DNA of 64,000 bases from Hyphomicrobium sp. ghe19 (lineage in GTDB: Bacteria; Pseudomonadota; Alphaproteobacteria; Rhizobiales; Hyphomicrobiaceae). The first letter of the stretch is position 1. Each line of letters opens with the position of its first letter. The DNA is taken from positions 1,302,001 to 1,366,000 of the forward strand of contig NZ_LR743509.1 in NCBI RefSeq assembly GCF_902712875.1, read 5' to 3'. A program made the position numbers and the translations under genes. This document shows positions 1 to 64,000 of the stretch, in pieces. The notes under the pieces were generated by a model that was not told the origin of the DNA, did no database searches, and saw only the letters and a list, made by a program, of their open reading frames with translations.

Positions 1-435
1 GGTCGATATGTTGTCGTCGTGGGCGCCCGCGTGAATGTTGAGCAGCATATCCGGAGTTATTGCCAAGGATCCAAGCTTCTGCAAAGTGTAGAATGAATCT
101 ACGCCGGCGCTGAACATCAGTGCGGACTGACCGGGAGGGATTGCCCCCGTTTCGATGGCCGCTGCCGATATCCGGCACTCTTTGCCGTCAAAGAAATCTG
201 CGACAAATGGAGAGAACTCGCAGTTGAGCCTTGCCAACTGCGTCTCAGTTAGCGCTGCATCCACATGAATACTTCCGCCCTCGCGCGCGGCAAGAAGCAA
301 TGCGATCGGTACGAATGCCGAAATAGAGGGAGCCGTGCGTTGTCCCCTGATCGCGAGTTCGACGCCGGCGAACTCGGTCGTGTGCCATCCATCCGGCTGC
401 GTTGACGGGGCGCTTAGCTGTCTGGATGGAATCAT
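1..435 (-). CDS. PP-loop-like protein, C-terminus cut by window edge
   Basis: The reverse strand is open from an ATG at 435 to the window edge (145 codons, no stop), and AAAAGGAGCAAGG lies just before the ATG. Residues 109-114 read SAGVDS inside a hydrophobic strand, which resembles the SGGxDS nucleotide-binding loop of PP-loop ATPases such as asparagine synthetase or QueC-type enzymes. The rest of the catalytic domain would lie outside the window. It is divergent from a pyruvyl-transferase-like gene, so a part in modifying a surface polysaccharide is possible but is only inference. The exact reaction cannot be stated. Confidence 0.75.
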   Translation of the reverse strand, partial: MIPSRQLSAPSTQPDGWHTTEFAGVELAIRGQRTAPSISAFVPIALLLAAREGGSIHVDAALTETQLARLNCEFSPFVADFFDGKECRISAAAIETGAIPPGQSALMFSAGVDSFYTLQKLGSLAITPDMLLNIHAGAHDDNIST

Positions 436-507
436 CCTTGCTCCTTTTCGGGCCGACATCCAGGATACGAAGAACGCGAGGAGTATCTACGTGTTCTAAC
501 TATAGTT

Positions 508-1407
508 TTGGGAAGGTTCAAATTGCTCTACGAATGGAAGCCTGGTGAGAGGGAGCACAATTTTGGCGATCATCTTGCCGTCCTTCTCGGCGAAATTTTC
601 GCCGATGACGTTTGGCAATCCATTCAAACATCGAAAAAGCAGACCTATTATCTGTTGGGGTCTGTAATTGACGACTGGTGTATTGATGAAGCGCTCAAGG
701 CGGACACAACACCTTGCTTCGTCGGCTGTGGTACCCGTGGCGAGAAAATTTCCCGACTGAACGCACGAAGATCCATATTCCTGGGATGCCGGGGCTTGCT
801 CAGCCAGAAGATACTCAGGCGCGCCGGGCAATCAGTAGAGGTGATTGGTGACCCGGCAATCATTGTTCCGCTCCTGGTGGAGCGCACTCCAAAATCGGGC
901 GAGCGCATTTTTATACCGCACGTTCTCGACCCCGCGCGAAACGATTTTATAGCTTCGGCCGTCGGATGCGATGAGAAGGTTTCGGCGATTACTCGCTCGC
1001 ATTCTGATCTCATGGAGATCGTGCAAAAAATAGCAGCTGCTGAATTCGTGCTCGCAGGAGCGTTGCACGCGGCGGTCGTCGCCTACGCATTTGGAGTGCC
1101 TTTTGCATTTTTCAAACAAGATTATGTGGACTGCCACCCCAAATGGTACGACTGGGCGTCCGGTGTCGGCCTACATCCTGAGTTTGTTCAGTTCCACGGA
1201 AACGCGAGAGACGGGGAGGCTTGGTATGCCTCAATATCGAAGCACCTGATTGTGTTACCTCGATCACGCATTTTGAAGTGCATGAACAAAATTGGCCCTG
1301 TTCGGAGTGAGGTTTGGAATGCTGCGGATGCTTTCGACGCAAAATTTGGGCGCGTAAAATCACGAACGGCAACGAGGAATGGGATCTTGGGGCGGTTTTT
1401 TGGATGA
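508..1407 (+). CDS. polysaccharide pyruvyl transferase family protein
   Basis: This 299-residue soluble protein has the layout of the PS_pyruv_trans family: GDPAIIVPLL near residues 114-123 and AGALHAAVVAYAFGVP near 183-198, the conserved S/A-x-LH...A...GVP block that contacts the donor. Such enzymes transfer pyruvate ketals or related groups to exopolysaccharide sugars. The start is uncertain: a TTG at 508 has no clear ribosome site, whereas a TTG at 523 follows GGAAGG. It is followed by a glycosyltransferase in the same direction, consistent with a polysaccharide cluster. Confidence 0.75.
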   Translation: MGRFKLLYEWKPGEREHNFGDHLAVLLGEIFADDVWQSIQTSKKQTYYLLGSVIDDWCIDEALKADTTPCFVGCGTRGEKISRLNARRSIFLGCRGLLSQKILRRAGQSVEVIGDPAIIVPLLVERTPKSGERIFIPHVLDPARNDFIASAVGCDEKVSAITRSHSDLMEIVQKIAAAEFVLAGALHAAVVAYAFGVPFAFFKQDYVDCHPKWYDWASGVGLHPEFVQFHGNARDGEAWYASISKHLIVLPRSRILKCMNKIGPVRSEVWNAADAFDAKFGRVKSRTATRNGILGRFFG

Positions 1408-1461
1408 TGTTCTATTGTTCCGTTTCCAGAGCATTCGCGCGGGGCCTGCAGGAGCCGAAGG

Positions 1462-2769
1462 ATGAGTAGTGACGTGCAAAGGCCCGCCGTCGTCATCACC
1501 GGCCTTCCTTGGTTGCGCACGGGGTCAGGGAAAGTGATGGAGGAGCAGGTCGCCTTCTTCAAATCCATCGGCTGGATCGTTTTCTTCGTGGCCTGCCCCT
1601 ATGCAGCCAAGCAAACCCTGTCGGACCCGGTTTGGGACCAGTTCAAGCAGCAGTCGGCGGACTTGAACGCCGATGCAATCGCGATCGCTTCCTTCGAAAG
1701 GCCGGTTAGGCGAAGAGGTCTATTCGGAAACCTGGCAGCACGCTGGAAAAAGTTAAACGCCCTGAATTGGCGGATGAGCTTATCCGAGAAGGTGGTTTTG
1801 ACCGATGAACTGCGGGAGGATCTTCGTGCTGCCGATGTGCGACTGATTTTGGCGAACCATATCTACACTTTGGAGTTGGCGAAACGAATAAAGGATGAGG
1901 TGGCGAAACGAAACGTACCTTTGTGTGTCGTTACGCATGACGTTCAAAGTCACATCCTGTCGGACAATTCGGTCGTCAATCCTTTTACCAAGCGGGCGGA
2001 TCGCCTCGAGGATCTGGAAGACACCGAAGTTCGAGCGCTCTCGGTTGCTCAATACCTTATTCACGTGTCTCACGACGACCTCGGATTCTTTCAGCGACGC
2101 CTGCCGGCTGTACGGCAAATCGCAATCGTGCCGTGTGCTCCTGATCAAACCGACCTCGGAATAGATCGTTCTCGTGAGAAGCGTGTCGATTTTTTATTCG
2201 TTGGATCGAACCACATTGCCAATAGTGAAGCCGTCGAATGGCTCCTCGAAGAGGTGTACCCAAATTTCAACGAACCCAAGCCTTCGCTGCGGATCGCCGG
2301 GAAGGTCGATCGACTCGTAGAAGCGAAGCGCCCCGATTTGTTCAATCGTTACAGGCGGTTTTTCGCAGGGGAAGTAGGGGGCGTCATCGATGAATATCTT
2401 TCGGCACGCTGCATCTTGGTGCCGATGATCAGCGGCAGAGGAGTTTCGATCAAAACGGTCGAGGCAACTTCAGTGGGACTGCCGATGGTGGGGACCGCTG
2501 CGGCTTTTCGTGGTTTGCCGAACGAAGCGGTTCGAAATTCCGGGCTGTCGGCTTATTCATCGGCAGGCGAATTCGCTCGCGCTGCCCAGGAAGCACTAGA
2601 AAATCCGGAGCCGCTTCGAGAGGCCAGCATTAGATTGTATCGCGCTCTCTTTAGTCGTGACGCTTTCGCCAATTCGATGATTGGCGTCTTGAACGATCTC
2701 GATCTGGACGGGAGCATGCGGATTGAATTTGAGGCAAAGCGAATGTCGGCGGCGACGCCTCCGGCATAG
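1462..2769 (+). CDS. glycosyltransferase, GT4/group 1 type
   Basis: The 435-residue protein shows a GT-B layout: an N-terminal Rossmann-like start with a GLPWLRTGSG loop, a middle linker, and a C-terminal donor domain opening with VDFLFVGSNHIANSEAVEWL. This is followed by a SGRGVSIKTVEATSVGLPMVGT segment equivalent to the E-x7-E-like donor site of GT4 enzymes. It should transfer a sugar from an activated donor to a growing glycan in the cytoplasm. The donor and acceptor cannot be read from sequence. It lies 54 bases after the pyruvyl-transferase-like gene and is probably cotranscribed with it. Confidence 0.82.
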   Translation: MSSDVQRPAVVITGLPWLRTGSGKVMEEQVAFFKSIGWIVFFVACPYAAKQTLSDPVWDQFKQQSADLNADAIAIASFERPVRRRGLFGNLAARWKKLNALNWRMSLSEKVVLTDELREDLRAADVRLILANHIYTLELAKRIKDEVAKRNVPLCVVTHDVQSHILSDNSVVNPFTKRADRLEDLEDTEVRALSVAQYLIHVSHDDLGFFQRRLPAVRQIAIVPCAPDQTDLGIDRSREKRVDFLFVGSNHIANSEAVEWLLEEVYPNFNEPKPSLRIAGKVDRLVEAKRPDLFNRYRRFFAGEVGGVIDEYLSARCILVPMISGRGVSIKTVEATSVGLPMVGTAAAFRGLPNEAVRNSGLSAYSSAGEFARAAQEALENPEPLREASIRLYRALFSRDAFANSMIGVLNDLDLDGSMRIEFEAKRMSAATPPA

Positions 2770-2849
2770 TTTTCGCAGGCAAAAAGCGAATTCGCGATCT
2801 ATAACGCGACGATCATTGAACTCCACCACAGGGCAGGGTTGAACAGTCG

Positions 2850-3572
2850 ATGGGCCAGATCAAAGGTCTCCTTTTCGATAAAGATGGCACAATTCTGGAT
2901 TTCTACAGGACGTGGGTGCCCATCAATCGGATGATGGCCCTCGACGCAGCGGGTGGGGACGCCGATCTTGCCGCGGAGCTGCTGCGTGCGAGCGGCCACG
3001 ATCCGGACACCGATTTCGTGACGCCCGGAGCGGTGCTGGTCGGGGCTGATGCCAGCGAGCTCGCCGTGAGTTTTGCAGCATTTTTGAAAGAGCGCGCGCC
3101 TCCAAATCTTCTCGAAATCATTGCGCGGAATTTTCGCGAGGGCGGCGCCAAGTACGCGACGTTGATCGATGGCGCGACGGAGGAACTCACAAGATTGGGT
3201 TCTTCGGGATACCGATTGGGGCTGGCGACGAACGATACGTTCGATGGTCTCGAAGCATCGCTCGGGCGCTTCGGGGGGCTACTCGAGATGTTCGAATTCC
3301 GCGTCGGATGCGATAGCGGACATGGTGCGAAGCCTGAACCTGGAATGGGATTGGCGTTCGCTGAGGTCGTCGGTCTCGAGCCTTCCGCTTGCGCGATCAT
3401 CGGAGATTCAACCCACGATCTTGAAATGGGCCGGCGCGCGGGTTTTGGGCTTTGCGTCGGGGTGTTGACCGGTCCGTCCCGTCGCGCCGATCTCGAGCCG
3501 CATGCGGATATCGTGATCGATAGCATTCTCGACCTCACCAACGTCCTGAATGAACGAAGTGCGGTGCCCTGA
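2850..3572 (+). CDS. HAD-family phosphatase (phosphoglycolate phosphatase-like)
   Basis: HAD motif I is FDKDGTILDF at residues 9-18, giving nucleophile Asp10 and acid/base Asp12. Motif II is LATNDT, motif III is the lysine in AKPEPGM, and motif IV is IIGDSTHDLEMG. The cap inserted between motifs I and II is helical, as in subfamily IA enzymes such as Gph. The 240-residue length is normal. The substrate is probably a small phosphorylated metabolite; phosphoglycolate is one candidate but is not proven. It stands 80 bases after the glycosyltransferase and may be independent of it. Confidence 0.85.
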   Translation: MGQIKGLLFDKDGTILDFYRTWVPINRMMALDAAGGDADLAAELLRASGHDPDTDFVTPGAVLVGADASELAVSFAAFLKERAPPNLLEIIARNFREGGAKYATLIDGATEELTRLGSSGYRLGLATNDTFDGLEASLGRFGGLLEMFEFRVGCDSGHGAKPEPGMGLAFAEVVGLEPSACAIIGDSTHDLEMGRRAGFGLCVGVLTGPSRRADLEPHADIVIDSILDLTNVLNERSAVP

Positions 3573-3861
3573 CGAGGCTGCGGCCGGAACGCTCAATGCA
3601 GGCCGCAGCTTTCGCCTCAGGTGATCCAACGGTCGAATAGCCAAGATCTGAGATCCGGGATCGCGTCAGTCGCGATTTCCGTCGATCTCTGCGTCACCGC
3701 GACCCACAGACATCATACCAAATTCCGGCCCACCCAATTGTTGGCCGCACCGGACAGAGGTAATGAGTCCGCGGTGGGAGCGCTTGGTCTTTTGCAAGCC
3801 CCATGTTCGCTGAGATCGTGCGTCTCCCGCGCGACTCTCCGCTGTCTGGGGGTTTGCGAGA

Positions 3862-4911
3862 ATGAACGACGCGCCAGTTCTATCGAATATCGTCGATGCC
3901 GTCGGCAACACGCCATTGGTGCGTTTGCAAGAGGCCTCGGAGCAGACAGGCTGCACCATTCTCGGCAAGGCCGAGTTCATGAATCCCGGCCAATCCGTGA
4001 AGGACAGGGCTGCAGTATTCCTGATCGAGGACGCGTTGGCCCGGGGCGCGGTTGCGCGCGGGGGCGTCATTGTCGAAGGCACCGCTGGCAACACGGGAAT
4101 TGGATTGACGCTGGTCGGCAAGCATTATGGCCTGCGCAGCGTGATCGTCATTCCCGATACGCAGTCGGCTGAGAAGAAGGCGGCGCTCCGCATCCTGGGA
4201 GCGACGCTCGTCGAGGTGCCGGCGGTTCCCTATGCAAATCCCAACAACTACGTGCACTATTCGCGTCGCCTCGCCGAGGCGATTGCCGCTCGCGAGCCCA
4301 ATGGCGCTTGCTGGGCCAATCAGTTCGACAATCCTGCAAACCGCGACGGCCACGCGCGAACGACGGCCCAGGAGATTTGGCAGCAGACCGGTGGGAAGAT
4401 CGACGGTTTCGTTGCCTCCGTCGGAACCGGGGGGACGCTGGCCGGTATCGCGCTCGGCCTCCGGAACAAGAGCAAAGCCGTCAAGGTCGCGCTTGCTGAT
4501 CCGCCGGGAGCGGCGCTCTATTCTTATTACACATCCGGCGTGCTCAAAGCCGAAGGTACATCGATCACCGAAGGCATCGGGCAGGGCCGGATCACGCGCA
4601 ATCTCGAAGGTTTCACGCCCGACGAAGCTTATCAAATTCCGGACGACGAGGCCGTCGCCATAACGCATCGCCTGCTCGAAGCGGAAGGGATTTGCGTCGG
4701 GGCTTCCACGGGCGTGAACATTGCGGGCGCCATTCGTTTGGCCAAGAGCTTGGGGCCAGGCCACACGATCGTGACGATCCTCTGCGATCACGGAATGCGC
4801 TACCAGTCGAAGCTCTTCAACGCCGAATTCCTGCGGGCGAAGGGGTTGCCGGTGCCAGCTTGGCTCGCGGCAGAGCAACTGGATGTTCCCGACGTTTTCC
4901 TGCCGGGTTGA
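3862..4911 (+). CDS. cysK: cysteine synthase (O-acetylserine sulfhydrylase)
   Basis: This PLP enzyme makes cysteine from O-acetylserine and sulfide. The PLP lysine is Lys47 in NPGQSVKDRAA, the substrate loop is EGTAGNTGIG, and the phosphate-binding glycine loop is GTGGTLAG. The 349-residue length is slightly longer than bacterial CysK (about 310-325) because of a C-terminal tail. A serine acetyltransferase follows 167 bases downstream, and then a packaged cysteine desulfurase, so synthesis and desulfuration of cysteine are encoded side by side. A cystathionine beta-synthase-like activity cannot be excluded by sequence alone. Confidence 0.92.
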   Translation: MNDAPVLSNIVDAVGNTPLVRLQEASEQTGCTILGKAEFMNPGQSVKDRAAVFLIEDALARGAVARGGVIVEGTAGNTGIGLTLVGKHYGLRSVIVIPDTQSAEKKAALRILGATLVEVPAVPYANPNNYVHYSRRLAEAIAAREPNGACWANQFDNPANRDGHARTTAQEIWQQTGGKIDGFVASVGTGGTLAGIALGLRNKSKAVKVALADPPGAALYSYYTSGVLKAEGTSITEGIGQGRITRNLEGFTPDEAYQIPDDEAVAITHRLLEAEGICVGASTGVNIAGAIRLAKSLGPGHTIVTILCDHGMRYQSKLFNAEFLRAKGLPVPAWLAAEQLDVPDVFLPG

Positions 4912-5078
4912 GGTCTCGACACCTAATTCCGGCGTGCACACAGTGTGCGTGGAAAGGCGCGTTTGCGCGTCTGTCGCCCTATCTTCCCGCGGTCATAAGC
5001 AAAGCAGTTATTCTTTGTTCGTTATGACGCCGCGAAAATCTAACATTCTGGACGACTGATGATCCGCACAAATTTCTG

Positions 5079-6065
5079 ATGGTTTCGATCGTGGTAAATG
5101 ATCTTCTTGCGGCCGGCCCCCGTCTGCTTTCAAGCGATTCGAACACGGAAGAACCTGTTGCGCCTTGGAATATCGATACCATCGTTTCCGAACTCAGGGA
5201 GGCGAGGGGGCGGAGCAAAAGAGTGCTCCAAGCGGGCAATCGCCGCGCGCCGCTACCCAGTCCCGAGAAACTTCAACAAGCCATACAGGGCATCTATGCG
5301 TCGCTGTTTCCGCGTCACGCAGGTGCGTTCGATCATAGCGACGAAGGCATCGCGTTCTTTGTCGGCAACACGCTGAATGCGGCACTGCATATCTTGCTCG
5401 ATCAGGTTCGGCGCGAGCATGCTTTCGTCGATGAAGCGCGGGCTTCGCACGAGAGTTCGCTTTCCGCCGAGGAGATCGTAACTGCGTTCTCACGCGGACT
5501 ACCGCAAGTCTATGAGCTGCTGGAAAGCGACATTCGCGCCGCGTACGAAGGCGACCCGTCCGCAAAGAGCACAGAAGAAGTTCTGTTGAGTTTCCCGGGT
5601 ATCAAAGCCATTGTGCATCATCGCGTTGCGCACGCGCTGCATCTTCTCGGTTCGCCGGTCGTTGCGCGCATTATCGCCGAACTCGCGCATTCACAAACCG
5701 GCATCGACATTCATCCGGGCGCGAAGATCGGCGGGAGCTTCTTCATCGATCACGGCACCGGTGTCGTGATCGGCGAGACCGCCGTCATCGGTCAACGCGT
5801 GCGGATTTATCAGGCGGTGACGCTTGGAGCGAAACGGTTCTCCGTCGACGAAGGGGGCGCGCTGGTGAAAGGCGAGCCTCGCCATCCGATCGTCGAGGAC
5901 GACGTCGTCATCTACGCCGGTGCGACCATCCTCGGTCGGATCACGATCGGCAGGGGCTCATCCATCGGCGGCAATATCTGGCTGACGCGTAGCGTTCCGC
6001 CAAACAGCACGATCGTGCAGGCGCTGGCACGCACTGAAACGTTTGACCACGGATCAGGTATCTAA
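5079..6065 (+). CDS. cysE: serine O-acetyltransferase (EpsC/CysE type)
   Basis: The enzyme acetylates serine with acetyl-CoA, the first step of cysteine synthesis. After a helical N-terminal domain of about 190 residues comes a left-handed beta-helix of hexapeptide repeats. These carry IHPGAKIGGSFFIDHGTGVVIGETAVIG, whose Asp-His pair is catalytic in the family, and later GATILGRITIGRGSSIGGN. At 328 residues it matches the long EpsC class rather than short E. coli CysE. Serine acetyltransferases are known neighbours of Family 2A encapsulins, and here it precedes the shell gene by 92 bases. Confidence 0.92.
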   Translation: MVSIVVNDLLAAGPRLLSSDSNTEEPVAPWNIDTIVSELREARGRSKRVLQAGNRRAPLPSPEKLQQAIQGIYASLFPRHAGAFDHSDEGIAFFVGNTLNAALHILLDQVRREHAFVDEARASHESSLSAEEIVTAFSRGLPQVYELLESDIRAAYEGDPSAKSTEEVLLSFPGIKAIVHHRVAHALHLLGSPVVARIIAELAHSQTGIDIHPGAKIGGSFFIDHGTGVVIGETAVIGQRVRIYQAVTLGAKRFSVDEGGALVKGEPRHPIVEDDVVIYAGATILGRITIGRGSSIGGNIWLTRSVPPNSTIVQALARTETFDHGSGI

Positions 6066-6157
6066 TTCCAATATAACATCGTTGACCAGTTCGGAATTTC
6101 TACAGATAAGCGTGCTGACGAAATTTCGCGCTCTAATATAGCAGAGATGGGGATGCC

Positions 6158-7069
6158 ATGGCAGACGAAACCCAAACGGCGCTAGGCGATATTGCGGCAC
6201 GGCAATTAGCCAATGCGACCAAGACCGTACCGCAAATGTCGAGCATCACGCCGCGTTGGCTGGTGCACTTTCTGAGCTGGGTACCGGTCGAAGCGGGCAT
6301 ATATCGCGTCAACAAAGTGCGCGATGCGGACAGCGTCGAAGTGGCATGCTCGGTACGGGATGAGCGCGTTCTGCCGCAAACCTACGTCGATTACATCGAG
6401 AATCCGCGCGAGTATCTTTTGAGCGCTGTGCAGACGGTTCTCGATATTCATACGCGCGTTTCCGATCTCTACAGCGTTCCTCACAACCAGATCAAAGAGC
6501 AGCTTCGCCTGACGATCGAGACGGTGAAGGAGCGCCAGGAGAGCGAACTCATCAATAATAAGGAGTACGGCCTCCTTGCTCATGCTGCGGCCTCGCAGAA
6601 GATCAAAACGCGCTCGGGCCCGCCGACACCTGACGATCTCGACGAGCTGATTGCGAAAGTTTGGAAGGAGCCTGCGTTCTTCCTCGCGCATCCGCAGGCG
6701 ATCGCAGCGTTCGGACGCGAATGCACCCGCCGCGGTGTGCCGCCGCCGACAGTCACTCTATTCGGATCGCCCTTCCTAACGTGGCGCGGCATCCCGCTCA
6801 TTCCCTCCGACAAGCTCGAGGTGAAGGGCGGAAAAACCAACATTCTTCTGATCAGAACCGGTGAAGCCAAGCAGGGCGTCGTCGGTCTCTTCCAGCCGGG
6901 GCTGCCGGGCGAACTGACCAAGGGTCTTTCCGTCCGCTTCATGGGCATCAATGATCAGGCGATCGCCTCCTATCTCGTCTCGCTCTATTGCTCGCTCGCC
7001 GTCCTGACGGACGACGCGCTGGGAGTTCTGGAGAACGTCGAGGTGGGCAAGTATCATGTCTATAGCTAA
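6158..7069 (+). CDS. srpI: Family 2A encapsulin shell protein (SrpI type)
   Basis: I recognise this 303-residue protein as the HK97-fold shell of Family 2A encapsulins. It shows the N-terminal arm with ITPRWLVHFLSWVPVEAGIYRVNKV, the E-loop region NPREYLLSAVQTVLDIHTRVSDLY, and a C-terminal A-domain with LFGSPFLTWRGIPLIPSDK and IRTGEAKQGVVGLFQPGLPGEL. Such proteins assemble in the cytoplasm into icosahedral compartments that enclose a cysteine desulfurase. The ATG at 6158 follows GGGGA. The last 14 bases overlap the start of the desulfurase gene, so shell and cargo are translationally coupled. Family assignment is firm; assembly is inferred. Confidence 0.92.
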   Translation: MADETQTALGDIAARQLANATKTVPQMSSITPRWLVHFLSWVPVEAGIYRVNKVRDADSVEVACSVRDERVLPQTYVDYIENPREYLLSAVQTVLDIHTRVSDLYSVPHNQIKEQLRLTIETVKERQESELINNKEYGLLAHAAASQKIKTRSGPPTPDDLDELIAKVWKEPAFFLAHPQAIAAFGRECTRRGVPPPTVTLFGSPFLTWRGIPLIPSDKLEVKGGKTNILLIRTGEAKQGVVGLFQPGLPGELTKGLSVRFMGINDQAIASYLVSLYCSLAVLTDDALGVLENVEVGKYHVYS

Positions 7070-9272
7070 TCTCGGATCGGGTGCTGCCGACCTCGATGCT
7101 TTGGCGGCAGCGGCGCGTGATCCCAGCGGCGGCGTTCAACCGCCAGCAGGGCTTCCGGACATCGCGACTCTGACGAAGCTCGCCAACCAGTTCTATGCGG
7201 CGCTGCCGGGGCAATCGTTTCCGGTATCCGCAGGGCCGTCGTTGCCTGGGTTCGGCGCTTCGCCGGCTGAGGTCGCCGGGTCGTCAGCGCCGCACGCCGC
7301 GGCGGCTGCCACGTCATCTGTGCCGTCGACCGGAGTTCCGGGCGCGTTGCCGACGGCTGCGATTGGGTCACCGTTCGATCGCTCCGCGATTGATGATCGC
7401 GCATTCGACAGTCTGGTTGGTGCCGCTATTCCTTCGCCGCTTTCGAGCGCCCTTTCCGGGCCTTCGCTGCCCGGCTTCGAAGCGTCTCCGGCGGAAGCGG
7501 CCGGTCAAGCCGTTGCTCAATCAGCGCCAGGCATCGACGCGCCAGCGACTGCCGTTCCGGTTTCGACGCGCGATGTCTCGGTCATCGATCTCAAGGGTGT
7601 CGACACCCTGACGCGAACACCAGATCCGTTGTTGCCATCTAGCGTCGATGCCGGGCCATCGCTTTCCGGCTTCGGCGGCTCTAGGGACATACCGGCTCGA
7701 CCGGAAACATCGCGCTCGGCAGATGCGCTCCCTGGGATCTCCCAGACTTCGCCTCCGCAACCTCCGCCGGCGACGCCGCCGCCGCAGGTGCTCTCCAATC
7801 ATACGGGAATTGAGACGCCGCATTCGGGCGGTTCGATCCGTCAGTACGACCGCATCGCACTTCCGTTTGAAGCCGAGCTCAGATCGCTCTTGGCTCCGCT
7901 CGGAGCTGAGCCGCATGCGCAGAGTCGCGGCGCGGATGCTGGATCGGGATTTTATTTTCTGGATGGCCGAGAGTCGTCAGCGAGCGGTATCAGCGTTCCG
8001 GGGGCGACTGCACCTGCCCGTCTGCCAGCGTCGGGTGGCATCGGTTTCGATGTCGACGGCGTTCGCCGCGATTTTCCTATTCTGAATGAGACGGTCAACG
8101 GCCGTCCGCTCATCTGGTTCGACAACGCGGCGACGACTCAAAAGCCCAAATCGGTCATCGAGCGGCTCAAATATTTCTATGAGCACGAAAACTCGAACAT
8201 TCACCGGGCGGCGCATGAGCTTGCCGCTCGCGCGACCGACGCCTACGAAGGCGCCCGCTCGAAAGTCGCGCGTTTTCTCGGTGCTGGATCGGCTGAAGAG
8301 ATCATCTTCACGCGCGGCGCGACGGAAGCGATCAATCTCGTCGCCGCTACGTTCGGACAGCAGCATATCGGGGCCGGCGACGAAATCGTCGTCACCAATC
8401 TCGAGCATCATGCCAACATCGTACCGTGGCAGCAGCTATGCTTGGCAAAGGGTGCCAAGCTCAGGGTTGCGCCGGTCGATGATTGCGGCGCGCTGTTGCT
8501 CGATGAGTTCGGGAAGCTGCTGAATAGCCGGACCAAGCTGGTCGCGTTCACCCAGGTATCGAACGCGCTCGGTACGATCACGCCGGCCAAGACAATTGTC
8601 GAAATGGCGCATCGCGTCGGCGCTCGCGTGCTTATCGACGGCGCGCAGTCGGTTTCGCACATGAAAGTCGATGTGCAGGACCTCGACGCCGACTTCTTCG
8701 TCTTCTCCGGCCACAAGATCTTCGCCCCGACAGGTATCGGCGTTCTCTACGGCAAGAAGGCGCTGATGGACTCGCTGCCGCCCTATCAGACCGGCGGCAA
8801 CATGATCCGTGATGTGACCTTCGATCGGGTCGAGTTCCACAAGTCGCCGCAGCGGTTCGAGGCGGGCACTGGCAATATCGCCGACGCCGTCGGTTTGGGT
8901 GCAGCGATCGATTACGTCGAACGCATCGGGCTCCAAAACATCGCCGACTACGAGCACAAGTTGCTCGTTTATGCGACGGAGCGGCTTCTGCAGATCCCAG
9001 GTCTCAGGATCATCGGGACCGCGCCCGAAAAGGCGAGCGTGATCTCGCTGACGTTGAAAGGCATACCCAGCGAAGAGATCGGGTCGCGTCTCAACAAGTA
9101 TGGGATCGCGGTGCGTTCCGGGCATCACTGCGCACAGCCGATCCTGAGACGCTTCGGCCAGGAGACGACGGTCCGGCCGTCGTTCGCGTTCTACAATACG
9201 TGCGGTGAAATCGACGTGCTGGTTGGCGCGCTAAAGGACATACAAGCTGAGACTGGTTTGACGCGGCTCTGA
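7056..9272 (+). CDS. encapsulin cargo cysteine desulfurase with long disordered N-terminus
   Basis: Residues 331-738 form a complete SufS-like group II cysteine desulfurase: His452 in LEHHAN stacks on PLP, Lys554 in SGHK binds PLP, and Cys692 in RSGHHCAQP is the persulfide-forming cysteine. Residues 1-330 are rich in Ala, Pro, Ser and Gly with no recognisable fold. This matches the cargo-loading extension described for Family 2A encapsulin desulfurases. Within it a GPSL-x-GF-x-x-S motif occurs three times (residues 59-70, 134-145, 199-210). The enzyme releases sulfur from cysteine as a persulfide, presumably inside the shell encoded just upstream. Confidence 0.93.
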   Translation: MSIANLGSGAADLDALAAAARDPSGGVQPPAGLPDIATLTKLANQFYAALPGQSFPVSAGPSLPGFGASPAEVAGSSAPHAAAAATSSVPSTGVPGALPTAAIGSPFDRSAIDDRAFDSLVGAAIPSPLSSALSGPSLPGFEASPAEAAGQAVAQSAPGIDAPATAVPVSTRDVSVIDLKGVDTLTRTPDPLLPSSVDAGPSLSGFGGSRDIPARPETSRSADALPGISQTSPPQPPPATPPPQVLSNHTGIETPHSGGSIRQYDRIALPFEAELRSLLAPLGAEPHAQSRGADAGSGFYFLDGRESSASGISVPGATAPARLPASGGIGFDVDGVRRDFPILNETVNGRPLIWFDNAATTQKPKSVIERLKYFYEHENSNIHRAAHELAARATDAYEGARSKVARFLGAGSAEEIIFTRGATEAINLVAATFGQQHIGAGDEIVVTNLEHHANIVPWQQLCLAKGAKLRVAPVDDCGALLLDEFGKLLNSRTKLVAFTQVSNALGTITPAKTIVEMAHRVGARVLIDGAQSVSHMKVDVQDLDADFFVFSGHKIFAPTGIGVLYGKKALMDSLPPYQTGGNMIRDVTFDRVEFHKSPQRFEAGTGNIADAVGLGAAIDYVERIGLQNIADYEHKLLVYATERLLQIPGLRIIGTAPEKASVISLTLKGIPSEEIGSRLNKYGIAVRSGHHCAQPILRRFGQETTVRPSFAFYNTCGEIDVLVGALKDIQAETGLTRL
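7230..7265 (+). repeat. cargo motif copy 1 (GPSLPGFGASP)
   Basis: Encodes residues 59-70 of the desulfurase, AGPSLPGFGASP, the first of three near-identical segments in an otherwise diverged low-complexity region. It is a candidate shell-binding peptide. Confidence 0.75.
7455..7490 (+). repeat. cargo motif copy 2 (GPSLPGFEASP)
   Basis: Encodes residues 134-145, SGPSLPGFEASP. It is 75 residues after copy 1 and followed, like copy 1, by AE-x-AG. Confidence 0.75.
7650..7685 (+). repeat. cargo motif copy 3 (GPSLSGFGGSR)
   Basis: Encodes residues 199-210, AGPSLSGFGGSR. It is 65 residues after copy 2 and the most diverged copy. Confidence 0.7.
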
Positions 9273-9291
9273 CCGGTTTTCGGCAAGGCTC

Positions 9292-9831
9292 TTATTGGGT
9301 GCGCCGCAAATGGTTGAGCCTATAGGAATGGCCGGTGAGGAGGCGATGGTATGCCCAGCCGCAGATCACGATGAAGGCTGCGCCAATCAGGATGGGTGCG
9401 ATTAAAAACGTCCATCCCGAATGCGCGAACGTGATGACGATTGGGTTCGCGCCGGCCGGCGGATGAAGCGTGTCCGTCAGGAGCATCGCAGAAATTGCGA
9501 TGCCGACGCCAAGTGCGATCGCTATCGGCGATGATCCGATGCATGTCATGACAAGAAGTCCGCATGCTGCCGCGATAAGGTGTCCACCCACGACATTGTA
9601 CGGCCGAGCCAGCGGGCTCGCGGGCGCACCGAAGACCAGTGCGCAACTCGCTCCGAAGGGTGCGATGAGCAGCGGCGCAACGTCTGCCGCGTTTGCTATC
9701 GTCAGCAGCAGGATCGTAAGAAAGGCGCCCAAGCCCGCGAATGCCGCTAGGCGCCATGGTCTCACGAGCAGCCAAGCGGCGGCACGGCTCCGCGAAGATG
9801 CCGGTTTTACGTCGGAATCGATTGGGGTCAT
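9292..9831 (-). CDS. HPP family integral membrane protein
   Basis: From the ATG at 9831 the product is 179 residues with about four hydrophobic segments and the family signature LLTDTLHPPAGANPIVI, from which the HPP family takes its name. Chloroplast and cyanobacterial members have been linked to nitrite transport, but bacterial functions are mostly untested. A longer reading frame runs back to 10035, but it would overlap the formate dehydrogenase gene and its extra residues look out of frame, so I reject that start. It lies 65 bases downstream of formate dehydrogenase and could be cotranscribed with it. Confidence 0.85.
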   Translation of the reverse strand: MTPIDSDVKPASSRSRAAAWLLVRPWRLAAFAGLGAFLTILLLTIANAADVAPLLIAPFGASCALVFGAPASPLARPYNVVGGHLIAAACGLLVMTCIGSSPIAIALGVGIAISAMLLTDTLHPPAGANPIVITFAHSGWTFLIAPILIGAAFIVICGWAYHRLLTGHSYRLNHLRRTQ

Positions 9832-9896
9832 TACATCCACGAGGGCAAGGCGAGGAGTCGCCGAAGCAGAACGGGTGCTTCGGCGACTGGAGTTCG

Positions 9897-11096
9897 TTAT
9901 TTCTTGAACTTCGCGGCCTCTTCCGAGCCGCTCGTCGCGTTGCCGGCGCTGTAGGAATGGGCGCCGACGCCCGCGAGCTTGCCGCCCTGCACGACGAGAT
10001 ACTCGTTGCGGATCGGCTTCCCTGCGAAGTAGCACTCGAGGATCTCACGCGTACCGGCTGCATAGCGAGTCTGTGCCGAGAGGGATGTGCCCGAGATGTG
10101 GGGCGTCATGCCGTGATGAGGCATGGTGCGCCACGGATGATCCTGCGGCGCGGGCTGCGGGAACCACACGTCGCCCGCGTAGCCAGCGAGCTGCCCGCTT
10201 TCGAGTGCGCGAACGATGGCGTCGCGATCGCAGAGCTTGCCGCGCGCCGTGTTGACCAGATAAGCGCCGCGCTTGAAGTTCTTGAGCGACTTATCGTTGA
10301 TCATGTGCTCGGTTTCGGGATGCAGCGGGCAGTTCAACGTCACCACGTCGCAGACCTTGGTCAGGCTTTCGAGGCTGGTGTGGTGAGTGAGGTTGAGCTC
10401 TTTCTCGACCGCCTCGGGCAGACGATGGCGATCCATGTAGTGCAGGTGGACGTCGTAGGGCTTCAGCAGACGTAGAACGCGGAGGCCGATGCGGCCGGCT
10501 GCAACGGTGCCGATGTGCATGCCTTCGATGTCGTAGGAGCGCGATACGCAATCCGCGATGTTCCAGCCGCCCTTGATCACCCAATTGTAGGAGGGGATGT
10601 AGTTGCGGACGAGTGCGAGCATCTGCATCACGACATGCTCGGCCACGCTATTGCTGTTGCAATAAGTGACTTCCGCGACCGTGATGTTGCGGTCCATGGC
10701 AGCTTGCAAATCGGTGTGATCGGAGCCGATGCCAGCGGTCACGATCATCTTGAGTTTGGGAGCCTTGGCTATGCGTTCGGCGGTCATGTACGCCGGCCAG
10801 AATGGCTGCGAGATGACGATTTCCGCGTCGTGCAGCTCCTGGTCGAGCTTGGAGTTCGCTCCGTCCTTGTCGCTCGTCACGACAAGCGTGTGACCGGCGG
10901 CTTCAAGGAATTTCCGCAGGCCGAGTTCGCCTGAGACGCTGCCGAGCAGCGCGCCGGGTCTGAAATCGATGGCCGACGGTGTCGGCGTGGTCTGGCCATC
11001 CGGATATTTCGTGATCTTCGGGATGTCGTCGCGGGCGTAGGATTTGGGGTAGCCGTCGACGGGATCGTCATAGAGGACACATACGATTTTAGCCAT
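9897..11096 (-). CDS. fdh: NAD-dependent formate dehydrogenase
   Basis: This D-2-hydroxyacid-dehydrogenase-fold enzyme oxidises formate to CO2 with NAD+, the last energy-yielding step of methylotrophy. The 399-residue protein carries Asn147 in TYCNSNS, Arg285 in NTARGKL, Gln314 and His333 in TPHISGTS, which line up one residue off the catalytic set of the Pseudomonas sp. 101 enzyme (N146, R284, Q313, H332). The NAD-binding loop is GTVAAGRIG. The ATG at 11096 is preceded by AAGGAGAT, so the longer frame to 11381 is not used. A LysR gene lies upstream in the same direction. Confidence 0.95.
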   Translation of the reverse strand: MAKIVCVLYDDPVDGYPKSYARDDIPKITKYPDGQTTPTPSAIDFRPGALLGSVSGELGLRKFLEAAGHTLVVTSDKDGANSKLDQELHDAEIVISQPFWPAYMTAERIAKAPKLKMIVTAGIGSDHTDLQAAMDRNITVAEVTYCNSNSVAEHVVMQMLALVRNYIPSYNWVIKGGWNIADCVSRSYDIEGMHIGTVAAGRIGLRVLRLLKPYDVHLHYMDRHRLPEAVEKELNLTHHTSLESLTKVCDVVTLNCPLHPETEHMINDKSLKNFKRGAYLVNTARGKLCDRDAIVRALESGQLAGYAGDVWFPQPAPQDHPWRTMPHHGMTPHISGTSLSAQTRYAAGTREILECYFAGKPIRNEYLVVQGGKLAGVGAHSYSAGNATSGSEEAAKFKK

Positions 11097-11340
11097 GTTG
11101 ATCTCCTTCATGGAATTGGCCATGAGGCGGCGCTTCGTCAGGGGGCACCGGACGAATGACATATAGTCATGGAGGTGAGACGTTTCGTGGCCTTCGCCGA
11201 CCGGCGTCGCTCCTCGCGCTTCCTCGCCCTGACAGCTGGCTCTCTGTGGAAGCCTTTCGTTTGCCGGGGCACGCGGAATGTCGAGGCAGCACCGTTTTGG
11301 GTCAAACGAATGGTATTTGATGGCTGATTGATGCCGTCGA

Positions 11341-12261
11341 TCAAACGTTATGAAGCGACTTAAGGCTGAGCTGCGCTTCAAGGTCGAGCCGGTCGGCGCA
11401 GCGCATCAATGCGTGGGCCAGTGGCGTTAGCGGATCGCGATCAGAGGCGACGAGGCCTATGGCTTGGCTGTGTACCGGTTCGATCAGGTCGATCAGCGCC
11501 AATTCATTGCATCCTGCAAAAATATAGGAAAACGTGTGCGGGATGATGCTCGACCATTCTCCGCTGCAGACGTGCGAGCAGACGGCTAGGAAGGAATTCG
11601 ACGTAATGGTCGGCGACAGCTTCAAACCCAACGAACGGGTGATGTTGTGCAGAACGCGCCGGTTCTGCATGCTCTCTTGCAGCAGGCAGAGATTTTCGTT
11701 TACCGCTCCCCGCCAGGTGACCACATCGCTCTGAGCGAGTGGATTATCTCTGTGCGTCACAAAAAGGTAGTGTTCGCGATACAGCGGCTTTCTGCGGACG
11801 TTGGAAAGAGGTTCATTGTCGAGATACGTCAGGCCGGCGTCGATCTCGAACTTGTCGAGGGCGCTTTGAATCTGCACGGATGACATCGATTCAATGTCGA
11901 TCGCCACATGAGGATATTTCGTGCAGAACGGCGAAGTCAGCTTGGCGACGGCCGGCATCGCGGCTGGCACAACGCCCAGCCGCAATGTTCCCTTCAGCCC
12001 TTCACGAAGTCCTTCGACATCCTGTTTGAGGCTTTCGTAGTCGGAGATGATTTGCGATGCCCATTCGACCACGCGCTCGCCCTCGGGAGTCAGCCCTATA
12101 AATCTCGGCTCGCGGATCACGAGGCGCATATCGAGTTCGCGTTCCAGCGCCTTTAGGCCGGACGACAACGTGCTCTGCGTGACGTGGCAACGCTCCGCCG
12201 CGCGCCCGAAATGCTTTTCACGCGCCAAGGCGACCAGGTAACTCATCTGTCGAACGAACAC
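11341..12261 (-). CDS. LysR-type regulator upstream of formate dehydrogenase
   Basis: The 306-residue protein starts with a typical winged helix-turn-helix (REKHFGRAAERCHVTQSTLSSGLKALE, shown in part) and continues into a periplasmic-binding-protein-like effector domain. It is transcribed toward fdh with a 244-base gap that should hold the fdh promoter. LysR proteins near formate dehydrogenases (for example FdsR) respond to formate, so formate sensing is a reasonable inference here. It does not closely resemble the two other LysR proteins in this window. Confidence 0.88.
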   Translation of the reverse strand: MFVRQMSYLVALAREKHFGRAAERCHVTQSTLSSGLKALERELDMRLVIREPRFIGLTPEGERVVEWASQIISDYESLKQDVEGLREGLKGTLRLGVVPAAMPAVAKLTSPFCTKYPHVAIDIESMSSVQIQSALDKFEIDAGLTYLDNEPLSNVRRKPLYREHYLFVTHRDNPLAQSDVVTWRGAVNENLCLLQESMQNRRVLHNITRSLGLKLSPTITSNSFLAVCSHVCSGEWSSIIPHTFSYIFAGCNELALIDLIEPVHSQAIGLVASDRDPLTPLAHALMRCADRLDLEAQLSLKSLHNV

Positions 12262-12452
12262 GGCTCAGCCCATCGCATCCCGAAAGTATCGATATAGCTG
12301 TTCCGCTATCTCGATGCCAGCGCTATGTGGCGACCGCGGTTACCCCAGCGGTGCGAAAGATCCAAAATTTCAATCCACAGCATTGGTGGAATTAATGGTG
12401 CGGCGCACGACAAGGTGCCGGTCCGCGCAGGCACGCAATGATATTTCGAGAT

Positions 12453-13370
12453 CTAATGGGTTTCGAGCGAGCCGCTGATTTCCGACAGCAGCAACTGGCG
12501 CGCGAGTTTTCTCGGCGCGCGCGGGTTGGTGATTATGAAAACCGGTGATGACGGCCGCTCGCTCTCTCGTAGGACGGGCCAAAGCCGGCCGGCCTGCACA
12601 TCGGGCTCCGCGAATTTCTCGGGCAGAAAGCAAATGCCGACGTTCAACAGGGCCAACCGCTTGGCAGCGTCGAGATGCTCCGACAGCCCAGCAACGACGC
12701 GGCCGAGGCCATGACGGGTTCGGAACTCGGTCAAGGCGTCCGGTTCGTCGGCGCCAGTCAAGATGAAGGCTTCCGCTGCGAGAGCGCCCGGATCGTCGAA
12801 CGTCCGGCCGAACAGGCGGTGTGCCGGGCCTACGTATGGCCGGTGCGCCTCATCAAACAGAAAATCATATTTGAGGTCGCTGCGCGGAGCGCTCGCGGGG
12901 GCCACGCCGATGTCGATTTCGTCGCGCAGGAGCGCGCCCGCAACCGAATCCCCCGTCTTGATATCGATAATGATCTCAGCCTTGGGGTGACTGCCGTGGA
13001 ACCGCGAAATGGCGCTGTCGAGGCGGTCGCACACCAGACAGGAAACAACTTGGATAGAGACGCGCCCGGCGACACTGTCGCCCGCCTTGGAAACCTTTCT
13101 CGGCAACTGCTGCACAAGTCCGTTGATCGACCCGCAGGAGTCCGCGATCAGCATGCCTTCGTCCGTCAGCGCGAAGCCGCTCGGTCCCCGTTCGCAGAGC
13201 TTGACGCCCAGCTGCGATTCGAGGCGCTTGAGCGCCAAGCTCAAGGCCGGCTGCTTGCGACTGAGCGCTCCGCTTGCCCGGCTGATGCCTCCGGACTGCG
13301 CGATCTCGTGGAACGTCTTCAGAAGGTTCCAGTCAAGATTTCGCGAGAAGGAAGCGATGCTCTTGGCCAT
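12453..13370 (-). CDS. LysR-type regulator, paralogue of the one at 18414
   Basis: The 305-residue protein has a LysR helix-turn-helix (ISRASGALSRKQPALSLAL) and an effector domain. It shares with the regulator at 18414-19382 an unusual stretch: RNLDWNL, then RKQP-x-x-SLAL-x-RLE and LCERGPSGF-x-LTDEG, and later ILTGADEPD. The two therefore arose by duplication. It is divergent from the EamA transporter gene across 101 bases, the usual arrangement for a LysR regulator and its target. Confidence 0.88.
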   Translation of the reverse strand: MAKSIASFSRNLDWNLLKTFHEIAQSGGISRASGALSRKQPALSLALKRLESQLGVKLCERGPSGFALTDEGMLIADSCGSINGLVQQLPRKVSKAGDSVAGRVSIQVVSCLVCDRLDSAISRFHGSHPKAEIIIDIKTGDSVAGALLRDEIDIGVAPASAPRSDLKYDFLFDEAHRPYVGPAHRLFGRTFDDPGALAAEAFILTGADEPDALTEFRTRHGLGRVVAGLSEHLDAAKRLALLNVGICFLPEKFAEPDVQAGRLWPVLRESERPSSPVFIITNPRAPRKLARQLLLSEISGSLETH

Positions 13371-13471
13371 GGCGGTGTCCTCATTTCAGGAGAAGCGCAG
13401 ACCGGCGACGCGCGGGATGCACGCCGCCCGGGCTGGTGCGGTGATCGTCATGATACGATGTCCTGCATCCG

Positions 13472-14335
13472 ATGAACTCAGTTTTATTCGGCTTGGCGTG
13501 CGCAGCAAGTGTCGGGCTCGCGGATTTCATGGCCCGCTTCAGCTCACGCGCGCTCGGCGCGCCGTTGACGTATGCCTTTGTGCTGCTTGTCGGCGTGATG
13601 ACGTCGTCGGTATGGATCGCCGTCAGCGCCGAGAAGCTCGTTTGGACGCCCGCCGGATGCGGTCTCGCCGTCGTGCACGGTTTGAGCGTCGCCACCATGT
13701 GCATGCTCCTCTACGCGGGATTGGCGCGTGGACCGGTTGCGATCGTGGCTCCGATCGTTGCGGCGCATCCGGCCTTCGTGCTCGTCGTCAACGTGGCGAT
13801 GGGTCTTCGGCCTACATCGTACCAGTGGGCGGCGATGGGCGTCATTATCGTGGGCGGCATCCTCATCGCCAGAAGCGCGGAAGCGCATCCTCAATTTGCG
13901 GCGACTGACGGCAAGGAGCTACGCAAGACGGTCCTCATCGCGCTCGGTGCTTGCCTCGCCTACGTCGCCCTCGTTACGACGGGCCAAGCGTCGGCTCAGA
14001 TGATCGGCGGACTGCAGACGTTGTGGCTTGGCCGATTGAGCGGTTTTCTTCTGGTAGGTGTCATCCTTGCGCTGCAGCGTCGGCGCATGGCCATTCCGCG
14101 TGCCTGGATTCCGTTTGTCGGTGCGCAGGGGCTTCTCGAAACGCTCGGATACGTCGCATTTCTTGCGGGCTCGACGACCGCCAGCCCACACATCACAATG
14201 GTTGTCGCTTCGACCTTCAGCGTCGTGACCGTTGTGCTGGCGAAGTTCGTCCTGAAGGAACCCGTTAGCGACCAGCAGTGGCTCGCCGTCGCGATGATCG
14301 CGGCGGGAACGGCCGTACTTTCCGGATCGGGCTAG
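13472..14335 (+). CDS. EamA/DMT-family transporter
   Basis: The 287-residue protein has about ten hydrophobic segments in two homologous halves, as in the drug/metabolite transporter superfamily; the second half ends with KFVLKEPVSDQQWLAVAMIAAGTAVL, a typical EamA ending (quoted in part). Such proteins move amino acids, nucleosides or small metabolites across the inner membrane, usually outward. The substrate cannot be deduced. It is divergent from a LysR gene and convergent with an FMN reductase gene. Confidence 0.85.
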   Translation: MNSVLFGLACAASVGLADFMARFSSRALGAPLTYAFVLLVGVMTSSVWIAVSAEKLVWTPAGCGLAVVHGLSVATMCMLLYAGLARGPVAIVAPIVAAHPAFVLVVNVAMGLRPTSYQWAAMGVIIVGGILIARSAEAHPQFAATDGKELRKTVLIALGACLAYVALVTTGQASAQMIGGLQTLWLGRLSGFLLVGVILALQRRRMAIPRAWIPFVGAQGLLETLGYVAFLAGSTTASPHITMVVASTFSVVTVVLAKFVLKEPVSDQQWLAVAMIAAGTAVLSGSG

Positions 14336-14339
14336 CGGC

Positions 14340-14969
14340 TCATCCCCACACCCGTCCCGAGCGCGGCGTGTCGATTTGATAGTCAGTGGCATGACGAGTA
14401 AAGAATTCGCGTCCGAAGCGGCGCGCGGATCCGACCGGATCGCCGGGATCGCGCGTAACCTCACCGCGCGAATTGCCGTAGCCGTGAACAACTCCGACGA
14501 AGGTCGAGCGCGTATAACGCGAAAACTCTTGAATCTGGCTGACGATACCACCCGACACCATCGGAAAGGTCTCTTCCGAATTAAGCACTAGTCCGATGCG
14601 CTTGTTCTTCATCCCCTCGATAACGTCCGCGGATCGTGGATAGGAAGCCGCGTAGTAGCAGAACGTGCGGTCGAAGAAGGCCTTGAGTTGAGCGGAAACG
14701 CCGTACCAGTAAATGGGTGTCGCGGCGATGAAGCCGTCGGCCGGCAAGTAGGATTCAAGGAACACCGGCCCAAATCCATCGTCGATGGCGCATGTGCCGT
14801 CGGGTTTGCGGCATTGCCGGCAGTCGTGCAGGAACGATGCCAAAAAATCACTGGCATAAACGAGCTCGGCGTCATGTCCTGCTTCGACGATGCCATCGCG
14901 AACGGCCGCCGCAAGAGTGGCCGAGTTTCCGTTCCGTCGCGGACTAGATGACAGAATGAGTGCTCTCAT
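14340..14969 (-). CDS. NAD(P)H-dependent FMN reductase/flavodoxin-like protein
   Basis: The ATG at 14969 follows GAGGAA and gives a 209-residue flavodoxin-fold protein. The FMN phosphate loop is SSSPRRNGNS at the N-terminus, and ATPIYWYGVSAQLKAFFDR marks the isoalloxazine side. A Cys-rich insert, CRQCRKPDGTC, is common in this subgroup. It probably reduces FMN or a quinone-like substrate. An in-frame ATG at 15014 exists but lacks a ribosome site and adds residues not typical of the fold. Confidence 0.85.
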   Translation of the reverse strand: MRALILSSSPRRNGNSATLAAAVRDGIVEAGHDAELVYASDFLASFLHDCRQCRKPDGTCAIDDGFGPVFLESYLPADGFIAATPIYWYGVSAQLKAFFDRTFCYYAASYPRSADVIEGMKNKRIGLVLNSEETFPMVSGGIVSQIQEFSRYTRSTFVGVVHGYGNSRGEVTRDPGDPVGSARRFGREFFTRHATDYQIDTPRSGRVWG

Positions 14970-15084
14970 TAATCGGTTCCTCAGAAGAAAGCCGGCAGCG
15001 TTGCCGGCCGACAAGAAGGCAGTTTTCGGTTAGCGCGTCGATCGACGGATTGCCAGCAGCGAAAGCTTTCCTTTGGTCTAACGT

Positions 15085-15235
15085 GTGCGTAAACGCGCGG
15101 GGGCTTCGAAGGGCCGGTGGAACGTTAGCAACCGGCTGCCCGTGAGCGATCGTGTGAGCTATCTGCCTGGCGCCGACAGTGAGGTGCTGGCCTTAACCGA
15201 GGGCTGGGTTCACGTAGCCTGGATTAATTACGCGC
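15085..15235 (+). ncRNA. ssrS: candidate 6S RNA (ssrS-like)
   Basis: This 151-base stretch lies in the 460-base gap before ftfL. GTGCGTAA at 15085-15092 pairs along its whole length (one G-U) with TTACGCGC at 15228-15235, forming a closing stem. Inside, GCCGGT and ACCGGC (15113-15136) form a perfect hairpin. The 3' arm, GGCCTTAACCGAGGG...GGTTCACGTAGCCTGG, resembles the 3' arm of E. coli 6S RNA. 6S genes commonly sit beside folate C1 genes, which fits ftfL downstream. A covariance-model hit is needed; another structured leader is the alternative. Confidence 0.5.
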
Positions 15236-15475
15236 TAAAAATTCAAACTCGACGGGCAGAGAGGGCACCGAACTACGGGTCACGCTGACCGATGCAAGTC
15301 CCTAAATGTCGGGAATATTGGCCCCCCCATCGAAAGTTGCTTGGAGGGAACGAAAGTTTCGTGATAGTAGACGTTCCCGGAAAGTGGAGTCGCGCAAATC
15401 GCCGCCAATTCGGACAGCGGGCCTTCGCCTGCGCGGATTGCTCAGTGTTTTCGCGTCCTGAGGGGAAGCATCAGC

Positions 15476-17152
15476 ATGTCCGTGAAGTCCGATATCGAAA
15501 TTGCACGCGAAGCAAAGATTAAGCCCATCGCGGAGGTTGCCGCCAAGGTCGGCGTTCCATCGCACGCACTCATTCCTTATGGGTGGACCAAGGCCAAAAT
15601 TTCGTCCGACTATCTCAAAGACATTGAAAGTTTCAGCGACGGCAAGGTCATCCTTGTAACCGCCATCAGTCCGACGCCGGCGGGCGAGGGCAAGACGACG
15701 ACGACCGTCGGTCTCAGCGACGGCTTGAACCACATCGGCAAGAAGGCGATCGCGGCGCTGCGCGAACCGTCGCTCGGGCCATGCTTCGGCGTCAAGGGCG
15801 GCGCGGCGGGCGGCGGCTACGCCCAGGTCGTGCCGATGGAGGACATCAACCTCCACTTCACCGGCGACTTCCATGCGATCACGAGCGCCCACAATCTGCT
15901 GTCGGCGTTGATCGACAACCACATCTACTGGGGCAACGCGCTGGGCATCGACCAGCGGCGCATCGGCTGGAAGCGCGTGCTCGACATGAACGATCGCGCG
16001 CTGCGCTCGATCGTCAATTCCTTGGGCGGTGTTTCGAACGGCTTCCCGCGCGAGGACGGCTTCGATATCACCGTCGCCTCCGAGGTCATGGCGATCCTCT
16101 GCCTGTCGAAGGATCTGAAGGATCTCGAGAACCGTCTCGGCAACATCGTCGTCGCCTACACGCGCGATAAGAAGCCGATCCGCGCTCGCGACTTGAAGGC
16201 CGACGGCGCCATGACGGTGCTCTTGAAGGACGCCTTGCAGCCGAACCTGGTGCAGACGCTCGAGAACAACCCGGTGTTCATCCACGGCGGTCCGTTCGCC
16301 AACATCGCGCATGGCTGCAACTCGGTGCTGGCGACGAAAACGGCGATGAAACTTGCCGATTACGTCGTGACCGAAGCCGGTTTCGGCGCCGACTTGGGTG
16401 CCGAGAAGTTCTTCGACATCAAGTGCCGCAAGGCCGGCATCGCGCCGTCCGTCGTCGTCATCGTCGCCACCGTCCGCGCGCTGAAGATGCACGGCGGCAT
16501 CGCCAAGGATGATCTCAAGGCCGAGAACGCGGCAGCGGTCGCCAAGGGCTGCGAAAACCTCAAGCGGCACATCGAGAACGTCAACAAGTTCGGCGTGCCG
16601 GCGGTCGTCGCGGTCAACAAGTTCATCACCGACACCGACGCTGAAATCGCCGAGGTTCAGAAAGCGGCCGAAAGCATGGGCACGAAGGCGTTCCTGTGCA
16701 CGCACTGGGCCGATGGCGGCAAGGGCACGGAGGGGCTGGCGCATCACGTCGTCAAGGTGATCGACGAAGGCAAGGCGAACTTCAAGCCGCTCTATCCCGA
16801 CGACATGAAGCTGCGCGACAAGGTGAAGACGATCGCGACGGAAATCTATCGCGCCGCCGACATCTCCTGCGATGCGAGCGTCGAAAATCAGTTCAAGGAT
16901 CTGGAAGCCGCGGGCTTCGGGCACTTCCCGGTGTGCATGGCGAAGACGCAGTACTCGTTCTCGACCGACGCCTCGAAGCGCGGCGCGCCGACGGGCCACA
17001 TCGTGCCGATCCGCGAGCTCAGACTCTCCGCCGGCGCCGAGTTCATCGTCGTCGTCACGGGTGAGATCATGACGATGCCGGGCCTGCCGAAGGTTCCATC
17101 CGCCGACTCGATCCGCCTCGACGACAAGGGCCAGATCCAGGGACTGTTCTAA
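15476..17152 (+). CDS. ftfL: formate--tetrahydrofolate ligase
   Basis: The enzyme joins formate to tetrahydrofolate with ATP, feeding C1 units into biosynthesis and, in serine-cycle methylotrophs, into assimilation. The ATP loop is [13 protein letters not shown] near residues 66-77, and the substrate region [19 protein letters not shown] follows. The 558-residue length is the normal FTHFS size and the product is complete. GAGGGGAAG lies a few bases before the ATG. A probable stem-loop follows the gene, and folD starts 149 bases further on. Confidence 0.96.
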
Positions 17153-17157
17153 CAGTA

Positions 17158-17200
17158 GCCGCTGGCGGCTCTCCCAGTTGGGAGTCGCCGGCGCCAACAA
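17158..17200 (+). terminator. imperfect stem-loop after ftfL
   Basis: GGCGGCTCTCCCA and TGGGAGTCGCCGGCGCC form a GC-rich stem with one bulge immediately after the ftfL stop. There is no U-run, so this may be a weak terminator or an mRNA-stabilising hairpin between ftfL and folD. Confidence 0.35.
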
Positions 17201-17301
17201 AATATGATGCGCCGGACGCGCTCGAAATGCCTCGATCAAATTTCTACCAACGCGTTCGAGGAGTCTTCTGAGAGCGCAGCAACACTTCAGCGAGCAACAC
17301 A

Positions 17302-18213
17302 ATGACAGCCAAAATTATCGACGGTAAGGCCGTGGCAGCTGGTGTTCGTCAAGAGTGCCGGCAACGGGTTGACGTTCTCAAAAAGAAATTTGGTGTGTCA
17401 CCGGGCCTTGCCGTCATCATGGTCGGAGAAGACCCGGCGTCGGCCGTGTATGTGCGAAAGAAAATACAGGCCTGCGCTGACGTCGGCATCGATTCTCGCA
17501 AGTTTCTGTTTCCGGCCGACGTAGAGCAGTCAGCCGTCATCGACAAAATTGCAGAGCTCAGCGCCAACCCGTCGATCAACGGAATCCTGGTGCAGCTGCC
17601 ACTGCCGAAACATTTCGACGTCAAGGCGGTGCTCGGCGCCATCGATCAGGAGAAGGATGTCGACGGTTTTCATCTCTACAACGTCGGTGGCTTGGTCATC
17701 GGCGATACGGTGTTCCCGCCGTGCACGCCTTACGGCGTCATGCTGATGCTCGATAGTGCGGGCGTCGAGGTTTCCGGTCGCAACGCGGTCGTTGTCGGTG
17801 CGAGCAACATTGTCGGCAAGCCGATGGCGCTGATGTTGATGCAGCGCGAGGCGACGGTTTCGGTTTGTCACGCGAAGACACGCGATCTCGCACAATTCAC
17901 CATTCTTGCCGACATTCTGATCGTGGCGGCGGGGTATCCCAATCTCATAACGGCGCCGATGGTCAAGTCGGGCGCGGTCGTCATCGATGTCGGCATCAAT
18001 CGCCTGGCGAACGGTCAGCTGGTGGGTGATTGCGATTTTGAAGGTGTGAGCCGACGCGCATCGATGATCACGCCCGTTCCGGGCGGTGTCGGCCCCATGA
18101 CGGTGACCATGCTGCTCGTCAACACGATCAACTCGGCCGAGCGCTCTCTGAATGCCGCCGGTCATCAGCCTATGCTTGGCCGTTCCACTTGTGCTGCGAC
18201 ATCGGGCGTTTGA
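17302..18213 (+). CDS. folD: methylenetetrahydrofolate dehydrogenase/methenyl-THF cyclohydrolase
   Basis: This bifunctional enzyme interconverts methylene-, methenyl- and formyl-tetrahydrofolate. Recognisable blocks are YVRKK with the catalytic lysine, VDGFHLYNVG, PCTPYGVM, the NADP site GASNIVGKPMALML, and the C-terminal PVPGGVGPMT. Length 303 is typical with a short extra tail. With ftfL directly upstream it completes the route between formate and methylene-tetrahydrofolate. Confidence 0.95.
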   Translation: MTAKIIDGKAVAAGVRQECRQRVDVLKKKFGVSPGLAVIMVGEDPASAVYVRKKIQACADVGIDSRKFLFPADVEQSAVIDKIAELSANPSINGILVQLPLPKHFDVKAVLGAIDQEKDVDGFHLYNVGGLVIGDTVFPPCTPYGVMLMLDSAGVEVSGRNAVVVGASNIVGKPMALMLMQREATVSVCHAKTRDLAQFTILADILIVAAGYPNLITAPMVKSGAVVIDVGINRLANGQLVGDCDFEGVSRRASMITPVPGGVGPMTVTMLLVNTINSAERSLNAAGHQPMLGRSTCAATSGV

Positions 18214-18413
18214 GCTAAGCGCGCCAAACATGGCCGCGTAAATACCTGAGCGGGCGCATGCGATCACGCGCCTTCGGCGAGGGCCACACTGCTCTGCACA
18301 AACATTCGTCTTCAGCCTAAGCTTGCAACTCGCCGTCGAAGTCACTTAGTGTTCCTGTGGGGAAGGCCATCTTTCCGCGCGCGATCTTTTGGGTGTTCTT
18401 ACCGCGGTGCAAT

Positions 18414-19382
18414 ATGTCTTCGAACAACACTCGGCACGATGATTTTTTCCGGAATCTCGATTGGAATCTATTCAAGATCTTCTGCATCATTGCTGAAACC
18501 GGCGGCGTCACAGCGGCGGCGGAGCTTTTGCGTCGCAAGCAACCCTCCATAAGTCTCGCACTGCAGCGTCTCGAAGGTCATCTCAATGTGCGTCTCTGCG
18601 AACGCGGCCCGAGCGGTTTCGAGCTGACCGACGAGGGCCGGGCGCTCGCCAACACATGCATGAAGCTGAAGTCGCTGATTCGCGGCATTCCGGATGCGAT
18701 GGCTGACACGCTCAACACTGTCAGCGGCCCAGTGCGCATCAAAATGATCAGCAATGTCGTCAGCGAAATTCTCGATGACGTCATCATGTCGTTTCACAGG
18801 AAGTGTCCGAATGTCGAACTGATCGTCGATGTGGCCAGCTGGTCGGATGTCATCAATGCGCTGCTTCGGAAGGAGATCGACATCGGCGTCGCGCCATCGC
18901 GCAGCAAACGCGCCGACCTCATCTATCATCCGTTGTTTCGCGAGACGCATCGTCCCTATTGCGGGCGCGGTCATCGCCTCTATGGTCAGAAAATTCTCGA
19001 TCCTAAAGCACTGGCGCAAGAACCTTTCATCCTGACAGGCGCCGATGAACCCGACCAGCTCTCAGATTTTCGGCTCAAATACGGAATTGGGCAAAAGGTT
19101 TCTGGAATTTCTCAGCATCTCGAAGAGGCGCGCCGACTGGCAATCCTGGGAGTTGGGCTTTGCTTCCTACCCGATGGTTATGCAGCACCCGATGTTTCCT
19201 CGGGCCGACTGTGGCCGCTGCTAGGCAGGCGCAACGCGCCGGCCATGGAGATATTTATCATCTCGAATCCAGACCGGCCTTGGCACACGGCGCACATCTT
19301 GTTCATCGAAGAGTTGAAAGCGATAATCTGCGAAGCAAAGCGGGTTCGCTCACTCGTCAGCGCTGACGACGCGATTGACTAG
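18414..19382 (+). CDS. LysR-type regulator downstream of folD
   Basis: From the ATG at 18414 the product is 322 residues and aligns from its first residues with the LysR protein at 12453-13370 (RNLDWNLFKIF versus RNLDWNLLKTF), which supports this start over the GTG at 18357. The helix-turn-helix is VTAAAELLRRKQPSISLAL. The pair flanks the EamA, FMN reductase, ftfL and folD genes, so control of folate C1 flow is a fair guess, not shown by sequence. Its own promoter lies in the 200 bases after folD. Confidence 0.88.
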   Translation: MSSNNTRHDDFFRNLDWNLFKIFCIIAETGGVTAAAELLRRKQPSISLALQRLEGHLNVRLCERGPSGFELTDEGRALANTCMKLKSLIRGIPDAMADTLNTVSGPVRIKMISNVVSEILDDVIMSFHRKCPNVELIVDVASWSDVINALLRKEIDIGVAPSRSKRADLIYHPLFRETHRPYCGRGHRLYGQKILDPKALAQEPFILTGADEPDQLSDFRLKYGIGQKVSGISQHLEEARRLAILGVGLCFLPDGYAAPDVSSGRLWPLLGRRNAPAMEIFIISNPDRPWHTAHILFIEELKAIICEAKRVRSLVSADDAID

Positions 19383-19610
19383 CTAAAGTCCAGGCCGATC
19401 TACGCCGGATTCAAATAGGCACGCGGATTGAGTGCGCAGCCAGTGCTAGATCGCGTTCGCGCTGCAGCATAGGTGCTGTCAATGCTTTCCATTTGAATTT
19501 TGGACGTTTTATAAAACAGTCCTGCGCCGTTACCTTCCTCACGACAACTTAGATCGAGCAAAACATAGATTTTGCAGACTTTGTCGGGAGGTAGAGCCTT
19601 GGAAGGTGCG

Positions 19611-20495
19611 ATGTCGAAATCGCGCGACGCTTCGTCTTTCTCGCAACAAAATTTGCCGAGTGGGAACACCGAAGCCGCGCCAATATATATTCCGCCGAAA
19701 GAAAGATTCCTCGAATTTCGAAGGCAGCCGAGCGCGCAGCGGGCTTCGGTGTTGGCGTGCATCGGAGCGTTGTTGTTCCTTGGTGTGTGGGAGTTCGGCC
19801 ACTATCTGACGCCGGCATCGGCCCGCAAGTTCTTTCCGTCCATCGGCGAGGTGGGCTCCGCCCTTTATGTCTTGTTCGCCGAGCGCAACTTCCTGCATGA
19901 CGTCTCGGTGAGCTGTTGGCGAATTTTCGTCAGCTTCCTGGCAGCTTCCGCGATTGCTGTGCCGATCGGCATTCTGATGGGAAGTTTCGGCAACGTTCGC
20001 GCTCTCTTGAATCCGACGCTGACGGCCTGGCGATATCTGCCTGCCGCTTCGTTCATTCCGCTCCTCCTCGTTTGGTTTGGTCCGACCGATCAAGCGAAGA
20101 TTGCGCTGCTCTTCATCGGCGTCATCTTCTTCCTGATCTCGCTGGTGCTGGACAATACGACCGCCATCCAGAAGGAGTTTGTGGAAGCTGGACTGACGAT
20201 GGGCGCATCACGCCGCACCATTCTCACAGGCATCGTGGTGCCGGCAGCTCTTCCAGCGATCTTCGATTCCATGCGCAACATGGTTGCGGTGAGCTGGACG
20301 TATCTCGTCATCGCCGAAATCGTCGGAGCGCAGGATGGCATTGGCGCCGTGATGATGCGTGCCGGACGTTTTCTCAACGTCGACGTGATCATGGCGGGCA
20401 TCGTTACCATCGGTGCACTGGGGCTTCTCACAGATCTCATTTTCCGGGGCATTTGCCGCGCGCTGTTCCCGTGGAACGTCGAGCGGAGGTCGTAA
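19611..20495 (+). CDS. ABC transporter permease (SsuC/TauC/NMT1-associated type)
   Basis: The 294-residue protein has about six hydrophobic segments and the inner-membrane component signature EFVEAGLTMGASRRTILTGIV (in part), the EAA loop that contacts the ATPase. This class imports sulfonates, pyrimidine precursors, nitrate or small nitrogen compounds. GGAAGG precedes the ATG at 19611; in-frame TTG codons upstream are weaker starts. The ATPase gene starts two bases after the stop codon, so the two are tightly coupled. Confidence 0.88.
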   Translation: MSKSRDASSFSQQNLPSGNTEAAPIYIPPKERFLEFRRQPSAQRASVLACIGALLFLGVWEFGHYLTPASARKFFPSIGEVGSALYVLFAERNFLHDVSVSCWRIFVSFLAASAIAVPIGILMGSFGNVRALLNPTLTAWRYLPAASFIPLLLVWFGPTDQAKIALLFIGVIFFLISLVLDNTTAIQKEFVEAGLTMGASRRTILTGIVVPAALPAIFDSMRNMVAVSWTYLVIAEIVGAQDGIGAVMMRAGRFLNVDVIMAGIVTIGALGLLTDLIFRGICRALFPWNVERRS

Positions 20496-20496
20496 C

Positions 20497-21303
20497 ATGA
20501 ACATCGTCGCAAAGGATTTTACGCCGGTGACAACCGTTCCACCCCTCAAGGCGTCCCGCATCAGCAAGGAGTATCTGGGCGGGTCGTTCAAGGCGCTCGA
20601 CGACGTGTCGTTCGAGCTGCAGGAGAACCAAATCACAGCGTTCGTCGGGCCGTCAGGGTGCGGAAAGACGACGATGCTGCGGATCATCGCGGGGCTCGAA
20701 TATCCCACACGCGGACGGCTGGAAGTTTTCGGCAAGAACGTGCAGGGACCTGGTCCCGATCGCGGCATGATCTTCCAAGCCTATACGTCGTTCCCCTGGC
20801 TCACCGCCATGCAGAACGTCGAATACGGCATGAAAATTCTCAAGGTTCCGGCTGCAGAACGCCGCGAACGCACGATGAATTTTCTCAAGCTCGTACATCT
20901 CGAGAAGTTTGCGGACACCTATCCGCGCAGTTTGTCCGGAGGCATGAAGCAACGCGTCGCTCTCGCTCGAACGCTGGCGCAGAACCCGGCGATCATCCTG
21001 ATGGATGAGCCTTTCGGCGCGTTGGACGCACAGGTGCGTTGGGAGATGCAGGAACTCATGATCGAGTTGATCGAGCGTGAGAAGAAGACGGTCGTCGCAA
21101 TCACGCACGACATCGAGGAAGCCATCTATCTGGCTGATCGCATCATTTTCTTCAGCCGGCAGCCAGGCCGCATCAAAGCCGATATTCCGCTCACTTTCAA
21201 AGGCGGACGGCGCATCAAGCAGAAAGAAGAGCTGCTGGAACTGCCGGGGTATGCGGAGCTCGAGCGTCAGCTCTTTGCGATGATGCGCGAGGAAATCAAA
21301 TAG
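20497..21303 (+). CDS. ABC transporter ATP-binding protein
   Basis: All ABC ATPase motifs are present: Walker A GPSGCGKTT, signature LSGGMKQR, Walker B ILMDEPFGALD, and the switch histidine in AITHDIEEA. The family is the nitrate/sulfonate/taurine type (SsuB/TauB). The ATG at 20497 is preceded by CGGAGG; the upstream extension to 20413 would lie within the permease gene and is rejected. The 268-residue product is of normal length. It energises import with the permease and binding protein on either side. Confidence 0.92.
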   Translation: MNIVAKDFTPVTTVPPLKASRISKEYLGGSFKALDDVSFELQENQITAFVGPSGCGKTTMLRIIAGLEYPTRGRLEVFGKNVQGPGPDRGMIFQAYTSFPWLTAMQNVEYGMKILKVPAAERRERTMNFLKLVHLEKFADTYPRSLSGGMKQRVALARTLAQNPAIILMDEPFGALDAQVRWEMQELMIELIEREKKTVVAITHDIEEAIYLADRIIFFSRQPGRIKADIPLTFKGGRRIKQKEELLELPGYAELERQLFAMMREEIK

Positions 21304-21363
21304 CCAATCAGCTTCGACGACGTGAATCCAAAGGATCGAAGATCGTTCAGGAGACGGCATAAA

Positions 21364-22509
21364 ATGAAAAACAAGTCGTTTACGAACACGTTTCTCGCTC
21401 TCGGGTTGCTGGCGACTGCGGCGCCAGTGGCCGCGCCTCGGGCGAGCGCAGCAGAAAAAGTCAGCGTGGCGATCATATCGTTCTCGCCTTATGCGCCCTG
21501 GTACATCGTCAAGGCGAAAGGCCTCGCCAAGGATATCGATCTCGACGTCAAAATCATTGAGGGCATAACCGAAAAGAATGCGGCCATTACGTCAGGCCAG
21601 GTCCAATGCATGAACAACACCATGGACAGCATGGTGTTGGCGCGCGCGGGCGACCTGCCGGTCAAGGTCGTCGCGTTCTCGGATATGTCCTACGGCCTCG
21701 ACAAGATGGTGGTCACGAAGGACATCAATTCTGTTGAAGATTTCAAGGGTAAGAAGTTTGGCGCCGACTACGGATTTCTCAATCATATGTGGATGCTGCT
21801 GACCCTCAAGAGGGCCGGCATCGACATGAAGGAGCTGCACCACGCGGTCATGCTTCCCCAGGAAAGCGCTGCTGCTTTCGCCAGCGGCGGCACGGACATC
21901 GACGTCAACTACGATCCGTTCGCCGCCCAATCCTTGAAGCGCGATGGAGCCAAGATATTCAAATCGAGCCTTACGGATCGCACTTGGGAACGCGGGCTCA
22001 TATCCGATGCCATCGCCTGCAACGAAGCATGGCTCGCCGAGAAGCCGGCGGTCGCCAAGGAGCTGCTTCGCGCGTGGTTCGAGGCGGTCAACTGGTGGAA
22101 GGAGAACCCGGAGGAAGGTGATGCGATCGTCGCCGCCGGTCTTTCGTGGCCCGTTGCCGACGTGAAGCTCAATCAGTACGGCGCGATCATGCTCAACATC
22201 AACCAGAACATGGGTGCACTTGGCCTGCAGGGCGGCAAACCTCTTTGCGAAAGCCTGCCTGAGGAAGCTCCTCGCGCTCCTGATGGCAAAGGCTGGGGTT
22301 CGCTGTTTAACGGGCCCGATTGCGCTGCCGGTTATGCGGAAGCGACCTGGGATCTATTCAGCGACACGTATCTCGCCGCCGGCGTTTCCCAGAAGAAGGT
22401 GAAATCGCGCGAGGCGTTCGATTCATCGATCCTCTCCGCGCTCGCGGCGGACGGCTTTGCGGCCAAGTACCCGTCGAACAAATGGATCGGCCGGCTCGGT
22501 CCTCAGTAG
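21364..22509 (+). CDS. NMT1/ThiY-like substrate-binding protein
   Basis: From the ATG at 21364 (after CAGGAGA) the 381-residue product begins with a signal peptide of about 30 residues ending ASAAEK. It continues as an NMT1/ThiY-type periplasmic binding protein, with SFSPYAPWYIVKAKGLAKD and the hinge segment TSGQVQCMNNTMDSM. Ligands of this family include small nitrogenous cations, thiamine precursors and sulfonates. The neighbouring ureohydrolase suggests a guanidino or related compound. It supplies the ligand specificity of the importer. Confidence 0.88.
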   Translation: MKNKSFTNTFLALGLLATAAPVAAPRASAAEKVSVAIISFSPYAPWYIVKAKGLAKDIDLDVKIIEGITEKNAAITSGQVQCMNNTMDSMVLARAGDLPVKVVAFSDMSYGLDKMVVTKDINSVEDFKGKKFGADYGFLNHMWMLLTLKRAGIDMKELHHAVMLPQESAAAFASGGTDIDVNYDPFAAQSLKRDGAKIFKSSLTDRTWERGLISDAIACNEAWLAEKPAVAKELLRAWFEAVNWWKENPEEGDAIVAAGLSWPVADVKLNQYGAIMLNINQNMGALGLQGGKPLCESLPEEAPRAPDGKGWGSLFNGPDCAAGYAEATWDLFSDTYLAAGVSQKKVKSREAFDSSILSALAADGFAAKYPSNKWIGRLGPQ

Positions 22510-22572
22510 TGACGGCAGGACCCATCAACTCCGCGATTGTCTGCATAACTAAACAGTAAAGGTCATTCCGAA

Positions 22573-23802
22573 ATGGCGCGCAGTCCTAAAGATCACGATC
22601 ACGACCATCCCCATACGCATCGTCACGGCCACTCGCATGGCGTCCGGCGCGAAGATACGCATGGCGCGAAGAGCATGGAGACGTTGTCTCGCATCTCCCA
22701 GATCAAGCAGGGCGAAGAAGTGTCTCGATCACTTCAGTATGGGCTTGAGGCGGCCTCATCCGTCGTCGATCGCAACATCTCGTTGTTCAGCCGTGGCCAT
22801 CAGCCGGCGTTCGCCGGGATCAATACCTTCATGAAGGCGCCGTACTGCGAGGACATCCGCAAGATCGGCGACTACCAGGCGGCTTTTGTCGGCGCGCCAT
22901 TCGACTCGGCGACGACCTACAGGCCCGGTACGCGCTTTGGGCCGCAAGCGGTTCGCCGGATCTCGGCGCTCTACGACGGCTACTGGTTCGACGGCGGTGT
23001 CGATATCTATGAGGAACTCGATCTTTGCGATGCCGGCGACATCTTCGTCATTCCGGGCAACATCGAGAAGACGTTCGACCAGGTGACGAAGGCCGTTTCG
23101 CACATTTACACGTCGGGCGTCTTCCCGATCATCTGCGGCGGCGATCACAGCTTGGGCTTCCCCAACGTGCGGGGCATTGCTCCGCACATCGACGGCAACG
23201 TCGGCATCATCCACATCGACCGGCACATCGATATCCAAGAGAAGGATATGGATGAGCGCATGCATACGACGCCTTGGTTCTGGACGACGAACGAGGGAAC
23301 GCACGCCTCGCATCGCGACCATAGCCACATGCACGATGTCGGTTTGCCCAACTGCCATCCGAAGAATCTCGTGCAGATCGGCATCGGCGGCTGGTACGGC
23401 AATCGTCCGGGAACGGCGGTTGCGAAGCGCCGCGGAACGAGCGTGCTGACGATGCACGACGTGCAGCATTTCGGCCCGAAGAAGGCCGCCGAAATTGCGC
23501 TCGAGATGGCCTGGGAAGGCTGCAAGGCGGTCTACCTGTCGTTCGATATCGACTCGATCGATCCGGGGTTTGCACCCGGCACCGGTTCGCCGGAGCCCGG
23601 CGGGCTGCTGCCGCGCGAAGCTTTCGAGATGATTCATACGATAGCAGCGGAAGGCCTATGCGGCATGGAAGTCGTCGAGGTGTCGCCGCCGTACGACGTC
23701 AACGACAACACCGCGCAGCTCGCCTGCCGGGTCGTGCTCGATGTGCTTGGAACTCTGGTGGCGAATGGCAAGCTCGGCCATCGCAGCAAAGTCATGAAAT
23801 AG
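22573..23802 (+). CDS. histidine-rich ureohydrolase (agmatinase/guanidine hydrolase-like)
   Basis: This arginase-superfamily enzyme of 409 residues has the dinuclear metal motifs ICGGDHS (His192), IHIDRHID (Asp216, His218, Asp220) and SFDIDSIDP (Asp325, Asp327), then GTGSPEPGGL. The usual D-A-H-x-D is D-R-H-x-D here, a feature I recall from the cyanobacterial nickel-dependent guanidine hydrolase Sll1077. Residues 8-22 hold eight histidines alternating with other residues, and a second His cluster lies at 244-262. It should release urea or ammonia from an imported guanidino compound; the exact substrate is unknown. A HupE/UreJ gene follows by 11 bases. Confidence 0.88.
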   Translation: MARSPKDHDHDHPHTHRHGHSHGVRREDTHGAKSMETLSRISQIKQGEEVSRSLQYGLEAASSVVDRNISLFSRGHQPAFAGINTFMKAPYCEDIRKIGDYQAAFVGAPFDSATTYRPGTRFGPQAVRRISALYDGYWFDGGVDIYEELDLCDAGDIFVIPGNIEKTFDQVTKAVSHIYTSGVFPIICGGDHSLGFPNVRGIAPHIDGNVGIIHIDRHIDIQEKDMDERMHTTPWFWTTNEGTHASHRDHSHMHDVGLPNCHPKNLVQIGIGGWYGNRPGTAVAKRRGTSVLTMHDVQHFGPKKAAEIALEMAWEGCKAVYLSFDIDSIDPGFAPGTGSPEPGGLLPREAFEMIHTIAAEGLCGMEVVEVSPPYDVNDNTAQLACRVVLDVLGTLVANGKLGHRSKVMK

Positions 23803-23813
23803 GAGGGCGTACG

Positions 23814-24437
23814 ATGAGACATTCACGCGTGCAAAACGTTCTAAAGGCCATCGGCGCGGGCTCGATCCTGATGGTGGTTGCGGCCGCTCCAGCCTCGGCT
23901 CACGTCGGGCTCGGTGCGGTCCACACGTTCAGTCAGGGCTTTCTGCATCCGATGAGCGGCATCGACCATATCATCGCAATGGTGGCCGTCGGTTTCTTTG
24001 CAATGAACGTGGGAGGGGCAGGGCGCTGGCTCGTGCCTACGGCATTCGTCGCGGCGATGATGTTTGGCGGCTGGCTCGGCTATGAGGGTTGGCCGCTGCC
24101 AATGGTCGAACAAGGTATCGGCTTGTCCGTCGTTGCCTTGAGCTTGGCAGTGGCCGTCGGCGTTCGACCGCCGACCGTCATTGCGATGGCGGCGGTTGGG
24201 CTGTTCGCTGTTTTCCATGGTCACGCTCATGGTAACGAGGGAGCTGGGCTCGGCTTCGCATTCCTTCCCTATGCTGCGGGATTCGTTGTCGCGACGGCGC
24301 TCCTGCACATTTCGGGAATGGCCTCGAGCGTCTGTCTCGATCAGCTGAAGCCATCGCTCGCGCTAGCGCTCAAGAGAGCAACAGGTGTAATCGGCGCGGT
24401 GGCGGGCGCGTCTCTGCTTCTCGGGTTGATGAGCTGA
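23814..24437 (+). CDS. hupE: HupE/UreJ nickel permease-like protein
   Basis: The 207-residue protein has a signal-like N-terminus ending ASAHVG, then FLHPMSGIDHIIAMV, the HP-x5-DH motif of HupE/UreJ, a second His patch FHGHAHGNEG, and about six hydrophobic segments. Family members bring nickel into the cell for hydrogenase or urease. No hydrogenase or urease gene is in this window, so the nickel is presumably for the ureohydrolase just upstream. AGGAGGG overlaps the ureohydrolase stop and drives translation from ATG 23814. Confidence 0.88.
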   Translation: MRHSRVQNVLKAIGAGSILMVVAAAPASAHVGLGAVHTFSQGFLHPMSGIDHIIAMVAVGFFAMNVGGAGRWLVPTAFVAAMMFGGWLGYEGWPLPMVEQGIGLSVVALSLAVAVGVRPPTVIAMAAVGLFAVFHGHAHGNEGAGLGFAFLPYAAGFVVATALLHISGMASSVCLDQLKPSLALALKRATGVIGAVAGASLLLGLMS

Positions 24438-24452
24438 GACGGCATTCAAAAC

Positions 24453-24485
24453 GAGGCAAGTCTCGATGGAGACTTGCCTCATTTT
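24453..24485 (+). terminator. strong intrinsic terminator after hupE
   Basis: GAGGCAAGTCTC (24453-24464) and GAGACTTGCCTC (24469-24480) are perfectly complementary over 12 bases around a GATG loop and are followed by ATTTT. It ends the importer-ureohydrolase-nickel operon, and may also serve the convergent globin operon. Confidence 0.9.
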
Positions 24486-24538
24486 CAATAGTGGCCACGG
24501 CCGCGTGGGCGGTCGTTTTTATTTTTTGAGGACTGGCC

Positions 24539-24955
24539 TCAGGGCATGCACCTCATTTTTGCACTCTGATTTTCGAGCGCGTTCGCTACAACGCGAAAAT
24601 GTTTCATCAACGTGGCTCCGATGTCGGGCGCTATTCCGACCCGATCAATCGCTTTCGACATGCAGAGAAGCCAGACGTCTTTTTCCGCAGTTCCGATTTC
24701 GACGTGGCGGTGCATTTCGCGAACATCGGAGTGACCGTATTTTTCGACATAGAGTTTCGGCCCGCCCAAGAAGCCGGAAAGGAAATTGAACTGCTCAATT
24801 CGCGAATGTGCAACGCCGTGTCCTCTGAGATGCAGCAGGTGTAAAATTTCGCCTTCCGGTTCCGTTTCCACAATGTCGTAGAAGACGTCGACGAGCTTCT
24901 GTACCCGGCTTGCGCCTCCCATCTGTTCGTACAGCGATACAACCATCGATCTCAT
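24539..24955 (-). CDS. group II truncated haemoglobin
   Basis: The 138-residue protein shows the group II 2-on-2 globin pattern: SLYEQMGG at the A helix, VDVFYDIV at the B helix, QFNFLSGFLGGPKLYVEKYGH across the E-F region, the proximal histidine at His82 or His84, and KDVWLLCMSKA at the G helix. Group II globins bind O2 and can destroy NO or peroxide. Its start overlaps the stop of the nitronate monooxygenase gene by four bases (ATGA), so it is the last gene of an operon led by the Rrf2 regulator. Confidence 0.9.
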   Translation of the reverse strand: MRSMVVSLYEQMGGASRVQKLVDVFYDIVETEPEGEILHLLHLRGHGVAHSRIEQFNFLSGFLGGPKLYVEKYGHSDVREMHRHVEIGTAEKDVWLLCMSKAIDRVGIAPDIGATLMKHFRVVANALENQSAKMRCMP

Positions 24956-25923
24956 CCCAGTTGCTTTGATTTCGACCGCAGAAGCTCCTCCGCTTCACGC
25001 ACGATACGTTCGATGATATTCGACGCCGGCTCGATGTCGTGGATCAAACCGACGACTTCGCCCACGAAGGTGTTGCTGTCCTCCGGATCGCCATCGGCCC
25101 ATGCTTTGCGATATTTGGCAGCCTCTTGGTCGGCAACGGTCAGCAGTTCCGGCTCACGCCCATGCCAACGTTCGATGAACCGGTTCTTGAGCACCCGAGC
25201 GGTGTATCGCGAGGGCCAATTCAGTTTGCGGGCCAGATCCATGACTTGCGAGCGAATGGTATCGTCGCCAGTTGCCGCTAGCGCGGCGGCGTGCATGCGT
25301 TGACCGACATTGGCTTCTTGCGAAGCCCAAAGTCGCGAGCCGATCAGAACGCCGTCGGCACCCAACATGAGCGCCGCCGCTAGTCCTCGTCCATCTCCAA
25401 TGCCGCCAGCCGCGCATAGAAGTGTGTCCGGCGATTCTTTTGCAATCAAATCCGCGACTTCAGGCACAAGGCTGAACGTCCCGCGCCTTTCCCCGTGACC
25501 GCCAGCTTCCGAACCCTGCGCGACGATGACGTCGGCGCCGCACGCGAGTGCCCTTTCAGCATCGCGGCGCGCCTGGATTTGACAGATCAACGTGACGCCG
25601 CGTTCTTTGATGCGGTTTGCGAGCGGCGCCGGATCGTCGAAAGAGAGAAAGATCGCCGTTGGATTTTTGCTGAGGACCAGATCGAGTAGCGCCGGTTGTT
25701 TGCGCAAGGACCAAGTGATGAAGCCGCATCCGACCCGTTGATTTCCGGTGGCGCGGAACTCTTCGGTGATCCAGTCCGCATCGCCATATCCGCCACCGAT
25801 GAGGCCGAGACCTCCGGCTGCCGAGACAGTCGCAGCGAGGCGTCCACCGGCTGCAAATGCCATTGGCGCGGAGATAATCGGGTGGCGCAACTTTAGCCGT
25901 TCAGTCAGGCGTGTTTTGAGCAC
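24952..25923 (-). CDS. nitronate monooxygenase family flavoprotein
   Basis: This FMN-dependent TIM-barrel protein has SAPMAFAAGG near the N-terminus, LGLIGGGYGD, the FMN phosphate segment AQGSEAGGHGE, and LLCAAGGIGDGRG followed by GADGVLIGSRLWA. These features are shared by nitronate monooxygenases and NPD-like proteins, which oxidise alkyl nitronates. The start is a GTG at 25923 with AGAGGA upstream, 11 bases after the regulator's stop. Its place beside two globins and an NO-type regulator suggests detoxification of nitrated or nitrosated products. Confidence 0.88.
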   Translation of the reverse strand: MLKTRLTERLKLRHPIISAPMAFAAGGRLAATVSAAGGLGLIGGGYGDADWITEEFRATGNQRVGCGFITWSLRKQPALLDLVLSKNPTAIFLSFDDPAPLANRIKERGVTLICQIQARRDAERALACGADVIVAQGSEAGGHGERRGTFSLVPEVADLIAKESPDTLLCAAGGIGDGRGLAAALMLGADGVLIGSRLWASQEANVGQRMHAAALAATGDDTIRSQVMDLARKLNWPSRYTARVLKNRFIERWHGREPELLTVADQEAAKYRKAWADGDPEDSNTFVGEVVGLIHDIEPASNIIERIVREAEELLRSKSKQLG

Positions 25924-25934
25924 TGTCGTATCCT

Positions 25935-26384
25935 CTATCGGCGGTCGATTTGATCAGCGTTGCCGAGAACGCCGAGGAGAGCCTTGCGGTTAGCGACGAT
26001 GTCGGCCAGCGTCCAGTCGTCGAGGACCTCAAAATAGGCCTCCAACGCGCGGCGAAGGACGCGCTTCAAGCGACACACATCAGAAATGAGGCAGGTATTC
26101 CCGGCGCCGAAGCATTCGACGAGCTCGAAGTCCTCTTCGACCGCACGAACAACTTCGCCTAGCGTCACTTCGCCCGACGGTTTGCCGAGGCGTAGTCCGC
26201 CACCTCGACCCCGCTGCGTTTCGACGAAGCCGAGCTGGCCCAGCCGATGCACGACCTTCATCAGATGATTTGAAGAAATCCCATACGCATCAGCGATCTC
26301 GTCAATCGTCGCAAGCCTGTCCGGATTGGTTCCAAGGTACATGAGGACGCGTAGTGAATAGTCAGCCAAAGCGGTCAGTCGCAT
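25935..26384 (-). CDS. nsrR: Rrf2-family regulator, NsrR-like
   Basis: From the ATG at 26384 the product is 149 residues beginning MRLTALADYSLRVLMYLG, the usual NsrR start; longer starts at 26417 or 26447 are less typical, and the last lies inside the operator. The winged helix includes ISSNHLMKVVHRLGQLGFV, and RGRGGGLRLG forms the wing. Three cysteines (Cys91, Cys98, Cys104; spacing x6 and x5) should hold the NO-sensing iron-sulfur cluster. It heads an operon with nitronate monooxygenase and a globin, and is divergent from a second globin across a palindrome. Confidence 0.88.
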   Translation of the reverse strand: MRLTALADYSLRVLMYLGTNPDRLATIDEIADAYGISSNHLMKVVHRLGQLGFVETQRGRGGGLRLGKPSGEVTLGEVVRAVEEDFELVECFGAGNTCLISDVCRLKRVLRRALEAYFEVLDDWTLADIVANRKALLGVLGNADQIDRR

Positions 26385-26431
26385 GGGGTTTCCGCGATAA
26401 AAAGAGAGGGTCGACATTGCCCGCTTGACGA

Positions 26432-26454
26432 AAGATGTATGCATCATACATCTT
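26432..26454. promoter_or_regulatory. perfect palindrome, candidate NsrR operator
   Basis: AAGATGTATG and CATACATCTT form a perfect 10-base inverted repeat separated by CAT. This matches the known NsrR site style (AAGATGCATTT and its complement). It lies in the divergent promoter region between the regulator and the group III globin, so one repressor could shut both directions until NO damages its cluster. Confidence 0.82.
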
Positions 26455-26482
26455 ATAGAACAATTCGCGCAAGGTATCTGTT

Positions 26483-26932
26483 ATGCAACGACCACCACAT
26501 CCGAAGGCGCCCGGGCTCAATGCCGGTGTCGACGAGGAGATGATCGGTATGCTCGTCGATCGCTTTTATGCGGCTGTTCGCCGTGACGAAGTTCTTGGAC
26601 CGGTATTCGAGGCGCGCATCAAAGATTGGGATGATCATCTCGTAAAGTTGCGGGCGTTCTGGTCGTCGGTCGTTCTGATGACGGGGAGCTATAAAGGGCG
26701 GCCGATGCCCGCGCATCTCGCCATCGAGGAAATCTCCAAAGCGCATTTCGCGCGATGGCTCGATCTCTTTGGCAAGACAGCGACGGCCGTTTGTCCGCCT
26801 ACTGCGGCTTCACTCTTCGTTGATCGGGCTGCGCGGATCGCCGAGTCGCTGCAGATGGGCATAAGCTTACATCGGGGCGACGATTCCGTTCTCCACATGC
26901 CGCGAGAACGCGCTGCACAAACTTCAGAATGA
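26483..26932 (+). CDS. group III truncated haemoglobin
   Basis: The 149-residue protein carries the group III 2-on-2 globin features: VDRFYAAVRRDEVLGPVF, then HLVKLRAFWSSVVLMTGSYKG and RPMPAHL, where His78 is the probable proximal heme ligand, and HFARWLDLF. The best-studied relative, Campylobacter Ctb, binds O2 very tightly and helps under nitrosative stress. The start is 28 bases after the palindromic operator. It is divergent from the regulator operon that contains a different, group II globin. Confidence 0.9.
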   Translation: MQRPPHPKAPGLNAGVDEEMIGMLVDRFYAAVRRDEVLGPVFEARIKDWDDHLVKLRAFWSSVVLMTGSYKGRPMPAHLAIEEISKAHFARWLDLFGKTATAVCPPTAASLFVDRAARIAESLQMGISLHRGDDSVLHMPRERAAQTSE

Positions 26933-26973
26933 GGTAACGCCGTTCACGCCGTCGAGAATTGCTTCGGGCCCCG

Positions 26974-27003
26974 GGAACCTTTGCAAATCCGGGCCATCTA
27001 ATC
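26974..27003 (+). promoter_or_regulatory. ECF promoter before its own sigma gene
   Basis: GGAACC, 16 bases, then ATCTAATC. The same element with the same spacing (GGAACC-N16-ATCAAATC) is at 27740-27769 before the DUF4142 gene, and both continue TTTG after GGAACC. This is the form expected for an autoregulated ECF sigma factor. Confidence 0.7.
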
Positions 27004-27038
27004 TCTGATATGTTGTCGAACGTACGGAGATGTCGCTG

Positions 27039-27737
27039 ATGGTCCTATCGCATGTCGAGGACGGCAGGGGGGACGACGGGGAAGCCGATCTTATTCGCCG
27101 CGCCGTGGGACGAGACGAATCCGCAATACGTGCCATCGTCCAGGCGAACAACCGCCGTCTCTACCGCGTCGCGCGGAGTGTCGTGCGCGACGACGGCGCA
27201 GCCGAGGATGTTCTGCAGGAGAGCTATCTTCGCGCATTTTCGGCCCTACCGGAATTCCGCGGGGGATCGTCTCTTTCGACGTGGCTGACACGCATCGTCC
27301 TGAACCAGGCTTTGCAGCATCTTCGCCGCCGCTCCGAAATTCCAAGTTCGGCGATCGATCCTCCCCACGCCCGAGCCCAAGGCGAGGTCATTCCGTTCCC
27401 GCTATCCGGTCATCCATCCATAGATCCCGAGCGCACCATGGCTCAAAGAGAACTCTGTCATCTACTGGAACGGGCGATCGACGAACTTCCGGAAGATTTT
27501 CGCACTGTTCTCATCGCGCGCGTCATAGAGGAAATGAGCATAGAGGAGACCGCTGAGCTGTTGGGGCTTCGCACCGAGACGGTGAAAACAAGGCTGCATC
27601 GCGCCCGCCGTCTTCTAAAGTCCGCACTTGCCGAACATATGGACTCGCTCTTCAGCGATGTTTTTCCGTTCCAAGGCAAGCGCTGCGAGAGACTTACAAA
27701 TACCGTCATCAAACAACTCCTGCCAGGCTCCCGATAA
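27039..27737 (+). CDS. ECF-family RNA polymerase sigma factor
   Basis: Sigma region 2 contains AEDVLQESYLRAFSALPEFRGGSSLSTWLTRIVLN (in part), which binds the -10 element and core enzyme. Region 4 contains LPEDFRTVLIARVIEEMSIEETAELLG and TVKTRLHRARRLL. The total is about 232 residues. I place the start at ATG 27039, nine bases after GGAG, because the ATG at 27030 abuts GGAG. No anti-sigma gene is adjacent. A matching promoter motif before this gene and before the next one suggests it directs both. Confidence 0.88.
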   Translation: MVLSHVEDGRGDDGEADLIRRAVGRDESAIRAIVQANNRRLYRVARSVVRDDGAAEDVLQESYLRAFSALPEFRGGSSLSTWLTRIVLNQALQHLRRRSEIPSSAIDPPHARAQGEVIPFPLSGHPSIDPERTMAQRELCHLLERAIDELPEDFRTVLIARVIEEMSIEETAELLGLRTETVKTRLHRARRLLKSALAEHMDSLFSDVFPFQGKRCERLTNTVIKQLLPGSR

Positions 27738-27739
27738 CG

Positions 27740-27769
27740 GGAACCTTTGTCAAAGGATGGCATCAAATC
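27740..27769 (+). promoter_or_regulatory. ECF promoter before the DUF4142 gene
   Basis: GGAACC, 16 bases, then ATCAAATC. It is a second copy of the element at 26974-27003 and lies 53 bases before the DUF4142 start codon. Confidence 0.68.
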
Positions 27770-27822
27770 CTTCGTGACGTCGACATGCCACTCACGGCGA
27801 GACAGTCCCGGAGGTTTTCAAG

Positions 27823-28350
27823 ATGCGAATGATTGAGATCAGCGGCATCGCCGCAGCTATCGTATTAGCGGCGGCGGCGGCGCCCGTTCATGGAGCCGAC
27901 AAGCCATCAGACGCGCAGATCGCTCACATCGCCTATACGGCCGGCGACCTCGATATCAAAGCAGCCCAGCTGGCATTGAAGAAATCCAAAAACGCGGACG
28001 TTCGCGCGTTTGCGAGCGACATGGTGCGGGACCACCAAGCTGTGAACGATAAGGCTCTGGCTCTTGTGAAGAAGCTCGGCGTCACGCCCGAAGACAACGA
28101 CACCAGCAAAGGTCTGGTTGAACAATCGGGTGAAAAGCAGGTGGAACTGGCGAAGCTATCGGGTCCGGACTTCGACAAGAGTTACGTCGACAACGAAGTC
28201 GCGTATCACAAGACTGTCAACGGTGCGCTTCAATCCACCCTCATTCCGTCGGCGGATAACGGTGAACTCAAGAGCCTGCTACAGACCGGCCTCAAAATAT
28301 TCACCGGCCACATGGAGCACGCAGAGCACCTCGCGAATACGCTTCATTGA
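27823..28350 (+). CDS. secreted DUF4142 protein
   Basis: The 175-residue protein has a signal peptide of about 25 residues ending VHGADK and then an all-helical DUF4142 domain with DLDIKAAQLALKKSKNADVR and MVRDHQAVNDKA. The fold is ferritin-like in predicted relatives, but no metal-binding role is proven. GGAGG precedes the ATG. It is followed after 12 bases by a cupredoxin gene, and both are likely products of the ECF promoter upstream, so a periplasmic stress role is inferred. Confidence 0.88.
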   Translation: MRMIEISGIAAAIVLAAAAAPVHGADKPSDAQIAHIAYTAGDLDIKAAQLALKKSKNADVRAFASDMVRDHQAVNDKALALVKKLGVTPEDNDTSKGLVEQSGEKQVELAKLSGPDFDKSYVDNEVAYHKTVNGALQSTLIPSADNGELKSLLQTGLKIFTGHMEHAEHLANTLH

Positions 28351-28362
28351 AAGGAGTATCTT

Positions 28363-28689
28363 ATGCGGTCCGTTTGGCGCCGTGCGGCCTTGATTGTCTT
28401 GGCGCAAGCTTTGGCCGTACCGGCGCCGGCGGGAGAGGTTGTGCAAGTCAAGATCAATGATCTCGCATTTGTTCCCGCAGAGATCACGGTGAAGGTCGGC
28501 GACAAAATTGAGTGGGTGAACGAGGATTTCATCGATCACACCGCAACCGCGAAGAGTGGAGAGTGGGATGTCATGGTTCCGGCTGGAAAGTCGGGGCAGG
28601 TGCCGCTCGATCACGCTGCGACGATCACATATTTCTGTCGTGTCCATCCCGGGATGACAGGAACGATACAAGTCAGCGCCGATCGGTGA
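28363..28689 (+). CDS. periplasmic cupredoxin (plastocyanin/amicyanin-like)
   Basis: The 108-residue product has a short signal peptide (to about residue 24) and one cupredoxin domain. Type 1 copper ligands are visible: the histidine in FIDHTAT and the Cys, His and Met of FCRVHPGM near the C-terminus. Amicyanin-like proteins carry electrons, for example from methylamine dehydrogenase, but no such enzyme is nearby. AAGGAG precedes the ATG. Coexpression with the DUF4142 gene is likely. Confidence 0.9.
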   Translation: MRSVWRRAALIVLAQALAVPAPAGEVVQVKINDLAFVPAEITVKVGDKIEWVNEDFIDHTATAKSGEWDVMVPAGKSGQVPLDHAATITYFCRVHPGMTGTIQVSADR

Positions 28690-28726
28690 AGAGGATGGCT
28701 CGCGGTGCTCAGACCTTGCTCACGGC

Positions 28727-29080
28727 TCATTGCTTCTCAGGGATAGGCAAGCACTCCATCACTTCCACCCGATCGCCCGGGAAAATCATGAAATGCGGGT
28801 GGTTGAGAAACAATTCGGCGGCTTCTTGCTGCGAATTCGCTTTCACAAGCGTCCATGCACCCAATTCGTTGCGCGTATCAGAAACGCCGTTCTTGTCCGT
28901 ACGCTTCGTTTTGCCGAGTGGGGAACCCATTTCCGCGATCGCGTCTTTGTGGTCTGAGACCCATTTGTGCCAGGCCTCGATGCCGGCCTTCCCCCGCTGC
29001 TCGCGCTCTGCTTCCGGTAGTTTTTTCCACGCGTCCATCGCTTCCGCACTGCCGAGGAATATGGCGAGAAAGGTTTTCAT
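28727..29080 (-). CDS. YCII-related hypothetical protein
   Basis: This small soluble protein of 117 residues (MKTFLAIFLG start, WHKWVSDHKDAIAEMGSPLG in the middle, ELFLNHPHFMIFPGDRVEVM near the end) resembles the ferredoxin-like YCII/DGPF fold that is often found beside ECF sigma factors. No catalytic residues can be named with confidence. It is on the strand of the VOC and sigma-factor genes downstream, so it probably belongs to that group. Confidence 0.7.
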   Translation of the reverse strand: MKTFLAIFLGSAEAMDAWKKLPEAEREQRGKAGIEAWHKWVSDHKDAIAEMGSPLGKTKRTDKNGVSDTRNELGAWTLVKANSQQEAAELFLNHPHFMIFPGDRVEVMECLPIPEKQ

Positions 29081-29159
29081 ATCGACACTCCAATGATTGG
29101 ATTTCGGTGCGGATGTTCAGGCATCTATCGATCCGTCGAACATCCGCTGTCGCTCTATG

Positions 29160-29570
29160 TTATTCCTTTTTCACGGGACCGTTGACCGCCCAGAGGACGC
29201 CGAACGGATCCTTCAACTGACCGTAGCGATCGCCCCAGAACATATTGTCGACGGGCATTATGGCGGTGCAGCCGGCGTCGACGGCGCGATCATACCAGGC
29301 GTCGGCGTCGTCTACCTTGAGCATGACGCTGAAGCCCGCGGGCGGGACCCAAGGGTGGCCGTGCTCGGGATAGCAATCGCTCATCATGACCGACGCGTTG
29401 TTGATGTAGAGATGGGCGTGCATGGTGCGGCCCTTCTCATCGGGCGGCATCACCCATGCAACTTCGGCGCCGAACGCCTTCTTGTAGAACTCAACGGCTT
29501 TCACGGCGCCGTCGACGGAAAGATAACAAACGGCACCACCTTTGACCTGCGGGTGCGGATAGTCGGACAT
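29160..29570 (-). CDS. VOC-family (glyoxalase/PhnB-like) protein
   Basis: The 136-residue protein has the paired beta-alpha-beta-beta-beta modules of the VOC superfamily. It includes LSVDGAVKAVEFYKKAFGAE at the start of module one and FSVMLKVDDADAWYDRAVDAG at the start of module two. PhnB-like members have mostly unknown chemistry. It lies in the same direction as a SigJ-like sigma factor and two YCII proteins, a common bacterial gene company. Confidence 0.85.
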   Translation of the reverse strand: MSDYPHPQVKGGAVCYLSVDGAVKAVEFYKKAFGAEVAWVMPPDEKGRTMHAHLYINNASVMMSDCYPEHGHPWVPPAGFSVMLKVDDADAWYDRAVDAGCTAIMPVDNMFWGDRYGQLKDPFGVLWAVNGPVKKE

Positions 29571-29640
29571 GAAAAACCTCCGTGTGCTGCGTCTCTAGGA
29601 CGGACGTACAGGCGCCGATCCGACACCGTTTCGTGAAATT

Positions 29641-30894
29641 TTATTTCCGTTCCTGCATCAGCCGATCGAGGTGACGGCGAATGTGGGCGGCTTGCGCGGG
29701 GGTTCCAGCAAGTGCGATGGCGCGGTCGAAATCGGCGCGTGCTTCACTTGTGCGTCCAAGCTGCAATAGGAACGCGCCGCGTGCGCCGAAATAATGAAAA
29801 TATCCGGATAATGCCTTTTCCAATGGTGCGATCATGGCAAGTCCGGCTTCCGGGCCATGCAACTTTGCAGTCGCTACGGCGCGGTTCAACGTGATGACCG
29901 GCGAGGGCTGCATCCGTTCAAGCGCCGCATAGAGTCCATCTATTCCAATCCATTCGGTATCGGCGGCAGTGGCGGCCCGGGCGTGTATTGCGGCAATGGC
30001 AGCCTGAACCTGGTAAGGACCCGGACGGTTGTGACGCATCGCCTTGTCGATCAGAGCCAATCCTTCGCTGATCAGCTTGGCGTTCCAACGCGAGCGGTCT
30101 TGATCTTCGAGCAGGACGGCTTCGCCGGATTCATCAAAGCGCGCCGGCAACCGCGACTGCTGCAACAGCATCAGCGCGATGAGGCCCATGATTTCCGGCT
30201 CTGTCTGGAAGAGGCGCAGGAGCAGTCGCGCCAGCCGGATCGCCTCGTCGCACAGCGGCGCGCGGTCTGGATCGTTTCCCGCCGAATATCCTTCGTTGAA
30301 CAATAGGTAGATCATGGCGGCAACCGCCGCAAGCCGCTCTGACCGTTCGACGGGACCGGGCGCCTCGAAGGGCACATCGGCTTTCGCGATGCGGGCTTTT
30401 GCGCGCGTGATGCGCTGTTCCATCGCTGCATCGCTTACGAGGAAGGCGCGAGCGATCTGGGGCACGGTCAGGCCCGAGACGATGCGTAATGCCAACGCGA
30501 TCTGCTGCGTCGCCGGAAGCTCAGGGTGACAGCAGATAAACAACAGTCTGAGTACATCATCGCGATAGTGCGAACCGTCCAGCCGATCAATCAGCGGCGC
30601 CTCGGCGTCTTCGAGGTTTGAGATGATATCGTGGGATGGGAGTTCGACATCGCGGTTGCGTTTGCGCGCACCGTCGAGCGCTGCGTTGCGCCCGACCAGG
30701 ATCAGCCACGCAGTCGGATCGCGGGGCGGACCATTCTGCGGCCAGCTTTTCAGCGCGCGCAAGCAGGCTTCCTGGTATGCCTCTTCGGCGATGTCCATGT
30801 CGCGGAAATAGCGTAGCAGCGCCGCGACTGCCTGAGGCCTGGCGGCGGTCAGCGCGCCATGAATCCAGGCCGGGTCATGGATCACCTCGTTCAT
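29641..30894 (-). CDS. sigma factor with C-terminal TPR-like DUF6596 domain (partner of YCII)
   Basis: The ATG at 30894 gives 417 residues. Region 2 contains AEEAYQEACLRALKSWP, region 4 has LPATQQIALALRIVSGLTVPQIARAFLVSD, and the C-terminal half (NEGYSAGNDPDRAPLCDEAIRLARLL in part, then helical repeats) is the large extension typical of ECF sigma factors that travel with YCII proteins. That extension is thought to regulate the sigma factor in cis. The YCII gene upstream stops one base before this ATG. The longer frame to 31044 is rejected because it overlaps that gene. Confidence 0.9.
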   Translation of the reverse strand: MNEVIHDPAWIHGALTAARPQAVAALLRYFRDMDIAEEAYQEACLRALKSWPQNGPPRDPTAWLILVGRNAALDGARKRNRDVELPSHDIISNLEDAEAPLIDRLDGSHYRDDVLRLLFICCHPELPATQQIALALRIVSGLTVPQIARAFLVSDAAMEQRITRAKARIAKADVPFEAPGPVERSERLAAVAAMIYLLFNEGYSAGNDPDRAPLCDEAIRLARLLLRLFQTEPEIMGLIALMLLQQSRLPARFDESGEAVLLEDQDRSRWNAKLISEGLALIDKAMRHNRPGPYQVQAAIAAIHARAATAADTEWIGIDGLYAALERMQPSPVITLNRAVATAKLHGPEAGLAMIAPLEKALSGYFHYFGARGAFLLQLGRTSEARADFDRAIALAGTPAQAAHIRRHLDRLMQERK

Positions 30895-30895
30895 T

Positions 30896-31285
30896 TCAAT
30901 AAGCCTTGATGCGATCCTTGGGTGCGTTGGGCCGTGCTTCAGGGAGATACAAGGCAACGGGGCGGATCTCGTACACACTCGTCGGGTTAGCGGCGGAAAG
31001 CTCGCGCGCGATTGCGAGGGCAGCGTCAAGGTCCGGGACGTCAATCACGTAGAAGCCGAGCAGCTGCTCTTTCGTTTCGGCGAAGGGGCCATCGATGACC
31101 ATATCGGGTCCGCGGAGGGTCGTCGCGGCAGTGGTCGGCAACAGACGCAGGGCAGGGCCGAGCTTGCCTTCCTTCACGAGTCTTTCATGGACCGCATTCA
31201 GGCGGTTCATGACCGCATCGTCTTCCTCCTTGCTCCAAGACCAGACGACATCTTCCTTGTTGTAACAAAGCAGGGTGTAGAGCAT
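30896..31285 (-). CDS. YCII (YciI-like) domain protein
   Basis: The 129-residue protein has the family pattern: MLYTLLCYN start, a middle LRPGPxMVIDGPFAETKEQLLGFYVIDV-like block (here TTLRGPDMVIDGPFAETKEQ), and a C-terminal EIRPVALY. It is the usual companion of ECF sigma factors of the kind encoded directly downstream. AAAGGA lies before the ATG. The YCII fold may carry a His-Asp active site in some members, but its role here is unknown. Confidence 0.9.
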   Translation of the reverse strand: MLYTLLCYNKEDVVWSWSKEEDDAVMNRLNAVHERLVKEGKLGPALRLLPTTAATTLRGPDMVIDGPFAETKEQLLGFYVIDVPDLDAALAIARELSAANPTSVYEIRPVALYLPEARPNAPKDRIKAY

Positions 31286-31418
31286 GGCGTTTCCTTTGTA
31301 GCTTCCCGAGGACGGCTCACTATGCCCTGTCCCGACAGGAGGGCGAAAAAATAAATTCTCATCGTGATGTCGGACCGACTAATCGCTCGGCGTCCTAGTG
31401 TCCAAAGCTGGAGGTAAC

Positions 31419-31883
31419 ATGACAAAAGACACGTATGATCTCGTTCTTATCCGGTTGCTCGACGCGCCCGCGGACAAACTTTTCCGTTGCTGGACGGAAG
31501 CCGACCTCTTGAAGCAATGGTTCGCGCCTAAACCCTGGACGACACCGGAAGCCCGGCTCGATGTGCGGCCTGGCGGCGCCAGCAGCATCACGATGCGGAG
31601 CCCGGAAGGCCAGGACATGCCCAACACCGGCCAGTATCTGGAAGTGGTCGCTAACCGGAAGCTCAGCTTCACGGATGCCTTCACCGGCAATTGGCAACCG
31701 CGCGACGGGCAGCCTTTCATGGTGGCGGTCATCACCTTCGAGCCTGAGGGAGACAAGACACGCTACGTCGCGACCGTGCGCCACTGGTCGGAGGCCGACA
31801 AGAAAAAGCATGAGGAAATGGGTTTTCATAAGGGCTGGGGCCAATGCACCGATCAGCTCGAAGCTTTGGCACGAACGCTCTAG
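31419..31883 (+). CDS. SRPBCC/AHSA1-domain protein
   Basis: The ATG at 31419 follows GGAGGT and yields a 154-residue protein with the START-like AHSA1 fold: LDAPADKLFRCWTEADLLKQWF at the N-terminus and HEEMGFHKGWGQCTDQLEALA at the C-terminus. Such proteins bind hydrophobic ligands and are regularly found beside YCII/VOC/sigma clusters. It diverges from the YCII-sigma operon. An upstream GTG-type start at 31398 lacks a ribosome site. Confidence 0.87.
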   Translation: MTKDTYDLVLIRLLDAPADKLFRCWTEADLLKQWFAPKPWTTPEARLDVRPGGASSITMRSPEGQDMPNTGQYLEVVANRKLSFTDAFTGNWQPRDGQPFMVAVITFEPEGDKTRYVATVRHWSEADKKKHEEMGFHKGWGQCTDQLEALARTL

Positions 31884-31909
31884 GAGGCTTCGGACTGTCA
31901 TGACAGATC

Positions 31910-32035
31910 AACTATGCGGGTCTGCCCGACCTGATCAGCGGTCCGAACGGCGGCAAGGTGATGGCTGCCATGATGGGGATGACCAAGATCGATATACAGG
32001 CGCTGAAGGATGCTCGTGCAAGCTCGCAGACTTAA
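31910..32035 (+). pseudogene. decayed C-terminus of a PhnB-like VOC protein
   Basis: This open stretch of 41 codons reads NYAGLPDLISGPNGG, KVMAAMMGMTKIDIQALKDA and a stop, which matches the C-terminal tail of larger PhnB-like VOC proteins (LP-x-L-x-D-P... K-V-x-x-A-M-x-x-M-x-K-L-D-I). No upstream start or remaining domain is present, since the AHSA1 gene ends 27 bases before it. It looks like a deletion remnant that joined onto the AHSA1 gene end. Confidence 0.6.
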
Positions 32036-32244
32036 CGAGCGGTGAGAAAACACAAGTCCAGTCGCCTCAAAGCCCAGCAGCCTCGCAAGGAATGCGATCA
32101 CCATAGTGCATTCTTCCGCTTGCTCGCTTCGGCGGTTGAGGAGTGTCCTGCCCTTGCAGCCACCCGCCGGCGTTGAGCCAACAGGTGGCTGAGCCAGTCG
32201 AGCAATAGGCTCGATTGCGTTCGAGAATTGCACGACGTGGAGAA

Positions 32245-32487
32245 ATGAACATGATCAGGTTGTTCGCTGTTGCCTTCTCTTTGGCCGTCGCAACCTCTGC
32301 GCATGCGCTGCCGATCTCGCCGCTTCATCAGCCGGACGGTGTGATCATGCAAGTGCGCTCGGGATGCGGCCCGGGCCGGGTGCGCGTCAATGGCATTTGC
32401 GTTGCGCGGACCACTATTCGCCATGCCCGCCGTGAAGTCCGCAGGTGCCGACGTTGGCACGGAGGTACGTGCATTCGGTGGCATTAG
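32245..32487 (+). CDS. small secreted Arg/Cys-rich protein
   Basis: An 80-residue product with a signal peptide (about 20 residues, cleaved near AHA-LP), then a short mature chain rich in Arg with four cysteines: SGCGPGRVRVNGICVAR and RRCRRWHGGTCIRWH. GTGGAGA precedes the ATG. Small secreted proteins with a GCGxGxxR-x-NGxC motif are common in Rhizobiales but uncharacterised. Base composition is like that of its neighbours. Confidence 0.7.
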   Translation: MNMIRLFAVAFSLAVATSAHALPISPLHQPDGVIMQVRSGCGPGRVRVNGICVARTTIRHARREVRRCRRWHGGTCIRWH

Positions 32488-32525
32488 GTGTCAGGCGCGC
32501 GTTACGATCGCTCAGGCATTTGGGA

Positions 32526-35024
32526 TCAAACTGCCAACTGCTGTAACGCGCTTGTCTGCCGTGCCAACAGTGAATGAATTTCTTTCGCCGGCCGGGGCTT
32601 GCTAAAAAGATAGCCTTGAACCTCGGTGCAACCTTCGCGGCGAAGCTGCGCAAGTTCCGCTTCCGTTTCGACGCCCTCGGCAGTGGTTGCCATGCCAAGG
32701 GCGCTTCCAATGTTTGCAACCGCTCGCACGATGGCGATCGAATCCGGATTGGCCGAGAGATCCTGTATGAACGACCGGTCGATCTTGATTTTGTCGAACG
32801 GAAATTTGCGCAGGTAGCCGAGGCTCGAATAGCCCGTGCCGAAGTCATCCATCGAAATGCGAACGCCGAGCGCACGCAGATCGTTGAGCATCGCGATCGT
32901 CGCATCGGTATCATGCAGCATGACCGTTTCGGTAATTTCGAGTTCGAGCCTGTGCCCCGAGAGCCCGGAATTCCCCAATGCAGCGGTCACCTGATGCACG
33001 AGCGCGTTATTCTTGAATTGCAAAGGCGAGAGATTGACAGCGACCTTAATGTGAGACGGCCACGCCGTCGCGTCGGCACAAGCGCGGTTCAAGACCCAGT
33101 TTCCGATGGTTCCGATAAGGCCGGTTTCTTCGGCGAGCGGGATGAAATCTGCAGGCGAGACCGTTCCTCGAGTCGGGTGCTGCCAGCGGACGAGCGCTTC
33201 GAAGCCGCTGATCTCATTGGTTTCGAGACGTATCAAAGGTTGATAGTAAAGCTCGAGTTCGTCCATTTCGATTGCCTGGCGAAGATCGACCTCGAGCGCG
33301 CGGCGTTCTTGCAATTTGGCGTCCATTCCGGGCTCGAAGAAGTGATAGGTCGCGCGGCCAGCCTCCTTGGCTTTATACATGGCCATGTCAGCATTTTTGA
33401 TCAGCTGGTCAGCGGTTTCTCCATCTCCCGGCGCCATTGCGATGCCGATACTCACGCCGACGACAACTTGGTGACCGAGCACTTCAAAGGGTGCGCTCAA
33501 TTCTGCAATGATGCGCTGAGCCAGGATCGTGGCGCCGAGAGGTTGGTCCGCGTCTATTTGCACGATGGCGAATTCGTCGCCTCCGAGGCGCGCGACGAGG
33601 TCGTGCTTCCTGACGCATGCACGCAATCGGTCTGCCACTGCCTGAAGCAATGCATCGCCAATGGGGTGGCCCAATGTGTCATTGACGGTTTTGAAGTGAT
33701 CAAGGTCGAGACACAAGATTGAGACGCTACGTCCGTGCCCGATTTCTTTGAGCGCGATTTCCATTGCCTGGCGAAAGCGCAGCCTGTTGGGCAGATCGGT
33801 CAGAGCATCGTGATGGGCCATATGGGCGATCTTGGCGTCGATCTCCCGTCGCTCCGTGATGTCCTCGTGAATAGCAACCGAGCCACCATCGAGCATGGGC
33901 TGATGGGAGATCGCGATGAACTGGCCACCTGCGAGCTCGTCGACTGTGTAGATGGGCTTACGTTCCCGAACCGCCGCTATGCGGTCCTCGACGGAGAAGC
34001 CTTCGGCCTGGGGAAAGCGGCCGTTCGCGTGGCGAGCCTCCAAAATAGTACGAAGCGGTGTGCCGGTAACGGTGTGTTCGGGCTTTAATTCATAGAGCTC
34101 CGCATAACGGCGGTTGCAGACGATCAGATTCTGTTCGGCGTCGAACATGCAGAGACCTTGCGGCAGGTTGTTGATCGCGGCGTCGACGCGTGCGTACTGA
34201 ACAGCCAAGGTTTCCTGCGCGGTCGCGAGTTTGGCGATCATCGATTGGAAGGAGCGCGCGAGCGTGCCGATCTCGTCGGCGCGCCCGAGGGTGCGATCGC
34301 CGTGTGCAAAAGTACGCGCGCCGCCCTCGCGAATGCGCAACGCCGTTTCAGTAAGCTGCCGCAAGGGGTGAGCTACGGAATAATGTGCGAGCGCAAGTGC
34401 CAGCATGACGATGAGGAAAGTGCCCATTGCCAGTGCTGCGATAATGATACGCAATTCCCGCACCTGTTCGTTCTGCGCGTCCGCCAGGGTTTCTCGAGAT
34501 TCGCCACCCAGAATGTTCGTGAGCCGGTTCATCTGTGCAAGCGTGTCGTCGAGTGCCGCCTCAAAGCGGAGATCAAGCATCTCATCGATGCGACGCTGTT
34601 TGTCGCCAGACTGTATCGCGTCACGGATCTGACGTGCGGTCGCTTCGACGTGCCGGAGCTTGTCTCGGATTGCATCGCTATCTTGGGTGCGCGCCGGGAA
34701 ATAGTCGGAAACCGCGTGCAGCCACTGACGCACCGCGGCGATTTGATTGGCGATCTCGTTGCTTGCCGCGCGGGCGGCCTCTGGTTCCGAGGCGGCCATG
34801 CTTTTGTAGGCTGCCAGGCCGACATTATTCAAAGCGGCCTTGGCTTCTGCCAATGCGAGGCGGGCAGGTGCTACGCGTTCGACCATTGTCCGATTGACGT
34901 GATCGAGGCTTTGCGCGCTGTGCAGCACATACCAATTTGCGAATGCAGATAGCGCGCCGAGGGTGACGATGAGCAACGCAGCTTTTGCAGCGATGCCGAA
35001 AGAAAAGGTGGTCGCGAATTTCAT
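32526..35024 (-). CDS. membrane GGDEF-EAL cyclic-di-GMP protein with HAMP and PAS
   Basis: From ATG 35024 the protein has 832 residues: TM helix about 12-34, a periplasmic helical sensor about 35-190, TM about 193-215, HAMP about 216-268, PAS about 280-395, GGDEF about 400-565 with intact GGDEF at 481-485, and EAL from about 575 with EALVRW at 609. Both the synthase and phosphodiesterase signatures are intact, so the net activity cannot be predicted. An in-frame ATG at 35057 is possible; neither has a clear ribosome site. It may control the exopolysaccharide locus in trans. Confidence 0.92.
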   Translation of the reverse strand: MKFATTFSFGIAAKAALLIVTLGALSAFANWYVLHSAQSLDHVNRTMVERVAPARLALAEAKAALNNVGLAAYKSMAASEPEAARAASNEIANQIAAVRQWLHAVSDYFPARTQDSDAIRDKLRHVEATARQIRDAIQSGDKQRRIDEMLDLRFEAALDDTLAQMNRLTNILGGESRETLADAQNEQVRELRIIIAALAMGTFLIVMLALALAHYSVAHPLRQLTETALRIREGGARTFAHGDRTLGRADEIGTLARSFQSMIAKLATAQETLAVQYARVDAAINNLPQGLCMFDAEQNLIVCNRRYAELYELKPEHTVTGTPLRTILEARHANGRFPQAEGFSVEDRIAAVRERKPIYTVDELAGGQFIAISHQPMLDGGSVAIHEDITERREIDAKIAHMAHHDALTDLPNRLRFRQAMEIALKEIGHGRSVSILCLDLDHFKTVNDTLGHPIGDALLQAVADRLRACVRKHDLVARLGGDEFAIVQIDADQPLGATILAQRIIAELSAPFEVLGHQVVVGVSIGIAMAPGDGETADQLIKNADMAMYKAKEAGRATYHFFEPGMDAKLQERRALEVDLRQAIEMDELELYYQPLIRLETNEISGFEALVRWQHPTRGTVSPADFIPLAEETGLIGTIGNWVLNRACADATAWPSHIKVAVNLSPLQFKNNALVHQVTAALGNSGLSGHRLELEITETVMLHDTDATIAMLNDLRALGVRISMDDFGTGYSSLGYLRKFPFDKIKIDRSFIQDLSANPDSIAIVRAVANIGSALGMATTAEGVETEAELAQLRREGCTEVQGYLFSKPRPAKEIHSLLARQTSALQQLAV

Positions 35025-35313
35025 GGCATGAATGTACCGGTGGCCTCGGTACGCCATTAGGCAAAAAGTGTTTTGGATTTACTAATGCATTGAAAGAATG
35101 AAGTATTCCGGTTCTCGTATGACTGTTTTATGACAGTCGTTGCGTCACAGGCAAAAGCGTCGAGTTGGGTCAGCCGAAGGCAGAATAAACGCCTTGTGAA
35201 AATCACGCCGTTGAGCCGCGGGCTGAGCAAATGCGACTTATGCATTCGCTCAGCTGTGAGGGTCGCTGAAGGTTTTTCCGCTGACGGCAGCGCCCCCGAA
35301 AACGTGAGGCGTT

Positions 35314-35457
35314 CTACTTTCTTTTACCGCTGCTAGCGGGTAGCGCTGGGCGGGTGCGGGCCGCAGCAGCGTCCTCCATCAGCTCGTACCACATCGCATT
35401 GAGCACGGCGAAGGCGGCGGCGAGCGGCAGACCGAGCAGCCAAGCGAAATACCACAT
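35314..35457 (-). CDS. cydX: cytochrome bd oxidase small subunit CydX
   Basis: A 47-codon gene directly after cydB. The peptide begins MWYFAWLLGLPLAAAFAVLN, the hallmark of CydX, followed by a short charged tail. It forms a single membrane helix that stabilises the CydA heme site. AAGGAGAG lies seven bases before the ATG at 35457, and cydB ends 24 bases upstream, so it is the last gene of the cyd operon. Confidence 0.93.
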   Translation of the reverse strand: MWYFAWLLGLPLAAAFAVLNAMWYELMEDAAAARTRPALPASSGKRK

Positions 35458-35481
35458 GATCAATCTCTCCTTTCGTTGGTC

Positions 35482-36639
35482 TCAGTACGCGTGGCCGCGT
35501 TCATCGCGGATCGCCTTTTCGTCAACCTTGCCCCACATCACGTGATAAACCCAGGTCGTGTAGGCGATGACGGTCGGCACGAAGATCACCGCGACCACAA
35601 GCATGATAAAAAGCGTCATGTGGCTCGATGAGGAATCCCAGACCGTCAGGCTCGATCGCGGATCGATGGACGACGGCAGGATGAACGGGAACATCGAGAG
35701 CCCGACCGTCGCGATAATGCCGAAGATCGAAAGCGACGTCGCAAGGATCGCAGCGATCTCCCGGCGCGCGCCCATGAAGACGAACGCTGCAGCTGCGCCG
35801 GCGATGCCAAACAATGGAGCGAGCATCATCCAGGGGTACGAACCGTAATTATCGAACCATGCGCGGGGCACTTTGGCGGCCGTTTTCGCCAAAGGATTCG
35901 ACGGTCCGAGCGGGTTCACCGTGCTCGTGATGTGATAACCGTCAATTCCGGCCCAAAGCGCAACGCCGCCAAGGACGAAGAGGAGGACGGTCGCGAGGGC
36001 TGCGATTTTCCCGTAGGCTCGGGAGCGATCCGCCACGACACCTTTGGTTTTCAAAGCGAGCCACGCCGAACCGTGCATAACGAGCATTGCAACCGACAGA
36101 AATCCGCAGAGTAAGGCGAATGGATTGAGCAGCTCGAACAGCGTCGTTCCTTCGTAGAAGATGCGCAATTCATCGTTGAAGTGAAAAGGGACGCCTTGCA
36201 GGACGTTGCCGACGGCAACGCCAAAAATCAGCGACGGTACTGCGCCTCCCACGAACAGCGCCCAGTCCCAGGCGGTGCGCCAGGTCGCGTCTTCTCGCTT
36301 CGACCGGTACTTGAATCCTACCGGCCGCAGGATAAGGGCGAAGAGGATCGCGAACATCGCGAGATAGAAACCGGAAAACGAAACAGCGTAGAGCGGCGGC
36401 CAGGCCGCGAAGATCGCGCCGCCGGCGAGGATCAACCAGACCTGATTGCCCTCCCACGTCGGACCGATGCTGTTGATGACGACACGGCGTTCAAGGTCGG
36501 TTTTTCCTACGAACGGCAACAGCGTAGCAGTGCCGAGATCGAAGCCGTCGGTGACTGCAAATGCGATCAGGAGCACGCCGAGAAGAAGCCACCAGATGAT
36601 GCGGAGGGTTTCGTAATCGATGAGTTGGTGGAGGATCAT
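35482..36639 (-). CDS. cydB: cytochrome bd quinol oxidase subunit II
   Basis: The ATG at 36639 gives 385 residues, typical for CydB, starting MILHQLIDYETLRIIWWLL and with about eight to nine hydrophobic segments. FAVTDGFDLG near residue 30 and GPTWEGNQVWLI are family hallmarks. Together with CydA it reduces O2 to water with quinol without pumping protons. The start is four bases after the cydA stop; the longer frame to 36696 overlaps cydA and is not used. Confidence 0.95.
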   Translation of the reverse strand: MILHQLIDYETLRIIWWLLLGVLLIAFAVTDGFDLGTATLLPFVGKTDLERRVVINSIGPTWEGNQVWLILAGGAIFAAWPPLYAVSFSGFYLAMFAILFALILRPVGFKYRSKREDATWRTAWDWALFVGGAVPSLIFGVAVGNVLQGVPFHFNDELRIFYEGTTLFELLNPFALLCGFLSVAMLVMHGSAWLALKTKGVVADRSRAYGKIAALATVLLFVLGGVALWAGIDGYHITSTVNPLGPSNPLAKTAAKVPRAWFDNYGSYPWMMLAPLFGIAGAAAAFVFMGARREIAAILATSLSIFGIIATVGLSMFPFILPSSIDPRSSLTVWDSSSSHMTLFIMLVVAVIFVPTVIAYTTWVYHVMWGKVDEKAIRDERGHAY

Positions 36640-36643
36640 TTGT

Positions 36644-38221
36644 CTATTCCGCAGCGATGAGTGAAGGGGGAACGAGAACGGCTTCGGGCTCATCATCAGG
36701 TTTGGGTCCGCTTTGAATGGCGCGCAGCATAAGACCCATCTCGATGATGAAGAGGACGGTATAGATGACGATGAAACCGAGCAGCGTCAGGAGAACGGTC
36801 ATTGCGCCGAGGCTCGAAACGGCTGCCGCTGTCGGCAGAATTCCTTCGATGATCCAAGGTTGCCGGCCGAATTCCGCGACGACCCATCCGAGTTCGGCGG
36901 CGATCCATGGGAGCGGTATGGCAAATACGGCCAGCCGCAGAAGCCACGGGTAATGATCGAGCCTACGCCGCGCGGACAGGTAGAAGAAAGTGCCCGTCAG
37001 CAGAATGAAGAAGAAGCCGAGACCGACCATGGTGCGGAACGACCAGAAGAGGGTAGGAACGCTCGGAACCGTATCCCATGCCGCTTGATCGATCTGAGCG
37101 TCCGTCGCCTTGCGCGGATCGTCGACATACCGCTTCAAGAGTAGTGCGTAGCCGAGATCGCGGCCGTCTTTCGCGAGCGCGTCGCGTGCCGCTTGCGGAA
37201 CAGCCGACTGATCGCTCGCCGCGCGGATTTGCTGGACGGCGTCGTAAGCGGAAATGCCTTGCCGGATACGAACCTTTGCGTGCTCGACAAGATCTTCGAT
37301 GCCGGGAATTTGGGTCGTCAGCGACCGGGTGCCGATCAAGCCCATCACCCAGGGGACGTGCACGGCGAAGTGGGTTTCACGTGATTCCTGATCGGGGAAT
37401 CCAAAAAGGGTGAACGCGGCCGGCGCGGGTTCGGTTTTCCACATCGCCTCGATCGCAGCCAGTTTCATCTTCTGGTGCTCCGTCGACAGGTAGCCGCTTT
37501 CATCGCCGAGGACGACGACGGACAGGGCAGATGCGAGCCCGAACGATGCCGCGACCGTCATCGAGCGCTTGGCGAGATCGACGTAACGCCGATTGTATAA
37601 GTACCAAGCGGATACACCGAGGACGAATATGGAAGCGGTGACGTAGCCGGCCGAAACCGTATGCACAAACTTCGCTTGCGCGACCGGGTTGAACACCACC
37701 TCGAAAAAGTCCGTGACCTCCATTCGCATCGTTTGCGGATTGAACGCCGAGCCGACCGGGTTCTGCATCCAGCCGTTGGCAATCAATATCCAAAGCGCCG
37801 ACAAGTTGGAGCCTATTGCGACGGCCCACGTCGCCATCAGATGCCCGACCTTCGAAAGCCTGTCCCAGCCGAAAAAGAAAAGGCCGACGAACGTTGCTTC
37901 GAGGAAGAATGCCATCAGCCCTTCGATGGCGAGCGGTGCGCCGAATATGTCGCCGACGTAGTGGCTGTAGTAGCTCCAGTTCATGCCGAACTGAAATTCC
38001 ATGACGAGGCCGGTCGCAACGCCCAGAACGAAGTTGATGCCGAACAACGTGCCCCAGAACTTCGTCATCTGCCGCCAGATGGTTCTGCCGGTCATCACGT
38101 AGACCGTTTCCATGATGGCGAGGAGGACGGAAAGACCAAGCGTCAACGGCACGAATAGAAAATGATAAAGTGCGGTTACCGCGAATTGCAGGCGCGACAG
38201 CGCCACGATGTCGAGTTCCAT
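36644..38221 (-). CDS. cydA: cytochrome bd quinol oxidase subunit I
   Basis: The 525-residue subunit carries all three hemes. Visible blocks are SRLQFAVTALYHFLFVPLTLG at the N-terminus with the heme b595 histidine, LVMEFQFGMNWSYYS, and GWVVAEFGRQPWIIEG. The length and long Q-loop fit the E. coli-like (L) type rather than cyanide-insensitive oxidases, and the presence of cydX agrees. It is third in cydDCABX, 75 bases after cydC. Confidence 0.95.
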   Translation of the reverse strand: MELDIVALSRLQFAVTALYHFLFVPLTLGLSVLLAIMETVYVMTGRTIWRQMTKFWGTLFGINFVLGVATGLVMEFQFGMNWSYYSHYVGDIFGAPLAIEGLMAFFLEATFVGLFFFGWDRLSKVGHLMATWAVAIGSNLSALWILIANGWMQNPVGSAFNPQTMRMEVTDFFEVVFNPVAQAKFVHTVSAGYVTASIFVLGVSAWYLYNRRYVDLAKRSMTVAASFGLASALSVVVLGDESGYLSTEHQKMKLAAIEAMWKTEPAPAAFTLFGFPDQESRETHFAVHVPWVMGLIGTRSLTTQIPGIEDLVEHAKVRIRQGISAYDAVQQIRAASDQSAVPQAARDALAKDGRDLGYALLLKRYVDDPRKATDAQIDQAAWDTVPSVPTLFWSFRTMVGLGFFFILLTGTFFYLSARRRLDHYPWLLRLAVFAIPLPWIAAELGWVVAEFGRQPWIIEGILPTAAAVSSLGAMTVLLTLLGFIVIYTVLFIIEMGLMLRAIQSGPKPDDEPEAVLVPPSLIAAE

Positions 38222-38296
38222 CTTCTTTTCTTCCGGCCTACGACCGGTCCCCTTCCGTATTGGCGGCGCCGAACGGACGCCGCTGGTTCTATTCTT

Positions 38297-39985
38297 TCAA
38301 TCTTGTCGCAACGCTGCGAGCGCCGGTTCGAAAGCCGCCTCGCCGCGTCGCGGGCTCGCAACGACGTGCCCTCGATTCATGATCAGCAACCGGTCTGCGA
38401 TTTCGGCTTCCCGCTGGATGTGTGTCGCAATGACGAGCGTGCGGCCGTTCGCGTTGGCCTTGAGGCGCGCAATGACGTCGCGAGCTGTTGCGCCATCAAG
38501 ACCTTCGGTTGGCTCATCCAAAAGCCAAAGCGGCGTGTCGCGAAGGAAGAGGCGCGCAAGAGCGAGACGGCGCCCTTCTCCACCGGAAAGTCCGAGGCCG
38601 CCTTCGCCAAGCCGCGTATCGAGACCTTTCGGCAGCCCCGCGATGTAGGCGCCCAATCCGGCCGCGGTGAGAGCCTGAAAAATCCGGCTATCGTCCGCCT
38701 TGGGATCAGCGAGACGTAAATTGTCACGCAGCGAATCCGCGAAGAGCTCTGTGCGCTGGGTCAGAAAAGTTCCGGGAACGCTTTCGACCTTGCCGTTCTC
38801 AATCGGGATCTCGCCGGCAATTACTCCCAACAGCGTCGACTTTCCGGCTCCGCTCTCTCCGATGAGAGCCAACCGCTCGCCGCTCCGAAGTGACATCGAA
38901 AGCCCGCGGATCAGCAACTGAGGCGCGTGTTCGTGCCGGACAGACACATGATCGAAGCTTACGGCAATACCACCGGGCGAATCGGAACGCTTGGGAGACG
39001 CCTCGGTCGAAAGACGCGGGCCGATGCGTCGGGCGGCGAGCCGCGTCCGGCCGAGTTCAATCGCGCCACGACGCAAAGCAGCGAATGGTTCAAGTGCGGC
39101 GACAACAATAAGGACGGCAAAGGACGCAACCGGAGCGTTGATGTTGCCGGATTCTGCGAGCGCGGTAACGACGAGAAGCATCGCCGCGATGAGAATGGCG
39201 TTCGCCATTCCGAACGCAGCTGCAACTGCTGTTTCGACGAAATTCAGCCGATCGTCGGCGTCGGCGAGTTTTCGGTCGGCGTCGGCAATCTTTCCGCGTT
39301 GAGCCGTCAACCGCCCGGCCATGACGAGTTCCGTTTGGCCGGAGACAAGATCGATCACGCGTGAGCGCAGCGCTTCGAGCGCATGAGCACGGCGTCGGGC
39401 AGGGCGCTCAGCGGCGTGTGCGGCGAGAAGGGGAACCGCGAGGCCTGTCGCAACGAGAAAGGCGCCGGCGGCAAATCCGACGATCGGATGAAGAAGCCCG
39501 AGAGCGATGCCGATGGCCAAAGCGGCTGCAAGCCCCGCGCCCAATGGCACGAGGACGCGCAAGTAAAGGGAATCCAGCGCGTCGACATCCTGCGTGATGC
39601 GAAAGAGAAGCTTCGCCGGACGCATGCGCAGTTCTTCCGCGGCACGCCTTTCGGACGAACCCCGGAAAAGATGCTCGCGCAGTTCGGCAAGAGTGCCGAG
39701 CGTCGCATCATGAGTAATCAGGCGCTCGCCGTATCGACTCGCCGTTCGTGCTAGCGCGAAGAAACGAATGCCAGCCGACGGAGAAAAGACGTCGAATGCG
39801 AGCGCTGTTGCTGCGCTCATACCGGCGATTGCCGTCGCGGTGATGAACCAACCCGAGAGCCCGAGCAAAGCGATGCCGCTCAGAATGGTCGCGGCGCTGA
39901 TCAGCAACCCGAGGAGAAGCTTTCTGCGCGGTCCGTGCCGAAAAAGTTCGAGTACGGGTTTCAGGTCGTCGAAGGTCCGGGTCAT
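38297..39985 (-). CDS. cydC: thiol reductant ABC exporter subunit CydC
   Basis: This half-transporter of 562 residues has six hydrophobic helices then an ATPase domain with Walker A GESGAGKST, signature LSGGEGRR and Walker B LWLLDEPTEGLD. The signature is less canonical (LSGGEGRRLALAR), as is usual for CydC. With CydD it exports glutathione/cysteine to the periplasm, needed for bd oxidase assembly. It overlaps cydD by four bases (ATGA). Confidence 0.93.
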   Translation of the reverse strand: MTRTFDDLKPVLELFRHGPRRKLLLGLLISAATILSGIALLGLSGWFITATAIAGMSAATALAFDVFSPSAGIRFFALARTASRYGERLITHDATLGTLAELREHLFRGSSERRAAEELRMRPAKLLFRITQDVDALDSLYLRVLVPLGAGLAAALAIGIALGLLHPIVGFAAGAFLVATGLAVPLLAAHAAERPARRRAHALEALRSRVIDLVSGQTELVMAGRLTAQRGKIADADRKLADADDRLNFVETAVAAAFGMANAILIAAMLLVVTALAESGNINAPVASFAVLIVVAALEPFAALRRGAIELGRTRLAARRIGPRLSTEASPKRSDSPGGIAVSFDHVSVRHEHAPQLLIRGLSMSLRSGERLALIGESGAGKSTLLGVIAGEIPIENGKVESVPGTFLTQRTELFADSLRDNLRLADPKADDSRIFQALTAAGLGAYIAGLPKGLDTRLGEGGLGLSGGEGRRLALARLFLRDTPLWLLDEPTEGLDGATARDVIARLKANANGRTLVIATHIQREAEIADRLLIMNRGHVVASPRRGEAAFEPALAALRQD

Positions 39986-41646
39986 GCCGCCTTCTCCAGG
40001 CGTAAGCGCCGGAAGTCGACGATCCGATCCATGCGTGCCGCAAGTCTCAGGTCGTGGGTCGCCACGATGAGCGTCTTGTTGCGCGCTAGGGTCAACAGAT
40101 TGTCCGTTATTTCTTGCGTCGTATCGGCATCGAGATGCGCGGTCGGCTCATCGCCGAGGATGAGGGCGATATTGTCGCTTGCCGCGATACGTGCGAGCGC
40201 GAGACGCAGTGCTTCGCCACCGGAAAGTCCGATGCCGTTTTCACCCACGGTGTTCAACCCGCGCACCATGGCGATTTCATCGAGCCTCGCAAAGTGCAAC
40301 GCGCTTGCAATTTTCTCCGGATCGCTGGGCCGCCCAAGGGTGATATTGCTGGCAAGCGTTCCCGCAAAGACGTGCGGCCGCTGGCCAATCCAAGCGATGC
40401 TTTTCCTTAAACTGGCAGCGGTTTCGTCGGAGAGCGGACAGCCCCCGATCGAGATTGCGCCGGACGTCGTAGGTATAAGGCCAGCCAACAGCGCGAGAAG
40501 CGTCGACTTGCCTGAGCCGCTCGGGCCTAGCAGTGCCACATGTTCGCCCGGCGCGACCGAAAGGTTGAAGCGATCGAAGACGGGCGTTTCGCTTCCCGGA
40601 TATCGGAAGCTCAAGTTCATGATCTGAACGGCGGGCGCGCGGCGCTCAACGTGCGCGGTCTGTTGAACGTCACAATCGCTGCCGAGCATTCTGGGTCCAC
40701 TCGCTGTGGCGAGGCGCGTGAGTTCATCGCGGGCGGCGCGGCCCGCGGCGCGGTCGTGCCAGGCGGACGAAAGTTCACGCAGAGGCTCGAAGAAAGCAGG
40801 TGCAAGAAGGAGAATGAACAGTCCTTCGCTCAAGCTCAAGGGCGCGCCCCAGGTGCCAAAATCCAATTGTCCGAGCAGGTGAAATCCGACGTAGACAGCG
40901 ACCATCGCAACGCCGAGAGCCGAAAAAAGCTCGAGAACGGCCGATGATAGAAATGCGATTTTGAGAACAGCCATCGTCCGTTTGCGCAAGCTTTCGGCGT
41001 CGGCACGAAGCCTGCGTGCTGTCACGTCAACAGCGTCGAGGGAGCGGATGGTCGCGATGCCACGCAGCCGGTCGAGCAGAAATGCGTTCATGCCGCCCGC
41101 TTCGATGAGCTGGGCTTCGCTCGCTTGCTGGGCGCGCCAGCCAATCAGAGCCATGAAAATCGGGATGAGAGGTGCAGCAATGAGCAGCACAAAAGCTGCC
41201 GCCCAAGAGAGCGGCAGGACAGATACAAAGATGGCGACCGGTACGAAAACCGCTCGAATTCTCGCGATTTCGAAGCGGGCGAGATAAGGCACGATCATCT
41301 CGGCCTGTTCAACGAGGACGCTCGCGGCACGACCAGACGCCGGACGCGTTTGATCGAGTGGGGAGTGAGCAGCGAGTGCGGCGATCACACCATTTCTGGA
41401 TGTCGTCACGGCCGCGCGCGCCGCACGGAACGCTATGCGGCTGCCCGTGCTCTCAAAAAAGGCCCTCAATATTCCGACAACGAGAACACTAAGGGCAAGC
41501 CAGCCGATGCGCTCAGAACCAGCAGCGTTTGCAATGTCGCCGATCGCGATGGCGATCAACGCCGCCTGAGGCAGCCACAGTAACGATGCTGCGATCTGAA
41601 GTGCTGCGCTTGCTTTGTTCGTGGCGATGTCCAAAGGACCTGACAC
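39982..41646 (-). CDS. cydD: thiol reductant ABC exporter subunit CydD
   Basis: The first gene of the cyd operon encodes a 554-residue half-transporter: six helices, Walker A GPSGSGKST, signature LSGGEALR, and Walker B ALILGDEPTAHLD. It pairs with CydC. A candidate FNR/Anr-type site lies 94 bases upstream of the start, suggesting low-oxygen induction of the whole cydDCABX operon. Confidence 0.93.
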   Translation of the reverse strand: MSGPLDIATNKASAALQIAASLLWLPQAALIAIAIGDIANAAGSERIGWLALSVLVVGILRAFFESTGSRIAFRAARAAVTTSRNGVIAALAAHSPLDQTRPASGRAASVLVEQAEMIVPYLARFEIARIRAVFVPVAIFVSVLPLSWAAAFVLLIAAPLIPIFMALIGWRAQQASEAQLIEAGGMNAFLLDRLRGIATIRSLDAVDVTARRLRADAESLRKRTMAVLKIAFLSSAVLELFSALGVAMVAVYVGFHLLGQLDFGTWGAPLSLSEGLFILLLAPAFFEPLRELSSAWHDRAAGRAARDELTRLATASGPRMLGSDCDVQQTAHVERRAPAVQIMNLSFRYPGSETPVFDRFNLSVAPGEHVALLGPSGSGKSTLLALLAGLIPTTSGAISIGGCPLSDETAASLRKSIAWIGQRPHVFAGTLASNITLGRPSDPEKIASALHFARLDEIAMVRGLNTVGENGIGLSGGEALRLALARIAASDNIALILGDEPTAHLDADTTQEITDNLLTLARNKTLIVATHDLRLAARMDRIVDFRRLRLEKAA

Positions 41647-41739
41647 CTCTCAAGTTCTCCCCACGGGCCACGGCGGCAAGCAGCGCCATTGGCCGAATCT
41701 TCCCGGCCGGATCAATTCAACATACCCGGGTCCCGAGCA

Positions 41740-41753
41740 TTGACCAATATCAA
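41740..41753 (-). promoter_or_regulatory. FNR/FixK-type box upstream of cydD
   Basis: TTGAC-CAAT-ATCAA differs by one base from the FNR/FixK consensus TTGAT-N4-ATCAA. It sits 94 bases before the cydD start codon, a normal distance for activation, and bd oxidases are classic FNR-family targets. Confidence 0.65.
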
Positions 41754-41759
41754 TGGGGA

Positions 41760-42432
41760 TCAGGCTTCGGGAGGCAGCATCTTTGAGGAGGATAACTGCA
41801 AGAGTTTTTCTGATCGCGTTTTGGCGCGCCCATCGGAATCGGATCGAGGGCCTCTCGCCGTGGCGCTCGCCTAACGGCCAACAGCTCAATAAGGATTGGA
41901 CCTTAAATCTGTAGCGGCAGTTATTAGGCCGCCGCTGAGGAGTGCGTACGCCGCACCTTCGGCGAGAATTGTGCTGGAGCTATTCGCGCTGAAGTCTTGA
42001 GCCAAACGCCGGTATTTCTCGCGGCGTTGATAACTGCTCCGTGCGTGTCGATTGGTGGAAGGAATCCATCGACATATGTGGCGCTGTTGAAGAAGCCTCA
42101 AAAGCTCTCGAAGATGACGAATCGCAAAATCAACGGCGCAATTATGAACGGAATATAGCACCGAGTTTGAGGCCAGCCGATTGCTATCCTGCTCAATTCG
42201 CAATTGGCGTCGGCGAAGGACCGTTTCTCCCAATCTCAATCGCCTGCAATTTACTTTCTATTCAGCGCATCGGAATTGGCAAGGCGGCTCCTGTCAGAAA
42301 CGACAGCAGCGCGAACACGGCAAGTAGGTCAAGCAATTAGCAGAAGCATTTCGGTCTCTTAAGATCGCCCGCAGTGCTGCCAGTTGCGACGTCGTTTTCG
42401 TTCACTGTCCAAAGCCTGAACAGGTATTGAAT
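41760..42432. other. long intergenic region before the exopolysaccharide operon
   Basis: About 670 bases between the cyd promoter and the export-protein gene. Open frames here are short, on both strands and without ribosome sites or recognisable products. The promoter of the polysaccharide operon must lie in it; I cannot place it with confidence. Confidence 0.6.
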
Positions 42433-43860
42433 ATGCTGCTGAGCGTTGTGCGTCGAGCGTCGTCATTATTCAATCTGATGTTTCCTCTGGTTTTCCTCAC
42501 TGTTTTCGCGTGGATTGCGTATCCAAAATTTATCGAGCCGGGCCTGGTGCGGTCGGCTGCCAGCAGCAAGGCGCCGAGCCTCAGCAGCACGGACGAGCTT
42601 GCCGCGGTAACAACACCAGCGATCCTTGATCGGTGGGAGCCGCCGGCACAACCCGTAACTCGACCCGGCGACAATTCCTTGATTTCGGTCGGCGACACGC
42701 TGCAGGTCGCGTTTTATGAGCGGCTGATCAATGAGGAAGACAAATGGTCGGCGCGAAGCTTTTCCAAGAGACCTGCAATCAGCTTTCAGCAACGCACGGA
42801 GTTGTCCGGGGAGTATGAAGTTCACGAAGACGGCACCGTCATCGTGCCGCTTCTCGGCGCCTTTCCAGTAGCCAAGCGTTCCGTTGCTGAATTCGAAGAA
42901 GATGCGAAGAAAGCCTTCGAACAACTCGTCGGCCGCTTTGCATTCATGAGCGTGACGATCAATCGCCGGCCTGTCTATGTCGTCGGTCCGGTGAAAAAGC
43001 CGGGCTACTATAAATTCACGGAAGGTCTGACGGTATTTCATGTCGTTGCACTGGCAGGCGGTTTTGAACGTACATCAGTCGATCTCGACCACATGCTGCA
43101 GGCGATCCGTGAAGTCGAGACGAAGCAAAAGACTGGCGACCGCCTGAAGAGGCTTTGGGCTAAGTTGGATGTCCTCAAAGCCGAGCGCGACGGGATAACG
43201 GCTGCTCCTTCTCGAAATCTGCTGCAGCTGTGTAACGACAGCGAGGCTTTCAGCCTCATCGCATCGGAGAACTCTGTGCGCCAATTAGCACTGCGCAATA
43301 GCCAAGCTCAGGCGGCTAACCTTGCTGCGTCTCTGCAGTCGGCGCGCGACGAATTGGAAAGCCATCAGAAGCTTCGGGATCAGGTCGAATCCGGCATTTC
43401 AGTCAGAACACAAAGACTCGCCGATTTAGACAGTCTTGGCGACAAAATCGGCCGTCCATTCCGGTCGCAAGTCGCTGCCGATCTCGGTGATTCGAAGGCG
43501 CGTGTCCAGGAAACGTCGGTCGCTCTTCACGCCGCCGAGGCGAAGGTTTCGCAACTGGAAAAAGACAAGCTGACATTCGAGAACCAAACAAAAATCGATC
43601 TACAGCAGCAGATCGTGGATCTGCAGTCCCAGATCGCCGAGGCATCCAGCACGACGTCCGCCAGTAGCGGTGCGCTCGATGCGATGCGAACGGCGTTGGC
43701 GATCAATGACGATGGCACTGATGGTGCGACGATGTTCCAGATTGTTCGGGGGCCGAGGACAAACCGGCAAGTGATCAATGCGACAGGGATGGAATCCGTC
43801 AATCCCGGCGATCTTGTCCGTGTGCTGGTCAATCCGCCGGCCAGCAAATCCCCGATGTAA
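42433..43860 (+). CDS. polysaccharide export (Wza/SLBB-like) protein with coiled coil
   Basis: From ATG 42433 the product is about 475 residues. A hydrophobic helix near the N-terminus is followed by a Poly_export domain (SVGDTLQVAFYERL and YEVHEDGTVIVPLLGAFPVA) and an SLBB-like segment (VYVVGPVKKPGYYKFTEGLTV), then a long helical region (about 215-420) with coiled-coil character. Such proteins form or couple to the outer-membrane export channel. It heads the polysaccharide operon. A TTG six bases upstream is an alternative start. Confidence 0.85.
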   Translation: MLLSVVRRASSLFNLMFPLVFLTVFAWIAYPKFIEPGLVRSAASSKAPSLSSTDELAAVTTPAILDRWEPPAQPVTRPGDNSLISVGDTLQVAFYERLINEEDKWSARSFSKRPAISFQQRTELSGEYEVHEDGTVIVPLLGAFPVAKRSVAEFEEDAKKAFEQLVGRFAFMSVTINRRPVYVVGPVKKPGYYKFTEGLTVFHVVALAGGFERTSVDLDHMLQAIREVETKQKTGDRLKRLWAKLDVLKAERDGITAAPSRNLLQLCNDSEAFSLIASENSVRQLALRNSQAQAANLAASLQSARDELESHQKLRDQVESGISVRTQRLADLDSLGDKIGRPFRSQVAADLGDSKARVQETSVALHAAEAKVSQLEKDKLTFENQTKIDLQQQIVDLQSQIAEASSTTSASSGALDAMRTALAINDDGTDGATMFQIVRGPRTNRQVINATGMESVNPGDLVRVLVNPPASKSPM

Positions 43861-43907
43861 AGCTCTTCGCCATTTCTCCTACCTTCCGCGTTCATGGAGT
43901 CGGATCC

Positions 43908-44708
43908 TTGAATATCGCCGCCATTCATTCTCAGGCTGTCGCCGACGCTCCGCTTAGGTTTCCCGGAGGTAAGCTCGATATTCCCAAGGTCAGTGTCGTC
44001 ATGCCGACGCTGAATGAAGCCAACAATCTTCCGATTGTCTTCGCCAAAATGCCTGCATGGGTTCACGAAATCATCATTGTCGATGGCCGATCCACCGACA
44101 ACACCCGCGAGGTCGCGCTCTCATTGCATCATGGGGTTCGCATTCTTGAAGAGCCGAAGAAGGGAAAGGGTGCTGCACTCAGAGCGGGCTTCGGCGCCGC
44201 GACTGGCGACATAATCGTATCCATCGACGCCGATGGCTCGATGAACGCCGACGAATTGATTCTGTTCGTTGCCGCTTTGATGTCGGGCGCCGACTTCGTT
44301 AAGGGCTCACGCTTTATCCAAGGCGGCGGCACCGAGGACATGTCAATTTTCAGGATGTCGGGCAATTGGGCGCTCACGCATATTGTTCGCGTGCTGTATG
44401 GCTCCGGATTTTCGGATCTTTGTTATGGATACAATGCCTTCTGGAAAAGGCATTTGCCGCTGCTGAATATCGCCTGCGACGGCTTCGAGATTGAGACCGC
44501 TTTGAATCTCAGTGCGCTCAGATCCGGTGTGAAGATTGTCGAAATTCCCTCCTTCGAAAAAAACCGGGTGCATGGGCAAAGCAATCTCAATGCATTTACC
44601 GACGGATTTCGTGTGCTCTGGACAATTATGAAAGAGATGTTCCGCCGGCAACCTTCGATAACTCACCAAAACGCGCCGTCGTCCGTAAACGGCTTTTTGA
44701 AATCCTGA
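43908..44708 (+). CDS. glycosyltransferase family 2
   Basis: The 266-residue protein has the GT-A nucleotide-diphospho-sugar fold: VSVVMPTLNEANNLPIV, the motif IIIVDGRSTDNTREVA, and the metal-binding DADGS near residue 110. It resembles dolichol-phosphate mannosyltransferase-like enzymes but has no C-terminal membrane helices. Probable role: first or early sugar transfer onto a lipid carrier. The start is a TTG with GGAG eight bases upstream. Confidence 0.87.
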   Translation: MNIAAIHSQAVADAPLRFPGGKLDIPKVSVVMPTLNEANNLPIVFAKMPAWVHEIIIVDGRSTDNTREVALSLHHGVRILEEPKKGKGAALRAGFGAATGDIIVSIDADGSMNADELILFVAALMSGADFVKGSRFIQGGGTEDMSIFRMSGNWALTHIVRVLYGSGFSDLCYGYNAFWKRHLPLLNIACDGFEIETALNLSALRSGVKIVEIPSFEKNRVHGQSNLNAFTDGFRVLWTIMKEMFRRQPSITHQNAPSSVNGFLKS

Positions 44709-44736
44709 TAGCTTAGGGCAGACTGCGGGGCCGGCA

Positions 44737-45870
44737 ATGCGTATTTTGATGGTCGCGGCTCGTTACTTACCGTTCGCGGGCGGCACCGAAATGCACGTTC
44801 ATGAAGTTGCGACGCGCCTCGTCAAGCGTGGGCATGCTGTCTCAGTGGTGACCGCCAATCCGGGTGGTGCACTACCCGAGCACGAATATACTGCGGGTGT
44901 CGATATTATACGAGTTCGCAGCTGGCCGAAATCCCGCGATTGGCAATTTGCGCCGGGTCTCCCTCGCGTCATCGGAAAATCGGAATGCGATGTCATTCAC
45001 GTTCAAGGCTATCATACATTCTTCGCGCCCTTCGCGATGTGGGCCGCGCGACGTCATGCGATTCCATTTGTCTTGTCGTTCCATAGTGGCGGGCACTCTT
45101 CAACGTTGCGCAACCGCTTGCGCCATATCCAGGCGCGGATGATTGCCCCTTTGGCGCGGCCGGCCCAGCGATACATTGCTGTTTCGAGATTCGAAGTTGA
45201 ACATTTCGCTGATACGATGTCGCTTCCAGCCGACAAGTTCCTGGTGGTGCCGAATGGAGCCAATCTCAACGCGTCGTTACCTTCGCCAGACGTGGAGAAA
45301 GACGAAAATCTGATACTTTCGATCGGCCGGCTGGAACGGTACAAAGGCCACCATCGAGCGATCGACGCGATGCCGTATCTGTTGCGCGCACGCCCTAAGG
45401 CGCGACTGCAAATCGTCGGGACGGGTCCATACGAACGCGCATTGCGACAGCGCATCCACCGGCTTGGCCTGGATGACCATGTGACTATCGGTTCTATTCC
45501 GGCATCGGACCGTTGCGCCATGGCGACCCTTCTGGCGCAGGCGCGCCTGACTGTACTTTTTAGCGCTTACGAAGCTCATCCCGTTGCCGTGATCGAAGCG
45601 CTCTCCCTAAACAAGACCGTTCTCGTGACCGCGACGTCGGGACTGCGCGAGCTTGCCGACCGGTCTCTCGCGTACGCCGTTCCTCTTGACGCGAGGCCCG
45701 AGGCAATCGCTGCAGCGATGTCGAATGCTATGGATATCAAGCCGACGCTCAGGTCGCTCGAGCTTTCGACTTGGGATGAATGCACGGCGACTCTGGAGAA
45801 CATCTATAAAGCTCTGTTAGCAGAGCGCCCGGAAGCGCCTCGCTTCTCAACCCCATGTGAGGCGAGATGA
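44737..45870 (+). CDS. glycosyltransferase family 4
   Basis: The 377-residue GT-B enzyme opens with RYLPFAGGTEMHVHEVATRL, a GT4 N-terminal signature (glycine-rich acceptor loop), and has the donor segment ILSIGRLERYKGHHRAIDAM and SAYEAHPVAVIEAL, the E-x7-E region. It transfers a sugar with retention of configuration. The start follows the previous stop by 28 bases, and the next gene overlaps by four bases. Confidence 0.9.
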   Translation: MRILMVAARYLPFAGGTEMHVHEVATRLVKRGHAVSVVTANPGGALPEHEYTAGVDIIRVRSWPKSRDWQFAPGLPRVIGKSECDVIHVQGYHTFFAPFAMWAARRHAIPFVLSFHSGGHSSTLRNRLRHIQARMIAPLARPAQRYIAVSRFEVEHFADTMSLPADKFLVVPNGANLNASLPSPDVEKDENLILSIGRLERYKGHHRAIDAMPYLLRARPKARLQIVGTGPYERALRQRIHRLGLDDHVTIGSIPASDRCAMATLLAQARLTVLFSAYEAHPVAVIEALSLNKTVLVTATSGLRELADRSLAYAVPLDARPEAIAAAMSNAMDIKPTLRSLELSTWDECTATLENIYKALLAERPEAPRFSTPCEAR

Positions 45871-47804
45871 AAGGCCGGCTGCAGTCCGTGTTCCGCTTGG
45901 CGCGACCGTTGTTTTCCGCGGATGTGGAATATCCGGATGAATTTGCCAGCGAGGTGCATAGCGATTGGGGTTGGTTCCCCGCTCTCGCCTTATGGTCGGG
46001 TGTAACGATTGTGGTCGCGGCCGCGGCCGCCGAAGCCAATCGGCGCGAATTTTCGTTCGCATCGGCGATGTTTTACGCGTCAATTGCAGCGCTCATCTTT
46101 CCGATTGCATGCCGGATGGTCTGGCCAGGCGTTCCGCGAGCGGAACGAATAGCGACGATTTTGCTCGCCGCTGTCGGACTGTTCTGCCTCCGTCTCATCC
46201 ATGAACCAATTTCGTTTGTTGACCACGACGCGTTTCTTCATTGGGCCACGGCTAACGACATTATGAGGACGGGAAAGCTCTTCACGCCGAACCCGCTATT
46301 GCCCATTTCGCCGGTCTATCCAGGTCTCGAGATCATCGCGACGGCGTTGTCGGAGTTAACGACACTCTCGATTTTCGTCTGCGGGCAACTGTTGATGTTC
46401 GTTTGTCGAATGATTTTCGTCATCTGCCTATTTCTTTTCTATGAACGGCTCTCCGGTTCGTCGCGGGTCGGGTCGCTCGGTGTGCTGGTTTACATGGGGG
46501 CATCAAGCTTCGCATTTTTCGACACGACGTTTTCCTACGGAAGCTTAGCGCTGCTTTTCATGGTCATCGCGTTGCTGGTTGATAACCGCATGGGAAAGAC
46601 TGCCAGTTGGCGGTGCTTCTCCATTGTCGCTCTTCCCGTACTTGGCGGGCTTGCTGTCACGCACCATCTCACCGCGTTCATTACGGCATTCCTGTTGACT
46701 GGGATGGCGGCTTTCGAGGTTGCACGACGCAAGTCGACGCGGTCTTTCGGTCACGTGATTGCGATGCCGGTTGCTGCCCTGATTTTTTCTTTCGGCTGGA
46801 GCGTTTGGACTGGAAATCCAAGCGAAGACTATCTTGGACCTGTTTTCGGCCATGCCATATCGGAAGCCTCGCGCTTCCTATCTTTTGAAGGGGGCCGAAT
46901 TCCGTTTGTCGCCGAAGATGGAACCACGGCTCCTCTTTGGCTGCGGGTAACGACGGTTCTTTCGGTAGTCTTGCTATGCGCCGGATTGGCAACGAGTTTC
47001 TTTCGCGCTTTGGCTCGGGCCGGAGTGCCCGTTCTGTGGGATAAGTTTCCAACGGATTGGCGAGGCTTTCTCAAATGGGACAGTAGCAGGCTCGTCATTC
47101 TGACGCTGGTGACGTTTGCGTATCCGATCAGCATCATGCTGCGGATGACGCGCGCCGGTTGGGAAATCGGCAATCGCATCGGACCATTCGCATTCCTCGG
47201 CGTCGGCATCGTCGTCGCCATCGGTATCGTGACGTTCTGGCAGAAAGATTCGCGAAGCAGGTTGCGGTCCGGTCTCATCGGCACAGCCATGACGATCATC
47301 GTGATCGGCGGCATCTTCAGCGGCAGCGGCAATTACATCCTCGGCAGTCCCCGCTATCGCGTCTCCGCCGATTCCGCATCAGTCGAGCCTATGGCGATAA
47401 GCGCTGCAACGTGGACTCGTCAGTGGCTCGGAACCCGTAATCGCTTTTTTTCGGACCGTACGAACCGATTGCTATTGGCGGCTTACGGCGGACAGCAGGT
47501 CGTTACTTTGCTTTACGACAAGCAGGATCTTGGAGACGTGGAATTTTCGCCAAAGTTTGGGCCACTCGAGCGTGAGGCCATTCGTGAAGCCTCGGTCGAT
47601 TATTTTCTTCTCGACTTCAGGTTGACCGAACAGCTGCCGTTGATGGGCTTCTATTTCGATCCCGGCCCGGTTTATCGGGAGCCGCCGGATCCACAGGTCC
47701 TCTTCAAGTTCAACAATGTCGCCGGAATTAGCCGCGTTTTCGACAACGGCTACCAGTCAATCATCAACGTTGCTCAAGCCCGGGACAGCACCGATGCCCC
47801 CTAA
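45867..47804 (+). CDS. polytopic membrane protein, possible GT-C-type glycosyltransferase
   Basis: The 645-residue protein has more than ten hydrophobic segments. In the loop after an early helix is SFVDHDAFLHWATAND, whose acidic/His cluster resembles the catalytic loop of GT-C enzymes that use lipid-linked sugars. The C-terminal 150 residues are soluble. I do not recognise a named family with certainty, and a polymerase (Wzy-like) role is a competing idea because no other polymerase is evident in the operon. Confidence 0.65.
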   Translation: MKGRLQSVFRLARPLFSADVEYPDEFASEVHSDWGWFPALALWSGVTIVVAAAAAEANRREFSFASAMFYASIAALIFPIACRMVWPGVPRAERIATILLAAVGLFCLRLIHEPISFVDHDAFLHWATANDIMRTGKLFTPNPLLPISPVYPGLEIIATALSELTTLSIFVCGQLLMFVCRMIFVICLFLFYERLSGSSRVGSLGVLVYMGASSFAFFDTTFSYGSLALLFMVIALLVDNRMGKTASWRCFSIVALPVLGGLAVTHHLTAFITAFLLTGMAAFEVARRKSTRSFGHVIAMPVAALIFSFGWSVWTGNPSEDYLGPVFGHAISEASRFLSFEGGRIPFVAEDGTTAPLWLRVTTVLSVVLLCAGLATSFFRALARAGVPVLWDKFPTDWRGFLKWDSSRLVILTLVTFAYPISIMLRMTRAGWEIGNRIGPFAFLGVGIVVAIGIVTFWQKDSRSRLRSGLIGTAMTIIVIGGIFSGSGNYILGSPRYRVSADSASVEPMAISAATWTRQWLGTRNRFFSDRTNRLLLAAYGGQQVVTLLYDKQDLGDVEFSPKFGPLEREAIREASVDYFLLDFRLTEQLPLMGFYFDPGPVYREPPDPQVLFKFNNVAGISRVFDNGYQSIINVAQARDSTDAP

Positions 47805-48597
47805 AGCGGCCTTATGTGCGATGCTTGCCGTTTTGCTTCTCGCGTCGTCGTTTCTACCCGATGCCGTCCGCGTGCTTGTCGCAGTCCCGATGGTTCTTCT
47901 AGTCCCAGGCTATGTTGCCACCAAAGTCGCGTTTCCCGGAGAGCCTTTGGATTTGGAACGGCTGGTTTTCGCCGTCGGCGTCAGCCTCGCGGTCACGGTG
48001 CTCATCGGCTTCATCTTGCATGTGGGTCACATGATGAATGTTGCCGGTTGGTCTCTTGGGCTTGGTGGATTGACTCTCTTCATGCTGCCGTTTGCAAAAT
48101 GGTGCGCGTCCGAGCCGGCGCCGTTGCCGGTGTTGAGCGGCGCGCAGAAGCTCTCCTTGACCTTTGGTTCTTTGCTTGCGGTTTCGGCGGTGTTGCTGTC
48201 GGGCGTCGGATATAGGCAGCATAGAGAATTTCATTTTACCGAATTGTGGATGGTGCCGACGCAAACCGCGCCAACCTATTGCCTCGGCATCACGAACCAA
48301 GAGCAGAGCGCGATGCGTTACGATTTGGAAGTCGTCTCGCCTAACGCGGTTATTGCGTCTTGGAATGATATCCCGCTTGCAGCCGGAGCGACCTGGCAGC
48401 GCGATATTCAGTTGCCGATTATGCGGAATGCGTCCGTCGAACAGCGTTTCACTGCACGTCTTTACAAACACGCTGAACCGGCAGCTGTCATGCAGCGCGT
48501 GTGGGCTTCAATTCCGTCTACCGCCGGGGCGAAGCTTGTGCATGTCAGCGACATAAACGGCGCTGACGAACGGCCGGACATCGAGGGAGCGCGCTGA
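47794..48597 (+). CDS. membrane protein of DUF1616-like type
   Basis: From ATG 47794 (267 residues) there are four hydrophobic helices and then a periplasmic beta-rich tail with YCLGITNQEQSAMRYDLEVV. This resembles DUF1616 proteins of polysaccharide loci, in which the extracytoplasmic part is an Ig-like domain. It overlaps the previous gene's end by 11 bases and the next start by one base, so it is deep in the operon. Its function is unknown. Confidence 0.68.
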   Translation: MPPKAALCAMLAVLLLASSFLPDAVRVLVAVPMVLLVPGYVATKVAFPGEPLDLERLVFAVGVSLAVTVLIGFILHVGHMMNVAGWSLGLGGLTLFMLPFAKWCASEPAPLPVLSGAQKLSLTFGSLLAVSAVLLSGVGYRQHREFHFTELWMVPTQTAPTYCLGITNQEQSAMRYDLEVVSPNAVIASWNDIPLAAGATWQRDIQLPIMRNASVEQRFTARLYKHAEPAAVMQRVWASIPSTAGAKLVHVSDINGADERPDIEGAR

Positions 48598-49838
48598 TGC
48601 GAATTCTCATGCTCAGCCAGTTTTTCCCGCCGATTATTGGAGGCGAGGAGCGCCACGTCAAAGTCTTGAGCGAAGCTCTCGTTCACCGTGGACACGACGT
48701 GAGCGTCGCCACCATCAAGCATGGTGACCAGCCTGACTTCGATATCGTCTGCGGCGTCAAGATCTACCGCTTAGAGGGTATGCTCCAGCGAAATGCCGTT
48801 CTTTTCACGGAGGGTCAGCGGCGGCATGCTCCACCCTTTCCCGACCCCGAATTGACGTTTCGTCTCAATCGCGTTGTGCGCGCGGAAAATCCCGATGTCG
48901 TGCACGCGCATAACTGGCTGCTCCATTCCTATCTGCCGCTACAAAGGATTTACAAGAAGCGGTTGGTGGTGACGCTTCACGATTACAGCAGTGTGTGCGC
49001 CAAGAAGAATATGATCCACGCGGGCGTCCCTTGTGGCGGGCCTTCGACATTCAAATGCCTGCCTTGTGCCGGCGAGCACTACGGCAATCTCAAAGGCGCC
49101 GTGACGTGGCTGATGAATTCCTCGCTCGGCAAATCCGGGCTCGGTCAAGTCGACGCCTTCATTCCGGTCAGTCATGCCGTTGCGTTGCGATGCGGGCTCG
49201 ATTCCGAACGTGATCAATACGAAGTCATTCCGACCTTCATCTCAAATGACGTAACGAGACTCTGTGATGGGCAAGATGCGCATCTCGCTAAGCTCCCGAA
49301 ATCAGACTTTTTGCTTTTCGTTGGTGACCTGACGCGCCTAAAAGGCATTCACACGCTGCTTGCGGCGTATGGACGGATGCGAGGAGCGCCTCCGCTCGTG
49401 CTGATCGGCCGGCGCTGCAAGGATACGCCAACGGATCTGCCGGGTAACGTCACCCTTCTCGAGAGCTGGCCGCATGCCGCCGTGCTGCACGCCTGGAGCC
49501 GATGCCTTTTTGGTGTCGTGCCGTCGGAGGGGCTCGAAACCTGCGGGACTGTTGTCATGGAGGCCAATGCTTTCGGGAAGCCGGTCGTTGCCAGCCACAC
49601 GGGTGGCCTGTCGGAGACGGTGATCGATGGCAAGACCGGCATCCTTGTTCCCCCTGGTGACATCGATGCGTTGCATGGCGCCTTGCTCGCCATGTTGCAG
49701 AAGCGTGATCTTCGCGAGCGGATGGGTGCAGCGAGCCTAGTGCACTCCGAAGGTTACATGCCCGATGCCATCATTCCGCGCATCGAACGAATCTACGAGG
49801 GTTCGAGGCCTTCGCAATTTGCGGAGGCGCGACGGTGA
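48597..49838 (+). CDS. glycosyltransferase family 4
   Basis: The 413-residue GT-B protein has LSQFFPPIIGGEERHVKVLSEAL at the N-terminus, the central acceptor region VVTLHDYSSVCAKKN, and the donor site FVGDLTRLKGIHTLL plus SEGLETCGTVVMEANAFGKPVV. An unusual cysteine-rich stretch (CxxC near KCLPCAGEHYG) may bind a metal, as seen in some GT4 proteins. It starts at the stop of the preceding gene (TGATG overlap). Confidence 0.9.
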   Translation: MRILMLSQFFPPIIGGEERHVKVLSEALVHRGHDVSVATIKHGDQPDFDIVCGVKIYRLEGMLQRNAVLFTEGQRRHAPPFPDPELTFRLNRVVRAENPDVVHAHNWLLHSYLPLQRIYKKRLVVTLHDYSSVCAKKNMIHAGVPCGGPSTFKCLPCAGEHYGNLKGAVTWLMNSSLGKSGLGQVDAFIPVSHAVALRCGLDSERDQYEVIPTFISNDVTRLCDGQDAHLAKLPKSDFLLFVGDLTRLKGIHTLLAAYGRMRGAPPLVLIGRRCKDTPTDLPGNVTLLESWPHAAVLHAWSRCLFGVVPSEGLETCGTVVMEANAFGKPVVASHTGGLSETVIDGKTGILVPPGDIDALHGALLAMLQKRDLRERMGAASLVHSEGYMPDAIIPRIERIYEGSRPSQFAEARR

Positions 49839-51418
49839 AAATCTGCCTTGTCATCGGCCATAGGTGCGCACGCGAGTGGCACAACCTGCTTGCGATGCGG
49901 TTGGTTCACGAACAACACGAGGTCGCAATTTTCGTTAGCGAAGGAGGTGCATCACTTCCCGCTCTTATTGTGACGACATTGGCTTTCGAGCGTCTGGTCT
50001 ACGGCATTGCCGCAAGGTCGCTGCTGACCGCTGTCGTCGTCGATAAATCATTCGATGGGATCCGGCGTACTGACGATGTCAGTGAAAAATTCGACATCGT
50101 CTTGCGGGTCGATGGAGACGCATCTTCAGCGCCCACTGGCGCACGCTATATTTATCCGGTGTTCAATGGCTTTCAAAGCGAAGTGGGCGCCGTTCACGCC
50201 ATCCTGGACGGCCAAGAAGTCATGATCGGCGTGGAGAGTTCCGGCGAACGCTCGCATGCGAATGGGTATGCCGTTGAAACTGAACTTCCGACGATCATCG
50301 GCAAGACAATCGACAATGCGTGCGCGCGGATGATTGATCTTTTGGCTTGGCGCTGCACGCCTGCGAGCACGCGGCCCTCCGGATTGAAGAACATTGATCT
50401 CTGCCGAACGAGCAACACTCCAGAACTTGTTCGGCATGCAGCAGTTACTCTTGCGAAACGTCTTTTGCGGCGGCTCGATATGCTTGCCCGCGGTGGCGAC
50501 CGATGGATGATCGGTTGGCGACACGTCGGCAATCAGCCGTTGGAGATTGATGGGGGCAGAGCGTCGCTGAGTTATAGCCGGTTGGCCGATGACGGGCAGC
50601 GTTTTCTCGCCGATCCATTTCCCATCGTTTCCGGCGGTCGCTCGTGGCTATTTTGTGAAGAGTATCCTTACGCCACGGGGCGCGGAATTATATCGGTCAT
50701 CGATCTCGACGATCCCAATGGCGTGGCGCGCCCCATCATCGAAGAGTCGCATCATCTCTCGTATCCGATGGTATTCGCTGACGGCGGCCGATGGTGGATG
50801 ATTCCGGAGTCCGGTGCCAGCAACCGCATCTCGCTCTATCGTTGTGAGGCATTTCCTTTCAAGTGGACGCATGAAGCGACCCTAATCGATGTCGCCGCAT
50901 CCGATCCAACGCTTTGCCGTGACCAGACAGGCTATTGGCTGATCTTTACGTCGTGCGAAGGGACTGGATCGCCATCCGACCGTCTCTGTCTTTATCACGC
51001 GCCGACGCTGCACGGCCCTTGGCGGCCGTGGGGGCAGCAGCCGCTGGCCATCGATGCGCGGACGTCACGTCCGGCCGGCCACATCGTCAGCGTCGGTGGC
51101 GCTCTCTACCGTCCGACGCAAGATTGTTCGAGGCTGTATGGTGGCGGCATCGTTTGGTGCCAATTCTGCCTGCCTCTCGACAGGCCGTTCCGGCAAGTCG
51201 AAATTGCGAAGTTGTCGCCTAAAGACGCCAGATCATTCCGCGGCGCTCACACCTATAACCGCAGCGGCAACATTGAGGCGATAGACGTCTACGGCGCTCC
51301 TTCAGACGATGCGATCGATTTGAATTTTCTGCCGGTCGCGACGCCGAAATTAAATTCGGTTGGCGGCGGGGCTTCTGCGCATCGAACCGGTCAGGAGTCC
51401 GCGAATGTCAGCGCGTGA
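49835..51418 (+). CDS. formyltransferase-like/GINT1-like bifunctional-looking protein
   Basis: The 527-residue protein opens with KICLVIGHRCAREWHNLL, a start like that of formyl-transferase-fold proteins. From about residue 220 it has a five-blade-propeller-like domain with FLADPFPI, LFCEEYPYATGRGIISV, YPMVFADGGRWWMIPESG and DPTLCRDQTGYWLIFTS. That C-terminal half resembles glucosamine inositolphosphorylceramide transferase and GH43-like propeller domains of sugar loci. Its reaction is unknown. It overlaps the previous gene by four bases and the next start by 14. Confidence 0.72.
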   Translation: MKICLVIGHRCAREWHNLLAMRLVHEQHEVAIFVSEGGASLPALIVTTLAFERLVYGIAARSLLTAVVVDKSFDGIRRTDDVSEKFDIVLRVDGDASSAPTGARYIYPVFNGFQSEVGAVHAILDGQEVMIGVESSGERSHANGYAVETELPTIIGKTIDNACARMIDLLAWRCTPASTRPSGLKNIDLCRTSNTPELVRHAAVTLAKRLLRRLDMLARGGDRWMIGWRHVGNQPLEIDGGRASLSYSRLADDGQRFLADPFPIVSGGRSWLFCEEYPYATGRGIISVIDLDDPNGVARPIIEESHHLSYPMVFADGGRWWMIPESGASNRISLYRCEAFPFKWTHEATLIDVAASDPTLCRDQTGYWLIFTSCEGTGSPSDRLCLYHAPTLHGPWRPWGQQPLAIDARTSRPAGHIVSVGGALYRPTQDCSRLYGGGIVWCQFCLPLDRPFRQVEIAKLSPKDARSFRGAHTYNRSGNIEAIDVYGAPSDDAIDLNFLPVATPKLNSVGGGASAHRTGQESANVSA

Positions 51419-52379
51419 TAGCGTCTCCGTGATCATTTGCGTCCACTCCGAAAAGCGTTGGGACGCTATCTTCGAAGCGGTCGACTCGGTCCGATCTCAG
51501 AGCTGTCTCGTACTAGAAACTCTGATCGTCGTCGACCACAACGCCGAACTGGAAAGGCGTCTCGGAGAATCGCTCCGAGGCGTCACTGTCGTTCCCAATA
51601 ACCAGGATCAGGGGTTATCCGGCGCCCGCAATACCGGAGTCGCCCTTGCGAAAGGGGACCTGCTGCTATTCCTCGACGACGATGCCGTACTCGAACCGGA
51701 TTGGGTCCGTGAAGCCCTGAAGCATTTCGGCAGCGGCAAGACTTTGGGCGTTACGAGTCGAATCGTGCCGCGATGGCAAGGGATCAGACCTTTCTGGTTT
51801 CCGGACGAGTTTCTTTGGGTCGTGGGGTGCACCTACGAAGGCATGCGGCCCGGAGCTGTGAGGAATCTCATCGGTGCTGCCATGTGCGTTCGGCGCGATG
51901 TGTTCAGCCGCGTCGGCGGTTTTAATCAACGTCTTGGCCGGGGCAGCGGCCGGCTTCCGATGGGCTGCGAAGAAACAGAGCTTTGCATCCGCGCCGGGGC
52001 GGCCTTTCCAGGCAGCGCGTTTATCTTCGATGCAAAGCCTTGTGCTTTTCATCTCGTCGGCAATGAACGCCTGACAGTGGGCTATTTCATTCGCAGGTGT
52101 TTTGCGGAAGGCAAATCAAAGGCCGCACTTGCGGCGGTCGCACAACCGTCGGCGGCGCTTTCAACCGAACGACGGTATGTCACGAGTGTTCTTCCGCGCG
52201 GGGTTCTACGCGGAATATCTTCATTCTTCCGCGGTGACGTCGGAGGCTTCGGCCGGGCTAGTGCCATCGTCGTCGGCTTCATCGCGACATTAATTGGCTA
52301 CGTGCGCGGAATGGGATTTGGCAAGGCCGGTCGTTTCGCGCATCAGCTTGCTCTGCGCGGGTCAGGAGAGACCCGATGA
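51405..52379 (+). CDS. glycosyltransferase family 2
   Basis: From ATG 51405, preceded by CAGGAG, the 324-residue product has SVSVIICVHSEKRWDAIFEAVDSV, the GT2 start, the nucleotide-binding GLSGARNTGVALAKGDLLLFLDDDA with its DDD metal motif, and a C-terminal helix. It likely adds a sugar inside the cytoplasm. The TGATG-type overlap with the flippase gene ties it to the operon. Confidence 0.9.
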   Translation: MSARDSVSVIICVHSEKRWDAIFEAVDSVRSQSCLVLETLIVVDHNAELERRLGESLRGVTVVPNNQDQGLSGARNTGVALAKGDLLLFLDDDAVLEPDWVREALKHFGSGKTLGVTSRIVPRWQGIRPFWFPDEFLWVVGCTYEGMRPGAVRNLIGAAMCVRRDVFSRVGGFNQRLGRGSGRLPMGCEETELCIRAGAAFPGSAFIFDAKPCAFHLVGNERLTVGYFIRRCFAEGKSKAALAAVAQPSAALSTERRYVTSVLPRGVLRGISSFFRGDVGGFGRASAIVVGFIATLIGYVRGMGFGKAGRFAHQLALRGSGETR

Positions 52380-53680
52380 GAAGACTGCTCCGCTTCTGGA
52401 TGCCACGACTAAAAAGCGATCTGATCGTGAACCAGACACTCTTGACGAATGCCGGCTTTCTGACTGTTGCGGCTGCTGCGAGCGCCCTGATGGGCTTTGT
52501 GTTTTGGGTCTGGACGGCGCGCATCCTTTCTCCTGAACGACAGGGACTTGCTGCCGCGACGATTTCGGTGATGAACCTCATGGCTTTCTGCGGTGAATTT
52601 AGCCTTGGCACACTTTTGATGGGGCGCCCCGACTCCGGGCGTGGTGTGTACGGATTAATAACTGCAGCCATATTGTGCGGTGCTCTGACGAGCTTAGCGG
52701 TGGGTTGTATTTTTATCGGTTGCAGCGGTTGGCTGTCTCCGCAACTTCAATCGATGCTGAGCAGCCACAGCCTTGTGTTTCTTGCGGGAGTGGTCGCGAC
52801 AGCGATCGCAATTACAGCCGATGGAGCCGCCATCGGGTTGCTTGCGAGCTGGGCCCGTATGTTGCGTGAAATCGTCTTTTCGTTGCTGCGCTTGCTGCTG
52901 CTTTTTCTTGTGCTTTCATATTCCTTGGCACCTCAAGCATCAGCAATTGTAGCTGTTTGGATTGCGGCGCTTGCCGCCTCTCTCGGCTGTACTCTCGGTT
53001 ATGCCGTTTATCATCGCGAACTGCTCGCGTGGCCTGATTTTGCCGGGCTTAGAACCTATACCGCTGACATCCTCGGCCATCACATTCTCAATATTGGCGC
53101 ACTCGGCCCTTCGATCGCGTTGCCATTTCTTGTGACCGTGGTTTTGTCTCCGACCGTCAACGCGGTCTTTTATGCGGCATGGATGTTGCTGCAGGCGGCG
53201 ATGCTTGTGCCTGCAGCTGTTGGCACCGCGCTTTTCGCGACGTCGTCCTCCGATCCCGATACAGCAGCGCAGCGTTTGCGGTTTTCGTTGGGATTGTCGG
53301 CGATTTTTGGGTTTTTGGGCGGGGTTGCCTGTTATTTGTTCTTGAACCCGATTCTAGGCTTTTTCAATCCACGGTATCCTGCGATTGCCGGCGCAGGCTT
53401 GGATTGGCTGGGTTTCAGTTTGCTGCCGATCATGATCAAGTATCACTATATCGCCGTCATGCGATTGCAGCGTCGAATGACGACGGCTGCTCTCATGATG
53501 TTCGCTGGGGCGCTTATTGAAATCGTCGCCGTCGTTGTCGGCGGCTTGAGCGCCGGTCTGTTTGGCCTCACGGCCCTTTGGCTGGTGGCCGTTACGCTGC
53601 AATCGCTCGTGCAGCTTCCCGCGATCATCAACGCTGCAGGCTGGAACGCGCGGTTCGGCCCGCCAGTGGTGCAGAGTTGA
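52376..53680 (+). CDS. polysaccharide flippase (Wzx/MATE-like)
   Basis: The 434-residue protein has about 12 to 14 hydrophobic segments with the paired-helix spacing of oligosaccharide flippases (WTARILSPERQGLAAATISVMNLM near the start). It would turn lipid-linked repeat units across the inner membrane. Its position after the glycosyltransferases is normal for such loci. Confidence 0.85.
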   Translation: MRRLLRFWMPRLKSDLIVNQTLLTNAGFLTVAAAASALMGFVFWVWTARILSPERQGLAAATISVMNLMAFCGEFSLGTLLMGRPDSGRGVYGLITAAILCGALTSLAVGCIFIGCSGWLSPQLQSMLSSHSLVFLAGVVATAIAITADGAAIGLLASWARMLREIVFSLLRLLLLFLVLSYSLAPQASAIVAVWIAALAASLGCTLGYAVYHRELLAWPDFAGLRTYTADILGHHILNIGALGPSIALPFLVTVVLSPTVNAVFYAAWMLLQAAMLVPAAVGTALFATSSSDPDTAAQRLRFSLGLSAIFGFLGGVACYLFLNPILGFFNPRYPAIAGAGLDWLGFSLLPIMIKYHYIAVMRLQRRMTTAALMMFAGALIEIVAVVVGGLSAGLFGLTALWLVAVTLQSLVQLPAIINAAGWNARFGPPVVQS

Positions 53681-53690
53681 GGTGACGATC

Positions 53691-54905
53691 ATGCGATGGC
53701 GCGCAATTTTCGGTCTGGTGGCACTGGTTGTTTCAGCGCTTTTGCTGCTGCCGGCCCACCTTTCTTACGGCGTGGATCGGTCCCCATTCGTAACTAGTAG
53801 CGGAACTCATTTCGTTGCCGATGGGGTTCCTTTCTATGTCGCCGGCGTCAACAATCACTATCTTCCTTACGGATCGCGGCAGGAGGTGATCGACGTTCTT
53901 GATGACGCGGTCGCGATGCACGCCAATGTCATACGGACATTCATTCAGCCGGTCATAGGATCGCTCGACAACAAAGTGCCGGCCATTTGGGATTGGAAAA
54001 GCACGGCTGAGACGAGCAATCTCGGGGTGCACGGCGTCTACATGCTCTATTGGGATGCGACACAATCCCGGATGGCGATCAACGATGGCCCGAACGGGAT
54101 GCACCGCATCGACTTTCTTCTGGAGGAGGCTCGCAAGCGGGACCTCAAGGTTATCTTGGCGTTTCTTGATTTCTGGTCATACACGGGCGGCGCCCAACAG
54201 ATGCGTGCTTGGTACGGCAGCGACGACACTTACACATTCTTTGCGAAGGACCAGCGGACAACCGCCGACTACAAGAACTGGGTGCGGGCAGTCATCACGC
54301 GGGTGAATAGTATCAACGGCAAACGTTATGCGGACGATCCGACCATCTTTGCGTGGGAGCTGATGAACGAACCGGACATTCATCCGATTCCACTTCTCCG
54401 ATTGTGGTTGGCCGATATGGCTCTGTTCGTGAAATCGCAAGATCGCAATCACTTGCTCGCGAGTGGTCACGGCAATTCAAACGGTGATTTCTTTGATCTC
54501 CAAACCGATGGCATTGATTTCGGTACTTGGCACGGTTATCCGCGTTTCAACGACATAACTCCCGCCGAGATGAACGAACGCATCAACGCCTTCTGCGCGA
54601 TCGGCGCGAGATACAACAAGCCTGTGCTGCTCGAGGAGTTTGGTTGGTCCAGGGTTCACGAGAACCAGATCGGCGTCTACCAAAACTGGCTGAATACGAT
54701 CTATCAGAACCAAGACTGCTCCGGCTGGATGGTCTGGCGTCTTGTTTCGCGGCAGGACAGCGGGAAGTATCCGGACGACTCGGTCGACGGGTTCGATATT
54801 CACAATGATGATAGTCCGCTGTGGCGCCTTATGCAGGCGGCAGCCGTACGGCAAATTTCGAAGCCCACTCTTTCTTTTTCAATTCAAGATCCATCAACCA
54901 AATAA
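53691..54905 (+). CDS. secreted GH5-type glycoside hydrolase (mannanase-like)
   Basis: From ATG 53691 (after GAGGTGA) the 404-residue product has a signal peptide of about 27 residues (LLPAHLSYGVDR) and a TIM barrel. Acid/base Glu227 lies in MNEPD and nucleophile Glu316 in LLEEFGW, the two signature sites of GH5-type enzymes. Its likely role is trimming or releasing the polymer made by this operon, as polysaccharide loci often encode such hydrolases; substrate unknown. A long extension upstream, overlapping the flippase gene, is a wrong frame and is rejected. Confidence 0.86.
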   Translation: MRWRAIFGLVALVVSALLLLPAHLSYGVDRSPFVTSSGTHFVADGVPFYVAGVNNHYLPYGSRQEVIDVLDDAVAMHANVIRTFIQPVIGSLDNKVPAIWDWKSTAETSNLGVHGVYMLYWDATQSRMAINDGPNGMHRIDFLLEEARKRDLKVILAFLDFWSYTGGAQQMRAWYGSDDTYTFFAKDQRTTADYKNWVRAVITRVNSINGKRYADDPTIFAWELMNEPDIHPIPLLRLWLADMALFVKSQDRNHLLASGHGNSNGDFFDLQTDGIDFGTWHGYPRFNDITPAEMNERINAFCAIGARYNKPVLLEEFGWSRVHENQIGVYQNWLNTIYQNQDCSGWMVWRLVSRQDSGKYPDDSVDGFDIHNDDSPLWRLMQAAAVRQISKPTLSFSIQDPSTK

Positions 54906-54969
54906 GCTCATGACGTTTGTCGCGGCGAATTTTTTGAATCATTCTGATCAGTAATACTGCGAGTATCTT

Positions 54970-55740
54970 ATGACGATAGAACATACTGTAAACGGTAATC
55001 CACGCGGCACGCGCCAAGAGATCGACGCCTTAAGAGGCACAGGTCTTCTTCAGTCCAGGGATGAGTGGGCGGCGCGCAACGACGAGTTGTCGGCTTCGTT
55101 GAACCAGCTCATTCGGCGGTATCGCCTTGCCAGGACCGACAATGCCCTGGACGTCGGCTGTATGTCGGGCGAGCTGACAGATCGTTATGGCGAAGGGTTG
55201 AATCTCCGCTGGTCGGGCATCGATCCGGATATTCCCGAAAGCAAAATTTCCCGCAACGGCGCGCGTCTCTATCCAGGGTTCGGCCACCAGCTGGCTTTTC
55301 CAGATGATCACTTCGACTGCGTTACCTTTGCGAATGTCTACGAGCATGTGCCGCCTACACTGCGCGCGGCGACACTAGCGGAGATCTACCGCTGTTTGAC
55401 GCCAGGGGGAATTCTTGTCGGACAATTGCCTAATCCGTACTTTCCCATCGAGTCGCACAGTCGCCTGCCGTTCCTTGGTGTATTGCCGCGATCGCTTCAG
55501 CGCGTGTATTGGCGGTTGACGCCCACGGGTTGGGATTTCGAGAAGGCGCATTTTTTCAGCGTCTCGATGAACGATCTTAAACGAAGAGCGCAGGCGTGCG
55601 GCTTTGAGGTCATTGCTGTCCGGAATTTCAACTACTCGGTGCGCGCGATACCAAAATCGGTGCATTGGCTCGCGGCCATTCATTCGCGACTTGGGATACT
55701 TCCATGGGCTTGGCAGTTCGCATTCCGCAAGCCGTTGTAA
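54970..55740 (+). CDS. class I SAM-dependent methyltransferase
   Basis: The 256-residue protein has the SAM-binding motif ALDVGCMSGELTDRYG near residues 58-73, the acidic position IDPDIPE, and FDCVTFANVYEHVPP as motif II. It lies downstream of a GH5 gene with a 64-base gap. It could methylate a sugar or a lipid; the acceptor is not evident. Confidence 0.88.
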   Translation: MTIEHTVNGNPRGTRQEIDALRGTGLLQSRDEWAARNDELSASLNQLIRRYRLARTDNALDVGCMSGELTDRYGEGLNLRWSGIDPDIPESKISRNGARLYPGFGHQLAFPDDHFDCVTFANVYEHVPPTLRAATLAEIYRCLTPGGILVGQLPNPYFPIESHSRLPFLGVLPRSLQRVYWRLTPTGWDFEKAHFFSVSMNDLKRRAQACGFEVIAVRNFNYSVRAIPKSVHWLAAIHSRLGILPWAWQFAFRKPL

Positions 55741-55788
55741 ATTATAATTTCGTTTTTAAATTTTATACCGGGGATCTTCATTACGATC

Positions 55789-56682
55789 ATGAACGATAAC
55801 GCGCCATTCACCAGAGCCATTTGCCGGGAAATCGACGAAGCAGATCTCGAGGGGGTTGCGGACCTTCTTGCGAAAGGTTTCCCAACTTACGATCGCGCAG
55901 TTTGGAAAGGAGTCTGTCAACGTCTAGCCGATCGACCCTGGCCCGGAGGCTTTCCAAGATTTGGATGGATGTTGGAAAGCAAAGGCCGTGTCGTCGGCTG
56001 CATTTTCACAATTTTCACCGCTGTCCCCGTCGATCCGCAAGTCGAGATTCGTTGCAGCACGTCAAGTTGGTATGTGGAGCCGGAATTTCGTGGCCAAGGC
56101 TTCCGGTTGGCGCGCCAAGCAGCCAAATTCAACGACGTCATTTATTTTAATCCAACACCCGGCGCCGGCACGCGTCCTGTTCTCGATCATCTGGGGTTCG
56201 CGCCTTACTGCAGAGGACATTTCTTGGCCGTTGCGGCGGCGAGCCCTACTCGCGCACATGCACGCATCTGGGATTATGCCGATTACAATTCAGGGGGCTC
56301 AAAGCTTTCGGCCGCGGATGCTGCGTTGCTGGCCGATCACAGCAATTACGGGTGTATCAGTCTCGTGTGCGAAACGGGTGATATAGCACTTCCGTTCGTG
56401 TTCTTGAGGCGCAGGCAATATGTGTCCTATGCGCAGTTGATTTACTGCCGACAGCCTTCTGACATCATCAAATACGCAGGGTCGATCGGTCGGCATCTTC
56501 TCAAGCGCGGCATCCCGCTTCTGGCGATCGATTGCAATGGCCCCATCAAGGGATTGATCGGGCATTTTATGGATAACAAGCCGAAGTTTTTTAAAGGGCA
56601 GAGGGCCCCGCGACTTGGCGACTTGGCCTATAGTGAGCTGGCCTTCTTCGGCGATTATGTCAGCGGATCCCGCGCGGAATAA
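55789..56682 (+). CDS. GNAT-family N-acetyltransferase-like protein
   Basis: The 297-residue protein has the N-terminal RAICREIDEADLEGVADLLAKGF and a shortened acetyl-CoA loop, YVEPEFRGQGF, of the GNAT fold (V-x-P-x-x-R-G-x-G). The C-terminal half (about 140-297) is a second, less clear domain. Acetyl or amino-acyl transfer to a polysaccharide component is possible. It is the last gene of the cluster before a 446-base gap. Confidence 0.8.
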   Translation: MNDNAPFTRAICREIDEADLEGVADLLAKGFPTYDRAVWKGVCQRLADRPWPGGFPRFGWMLESKGRVVGCIFTIFTAVPVDPQVEIRCSTSSWYVEPEFRGQGFRLARQAAKFNDVIYFNPTPGAGTRPVLDHLGFAPYCRGHFLAVAAASPTRAHARIWDYADYNSGGSKLSAADAALLADHSNYGCISLVCETGDIALPFVFLRRRQYVSYAQLIYCRQPSDIIKYAGSIGRHLLKRGIPLLAIDCNGPIKGLIGHFMDNKPKFFKGQRAPRLGDLAYSELAFFGDYVSGSRAE

Positions 56683-57128
56683 AAAGGTGTTGGATCGGTG
56701 GTCGGGGCGTGCGCCGAATTCTGGAAAAATAAATGCGCAAATGGAATTGATTCTTCTTTGGGCCGAAATGCGGCCTGTTAGAGAATGTTGGTATATTGAA
56801 TCAACATTAATGCTTCTTTCACGCTTGGTGGATAAAACAATCATCGCAATTTCATGTGTCAAAAAATATTTATGAGTGTAAGCCGCCTTTTGCGGTTGAT
56901 TGAAATTCACAGCACGCCCGGATTTTGGTTCGCATATTTCGCAGCCGCTCAGGTTGCTGTTCTCGAATAAGTAGATCTGCTCATCGGTACTTCAGCGCGG
57001 CGGTAATGGCCGACGCGAAGTCGCGAGTTTTGTTGCATTCATTGGAAAATTGCACTGCGCGAGGGCGTTTGTTTTTAGACCTAAGCTAGAAGAGGCCGAT
57101 TTTTTTTCTCAATTTAAGGGGGCATTCC
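56683..57128. other. AT-rich intergenic region before the type I secretion operon
   Basis: No coding frame is convincing. It contains AATGTTG and CAACATT as an inverted repeat separated by 11 bases (56784-56808), an AT-rich stretch at about 56740-56870, and a T-run just before the ABC gene. The promoter of the secretion operon should be here; I cannot place it. Confidence 0.6.
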
Positions 57129-59420
57129 ATGTTGAGTGCATCAGCGGAGGCCAGTGGCCTCCCAGGGGAACGCGATCTGGGGCGGGATGGGGCGGCCGCG
57201 CAGAATTCTAACGTCCCGAAGACTTCAGCCAATGTTGCCTACCTCAACCGCGATGAAGCGGGAGCCAATGCTGCAAATTCAATTGTACCGTCCTCGTCGG
57301 CGAGCGGCCTTTGGGCGTTGGCTGCGATAGCCGCGCATTACAGGATAGCGGCTCAGCCCGAGCAAATAGCTCATTTGCTCGGCATTTACGGGAAGCATTG
57401 CGGTAGCGAGGACATCGTCCGGGGCGCTCAAAAAATCGGACTGAAGTCGAAAATTCTGAAGCATCAGAATATCGATCGCCTGAATGCCGTGCCACTGCCG
57501 GCAGTTTTGCGGTTGAACGACGGCCAGTATATCGTTCTTTCCAATCGGCTTCCCGACGGGCGGTACCGGCTCGTATCCCCAATCACGCGCGCAGCGAAGG
57601 TAGCAGACGCGGCCGCTCTGGCCGAATGCTGGGTGGGAGAGATCATCCTTCTGCGGCGTCGCTTGGCCGGCGCGGGCATAAGTCCGGCGGCGTTCAATTA
57701 TCGCTGGTTTCTCGCCTCGATCTGGCGGTATCGCCGTCCGCTCTCTCATGTGCTGGCAGCTTCCTTATTCATCCAGCTCTTCGCATTGATCACGCCCCTG
57801 TTCTTTCAGGTGATCATCGACAAGGTTCTCCCTTACAAAGGCGAGTCGACGCTGTTGGTCATTGTTGGAGGCCTAGTTTTGCTGGGTGCGTTCGACGTGA
57901 CGCTGCAATATTTGCGTTCCTACGCTCTCAACCACACGACAAGCCGGATTGATGTCGAGCTCGGAGCGCGGTTGTTCGATCATCTTCTACGCCTGCCGCT
58001 CTCATATTTTGAAACGCGCCCGACGGGCCAGACTGTTGCTCGCATCCGTGAACTCGAGACGATACGGTCGTTCCTTACCGGCCAAGGGCTGTCGTCGATC
58101 ATCGACTCGCTGTTTGCCGTCATTTTTATTTCGGTCCTGTTCTGCTACTCGCCGCTGCTTGCAGCAATCGTATTGGCGTCGATCCCTTTCTATGTGGTGA
58201 TTGCCGTTGTGGTGAGGCCTATACTGCGCCAGCGGATCGACGAGCGTTTCAACTGCGGCGCGGCCAGTCAGCAGTTTCTGGTTGAATCCATCGTCGGGAT
58301 GCAGACGCTCAAGGCGGCTTCAATCGAGCCTACCTTGGGCAATGAGTGGGAAGAGAAACTTGCTTCCTACGTTCGCACTTCATTCAAGGCAGTGACTTTA
58401 AGCAACCTTGGGCAGAACGCGATCCAGTATGTGGGCAAGGCTACAACCGCCTTTGTCATCCTATTTGGCGCGCGTGCAGTGATGAACGGGGATATGAGCA
58501 TCGGTGCGTTGGTTGCCTTCACGATGATCATGAATCAGGCTATCGCGCCGATACTTCGGCTGTCGCAACTTTGGCAAGACTTCCAGCAGGTTCATATTTC
58601 GGTCGACCGGCTCGGCGATATTCTGAGAAGTCCGGTGGAGAATAAACCTCAGGCGTGCGCGAGTCTCGCGCCTTTGCGGGGCGCCATCAAGTTCAGCGAC
58701 GTCAGTTTCCGCTATTCGCCAGACGGCAGTGATGTGCTGCGGGATATCAATATCGAAATTCCGGAGGGCCAGGTCATCGGGATCGTAGGTCCTTCGGGGT
58801 CCGGAAAATCGACACTGACGAAATTGGTTCAAAGGCTATACCGTCCTGAGCGCGGGCAGATTTTCTTAGACGGCATCGATATCGGGCACGTCGACACTAG
58901 CTGGTTACGGCGTCAGATCGGGGTCGTCCTGCAAGAAAATCTTTTGTTCAACCGTTCGATCCACGACAACATCGCGCTTGCCAATCCGGCGTTGCCGCGC
59001 AGTGCGATCATATCTGCGGCGAAGCTCGCGGGCGCTGACGAGTTCATTTCGAAGCTGCCTCTCGGCTACGACACATTGATCGAGGAACGCGGTGCCAACC
59101 TGTCCGGAGGGCAGCGGCAGCGCATCGCGATTGCGCGAGCCTTGGTCACTCAGCCACGCATCCTGATACTCGATGAAGCGACGAGCGCGCTCGACTACGA
59201 GAGCGAGCAGATCATTCGGGCGAATATGCGCGAAATGACGAAGGGGCGCACCGTCATCGTCATCGCACATCGACTGGCGGCGGTGCAGTGCTGCGAAAGA
59301 ATTATCGTTGTCAAAGATGGCTGCATTGTCGAGGACGGCTCGCCCGTTGAACTTCGCAAGCGCGTCGGCGGCGCTTACGCGACCCTTCATAAACTTCAGT
59401 TTTCGACGATGGAGGCTTAA
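57129..59420 (+). CDS. type I secretion ABC transporter with inactive C39-like domain
   Basis: The 763-residue protein combines an N-terminal C39-like domain (about 50-175), six membrane helices (about 195-480), and an ATPase with Walker A GPSGSGKST near 554-562, signature LSGGQRQR and Walker B ILILDEATSALD. The C39 active-site cysteine is replaced: the start of that fold reads SGLWALAAIA with no Cys. It therefore should bind but not cut its substrate, as in RTX exporters of the HlyB type. A HlyD-like gene follows directly, and a huge putative substrate comes next. Confidence 0.92.
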   Translation: MLSASAEASGLPGERDLGRDGAAAQNSNVPKTSANVAYLNRDEAGANAANSIVPSSSASGLWALAAIAAHYRIAAQPEQIAHLLGIYGKHCGSEDIVRGAQKIGLKSKILKHQNIDRLNAVPLPAVLRLNDGQYIVLSNRLPDGRYRLVSPITRAAKVADAAALAECWVGEIILLRRRLAGAGISPAAFNYRWFLASIWRYRRPLSHVLAASLFIQLFALITPLFFQVIIDKVLPYKGESTLLVIVGGLVLLGAFDVTLQYLRSYALNHTTSRIDVELGARLFDHLLRLPLSYFETRPTGQTVARIRELETIRSFLTGQGLSSIIDSLFAVIFISVLFCYSPLLAAIVLASIPFYVVIAVVVRPILRQRIDERFNCGAASQQFLVESIVGMQTLKAASIEPTLGNEWEEKLASYVRTSFKAVTLSNLGQNAIQYVGKATTAFVILFGARAVMNGDMSIGALVAFTMIMNQAIAPILRLSQLWQDFQQVHISVDRLGDILRSPVENKPQACASLAPLRGAIKFSDVSFRYSPDGSDVLRDINIEIPEGQVIGIVGPSGSGKSTLTKLVQRLYRPERGQIFLDGIDIGHVDTSWLRRQIGVVLQENLLFNRSIHDNIALANPALPRSAIISAAKLAGADEFISKLPLGYDTLIEERGANLSGGQRQRIAIARALVTQPRILILDEATSALDYESEQIIRANMREMTKGRTVIVIAHRLAAVQCCERIIVVKDGCIVEDGSPVELRKRVGGAYATLHKLQFSTMEA

Positions 59421-61226
59421 GTGAAAGCACGCGCTGTCCGATGGATCGGGTGCTTGTCGTTGTTCGCCGGCACCCTCGGCATTACTCATCAACTCTTCTT
59501 ATATTTTGCAGGTGGCGCTTGGGGCGGACGCCCTGCAGATCCATCCGTTATGGGCTGGTGGATGGACGTTCCGTCCACCGTCGTGGCATCGGCTCGCAAC
59601 ACGGGCGACGTGCTCAATGGGGAGCCATTGGTGTTGGCGTTCGTCGAGCTGCTCGTTTCGGTTCCGGTGGCGCTCGCTCTTTTCTCTGGAATACTTTTCT
59701 TGGCGTCGCGCAATCCGTTCAGTGGCGCAGGCGGGGCGATTGCGGGGTTCCTCTCTAAAGTCGGTTTCCGGCCCGCTGTCAAAGACCGCGCCATTGTCGC
59801 CCCTGCGGCCGCGCGCCAGCGAATGGAGGCGGCACATCGAGAGTTTCTGCCGGCGGCGCTCGAGCTTGTTGAAACTCCGCCGTCGCCGATCGTCGTCGCC
59901 TTGCTGTGGTTCATTTGTCTCGGCTTTTCATCCGTGCTGGCTTGGTCGTATTTCGGCCATCTCGATATTTATGCGACGGCGAGTGGAAAGATTCAGCCCC
60001 GAGGCGGCTCAAAAATCGTTCAGCCGTTGCTGCCGGGTAAAGTCATCGCGATGCACGTTGAAAACGGCAGTCACGTCAAGGCAGGTGATCTTCTCATCGA
60101 GCTCGATCCCACCGAGACGACAGCGGATAGAACAGCGCAAGCATTGGAGCTTCAGGCCACGCGAGCAGAAATCGCGCGGCGCGAGGTCGCCGTCGCAATC
60201 GCACGCAGCGACTCTCTCTTGTTGCGACCTATTCCTTTCGACGAGGGCGTCGGCGACGTTCTGCGCAAGCGGGAAGAGCACGTCCTCGCGGCCGAAGTCG
60301 CTCACTTGGTTTCGACGCGCGACAGCCTTGAAGCACAGTTGAGAGAGGCGGTTGCGCGTTACGATCACACGACGATGACGGTCGCTGCCCGGAACAGTTT
60401 GCTCGCCGTATTGAAGGAGCGCGTGGACGTGCGAAATGAGATCGACTCTCAGAGCGGAGGATACCGCGCAAGGGTCCTCGACGCGTTGCAGGAATATGAG
60501 CGGGAAAAGACAAATCTCGCGAGCGATCAGGGTGAGCTCATCGAAGTCGAGGCGGCCAAGAATTCTGCCAAGGCCAAAATTGGCGAAACCATTGCGCAAT
60601 TCGTTGCAGAGCAAACTGCCAAGCTCGCTGACGCTCAGCGCAAGCGTGACGGGCTAGTGCAGGATCTCATCAAAGCGACCGTGAAAGAGACGCAGACGAG
60701 GCTAACGGCACCCATCGACGGAATGGTTCAGCAACTTTCCGTTACGACGGTTGGACAGGTCGTGTCGAGCGGGCAATCGCTCATGACGATTGTGCCGGAT
60801 GATGCTCCAATCGAAATCGAAGCCATGATCCTTAATCGCGACATCGGCTTCGTGAAGGTGGGACAACCCGTGACTATCAAGATCGATGCGTTCCCATTCA
60901 CGCGATATGGGACGCTCGACGGCACCGTCACCACCATCTCGCATGACGGCGTTGATCAAAAAACGGCTGCGAATCTAAGCGACGCCGCGAGCCTGACGCG
61001 GCCGCAAGGGGCTCCCACTTCAGCCAATGCCGCGACAGCAGAAACGCTCGCGTTTCCAGCTAGAATAACGATCTCGCAGGAAACAATCGATGTCGACGGA
61101 GAGAAAGTTCGGCTGCGACCCGGGATGTCGGTGAGTGCCGAGGTCAAGACGGGGCAGCGCCGGGCCATCGACTACGTGTTGTCTCCGCTTCGCGAAATTC
61201 AATCGGCTTCGCTGCAGGAACGCTAA
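59421..61226 (+). CDS. HlyD-family type I secretion adaptor with extra N-terminal membrane domain
   Basis: From GTG 59421, one base after the ABC stop, the product is 601 residues. The HlyD-type core begins about residue 150 with VALLWFICLGFSSVLAWSYFG (a membrane helix), then IVQPLLPGKVIAMHVENGSHVKAGDLL (lipoyl-like), a long coiled coil and a beta-barrel tail. Residues 1-130 add two or three further hydrophobic segments not usual in HlyD. A shorter start is possible, but the tight spacing to the ABC gene favours this one. Confidence 0.88.
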   Translation: MKARAVRWIGCLSLFAGTLGITHQLFLYFAGGAWGGRPADPSVMGWWMDVPSTVVASARNTGDVLNGEPLVLAFVELLVSVPVALALFSGILFLASRNPFSGAGGAIAGFLSKVGFRPAVKDRAIVAPAAARQRMEAAHREFLPAALELVETPPSPIVVALLWFICLGFSSVLAWSYFGHLDIYATASGKIQPRGGSKIVQPLLPGKVIAMHVENGSHVKAGDLLIELDPTETTADRTAQALELQATRAEIARREVAVAIARSDSLLLRPIPFDEGVGDVLRKREEHVLAAEVAHLVSTRDSLEAQLREAVARYDHTTMTVAARNSLLAVLKERVDVRNEIDSQSGGYRARVLDALQEYEREKTNLASDQGELIEVEAAKNSAKAKIGETIAQFVAEQTAKLADAQRKRDGLVQDLIKATVKETQTRLTAPIDGMVQQLSVTTVGQVVSSGQSLMTIVPDDAPIEIEAMILNRDIGFVKVGQPVTIKIDAFPFTRYGTLDGTVTTISHDGVDQKTAANLSDAASLTRPQGAPTSANAATAETLAFPARITISQETIDVDGEKVRLRPGMSVSAEVKTGQRRAIDYVLSPLREIQSASLQER

Positions 61227-61325
61227 TCGAATTGGGTTCTCAATAAACGTGAATAAGAAAGTTCGGAATAAAATATCATAGCTCAGTAATCAGAATGATT
61301 TTTTCAAAAATTTTGAAGGTGTCCT

Positions 61326-64000
61326 ATGTCGAACGCAATTGTACTTGAGAATGAGAAGCCGGGGGCTCCCCAAAGCGAATGGATGCTGCAGCCGGGTGCT
61401 GCAAGCTCGAGTATCGAGGGGTTCACCACCTCGATGAGTACGAATTTGGGGAGTACCGTTGATTTCAAAATCAACACCGACTCCAACGATTATCGGATCG
61501 ACATCTATCGCCTTGGGTACTATGGCGGTGATGGGGCCACCCTCGTAACGTCGATGGTGCATCAGGCGGCTTCGGCCGTAAATCAGCCGGCACCATTGAC
61601 CGACCCGACGACCGGCAACATTGACGCTGGCAACTGGAGCGTCACGGATTCTTGGAATGTCCCAACCGATGCGACATCCGGCGTTTACATCGCGAAATTG
61701 ACCCGGCTGGACGGAACGGATGGCGAAAATATCATTCCGTTCGTCGTGACGAACAATGCGAGCACGTCCGACATCATCTTTCAAACGTCCGACGAGACCT
61801 GGCAAGCTTACAATGCCTGGGGCGGCGGAAGTTTCTATACCGATACGGCGCAGAACATCAGCTACAACCGGCCGATTCAAACTCCCGCAGGGCCTGACGA
61901 CACGACCGCGTCCGGACCTTGGGATTTCGTTTTCGGAGAGGAACTGCCGGCGATCTATTTCCTTGAGAAGAACGGTTACGACGTCAGCTATCAATCCGGC
62001 ATCGACACGGCGACGAACGGCAGCCTCTTGCTCAACCACAAGGCATTTTTGTCAGTCGGACACGATGAATATTGGACTTTACAGCAGCAGAACAACGTGC
62101 GGGCGGCCCGCGACGCGGGCGTAAGTCTCAATTTTTGGAGTGGCGACGAGAGCTATTGGACGACCGAGCTTCTTCCGAGCATCGACGGCAGTGGAGATCC
62201 CAATCGCACCCTTGTGACTTATAAAACGTCATCCACGGGATTGCAGAATCCCGATGGCGTATGGACCGGAGAGACACGGGATCCTGCGGGCGGGCTCATT
62301 CCCGAGAACGCACTTTCCGGCCAAATGTACTACGTGGATTGGGATCACAACACGCCGCTCAATCCAATCACGGTGCCCTATAAGTATGCTCAGCTCAACA
62401 TCTGGAAAAACACGGATGTCGCTAATCTCCAACCTGGCCAAACATATACAAGTGCGAGCGACTACCTAGGATATGAATGGGACGTCAACGCCACCTCAAG
62501 TGAGGTGGCGAACAACGGATTTAGTCCTGCGGGGCTGGTGCCTCTGTCCTCCACAACGGTGACGACCGATGCGCTGAGTAATGCCTACGTCATCTCGGGA
62601 CTGATCACGGGAACCGCGACTCATAATCTGACCATGTATCGTGCGCCCAGCGGCGCTCTGGTATTTGCTGCTGGAAGCATCATGTGGTCTTGGTCCCTCT
62701 CGTCCTTACATACGCCCGGGCCGGATGGGTCGCCAACGGATGCGCCAGCCGATCCGGCCTTTCAGCAGGCGATGGTCAATCTTCTCGCTCAAGAGGGAAT
62801 TCAGCCGCAATCTCTGGATTCGAGCTTGGCCTTGGCCTCGCAATCGACAGACTTCCTGCCGCCGACGACGGTCATATCAACGAACACTGCGGCGCAGTTC
62901 GTTGCAGGTCAGCTCGCCACGATCACCGGTACGGCAACGGATCAGGGTGGTGGCGTCGTTGCGGGCGTAGAAGTATCGACCGACGGCGGCAATACGTGGC
63001 ACGAAGCGAATTTTGCAGCCGCCGCCGCGAGTGTCAGCTGGACCTATGCGTGGACTCCCTCGGTGACGGGTTCCTATACCATTTTGGCGCGCTCGGTGGA
63101 CGATGTTGCCAATCTAGCGCATCCACTGCTCAGCCCCAATTTCCAGATTACCGATTTCTACGGCAATTTCGGCGTATCGCAGGGATGGGCAACCGTGGGC
63201 ACAATGCGCACGCTTGCCGATTTCAATGGCGACGGCCGCGCCGATCTCATCGGATTCGGTACTTCAACTGTTTATGCTACGGCTTCACTTGGGGACGCCT
63301 CGCAATACAACGGCGGCGCGAGCTTCTCGACGAATCTCACAGCCTTGGCCAATGACTTCACAATCGCTCAAGGCTACACGGCGGCGAACCAGCGCGGGAT
63401 CGATTTTGTTGGAAACCTCTCGAGTTCTCCGACCGATCACTTCGATACGCTTTGGGCCGTCGGCGCGGACGGGTTTCATTACGCTTCTGTTACTGGTTCG
63501 GGCGCGGCAACGTCGTCAAAGGTCTTTAATAACTTCGGGCTTGCCCAAGGTTGGACGCAAACATACGGCGTGGATGTCGCCTTCCTCTCTACTACCGATG
63601 CCTACGCCTCAATTGTGGGGTTTGGTGTGTCTGGTCTTTGGGTTGGACAGCAGGCATTCAATCCAACGGTGACGCCCCCGGCAAGCTACATCGCAGCGGG
63701 TTCGCAAACGCTCGGCGGCGCATCGGGATGGGACAGCACGTTGGATATCCAAACATTCCGCGATTACCGCGGCAACATGATCGACCTGAACAACGACGGA
63801 ATTGCTGACTTTGTCGGAATGGGACCGACCGGACTAGAATACGCCTACGGCCAGTTTACCGCCGGTGCGACTGCGGGGTCACAGGTTTACTCGCTCGGTG
63901 CCATACAGAAGGGCTCTACCGGCACGAATATCGATTTCGGGCGAGACCAGGGATGGGATACGTCATCGTCGGTTCGCATTCTTGCCGACATCAACGGAGA
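61326..64000 (+). CDS. very large secreted protein with DMF-amidase-like and FG-GAP domains (3' end off-window)
   Basis: An open frame of at least 891 codons from ATG 61326 (after GAAGGTG) to the right edge, with no stop. There is no signal peptide, as expected for type I secretion. About residues 1-480 resemble the large subunit of N,N-dimethylformamidase: YRIDIYRLGYYGG, then SVGHDEYWT and SLNFWSGDESYWTTEL. From about 520-600 there is an Ig-like block, and then calcium-binding FG-GAP/VCBS-like segments: DFNGDGRADLIGFG, DLNNDGIADFVGMG and a third beginning at the edge. Domain resemblance is recognition, not search. It is the likely substrate of the transporter upstream. Confidence 0.88.
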   Translation, partial: MSNAIVLENEKPGAPQSEWMLQPGAASSSIEGFTTSMSTNLGSTVDFKINTDSNDYRIDIYRLGYYGGDGATLVTSMVHQAASAVNQPAPLTDPTTGNIDAGNWSVTDSWNVPTDATSGVYIAKLTRLDGTDGENIIPFVVTNNASTSDIIFQTSDETWQAYNAWGGGSFYTDTAQNISYNRPIQTPAGPDDTTASGPWDFVFGEELPAIYFLEKNGYDVSYQSGIDTATNGSLLLNHKAFLSVGHDEYWTLQQQNNVRAARDAGVSLNFWSGDESYWTTELLPSIDGSGDPNRTLVTYKTSSTGLQNPDGVWTGETRDPAGGLIPENALSGQMYYVDWDHNTPLNPITVPYKYAQLNIWKNTDVANLQPGQTYTSASDYLGYEWDVNATSSEVANNGFSPAGLVPLSSTTVTTDALSNAYVISGLITGTATHNLTMYRAPSGALVFAAGSIMWSWSLSSLHTPGPDGSPTDAPADPAFQQAMVNLLAQEGIQPQSLDSSLALASQSTDFLPPTTVISTNTAAQFVAGQLATITGTATDQGGGVVAGVEVSTDGGNTWHEANFAAAAASVSWTYAWTPSVTGSYTILARSVDDVANLAHPLLSPNFQITDFYGNFGVSQGWATVGTMRTLADFNGDGRADLIGFGTSTVYATASLGDASQYNGGASFSTNLTALANDFTIAQGYTAANQRGIDFVGNLSSSPTDHFDTLWAVGADGFHYASVTGSGAATSSKVFNNFGLAQGWTQTYGVDVAFLSTTDAYASIVGFGVSGLWVGQQAFNPTVTPPASYIAAGSQTLGGASGWDSTLDIQTFRDYRGNMIDLNNDGIADFVGMGPTGLEYAYGQFTAGATAGSQVYSLGAIQKGSTGTNIDFGRDQGWDTSSSVRILADING

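Follow-up and report, generated by a model that had tools for sequence, protein, structure and literature searches.

A Family 2A encapsulin with a cysteine desulfurase cargo beside a serine acetyltransferase gene in Hyphomicrobium

The window analysed here is a 64,000-nucleotide stretch of DNA from the genome of a Hyphomicrobium close to H. facile. Positions 6158-7069 on the forward strand hold a gene for a 303-residue protein, which an earlier note, made from the sequence, had called a Family 2A encapsulin shell. This assignment is confirmed by the NCBI curated model NF041162 ('family 2A encapsulin shell'), with a score of 538.3 bits against a cut-off of 380. The Family 2B shell model was also passed (445.4 bits, cut-off 400), with a score lower than that for 2A and with its best stretch, positions 210-449 of 450, falling in the shell portion of that model. 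The only Pfam domain in the protein is SrpI-like (365 bits), and a Pfam search revealed no cyclic-nucleotide-binding domain, the mark of Family 2B. Comparison to solved chains shows residues 5-302 aligning ungapped with SrpI (6x8m, 511 bits). In this alignment, shell G193, P195, F261 and Y272 correspond to SrpI G194, P196, F262 and Y273; hence the Gly/Pro pair lining the fivefold pore and the Phe/Tyr pair of the cargo site at the threefold axis are both kept. The top-scoring solved shell is PDB 8t6r (515.2 bits), which we take to be the Acinetobacter baumannii Family 2A shell of Benisch et al. 2024.

The cargo gene (7056-9272, +) encodes a 738-residue protein. It matches NF041166 (NCBI curated, 'family 2A encapsulin cargo cysteine desulfurase') with 849.8 bits over a cut-off of 800, as well as the SufS model TIGR01979 (557.5 bits, cut-off 475.1). 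The SufS-type catalytic domain starts at around residue 331, with 8kg1 scoring 612 bits over 331-729. The active-site residues previously read from this gene are indeed present: K554 within FSGHK (8715-8717, +), the PLP-binding lysine, and C692 within RSGHHC (9129-9131, +), the cysteine of the catalytic loop. The motifs EHHANIVPW and RPSFAFYNT are also found, the roles of all four being those known from SufS.

The putative cargo-loading region at the N-terminus (7056-8069, +) is 338 residues long, compared to a median of 223 in 87 relatives, and consists to 54% of Pro, Ala, Ser and Gly. It contains counterparts of two published motifs (PMC8049743): LTKLANQFYA for motif 1 (published LARLANEFFS) at residue 39 (7170-7199, +), and AGSGFYFLDG for motif 2 (published AASPYYFLDG) at residue 295 (7938-7967, +). 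Both score p = 0.005 with a matrix trained on the 87 relatives, with the window left out and its near relatives kept in. Each motif reaches p ≤ 0.01 in 83 of these 87 distinct relatives, which also trained the matrix. Three short protein repeats, GPSLPGF (7233-7253 and 7458-7478, both +) and GPSLSGF (7653-7673, +), lie in the same region; despite these, no DNA tandem repeats were found in the first 20 kb of the window.

Shell and cargo open reading frames share positions 7056-7069 (+), as expected from the 14-base overlap already reported. We determined how widespread this arrangement is among the best 80 of 573 confirmed matches, many of which are cut by contig ends. Of the 80, 4 lose the cargo from view at contig ends and 1 lacks a start in range, leaving 75 usable loci. 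A 14-bp overlap is possible in 44 of them, an upper estimate as the script favoured a 14-bp start wherever available, and some overlap in 70, showing that the overlap is not accidental. The same reading took in 20 more loci, among them the window itself and 7 already counted in the 80.

Upstream of the shell gene and on the same strand, as the earlier note had stated, lie genes for a serine O-acetyltransferase (cysE, 5079-6065, +) and a PRK10717-type cysteine synthase (cysK, 3862-4911, +). The cysE product scores 166.8 bits with NF041874 (cut-off 150) and 166.7 bits with TIGR01172, below the cut-off of 210.65. It ends in a C-terminal Gly-Ile tail, present in 21 of the 21 loci read, window included; this tail is the part of serine acetyltransferase that binds cysteine synthase. 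The cysK product matches NF007989 ('cysteine synthase A') with 530.5 bits against a cut-off of 387, and the solved chains nearest to it bear the name cysteine synthase (5i7w, 518.8 bits).

The description of this region as a cysteine-synthesis operon holds for one of the two genes. Using one BLAST query per gene type, we saw a cysE relative in 73 of the best 80 of 573 matches (that of L073 being a 36% match that lies downstream of the cargo), which places cysE in the conserved core and bears out the link of Family 2A to serine acetyltransferases. A PRK10717-type cysteine synthase was in view in only 2 of the same 80 loci, and cysK is thus a lineage-specific neighbour. Judged from gene neighbourhoods, serine acetyltransferase, shell and cargo form a widely conserved core. 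The gaps of 167 bp between cysK and cysE and 92 bp between cysE and the shell gene would leave room for separate promoters.

The shell is found in 14 of 22 Hyphomicrobium genomes searched and in none of the other 8. In 3 of the 14 loci the PRK10717-type gene immediately precedes cysE, and in 8 a gene for a sulfate-binding protein lies upstream, in one case ~1 kb away; two such congener genes tested with TIGR00971 scored 412.7 and 420.6 bits. Some congeners also have a CysB-family regulator beside the same core. These neighbours tie the encapsulin core to sulfur supply, and their absence from the loci of the window's own clade counts against the explanation we favour below, as do the cysE score below the TIGR01172 cut-off and the lack of a nearby gene for an acceptor protein. 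The window genome encodes elsewhere another serine acetyltransferase, another SufS-class desulfurase and two other strong PLP beta-family matches, one of which (L146) is 52% identical to a second cysteine synthase type. Given these further copies, the encapsulin locus looks like an extra, dedicated set. Cysteine synthase was also considered as an encapsulin marker, a link hinted at by an earlier sample of 28 chosen genomes, and was rejected: 21 of 29 Hyphomicrobiaceae genomes with the shell, and 50 of 74 lacking it, have PRK10717-type enzymes scoring above cut-off (p = 0.81).

The intergenic regions contain two elements of potential regulatory interest. An inverted repeat upstream of cysE (4981-5039; arms 4981-4998 and 5022-5039, 78% complementary), the inner part of which recurs in two close relatives (L116 and L125), is a possible operator. 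The 92-bp cysE-shell gap (6066-6157) is of similar length across Hyphomicrobium, and in 7 of 24 loci contains a perfect dyad, CTTAT-N11-ATAAG, always 68-70 bp before the shell gene. The p-values are 0.002-0.007 for each of the seven loci and are not independent, as these loci are close relatives. The dyad is missing from the gap of the window, where the closest approach to TTAT-N11-ATAA differs at 3 of 8 positions, and dyads of other kinds occur close to this position in other congeners. Allowing up to one mismatch gave six further matches, in 5 of the 7 loci and others: inside a CysA gene (L118), within the cargo region (L120, L124 and L126), and, closer to the shell gene, in the cysE-shell gap (L123 and L127). 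A role as CysB-family operator found no support, with no match before any sulfate-binding-protein or regulator gene in the 24 loci. The dyad is hence taken as a lead only. Between 3500 and 9600, terminator-like sites show no excess (5, shuffle mean 5.8). A sigma-70-like promoter scan gave 4 sites versus 1.9 expected (sd 1.2), none convincingly placed, and no RNA family was found in the window at gathering threshold.

Among the closest known systems is SrpI/CyD of Synechococcus elongatus PCC 7942 (6x8m, 6x8t; PMC8049743), which shares with the window a shell aligning ungapped over 298 residues, the pore and cargo-site residues, a long N-terminal extension of the cargo, and both motifs. The N-terminal region differs in length (338 residues here and 225 in S. 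elongatus). PMC8049743 reports that cargo is loaded via its N-terminal domain, that encapsulation raises desulfurase turnover ~sevenfold, and that SrpI is induced by sulfur starvation. The survey of PMC8346489 counts 1281 Family 2A operons with desulfurase cargo. Serine acetyltransferase genes accompany shell and cargo there as in the window, which differs in having a PRK10717-type cysteine synthase and no rhodanese, which is also highly enriched among the accessory genes of that survey. The Hyphomicrobium facile DSM 1565 locus (L002, identical to L116) is essentially the same system, with the same four-gene order, 100% identity for the shell, 99% for the cargo catalytic domain and 97% for cysE and cysK. 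Elemental sulfur storage is reportedly a feature of the A. baumannii system to which 8t6r belongs, to which the window is likened by its shell.

Taken together, the locus very probably specifies a Family 2A encapsulin of the cysteine-desulfurase class, with the desulfurase working inside the shell. As its solved relatives suggest, the 303-residue protein would self-assemble into a small icosahedral shell, and the long flexible N-terminal region with its two conserved motifs would draw the desulfurase inside. Cytoplasmic cysteine would enter via narrow pores and be split by the SufS-type enzyme into alanine and sulfane sulfur. By analogy with the A. baumannii system, the balance tips slightly towards a storage step, in which this sulfur would be held in the shell, probably in elemental form, and later be passed to reductants or an acceptor. 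The overlap of the two genes may, during translation, help to match shell and cargo. The adjacent serine acetyltransferase would feed the cysteine pathway, with cysteine synthase filling the upstream place given to the sulfate-binding protein in many congeners, and locally made cysteine may be delivered to the shell.

The fate of the sulfur could also be delivery instead of storage, with the shell limiting the desulfurase such that only a particular rhodanese receives sulfur. This model is proposed in PMC8346489, where rhodaneses are among the most enriched accessory genes, and 16 of the best 80 of 573 matches have a rhodanese relative within view. No acceptor protein is encoded near the window's locus. 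The reported lack of a nearby rhodanese was upheld, the nearest Pfam rhodanese match being ~340 kb away, and the genome-wide check called for in the earlier note matched 5 domains spread over 4 open frames (Pfam rhodanese model, E ≤ 0.001). Delivery would thus require an acceptor encoded elsewhere, the best candidate being a two-domain rhodanese (genome positions 2943925-2944929). Away from the encapsulin, the PRK10717-type cysteine synthase adjoins a two-domain rhodanese in 6 of 10 Hyphomicrobiaceae loci read (L135, L137, L138, L139, L140 and L144, not L141, L142, L143 or L145; its absence from L141 is weak, as this is a short contig). The rhodaneses of L137-L139 are 73-78% identical to an unlinked copy in genome G041, to which that of the window genome is 85% identical. 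However, only 1 of 20 Hyphomicrobiaceae genomes (G039) has a rhodanese within 10 kb of its shell gene, with the view limited by contig ends in G057 and G061. This indicates that the family keeps no partner beside the shell, and the cysteine synthase does not track the encapsulin in the marker count above. We consider delivery unlikely.

Two further readings were weighed. The shell could serve detoxification, removing excess cysteine or sulfide when sulfate uptake and cysteine synthesis overshoot; the links to serine acetyltransferase and to the congeners' sulfate-binding protein fit feast or famine alike. The starvation induction of SrpI described in PMC8049743 runs counter to what would be expected of a pure detoxifier, making this reading improbable. 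Slightly more doubtful still is that the PRK10717-type enzyme is a cysteine-consuming or thiosulfate-using relative, and that the locus degrades cysteine. Its family label is an annotation, its pairing with rhodanese elsewhere would fit, and L146 provides the genome with another cysteine-synthase type. Against this, the enzyme scores 530.5 bits with NF007989 and only 97.6 with the L-cysteine desulfhydrase Cds1 model (cut-off 600), its closest solved chains are named cysteine synthase, and the neighbouring acetyltransferase retains its Gly-Ile tail.

Storage of cysteine-derived sulfur remains the preferred reading. It is a long shot that all elements combine, such that a complex of CysE, with its Gly-Ile tail, and CysK, replacing the sulfate-binding protein, supplies the shell with cysteine, shell and cargo are separately controlled in response to sulfur from within the cysE-shell gap, and the sulfur is removed by the unlinked two-domain rhodanese, relatives of which adjoin such cysK genes in other genomes.

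The locus adds a good new example to a known kind of sulfur-handling encapsulin and is not itself a new kind. New, from the gene comparisons, are the apparent exchange of the sulfate-binding protein for cysteine synthase in the window's lineage, a dyad that several congeners carry in the cysE-shell gap and the window does not, and a candidate unlinked rhodanese. Hyphomicrobium has cultured members, which are methylotrophs, and the finding adds a nanocompartment for sulfur handling to this genus, with upstream genes that vary by locus. This natural variation, with a sulfate-binding protein or a cysteine synthase upstream and no rhodanese, could be used to probe both the source of the cysteine and the fate of the sulfur.

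The Family 2A encapsulin shell gene (6158-7069) and the cysteine desulfurase cargo gene (7056-9272) of the window lie on the + strand and share 14 bp, exactly as the earlier note had described. Its family assignments also hold, with both proteins passing the NCBI Family 2A models: the shell reaches 538.3 bits (cut-off 380) and the cargo 849.8 bits (cut-off 800). The shell matches the Pfam SrpI-like family; it passes the Family 2B model too, but at a lower score than 2A and with the shell part as the best stretch, and no extra domain was found in it. Among solved shells, 8t6r (515.2 bits) and SrpI (6x8m, 511 bits) score highest. SrpI and the window shell align without gaps at a one-residue offset. 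For SrpI, PMC8049743 assigns G194 and P196 to the pore and places F262 and Y273 close to cargo density; their counterparts in the window shell are G193, P195, F261 and Y272. SrpI R192 is retained as R191, while R304 is replaced by S303; the same paper terms both arginines not well conserved.

The cargo also passes the SufS model, with 8kg1 the top-scoring solved desulfurase (612 bits, residues 331-729). K554 and C692 were found in their expected contexts, bearing out the earlier reading of an intact active site. The cargo N-terminal region comprises 338 residues (median 223, range 117-351 in 87 distinct relatives), 54% of them Pro, Ala, Ser or Gly. It contains both motifs given in PMC8049743, LTKLANQFYA at 39 and AGSGFYFLDG at 295, each at p=0.005, the lowest value attainable with 200 shuffles, using a position matrix trained without the window. 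Each motif passes p of 0.01 in 83/87 relatives, but these same relatives trained the matrix. The region carries three GPSL[PS]GF repeats, the first two of which also occur at L002 (H. facile DSM 1565) and L125, with a single copy at the related loci L012 and L119.

We infer the function of the window system from its relatives. PMC8049743 describes Family 2A, N-terminal loading, induction by starvation and faster turnover inside the shell. According to PMC8346489, 1281 Family 2A desulfurase operons were counted, their most enriched accessory genes being serine acetyltransferases and rhodaneses; Benisch et al. are cited in PMC10960027. Within the library of papers searched, none names both 'encapsulin' and 'Hyphomicrobium'.

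The 4.6-Mb contig holding the window has one Family 2A shell gene. Among the matches listed, the best relatives of its protein are from Hyphomicrobium, with an identical one in H. facile DSM 1565. A shell was found in 29 of the 103 genomes of the family searched and 14/22 of the genus.

Neighbour counts in the named loci (the best 80 of 573 confirmed shell matches) identify cysE-shell-cargo as the core: 73 show a cysE relative and 76 the cargo, the other four stopping at a contig edge. A sulfate-type binding protein can be seen in 39 loci, a second cysteine synthase type in 25 and a rhodanese in 16, whereas just two show the cysteine synthase type of the window. Sulfate transporter genes recur beside the core in these 80 loci, as do EAL-domain (25/80, some matches weak) and DUF2325 (17/80) genes; many of these neighbours are in Methylophilaceae. 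The cysteine-synthesis operon proposed earlier, with cysK (3862-4911) and cysE (5079-6065) upstream of the shell, stands as gene order in this lineage but not beyond it.

Within Hyphomicrobium, 14 loci (L114-L127, one for each genus genome with a shell) were read at length, all of them with cysE upstream of the shell. A sulfate-binding protein lies upstream of cysE in eight (~1 kb away in L122), accompanied by a divergent CysB-family regulator in three (L118, L126, L127). The binding proteins of L118 and L115, and that of L132, which belongs to a different genus of the family, are confirmed by TIGR00971 at 401.6-420.6 bits (cut-off 155.5); PRK12684 confirms the L118 regulator (417.5, cut-off 402). 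Five loci carry the cysteine synthase type of the window: the window itself, L116 and L125 have it directly upstream of cysE, and in L120 and L124 it follows the gene of a CysB-family regulator. L119 has neither this synthase nor the binding protein upstream. In g10 genomes, L128, L129 and L131 show shell-cargo without a cysE match; upstream they carry the second cysteine synthase type. A tree built from the shell together with the cargo domain (24 rows, several joining forks weak) places two cysteine-synthase groups (100/98 each) apart from each other among the binding-protein loci, which suggests that the cysteine-synthase loci may have arisen by two separate exchanges.

Of 21 Hyphomicrobiaceae loci read, 19 have a cysE-shell gap of 92-95 bp and two have one of 84-85 bp; at a further locus, L008, it is 113 bp. 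A perfect dyad, CTTAT-N11-ATAAG, lies 68-70 bp before the shell in 7/24 loci, with no further perfect match in those loci; the window lacks it. Among named loci from other bacteria (best 80 of 573), 13 of 72 distinct gaps hold a small helix-turn-helix gene (L022, L024, L031, L043, L045, L046, L056, L057, L071, L075, L076, L078, L079; the copy tested, from L024, is Pfam HTH_3), and 10 of these 13 also share G[AG]TGGCTATAGCA[GT]GTTGA ~100 bp before the shell. Dyad and helix-turn-helix genes are leads on regulation rather than results. At the Rfam threshold the window shows no RNA family, and so no riboswitch.

Convergent with the cargo gene is an NAD-dependent formate dehydrogenase gene (9897-11216, - strand; 709.9 bits, cut-off 329), followed by two LysR-type regulator genes. 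Further along (19572-24437), taurine/nitrate-type ABC transporter genes are lined up with those of an arginase-family enzyme (22573-23802), His-rich at its N-terminus, and of a HupE/UreJ protein, an arrangement that resembles guanidine hydrolase clusters.

A whole-genome search agrees with the earlier note that no rhodanese is near the shell: of five domains in the genome, the closest, at 1654548, is ~340 kb away. Across 20 Hyphomicrobiaceae genomes with a shell, a rhodanese lies within 10 kb only in G039, although contig ends limit what can be seen in G057 and G061. At sites not linked to the encapsulin, a two-domain rhodanese adjoins the window's cysteine synthase type in six of ten loci read (L135, L137, L138, L139, L140, L144) and is not adjoining in L141, L142, L143 and L145. 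In L143 (genome G045) the synthase gene adjoins a second desulfurase-like gene (14592-15833), 53% identical to the catalytic domain of the cargo, with a rhodanese ~11 kb away. The two-domain rhodanese of the window genome (L134) is 85% identical to an unlinked copy in genome G041, whose type (73-78% identity) adjoins the cysteine synthase in L137-L139; this marks the window genome's rhodanese as a candidate sulfur acceptor at most.

The solved chains nearest to the window's cysteine synthase carry that name, and it scores 97.6 bits on the cysteine desulfhydrase model, far under the cut-off of 600. Its type does not track the encapsulin, occurring in 21/29 genomes with a shell versus 50/74 without. 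One cysteine synthase relative (G050:C25:8962-9971) falls into two matches that overlap (78% and 69% identity), which may reflect a broken gene or an error of assembly. The Gly-Ile tail of serine acetyltransferase binds cysteine synthase, and this C-terminal end is present in 21/21 loci read, window included. Elsewhere, the genome encodes one more serine acetyltransferase (231.2 bits) and one more SufS-class desulfurase (482.3 bits). It also has two further strong matches to the PLP beta family, one of which shares 52% identity with the second cysteine synthase type. Sulfate-binding proteins and close CysB-like regulators are likewise encoded there, two of each, the regulators at 58% and 56% identity. 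The window locus hence looks like a dedicated set, existing besides the same enzyme classes elsewhere in the genome.
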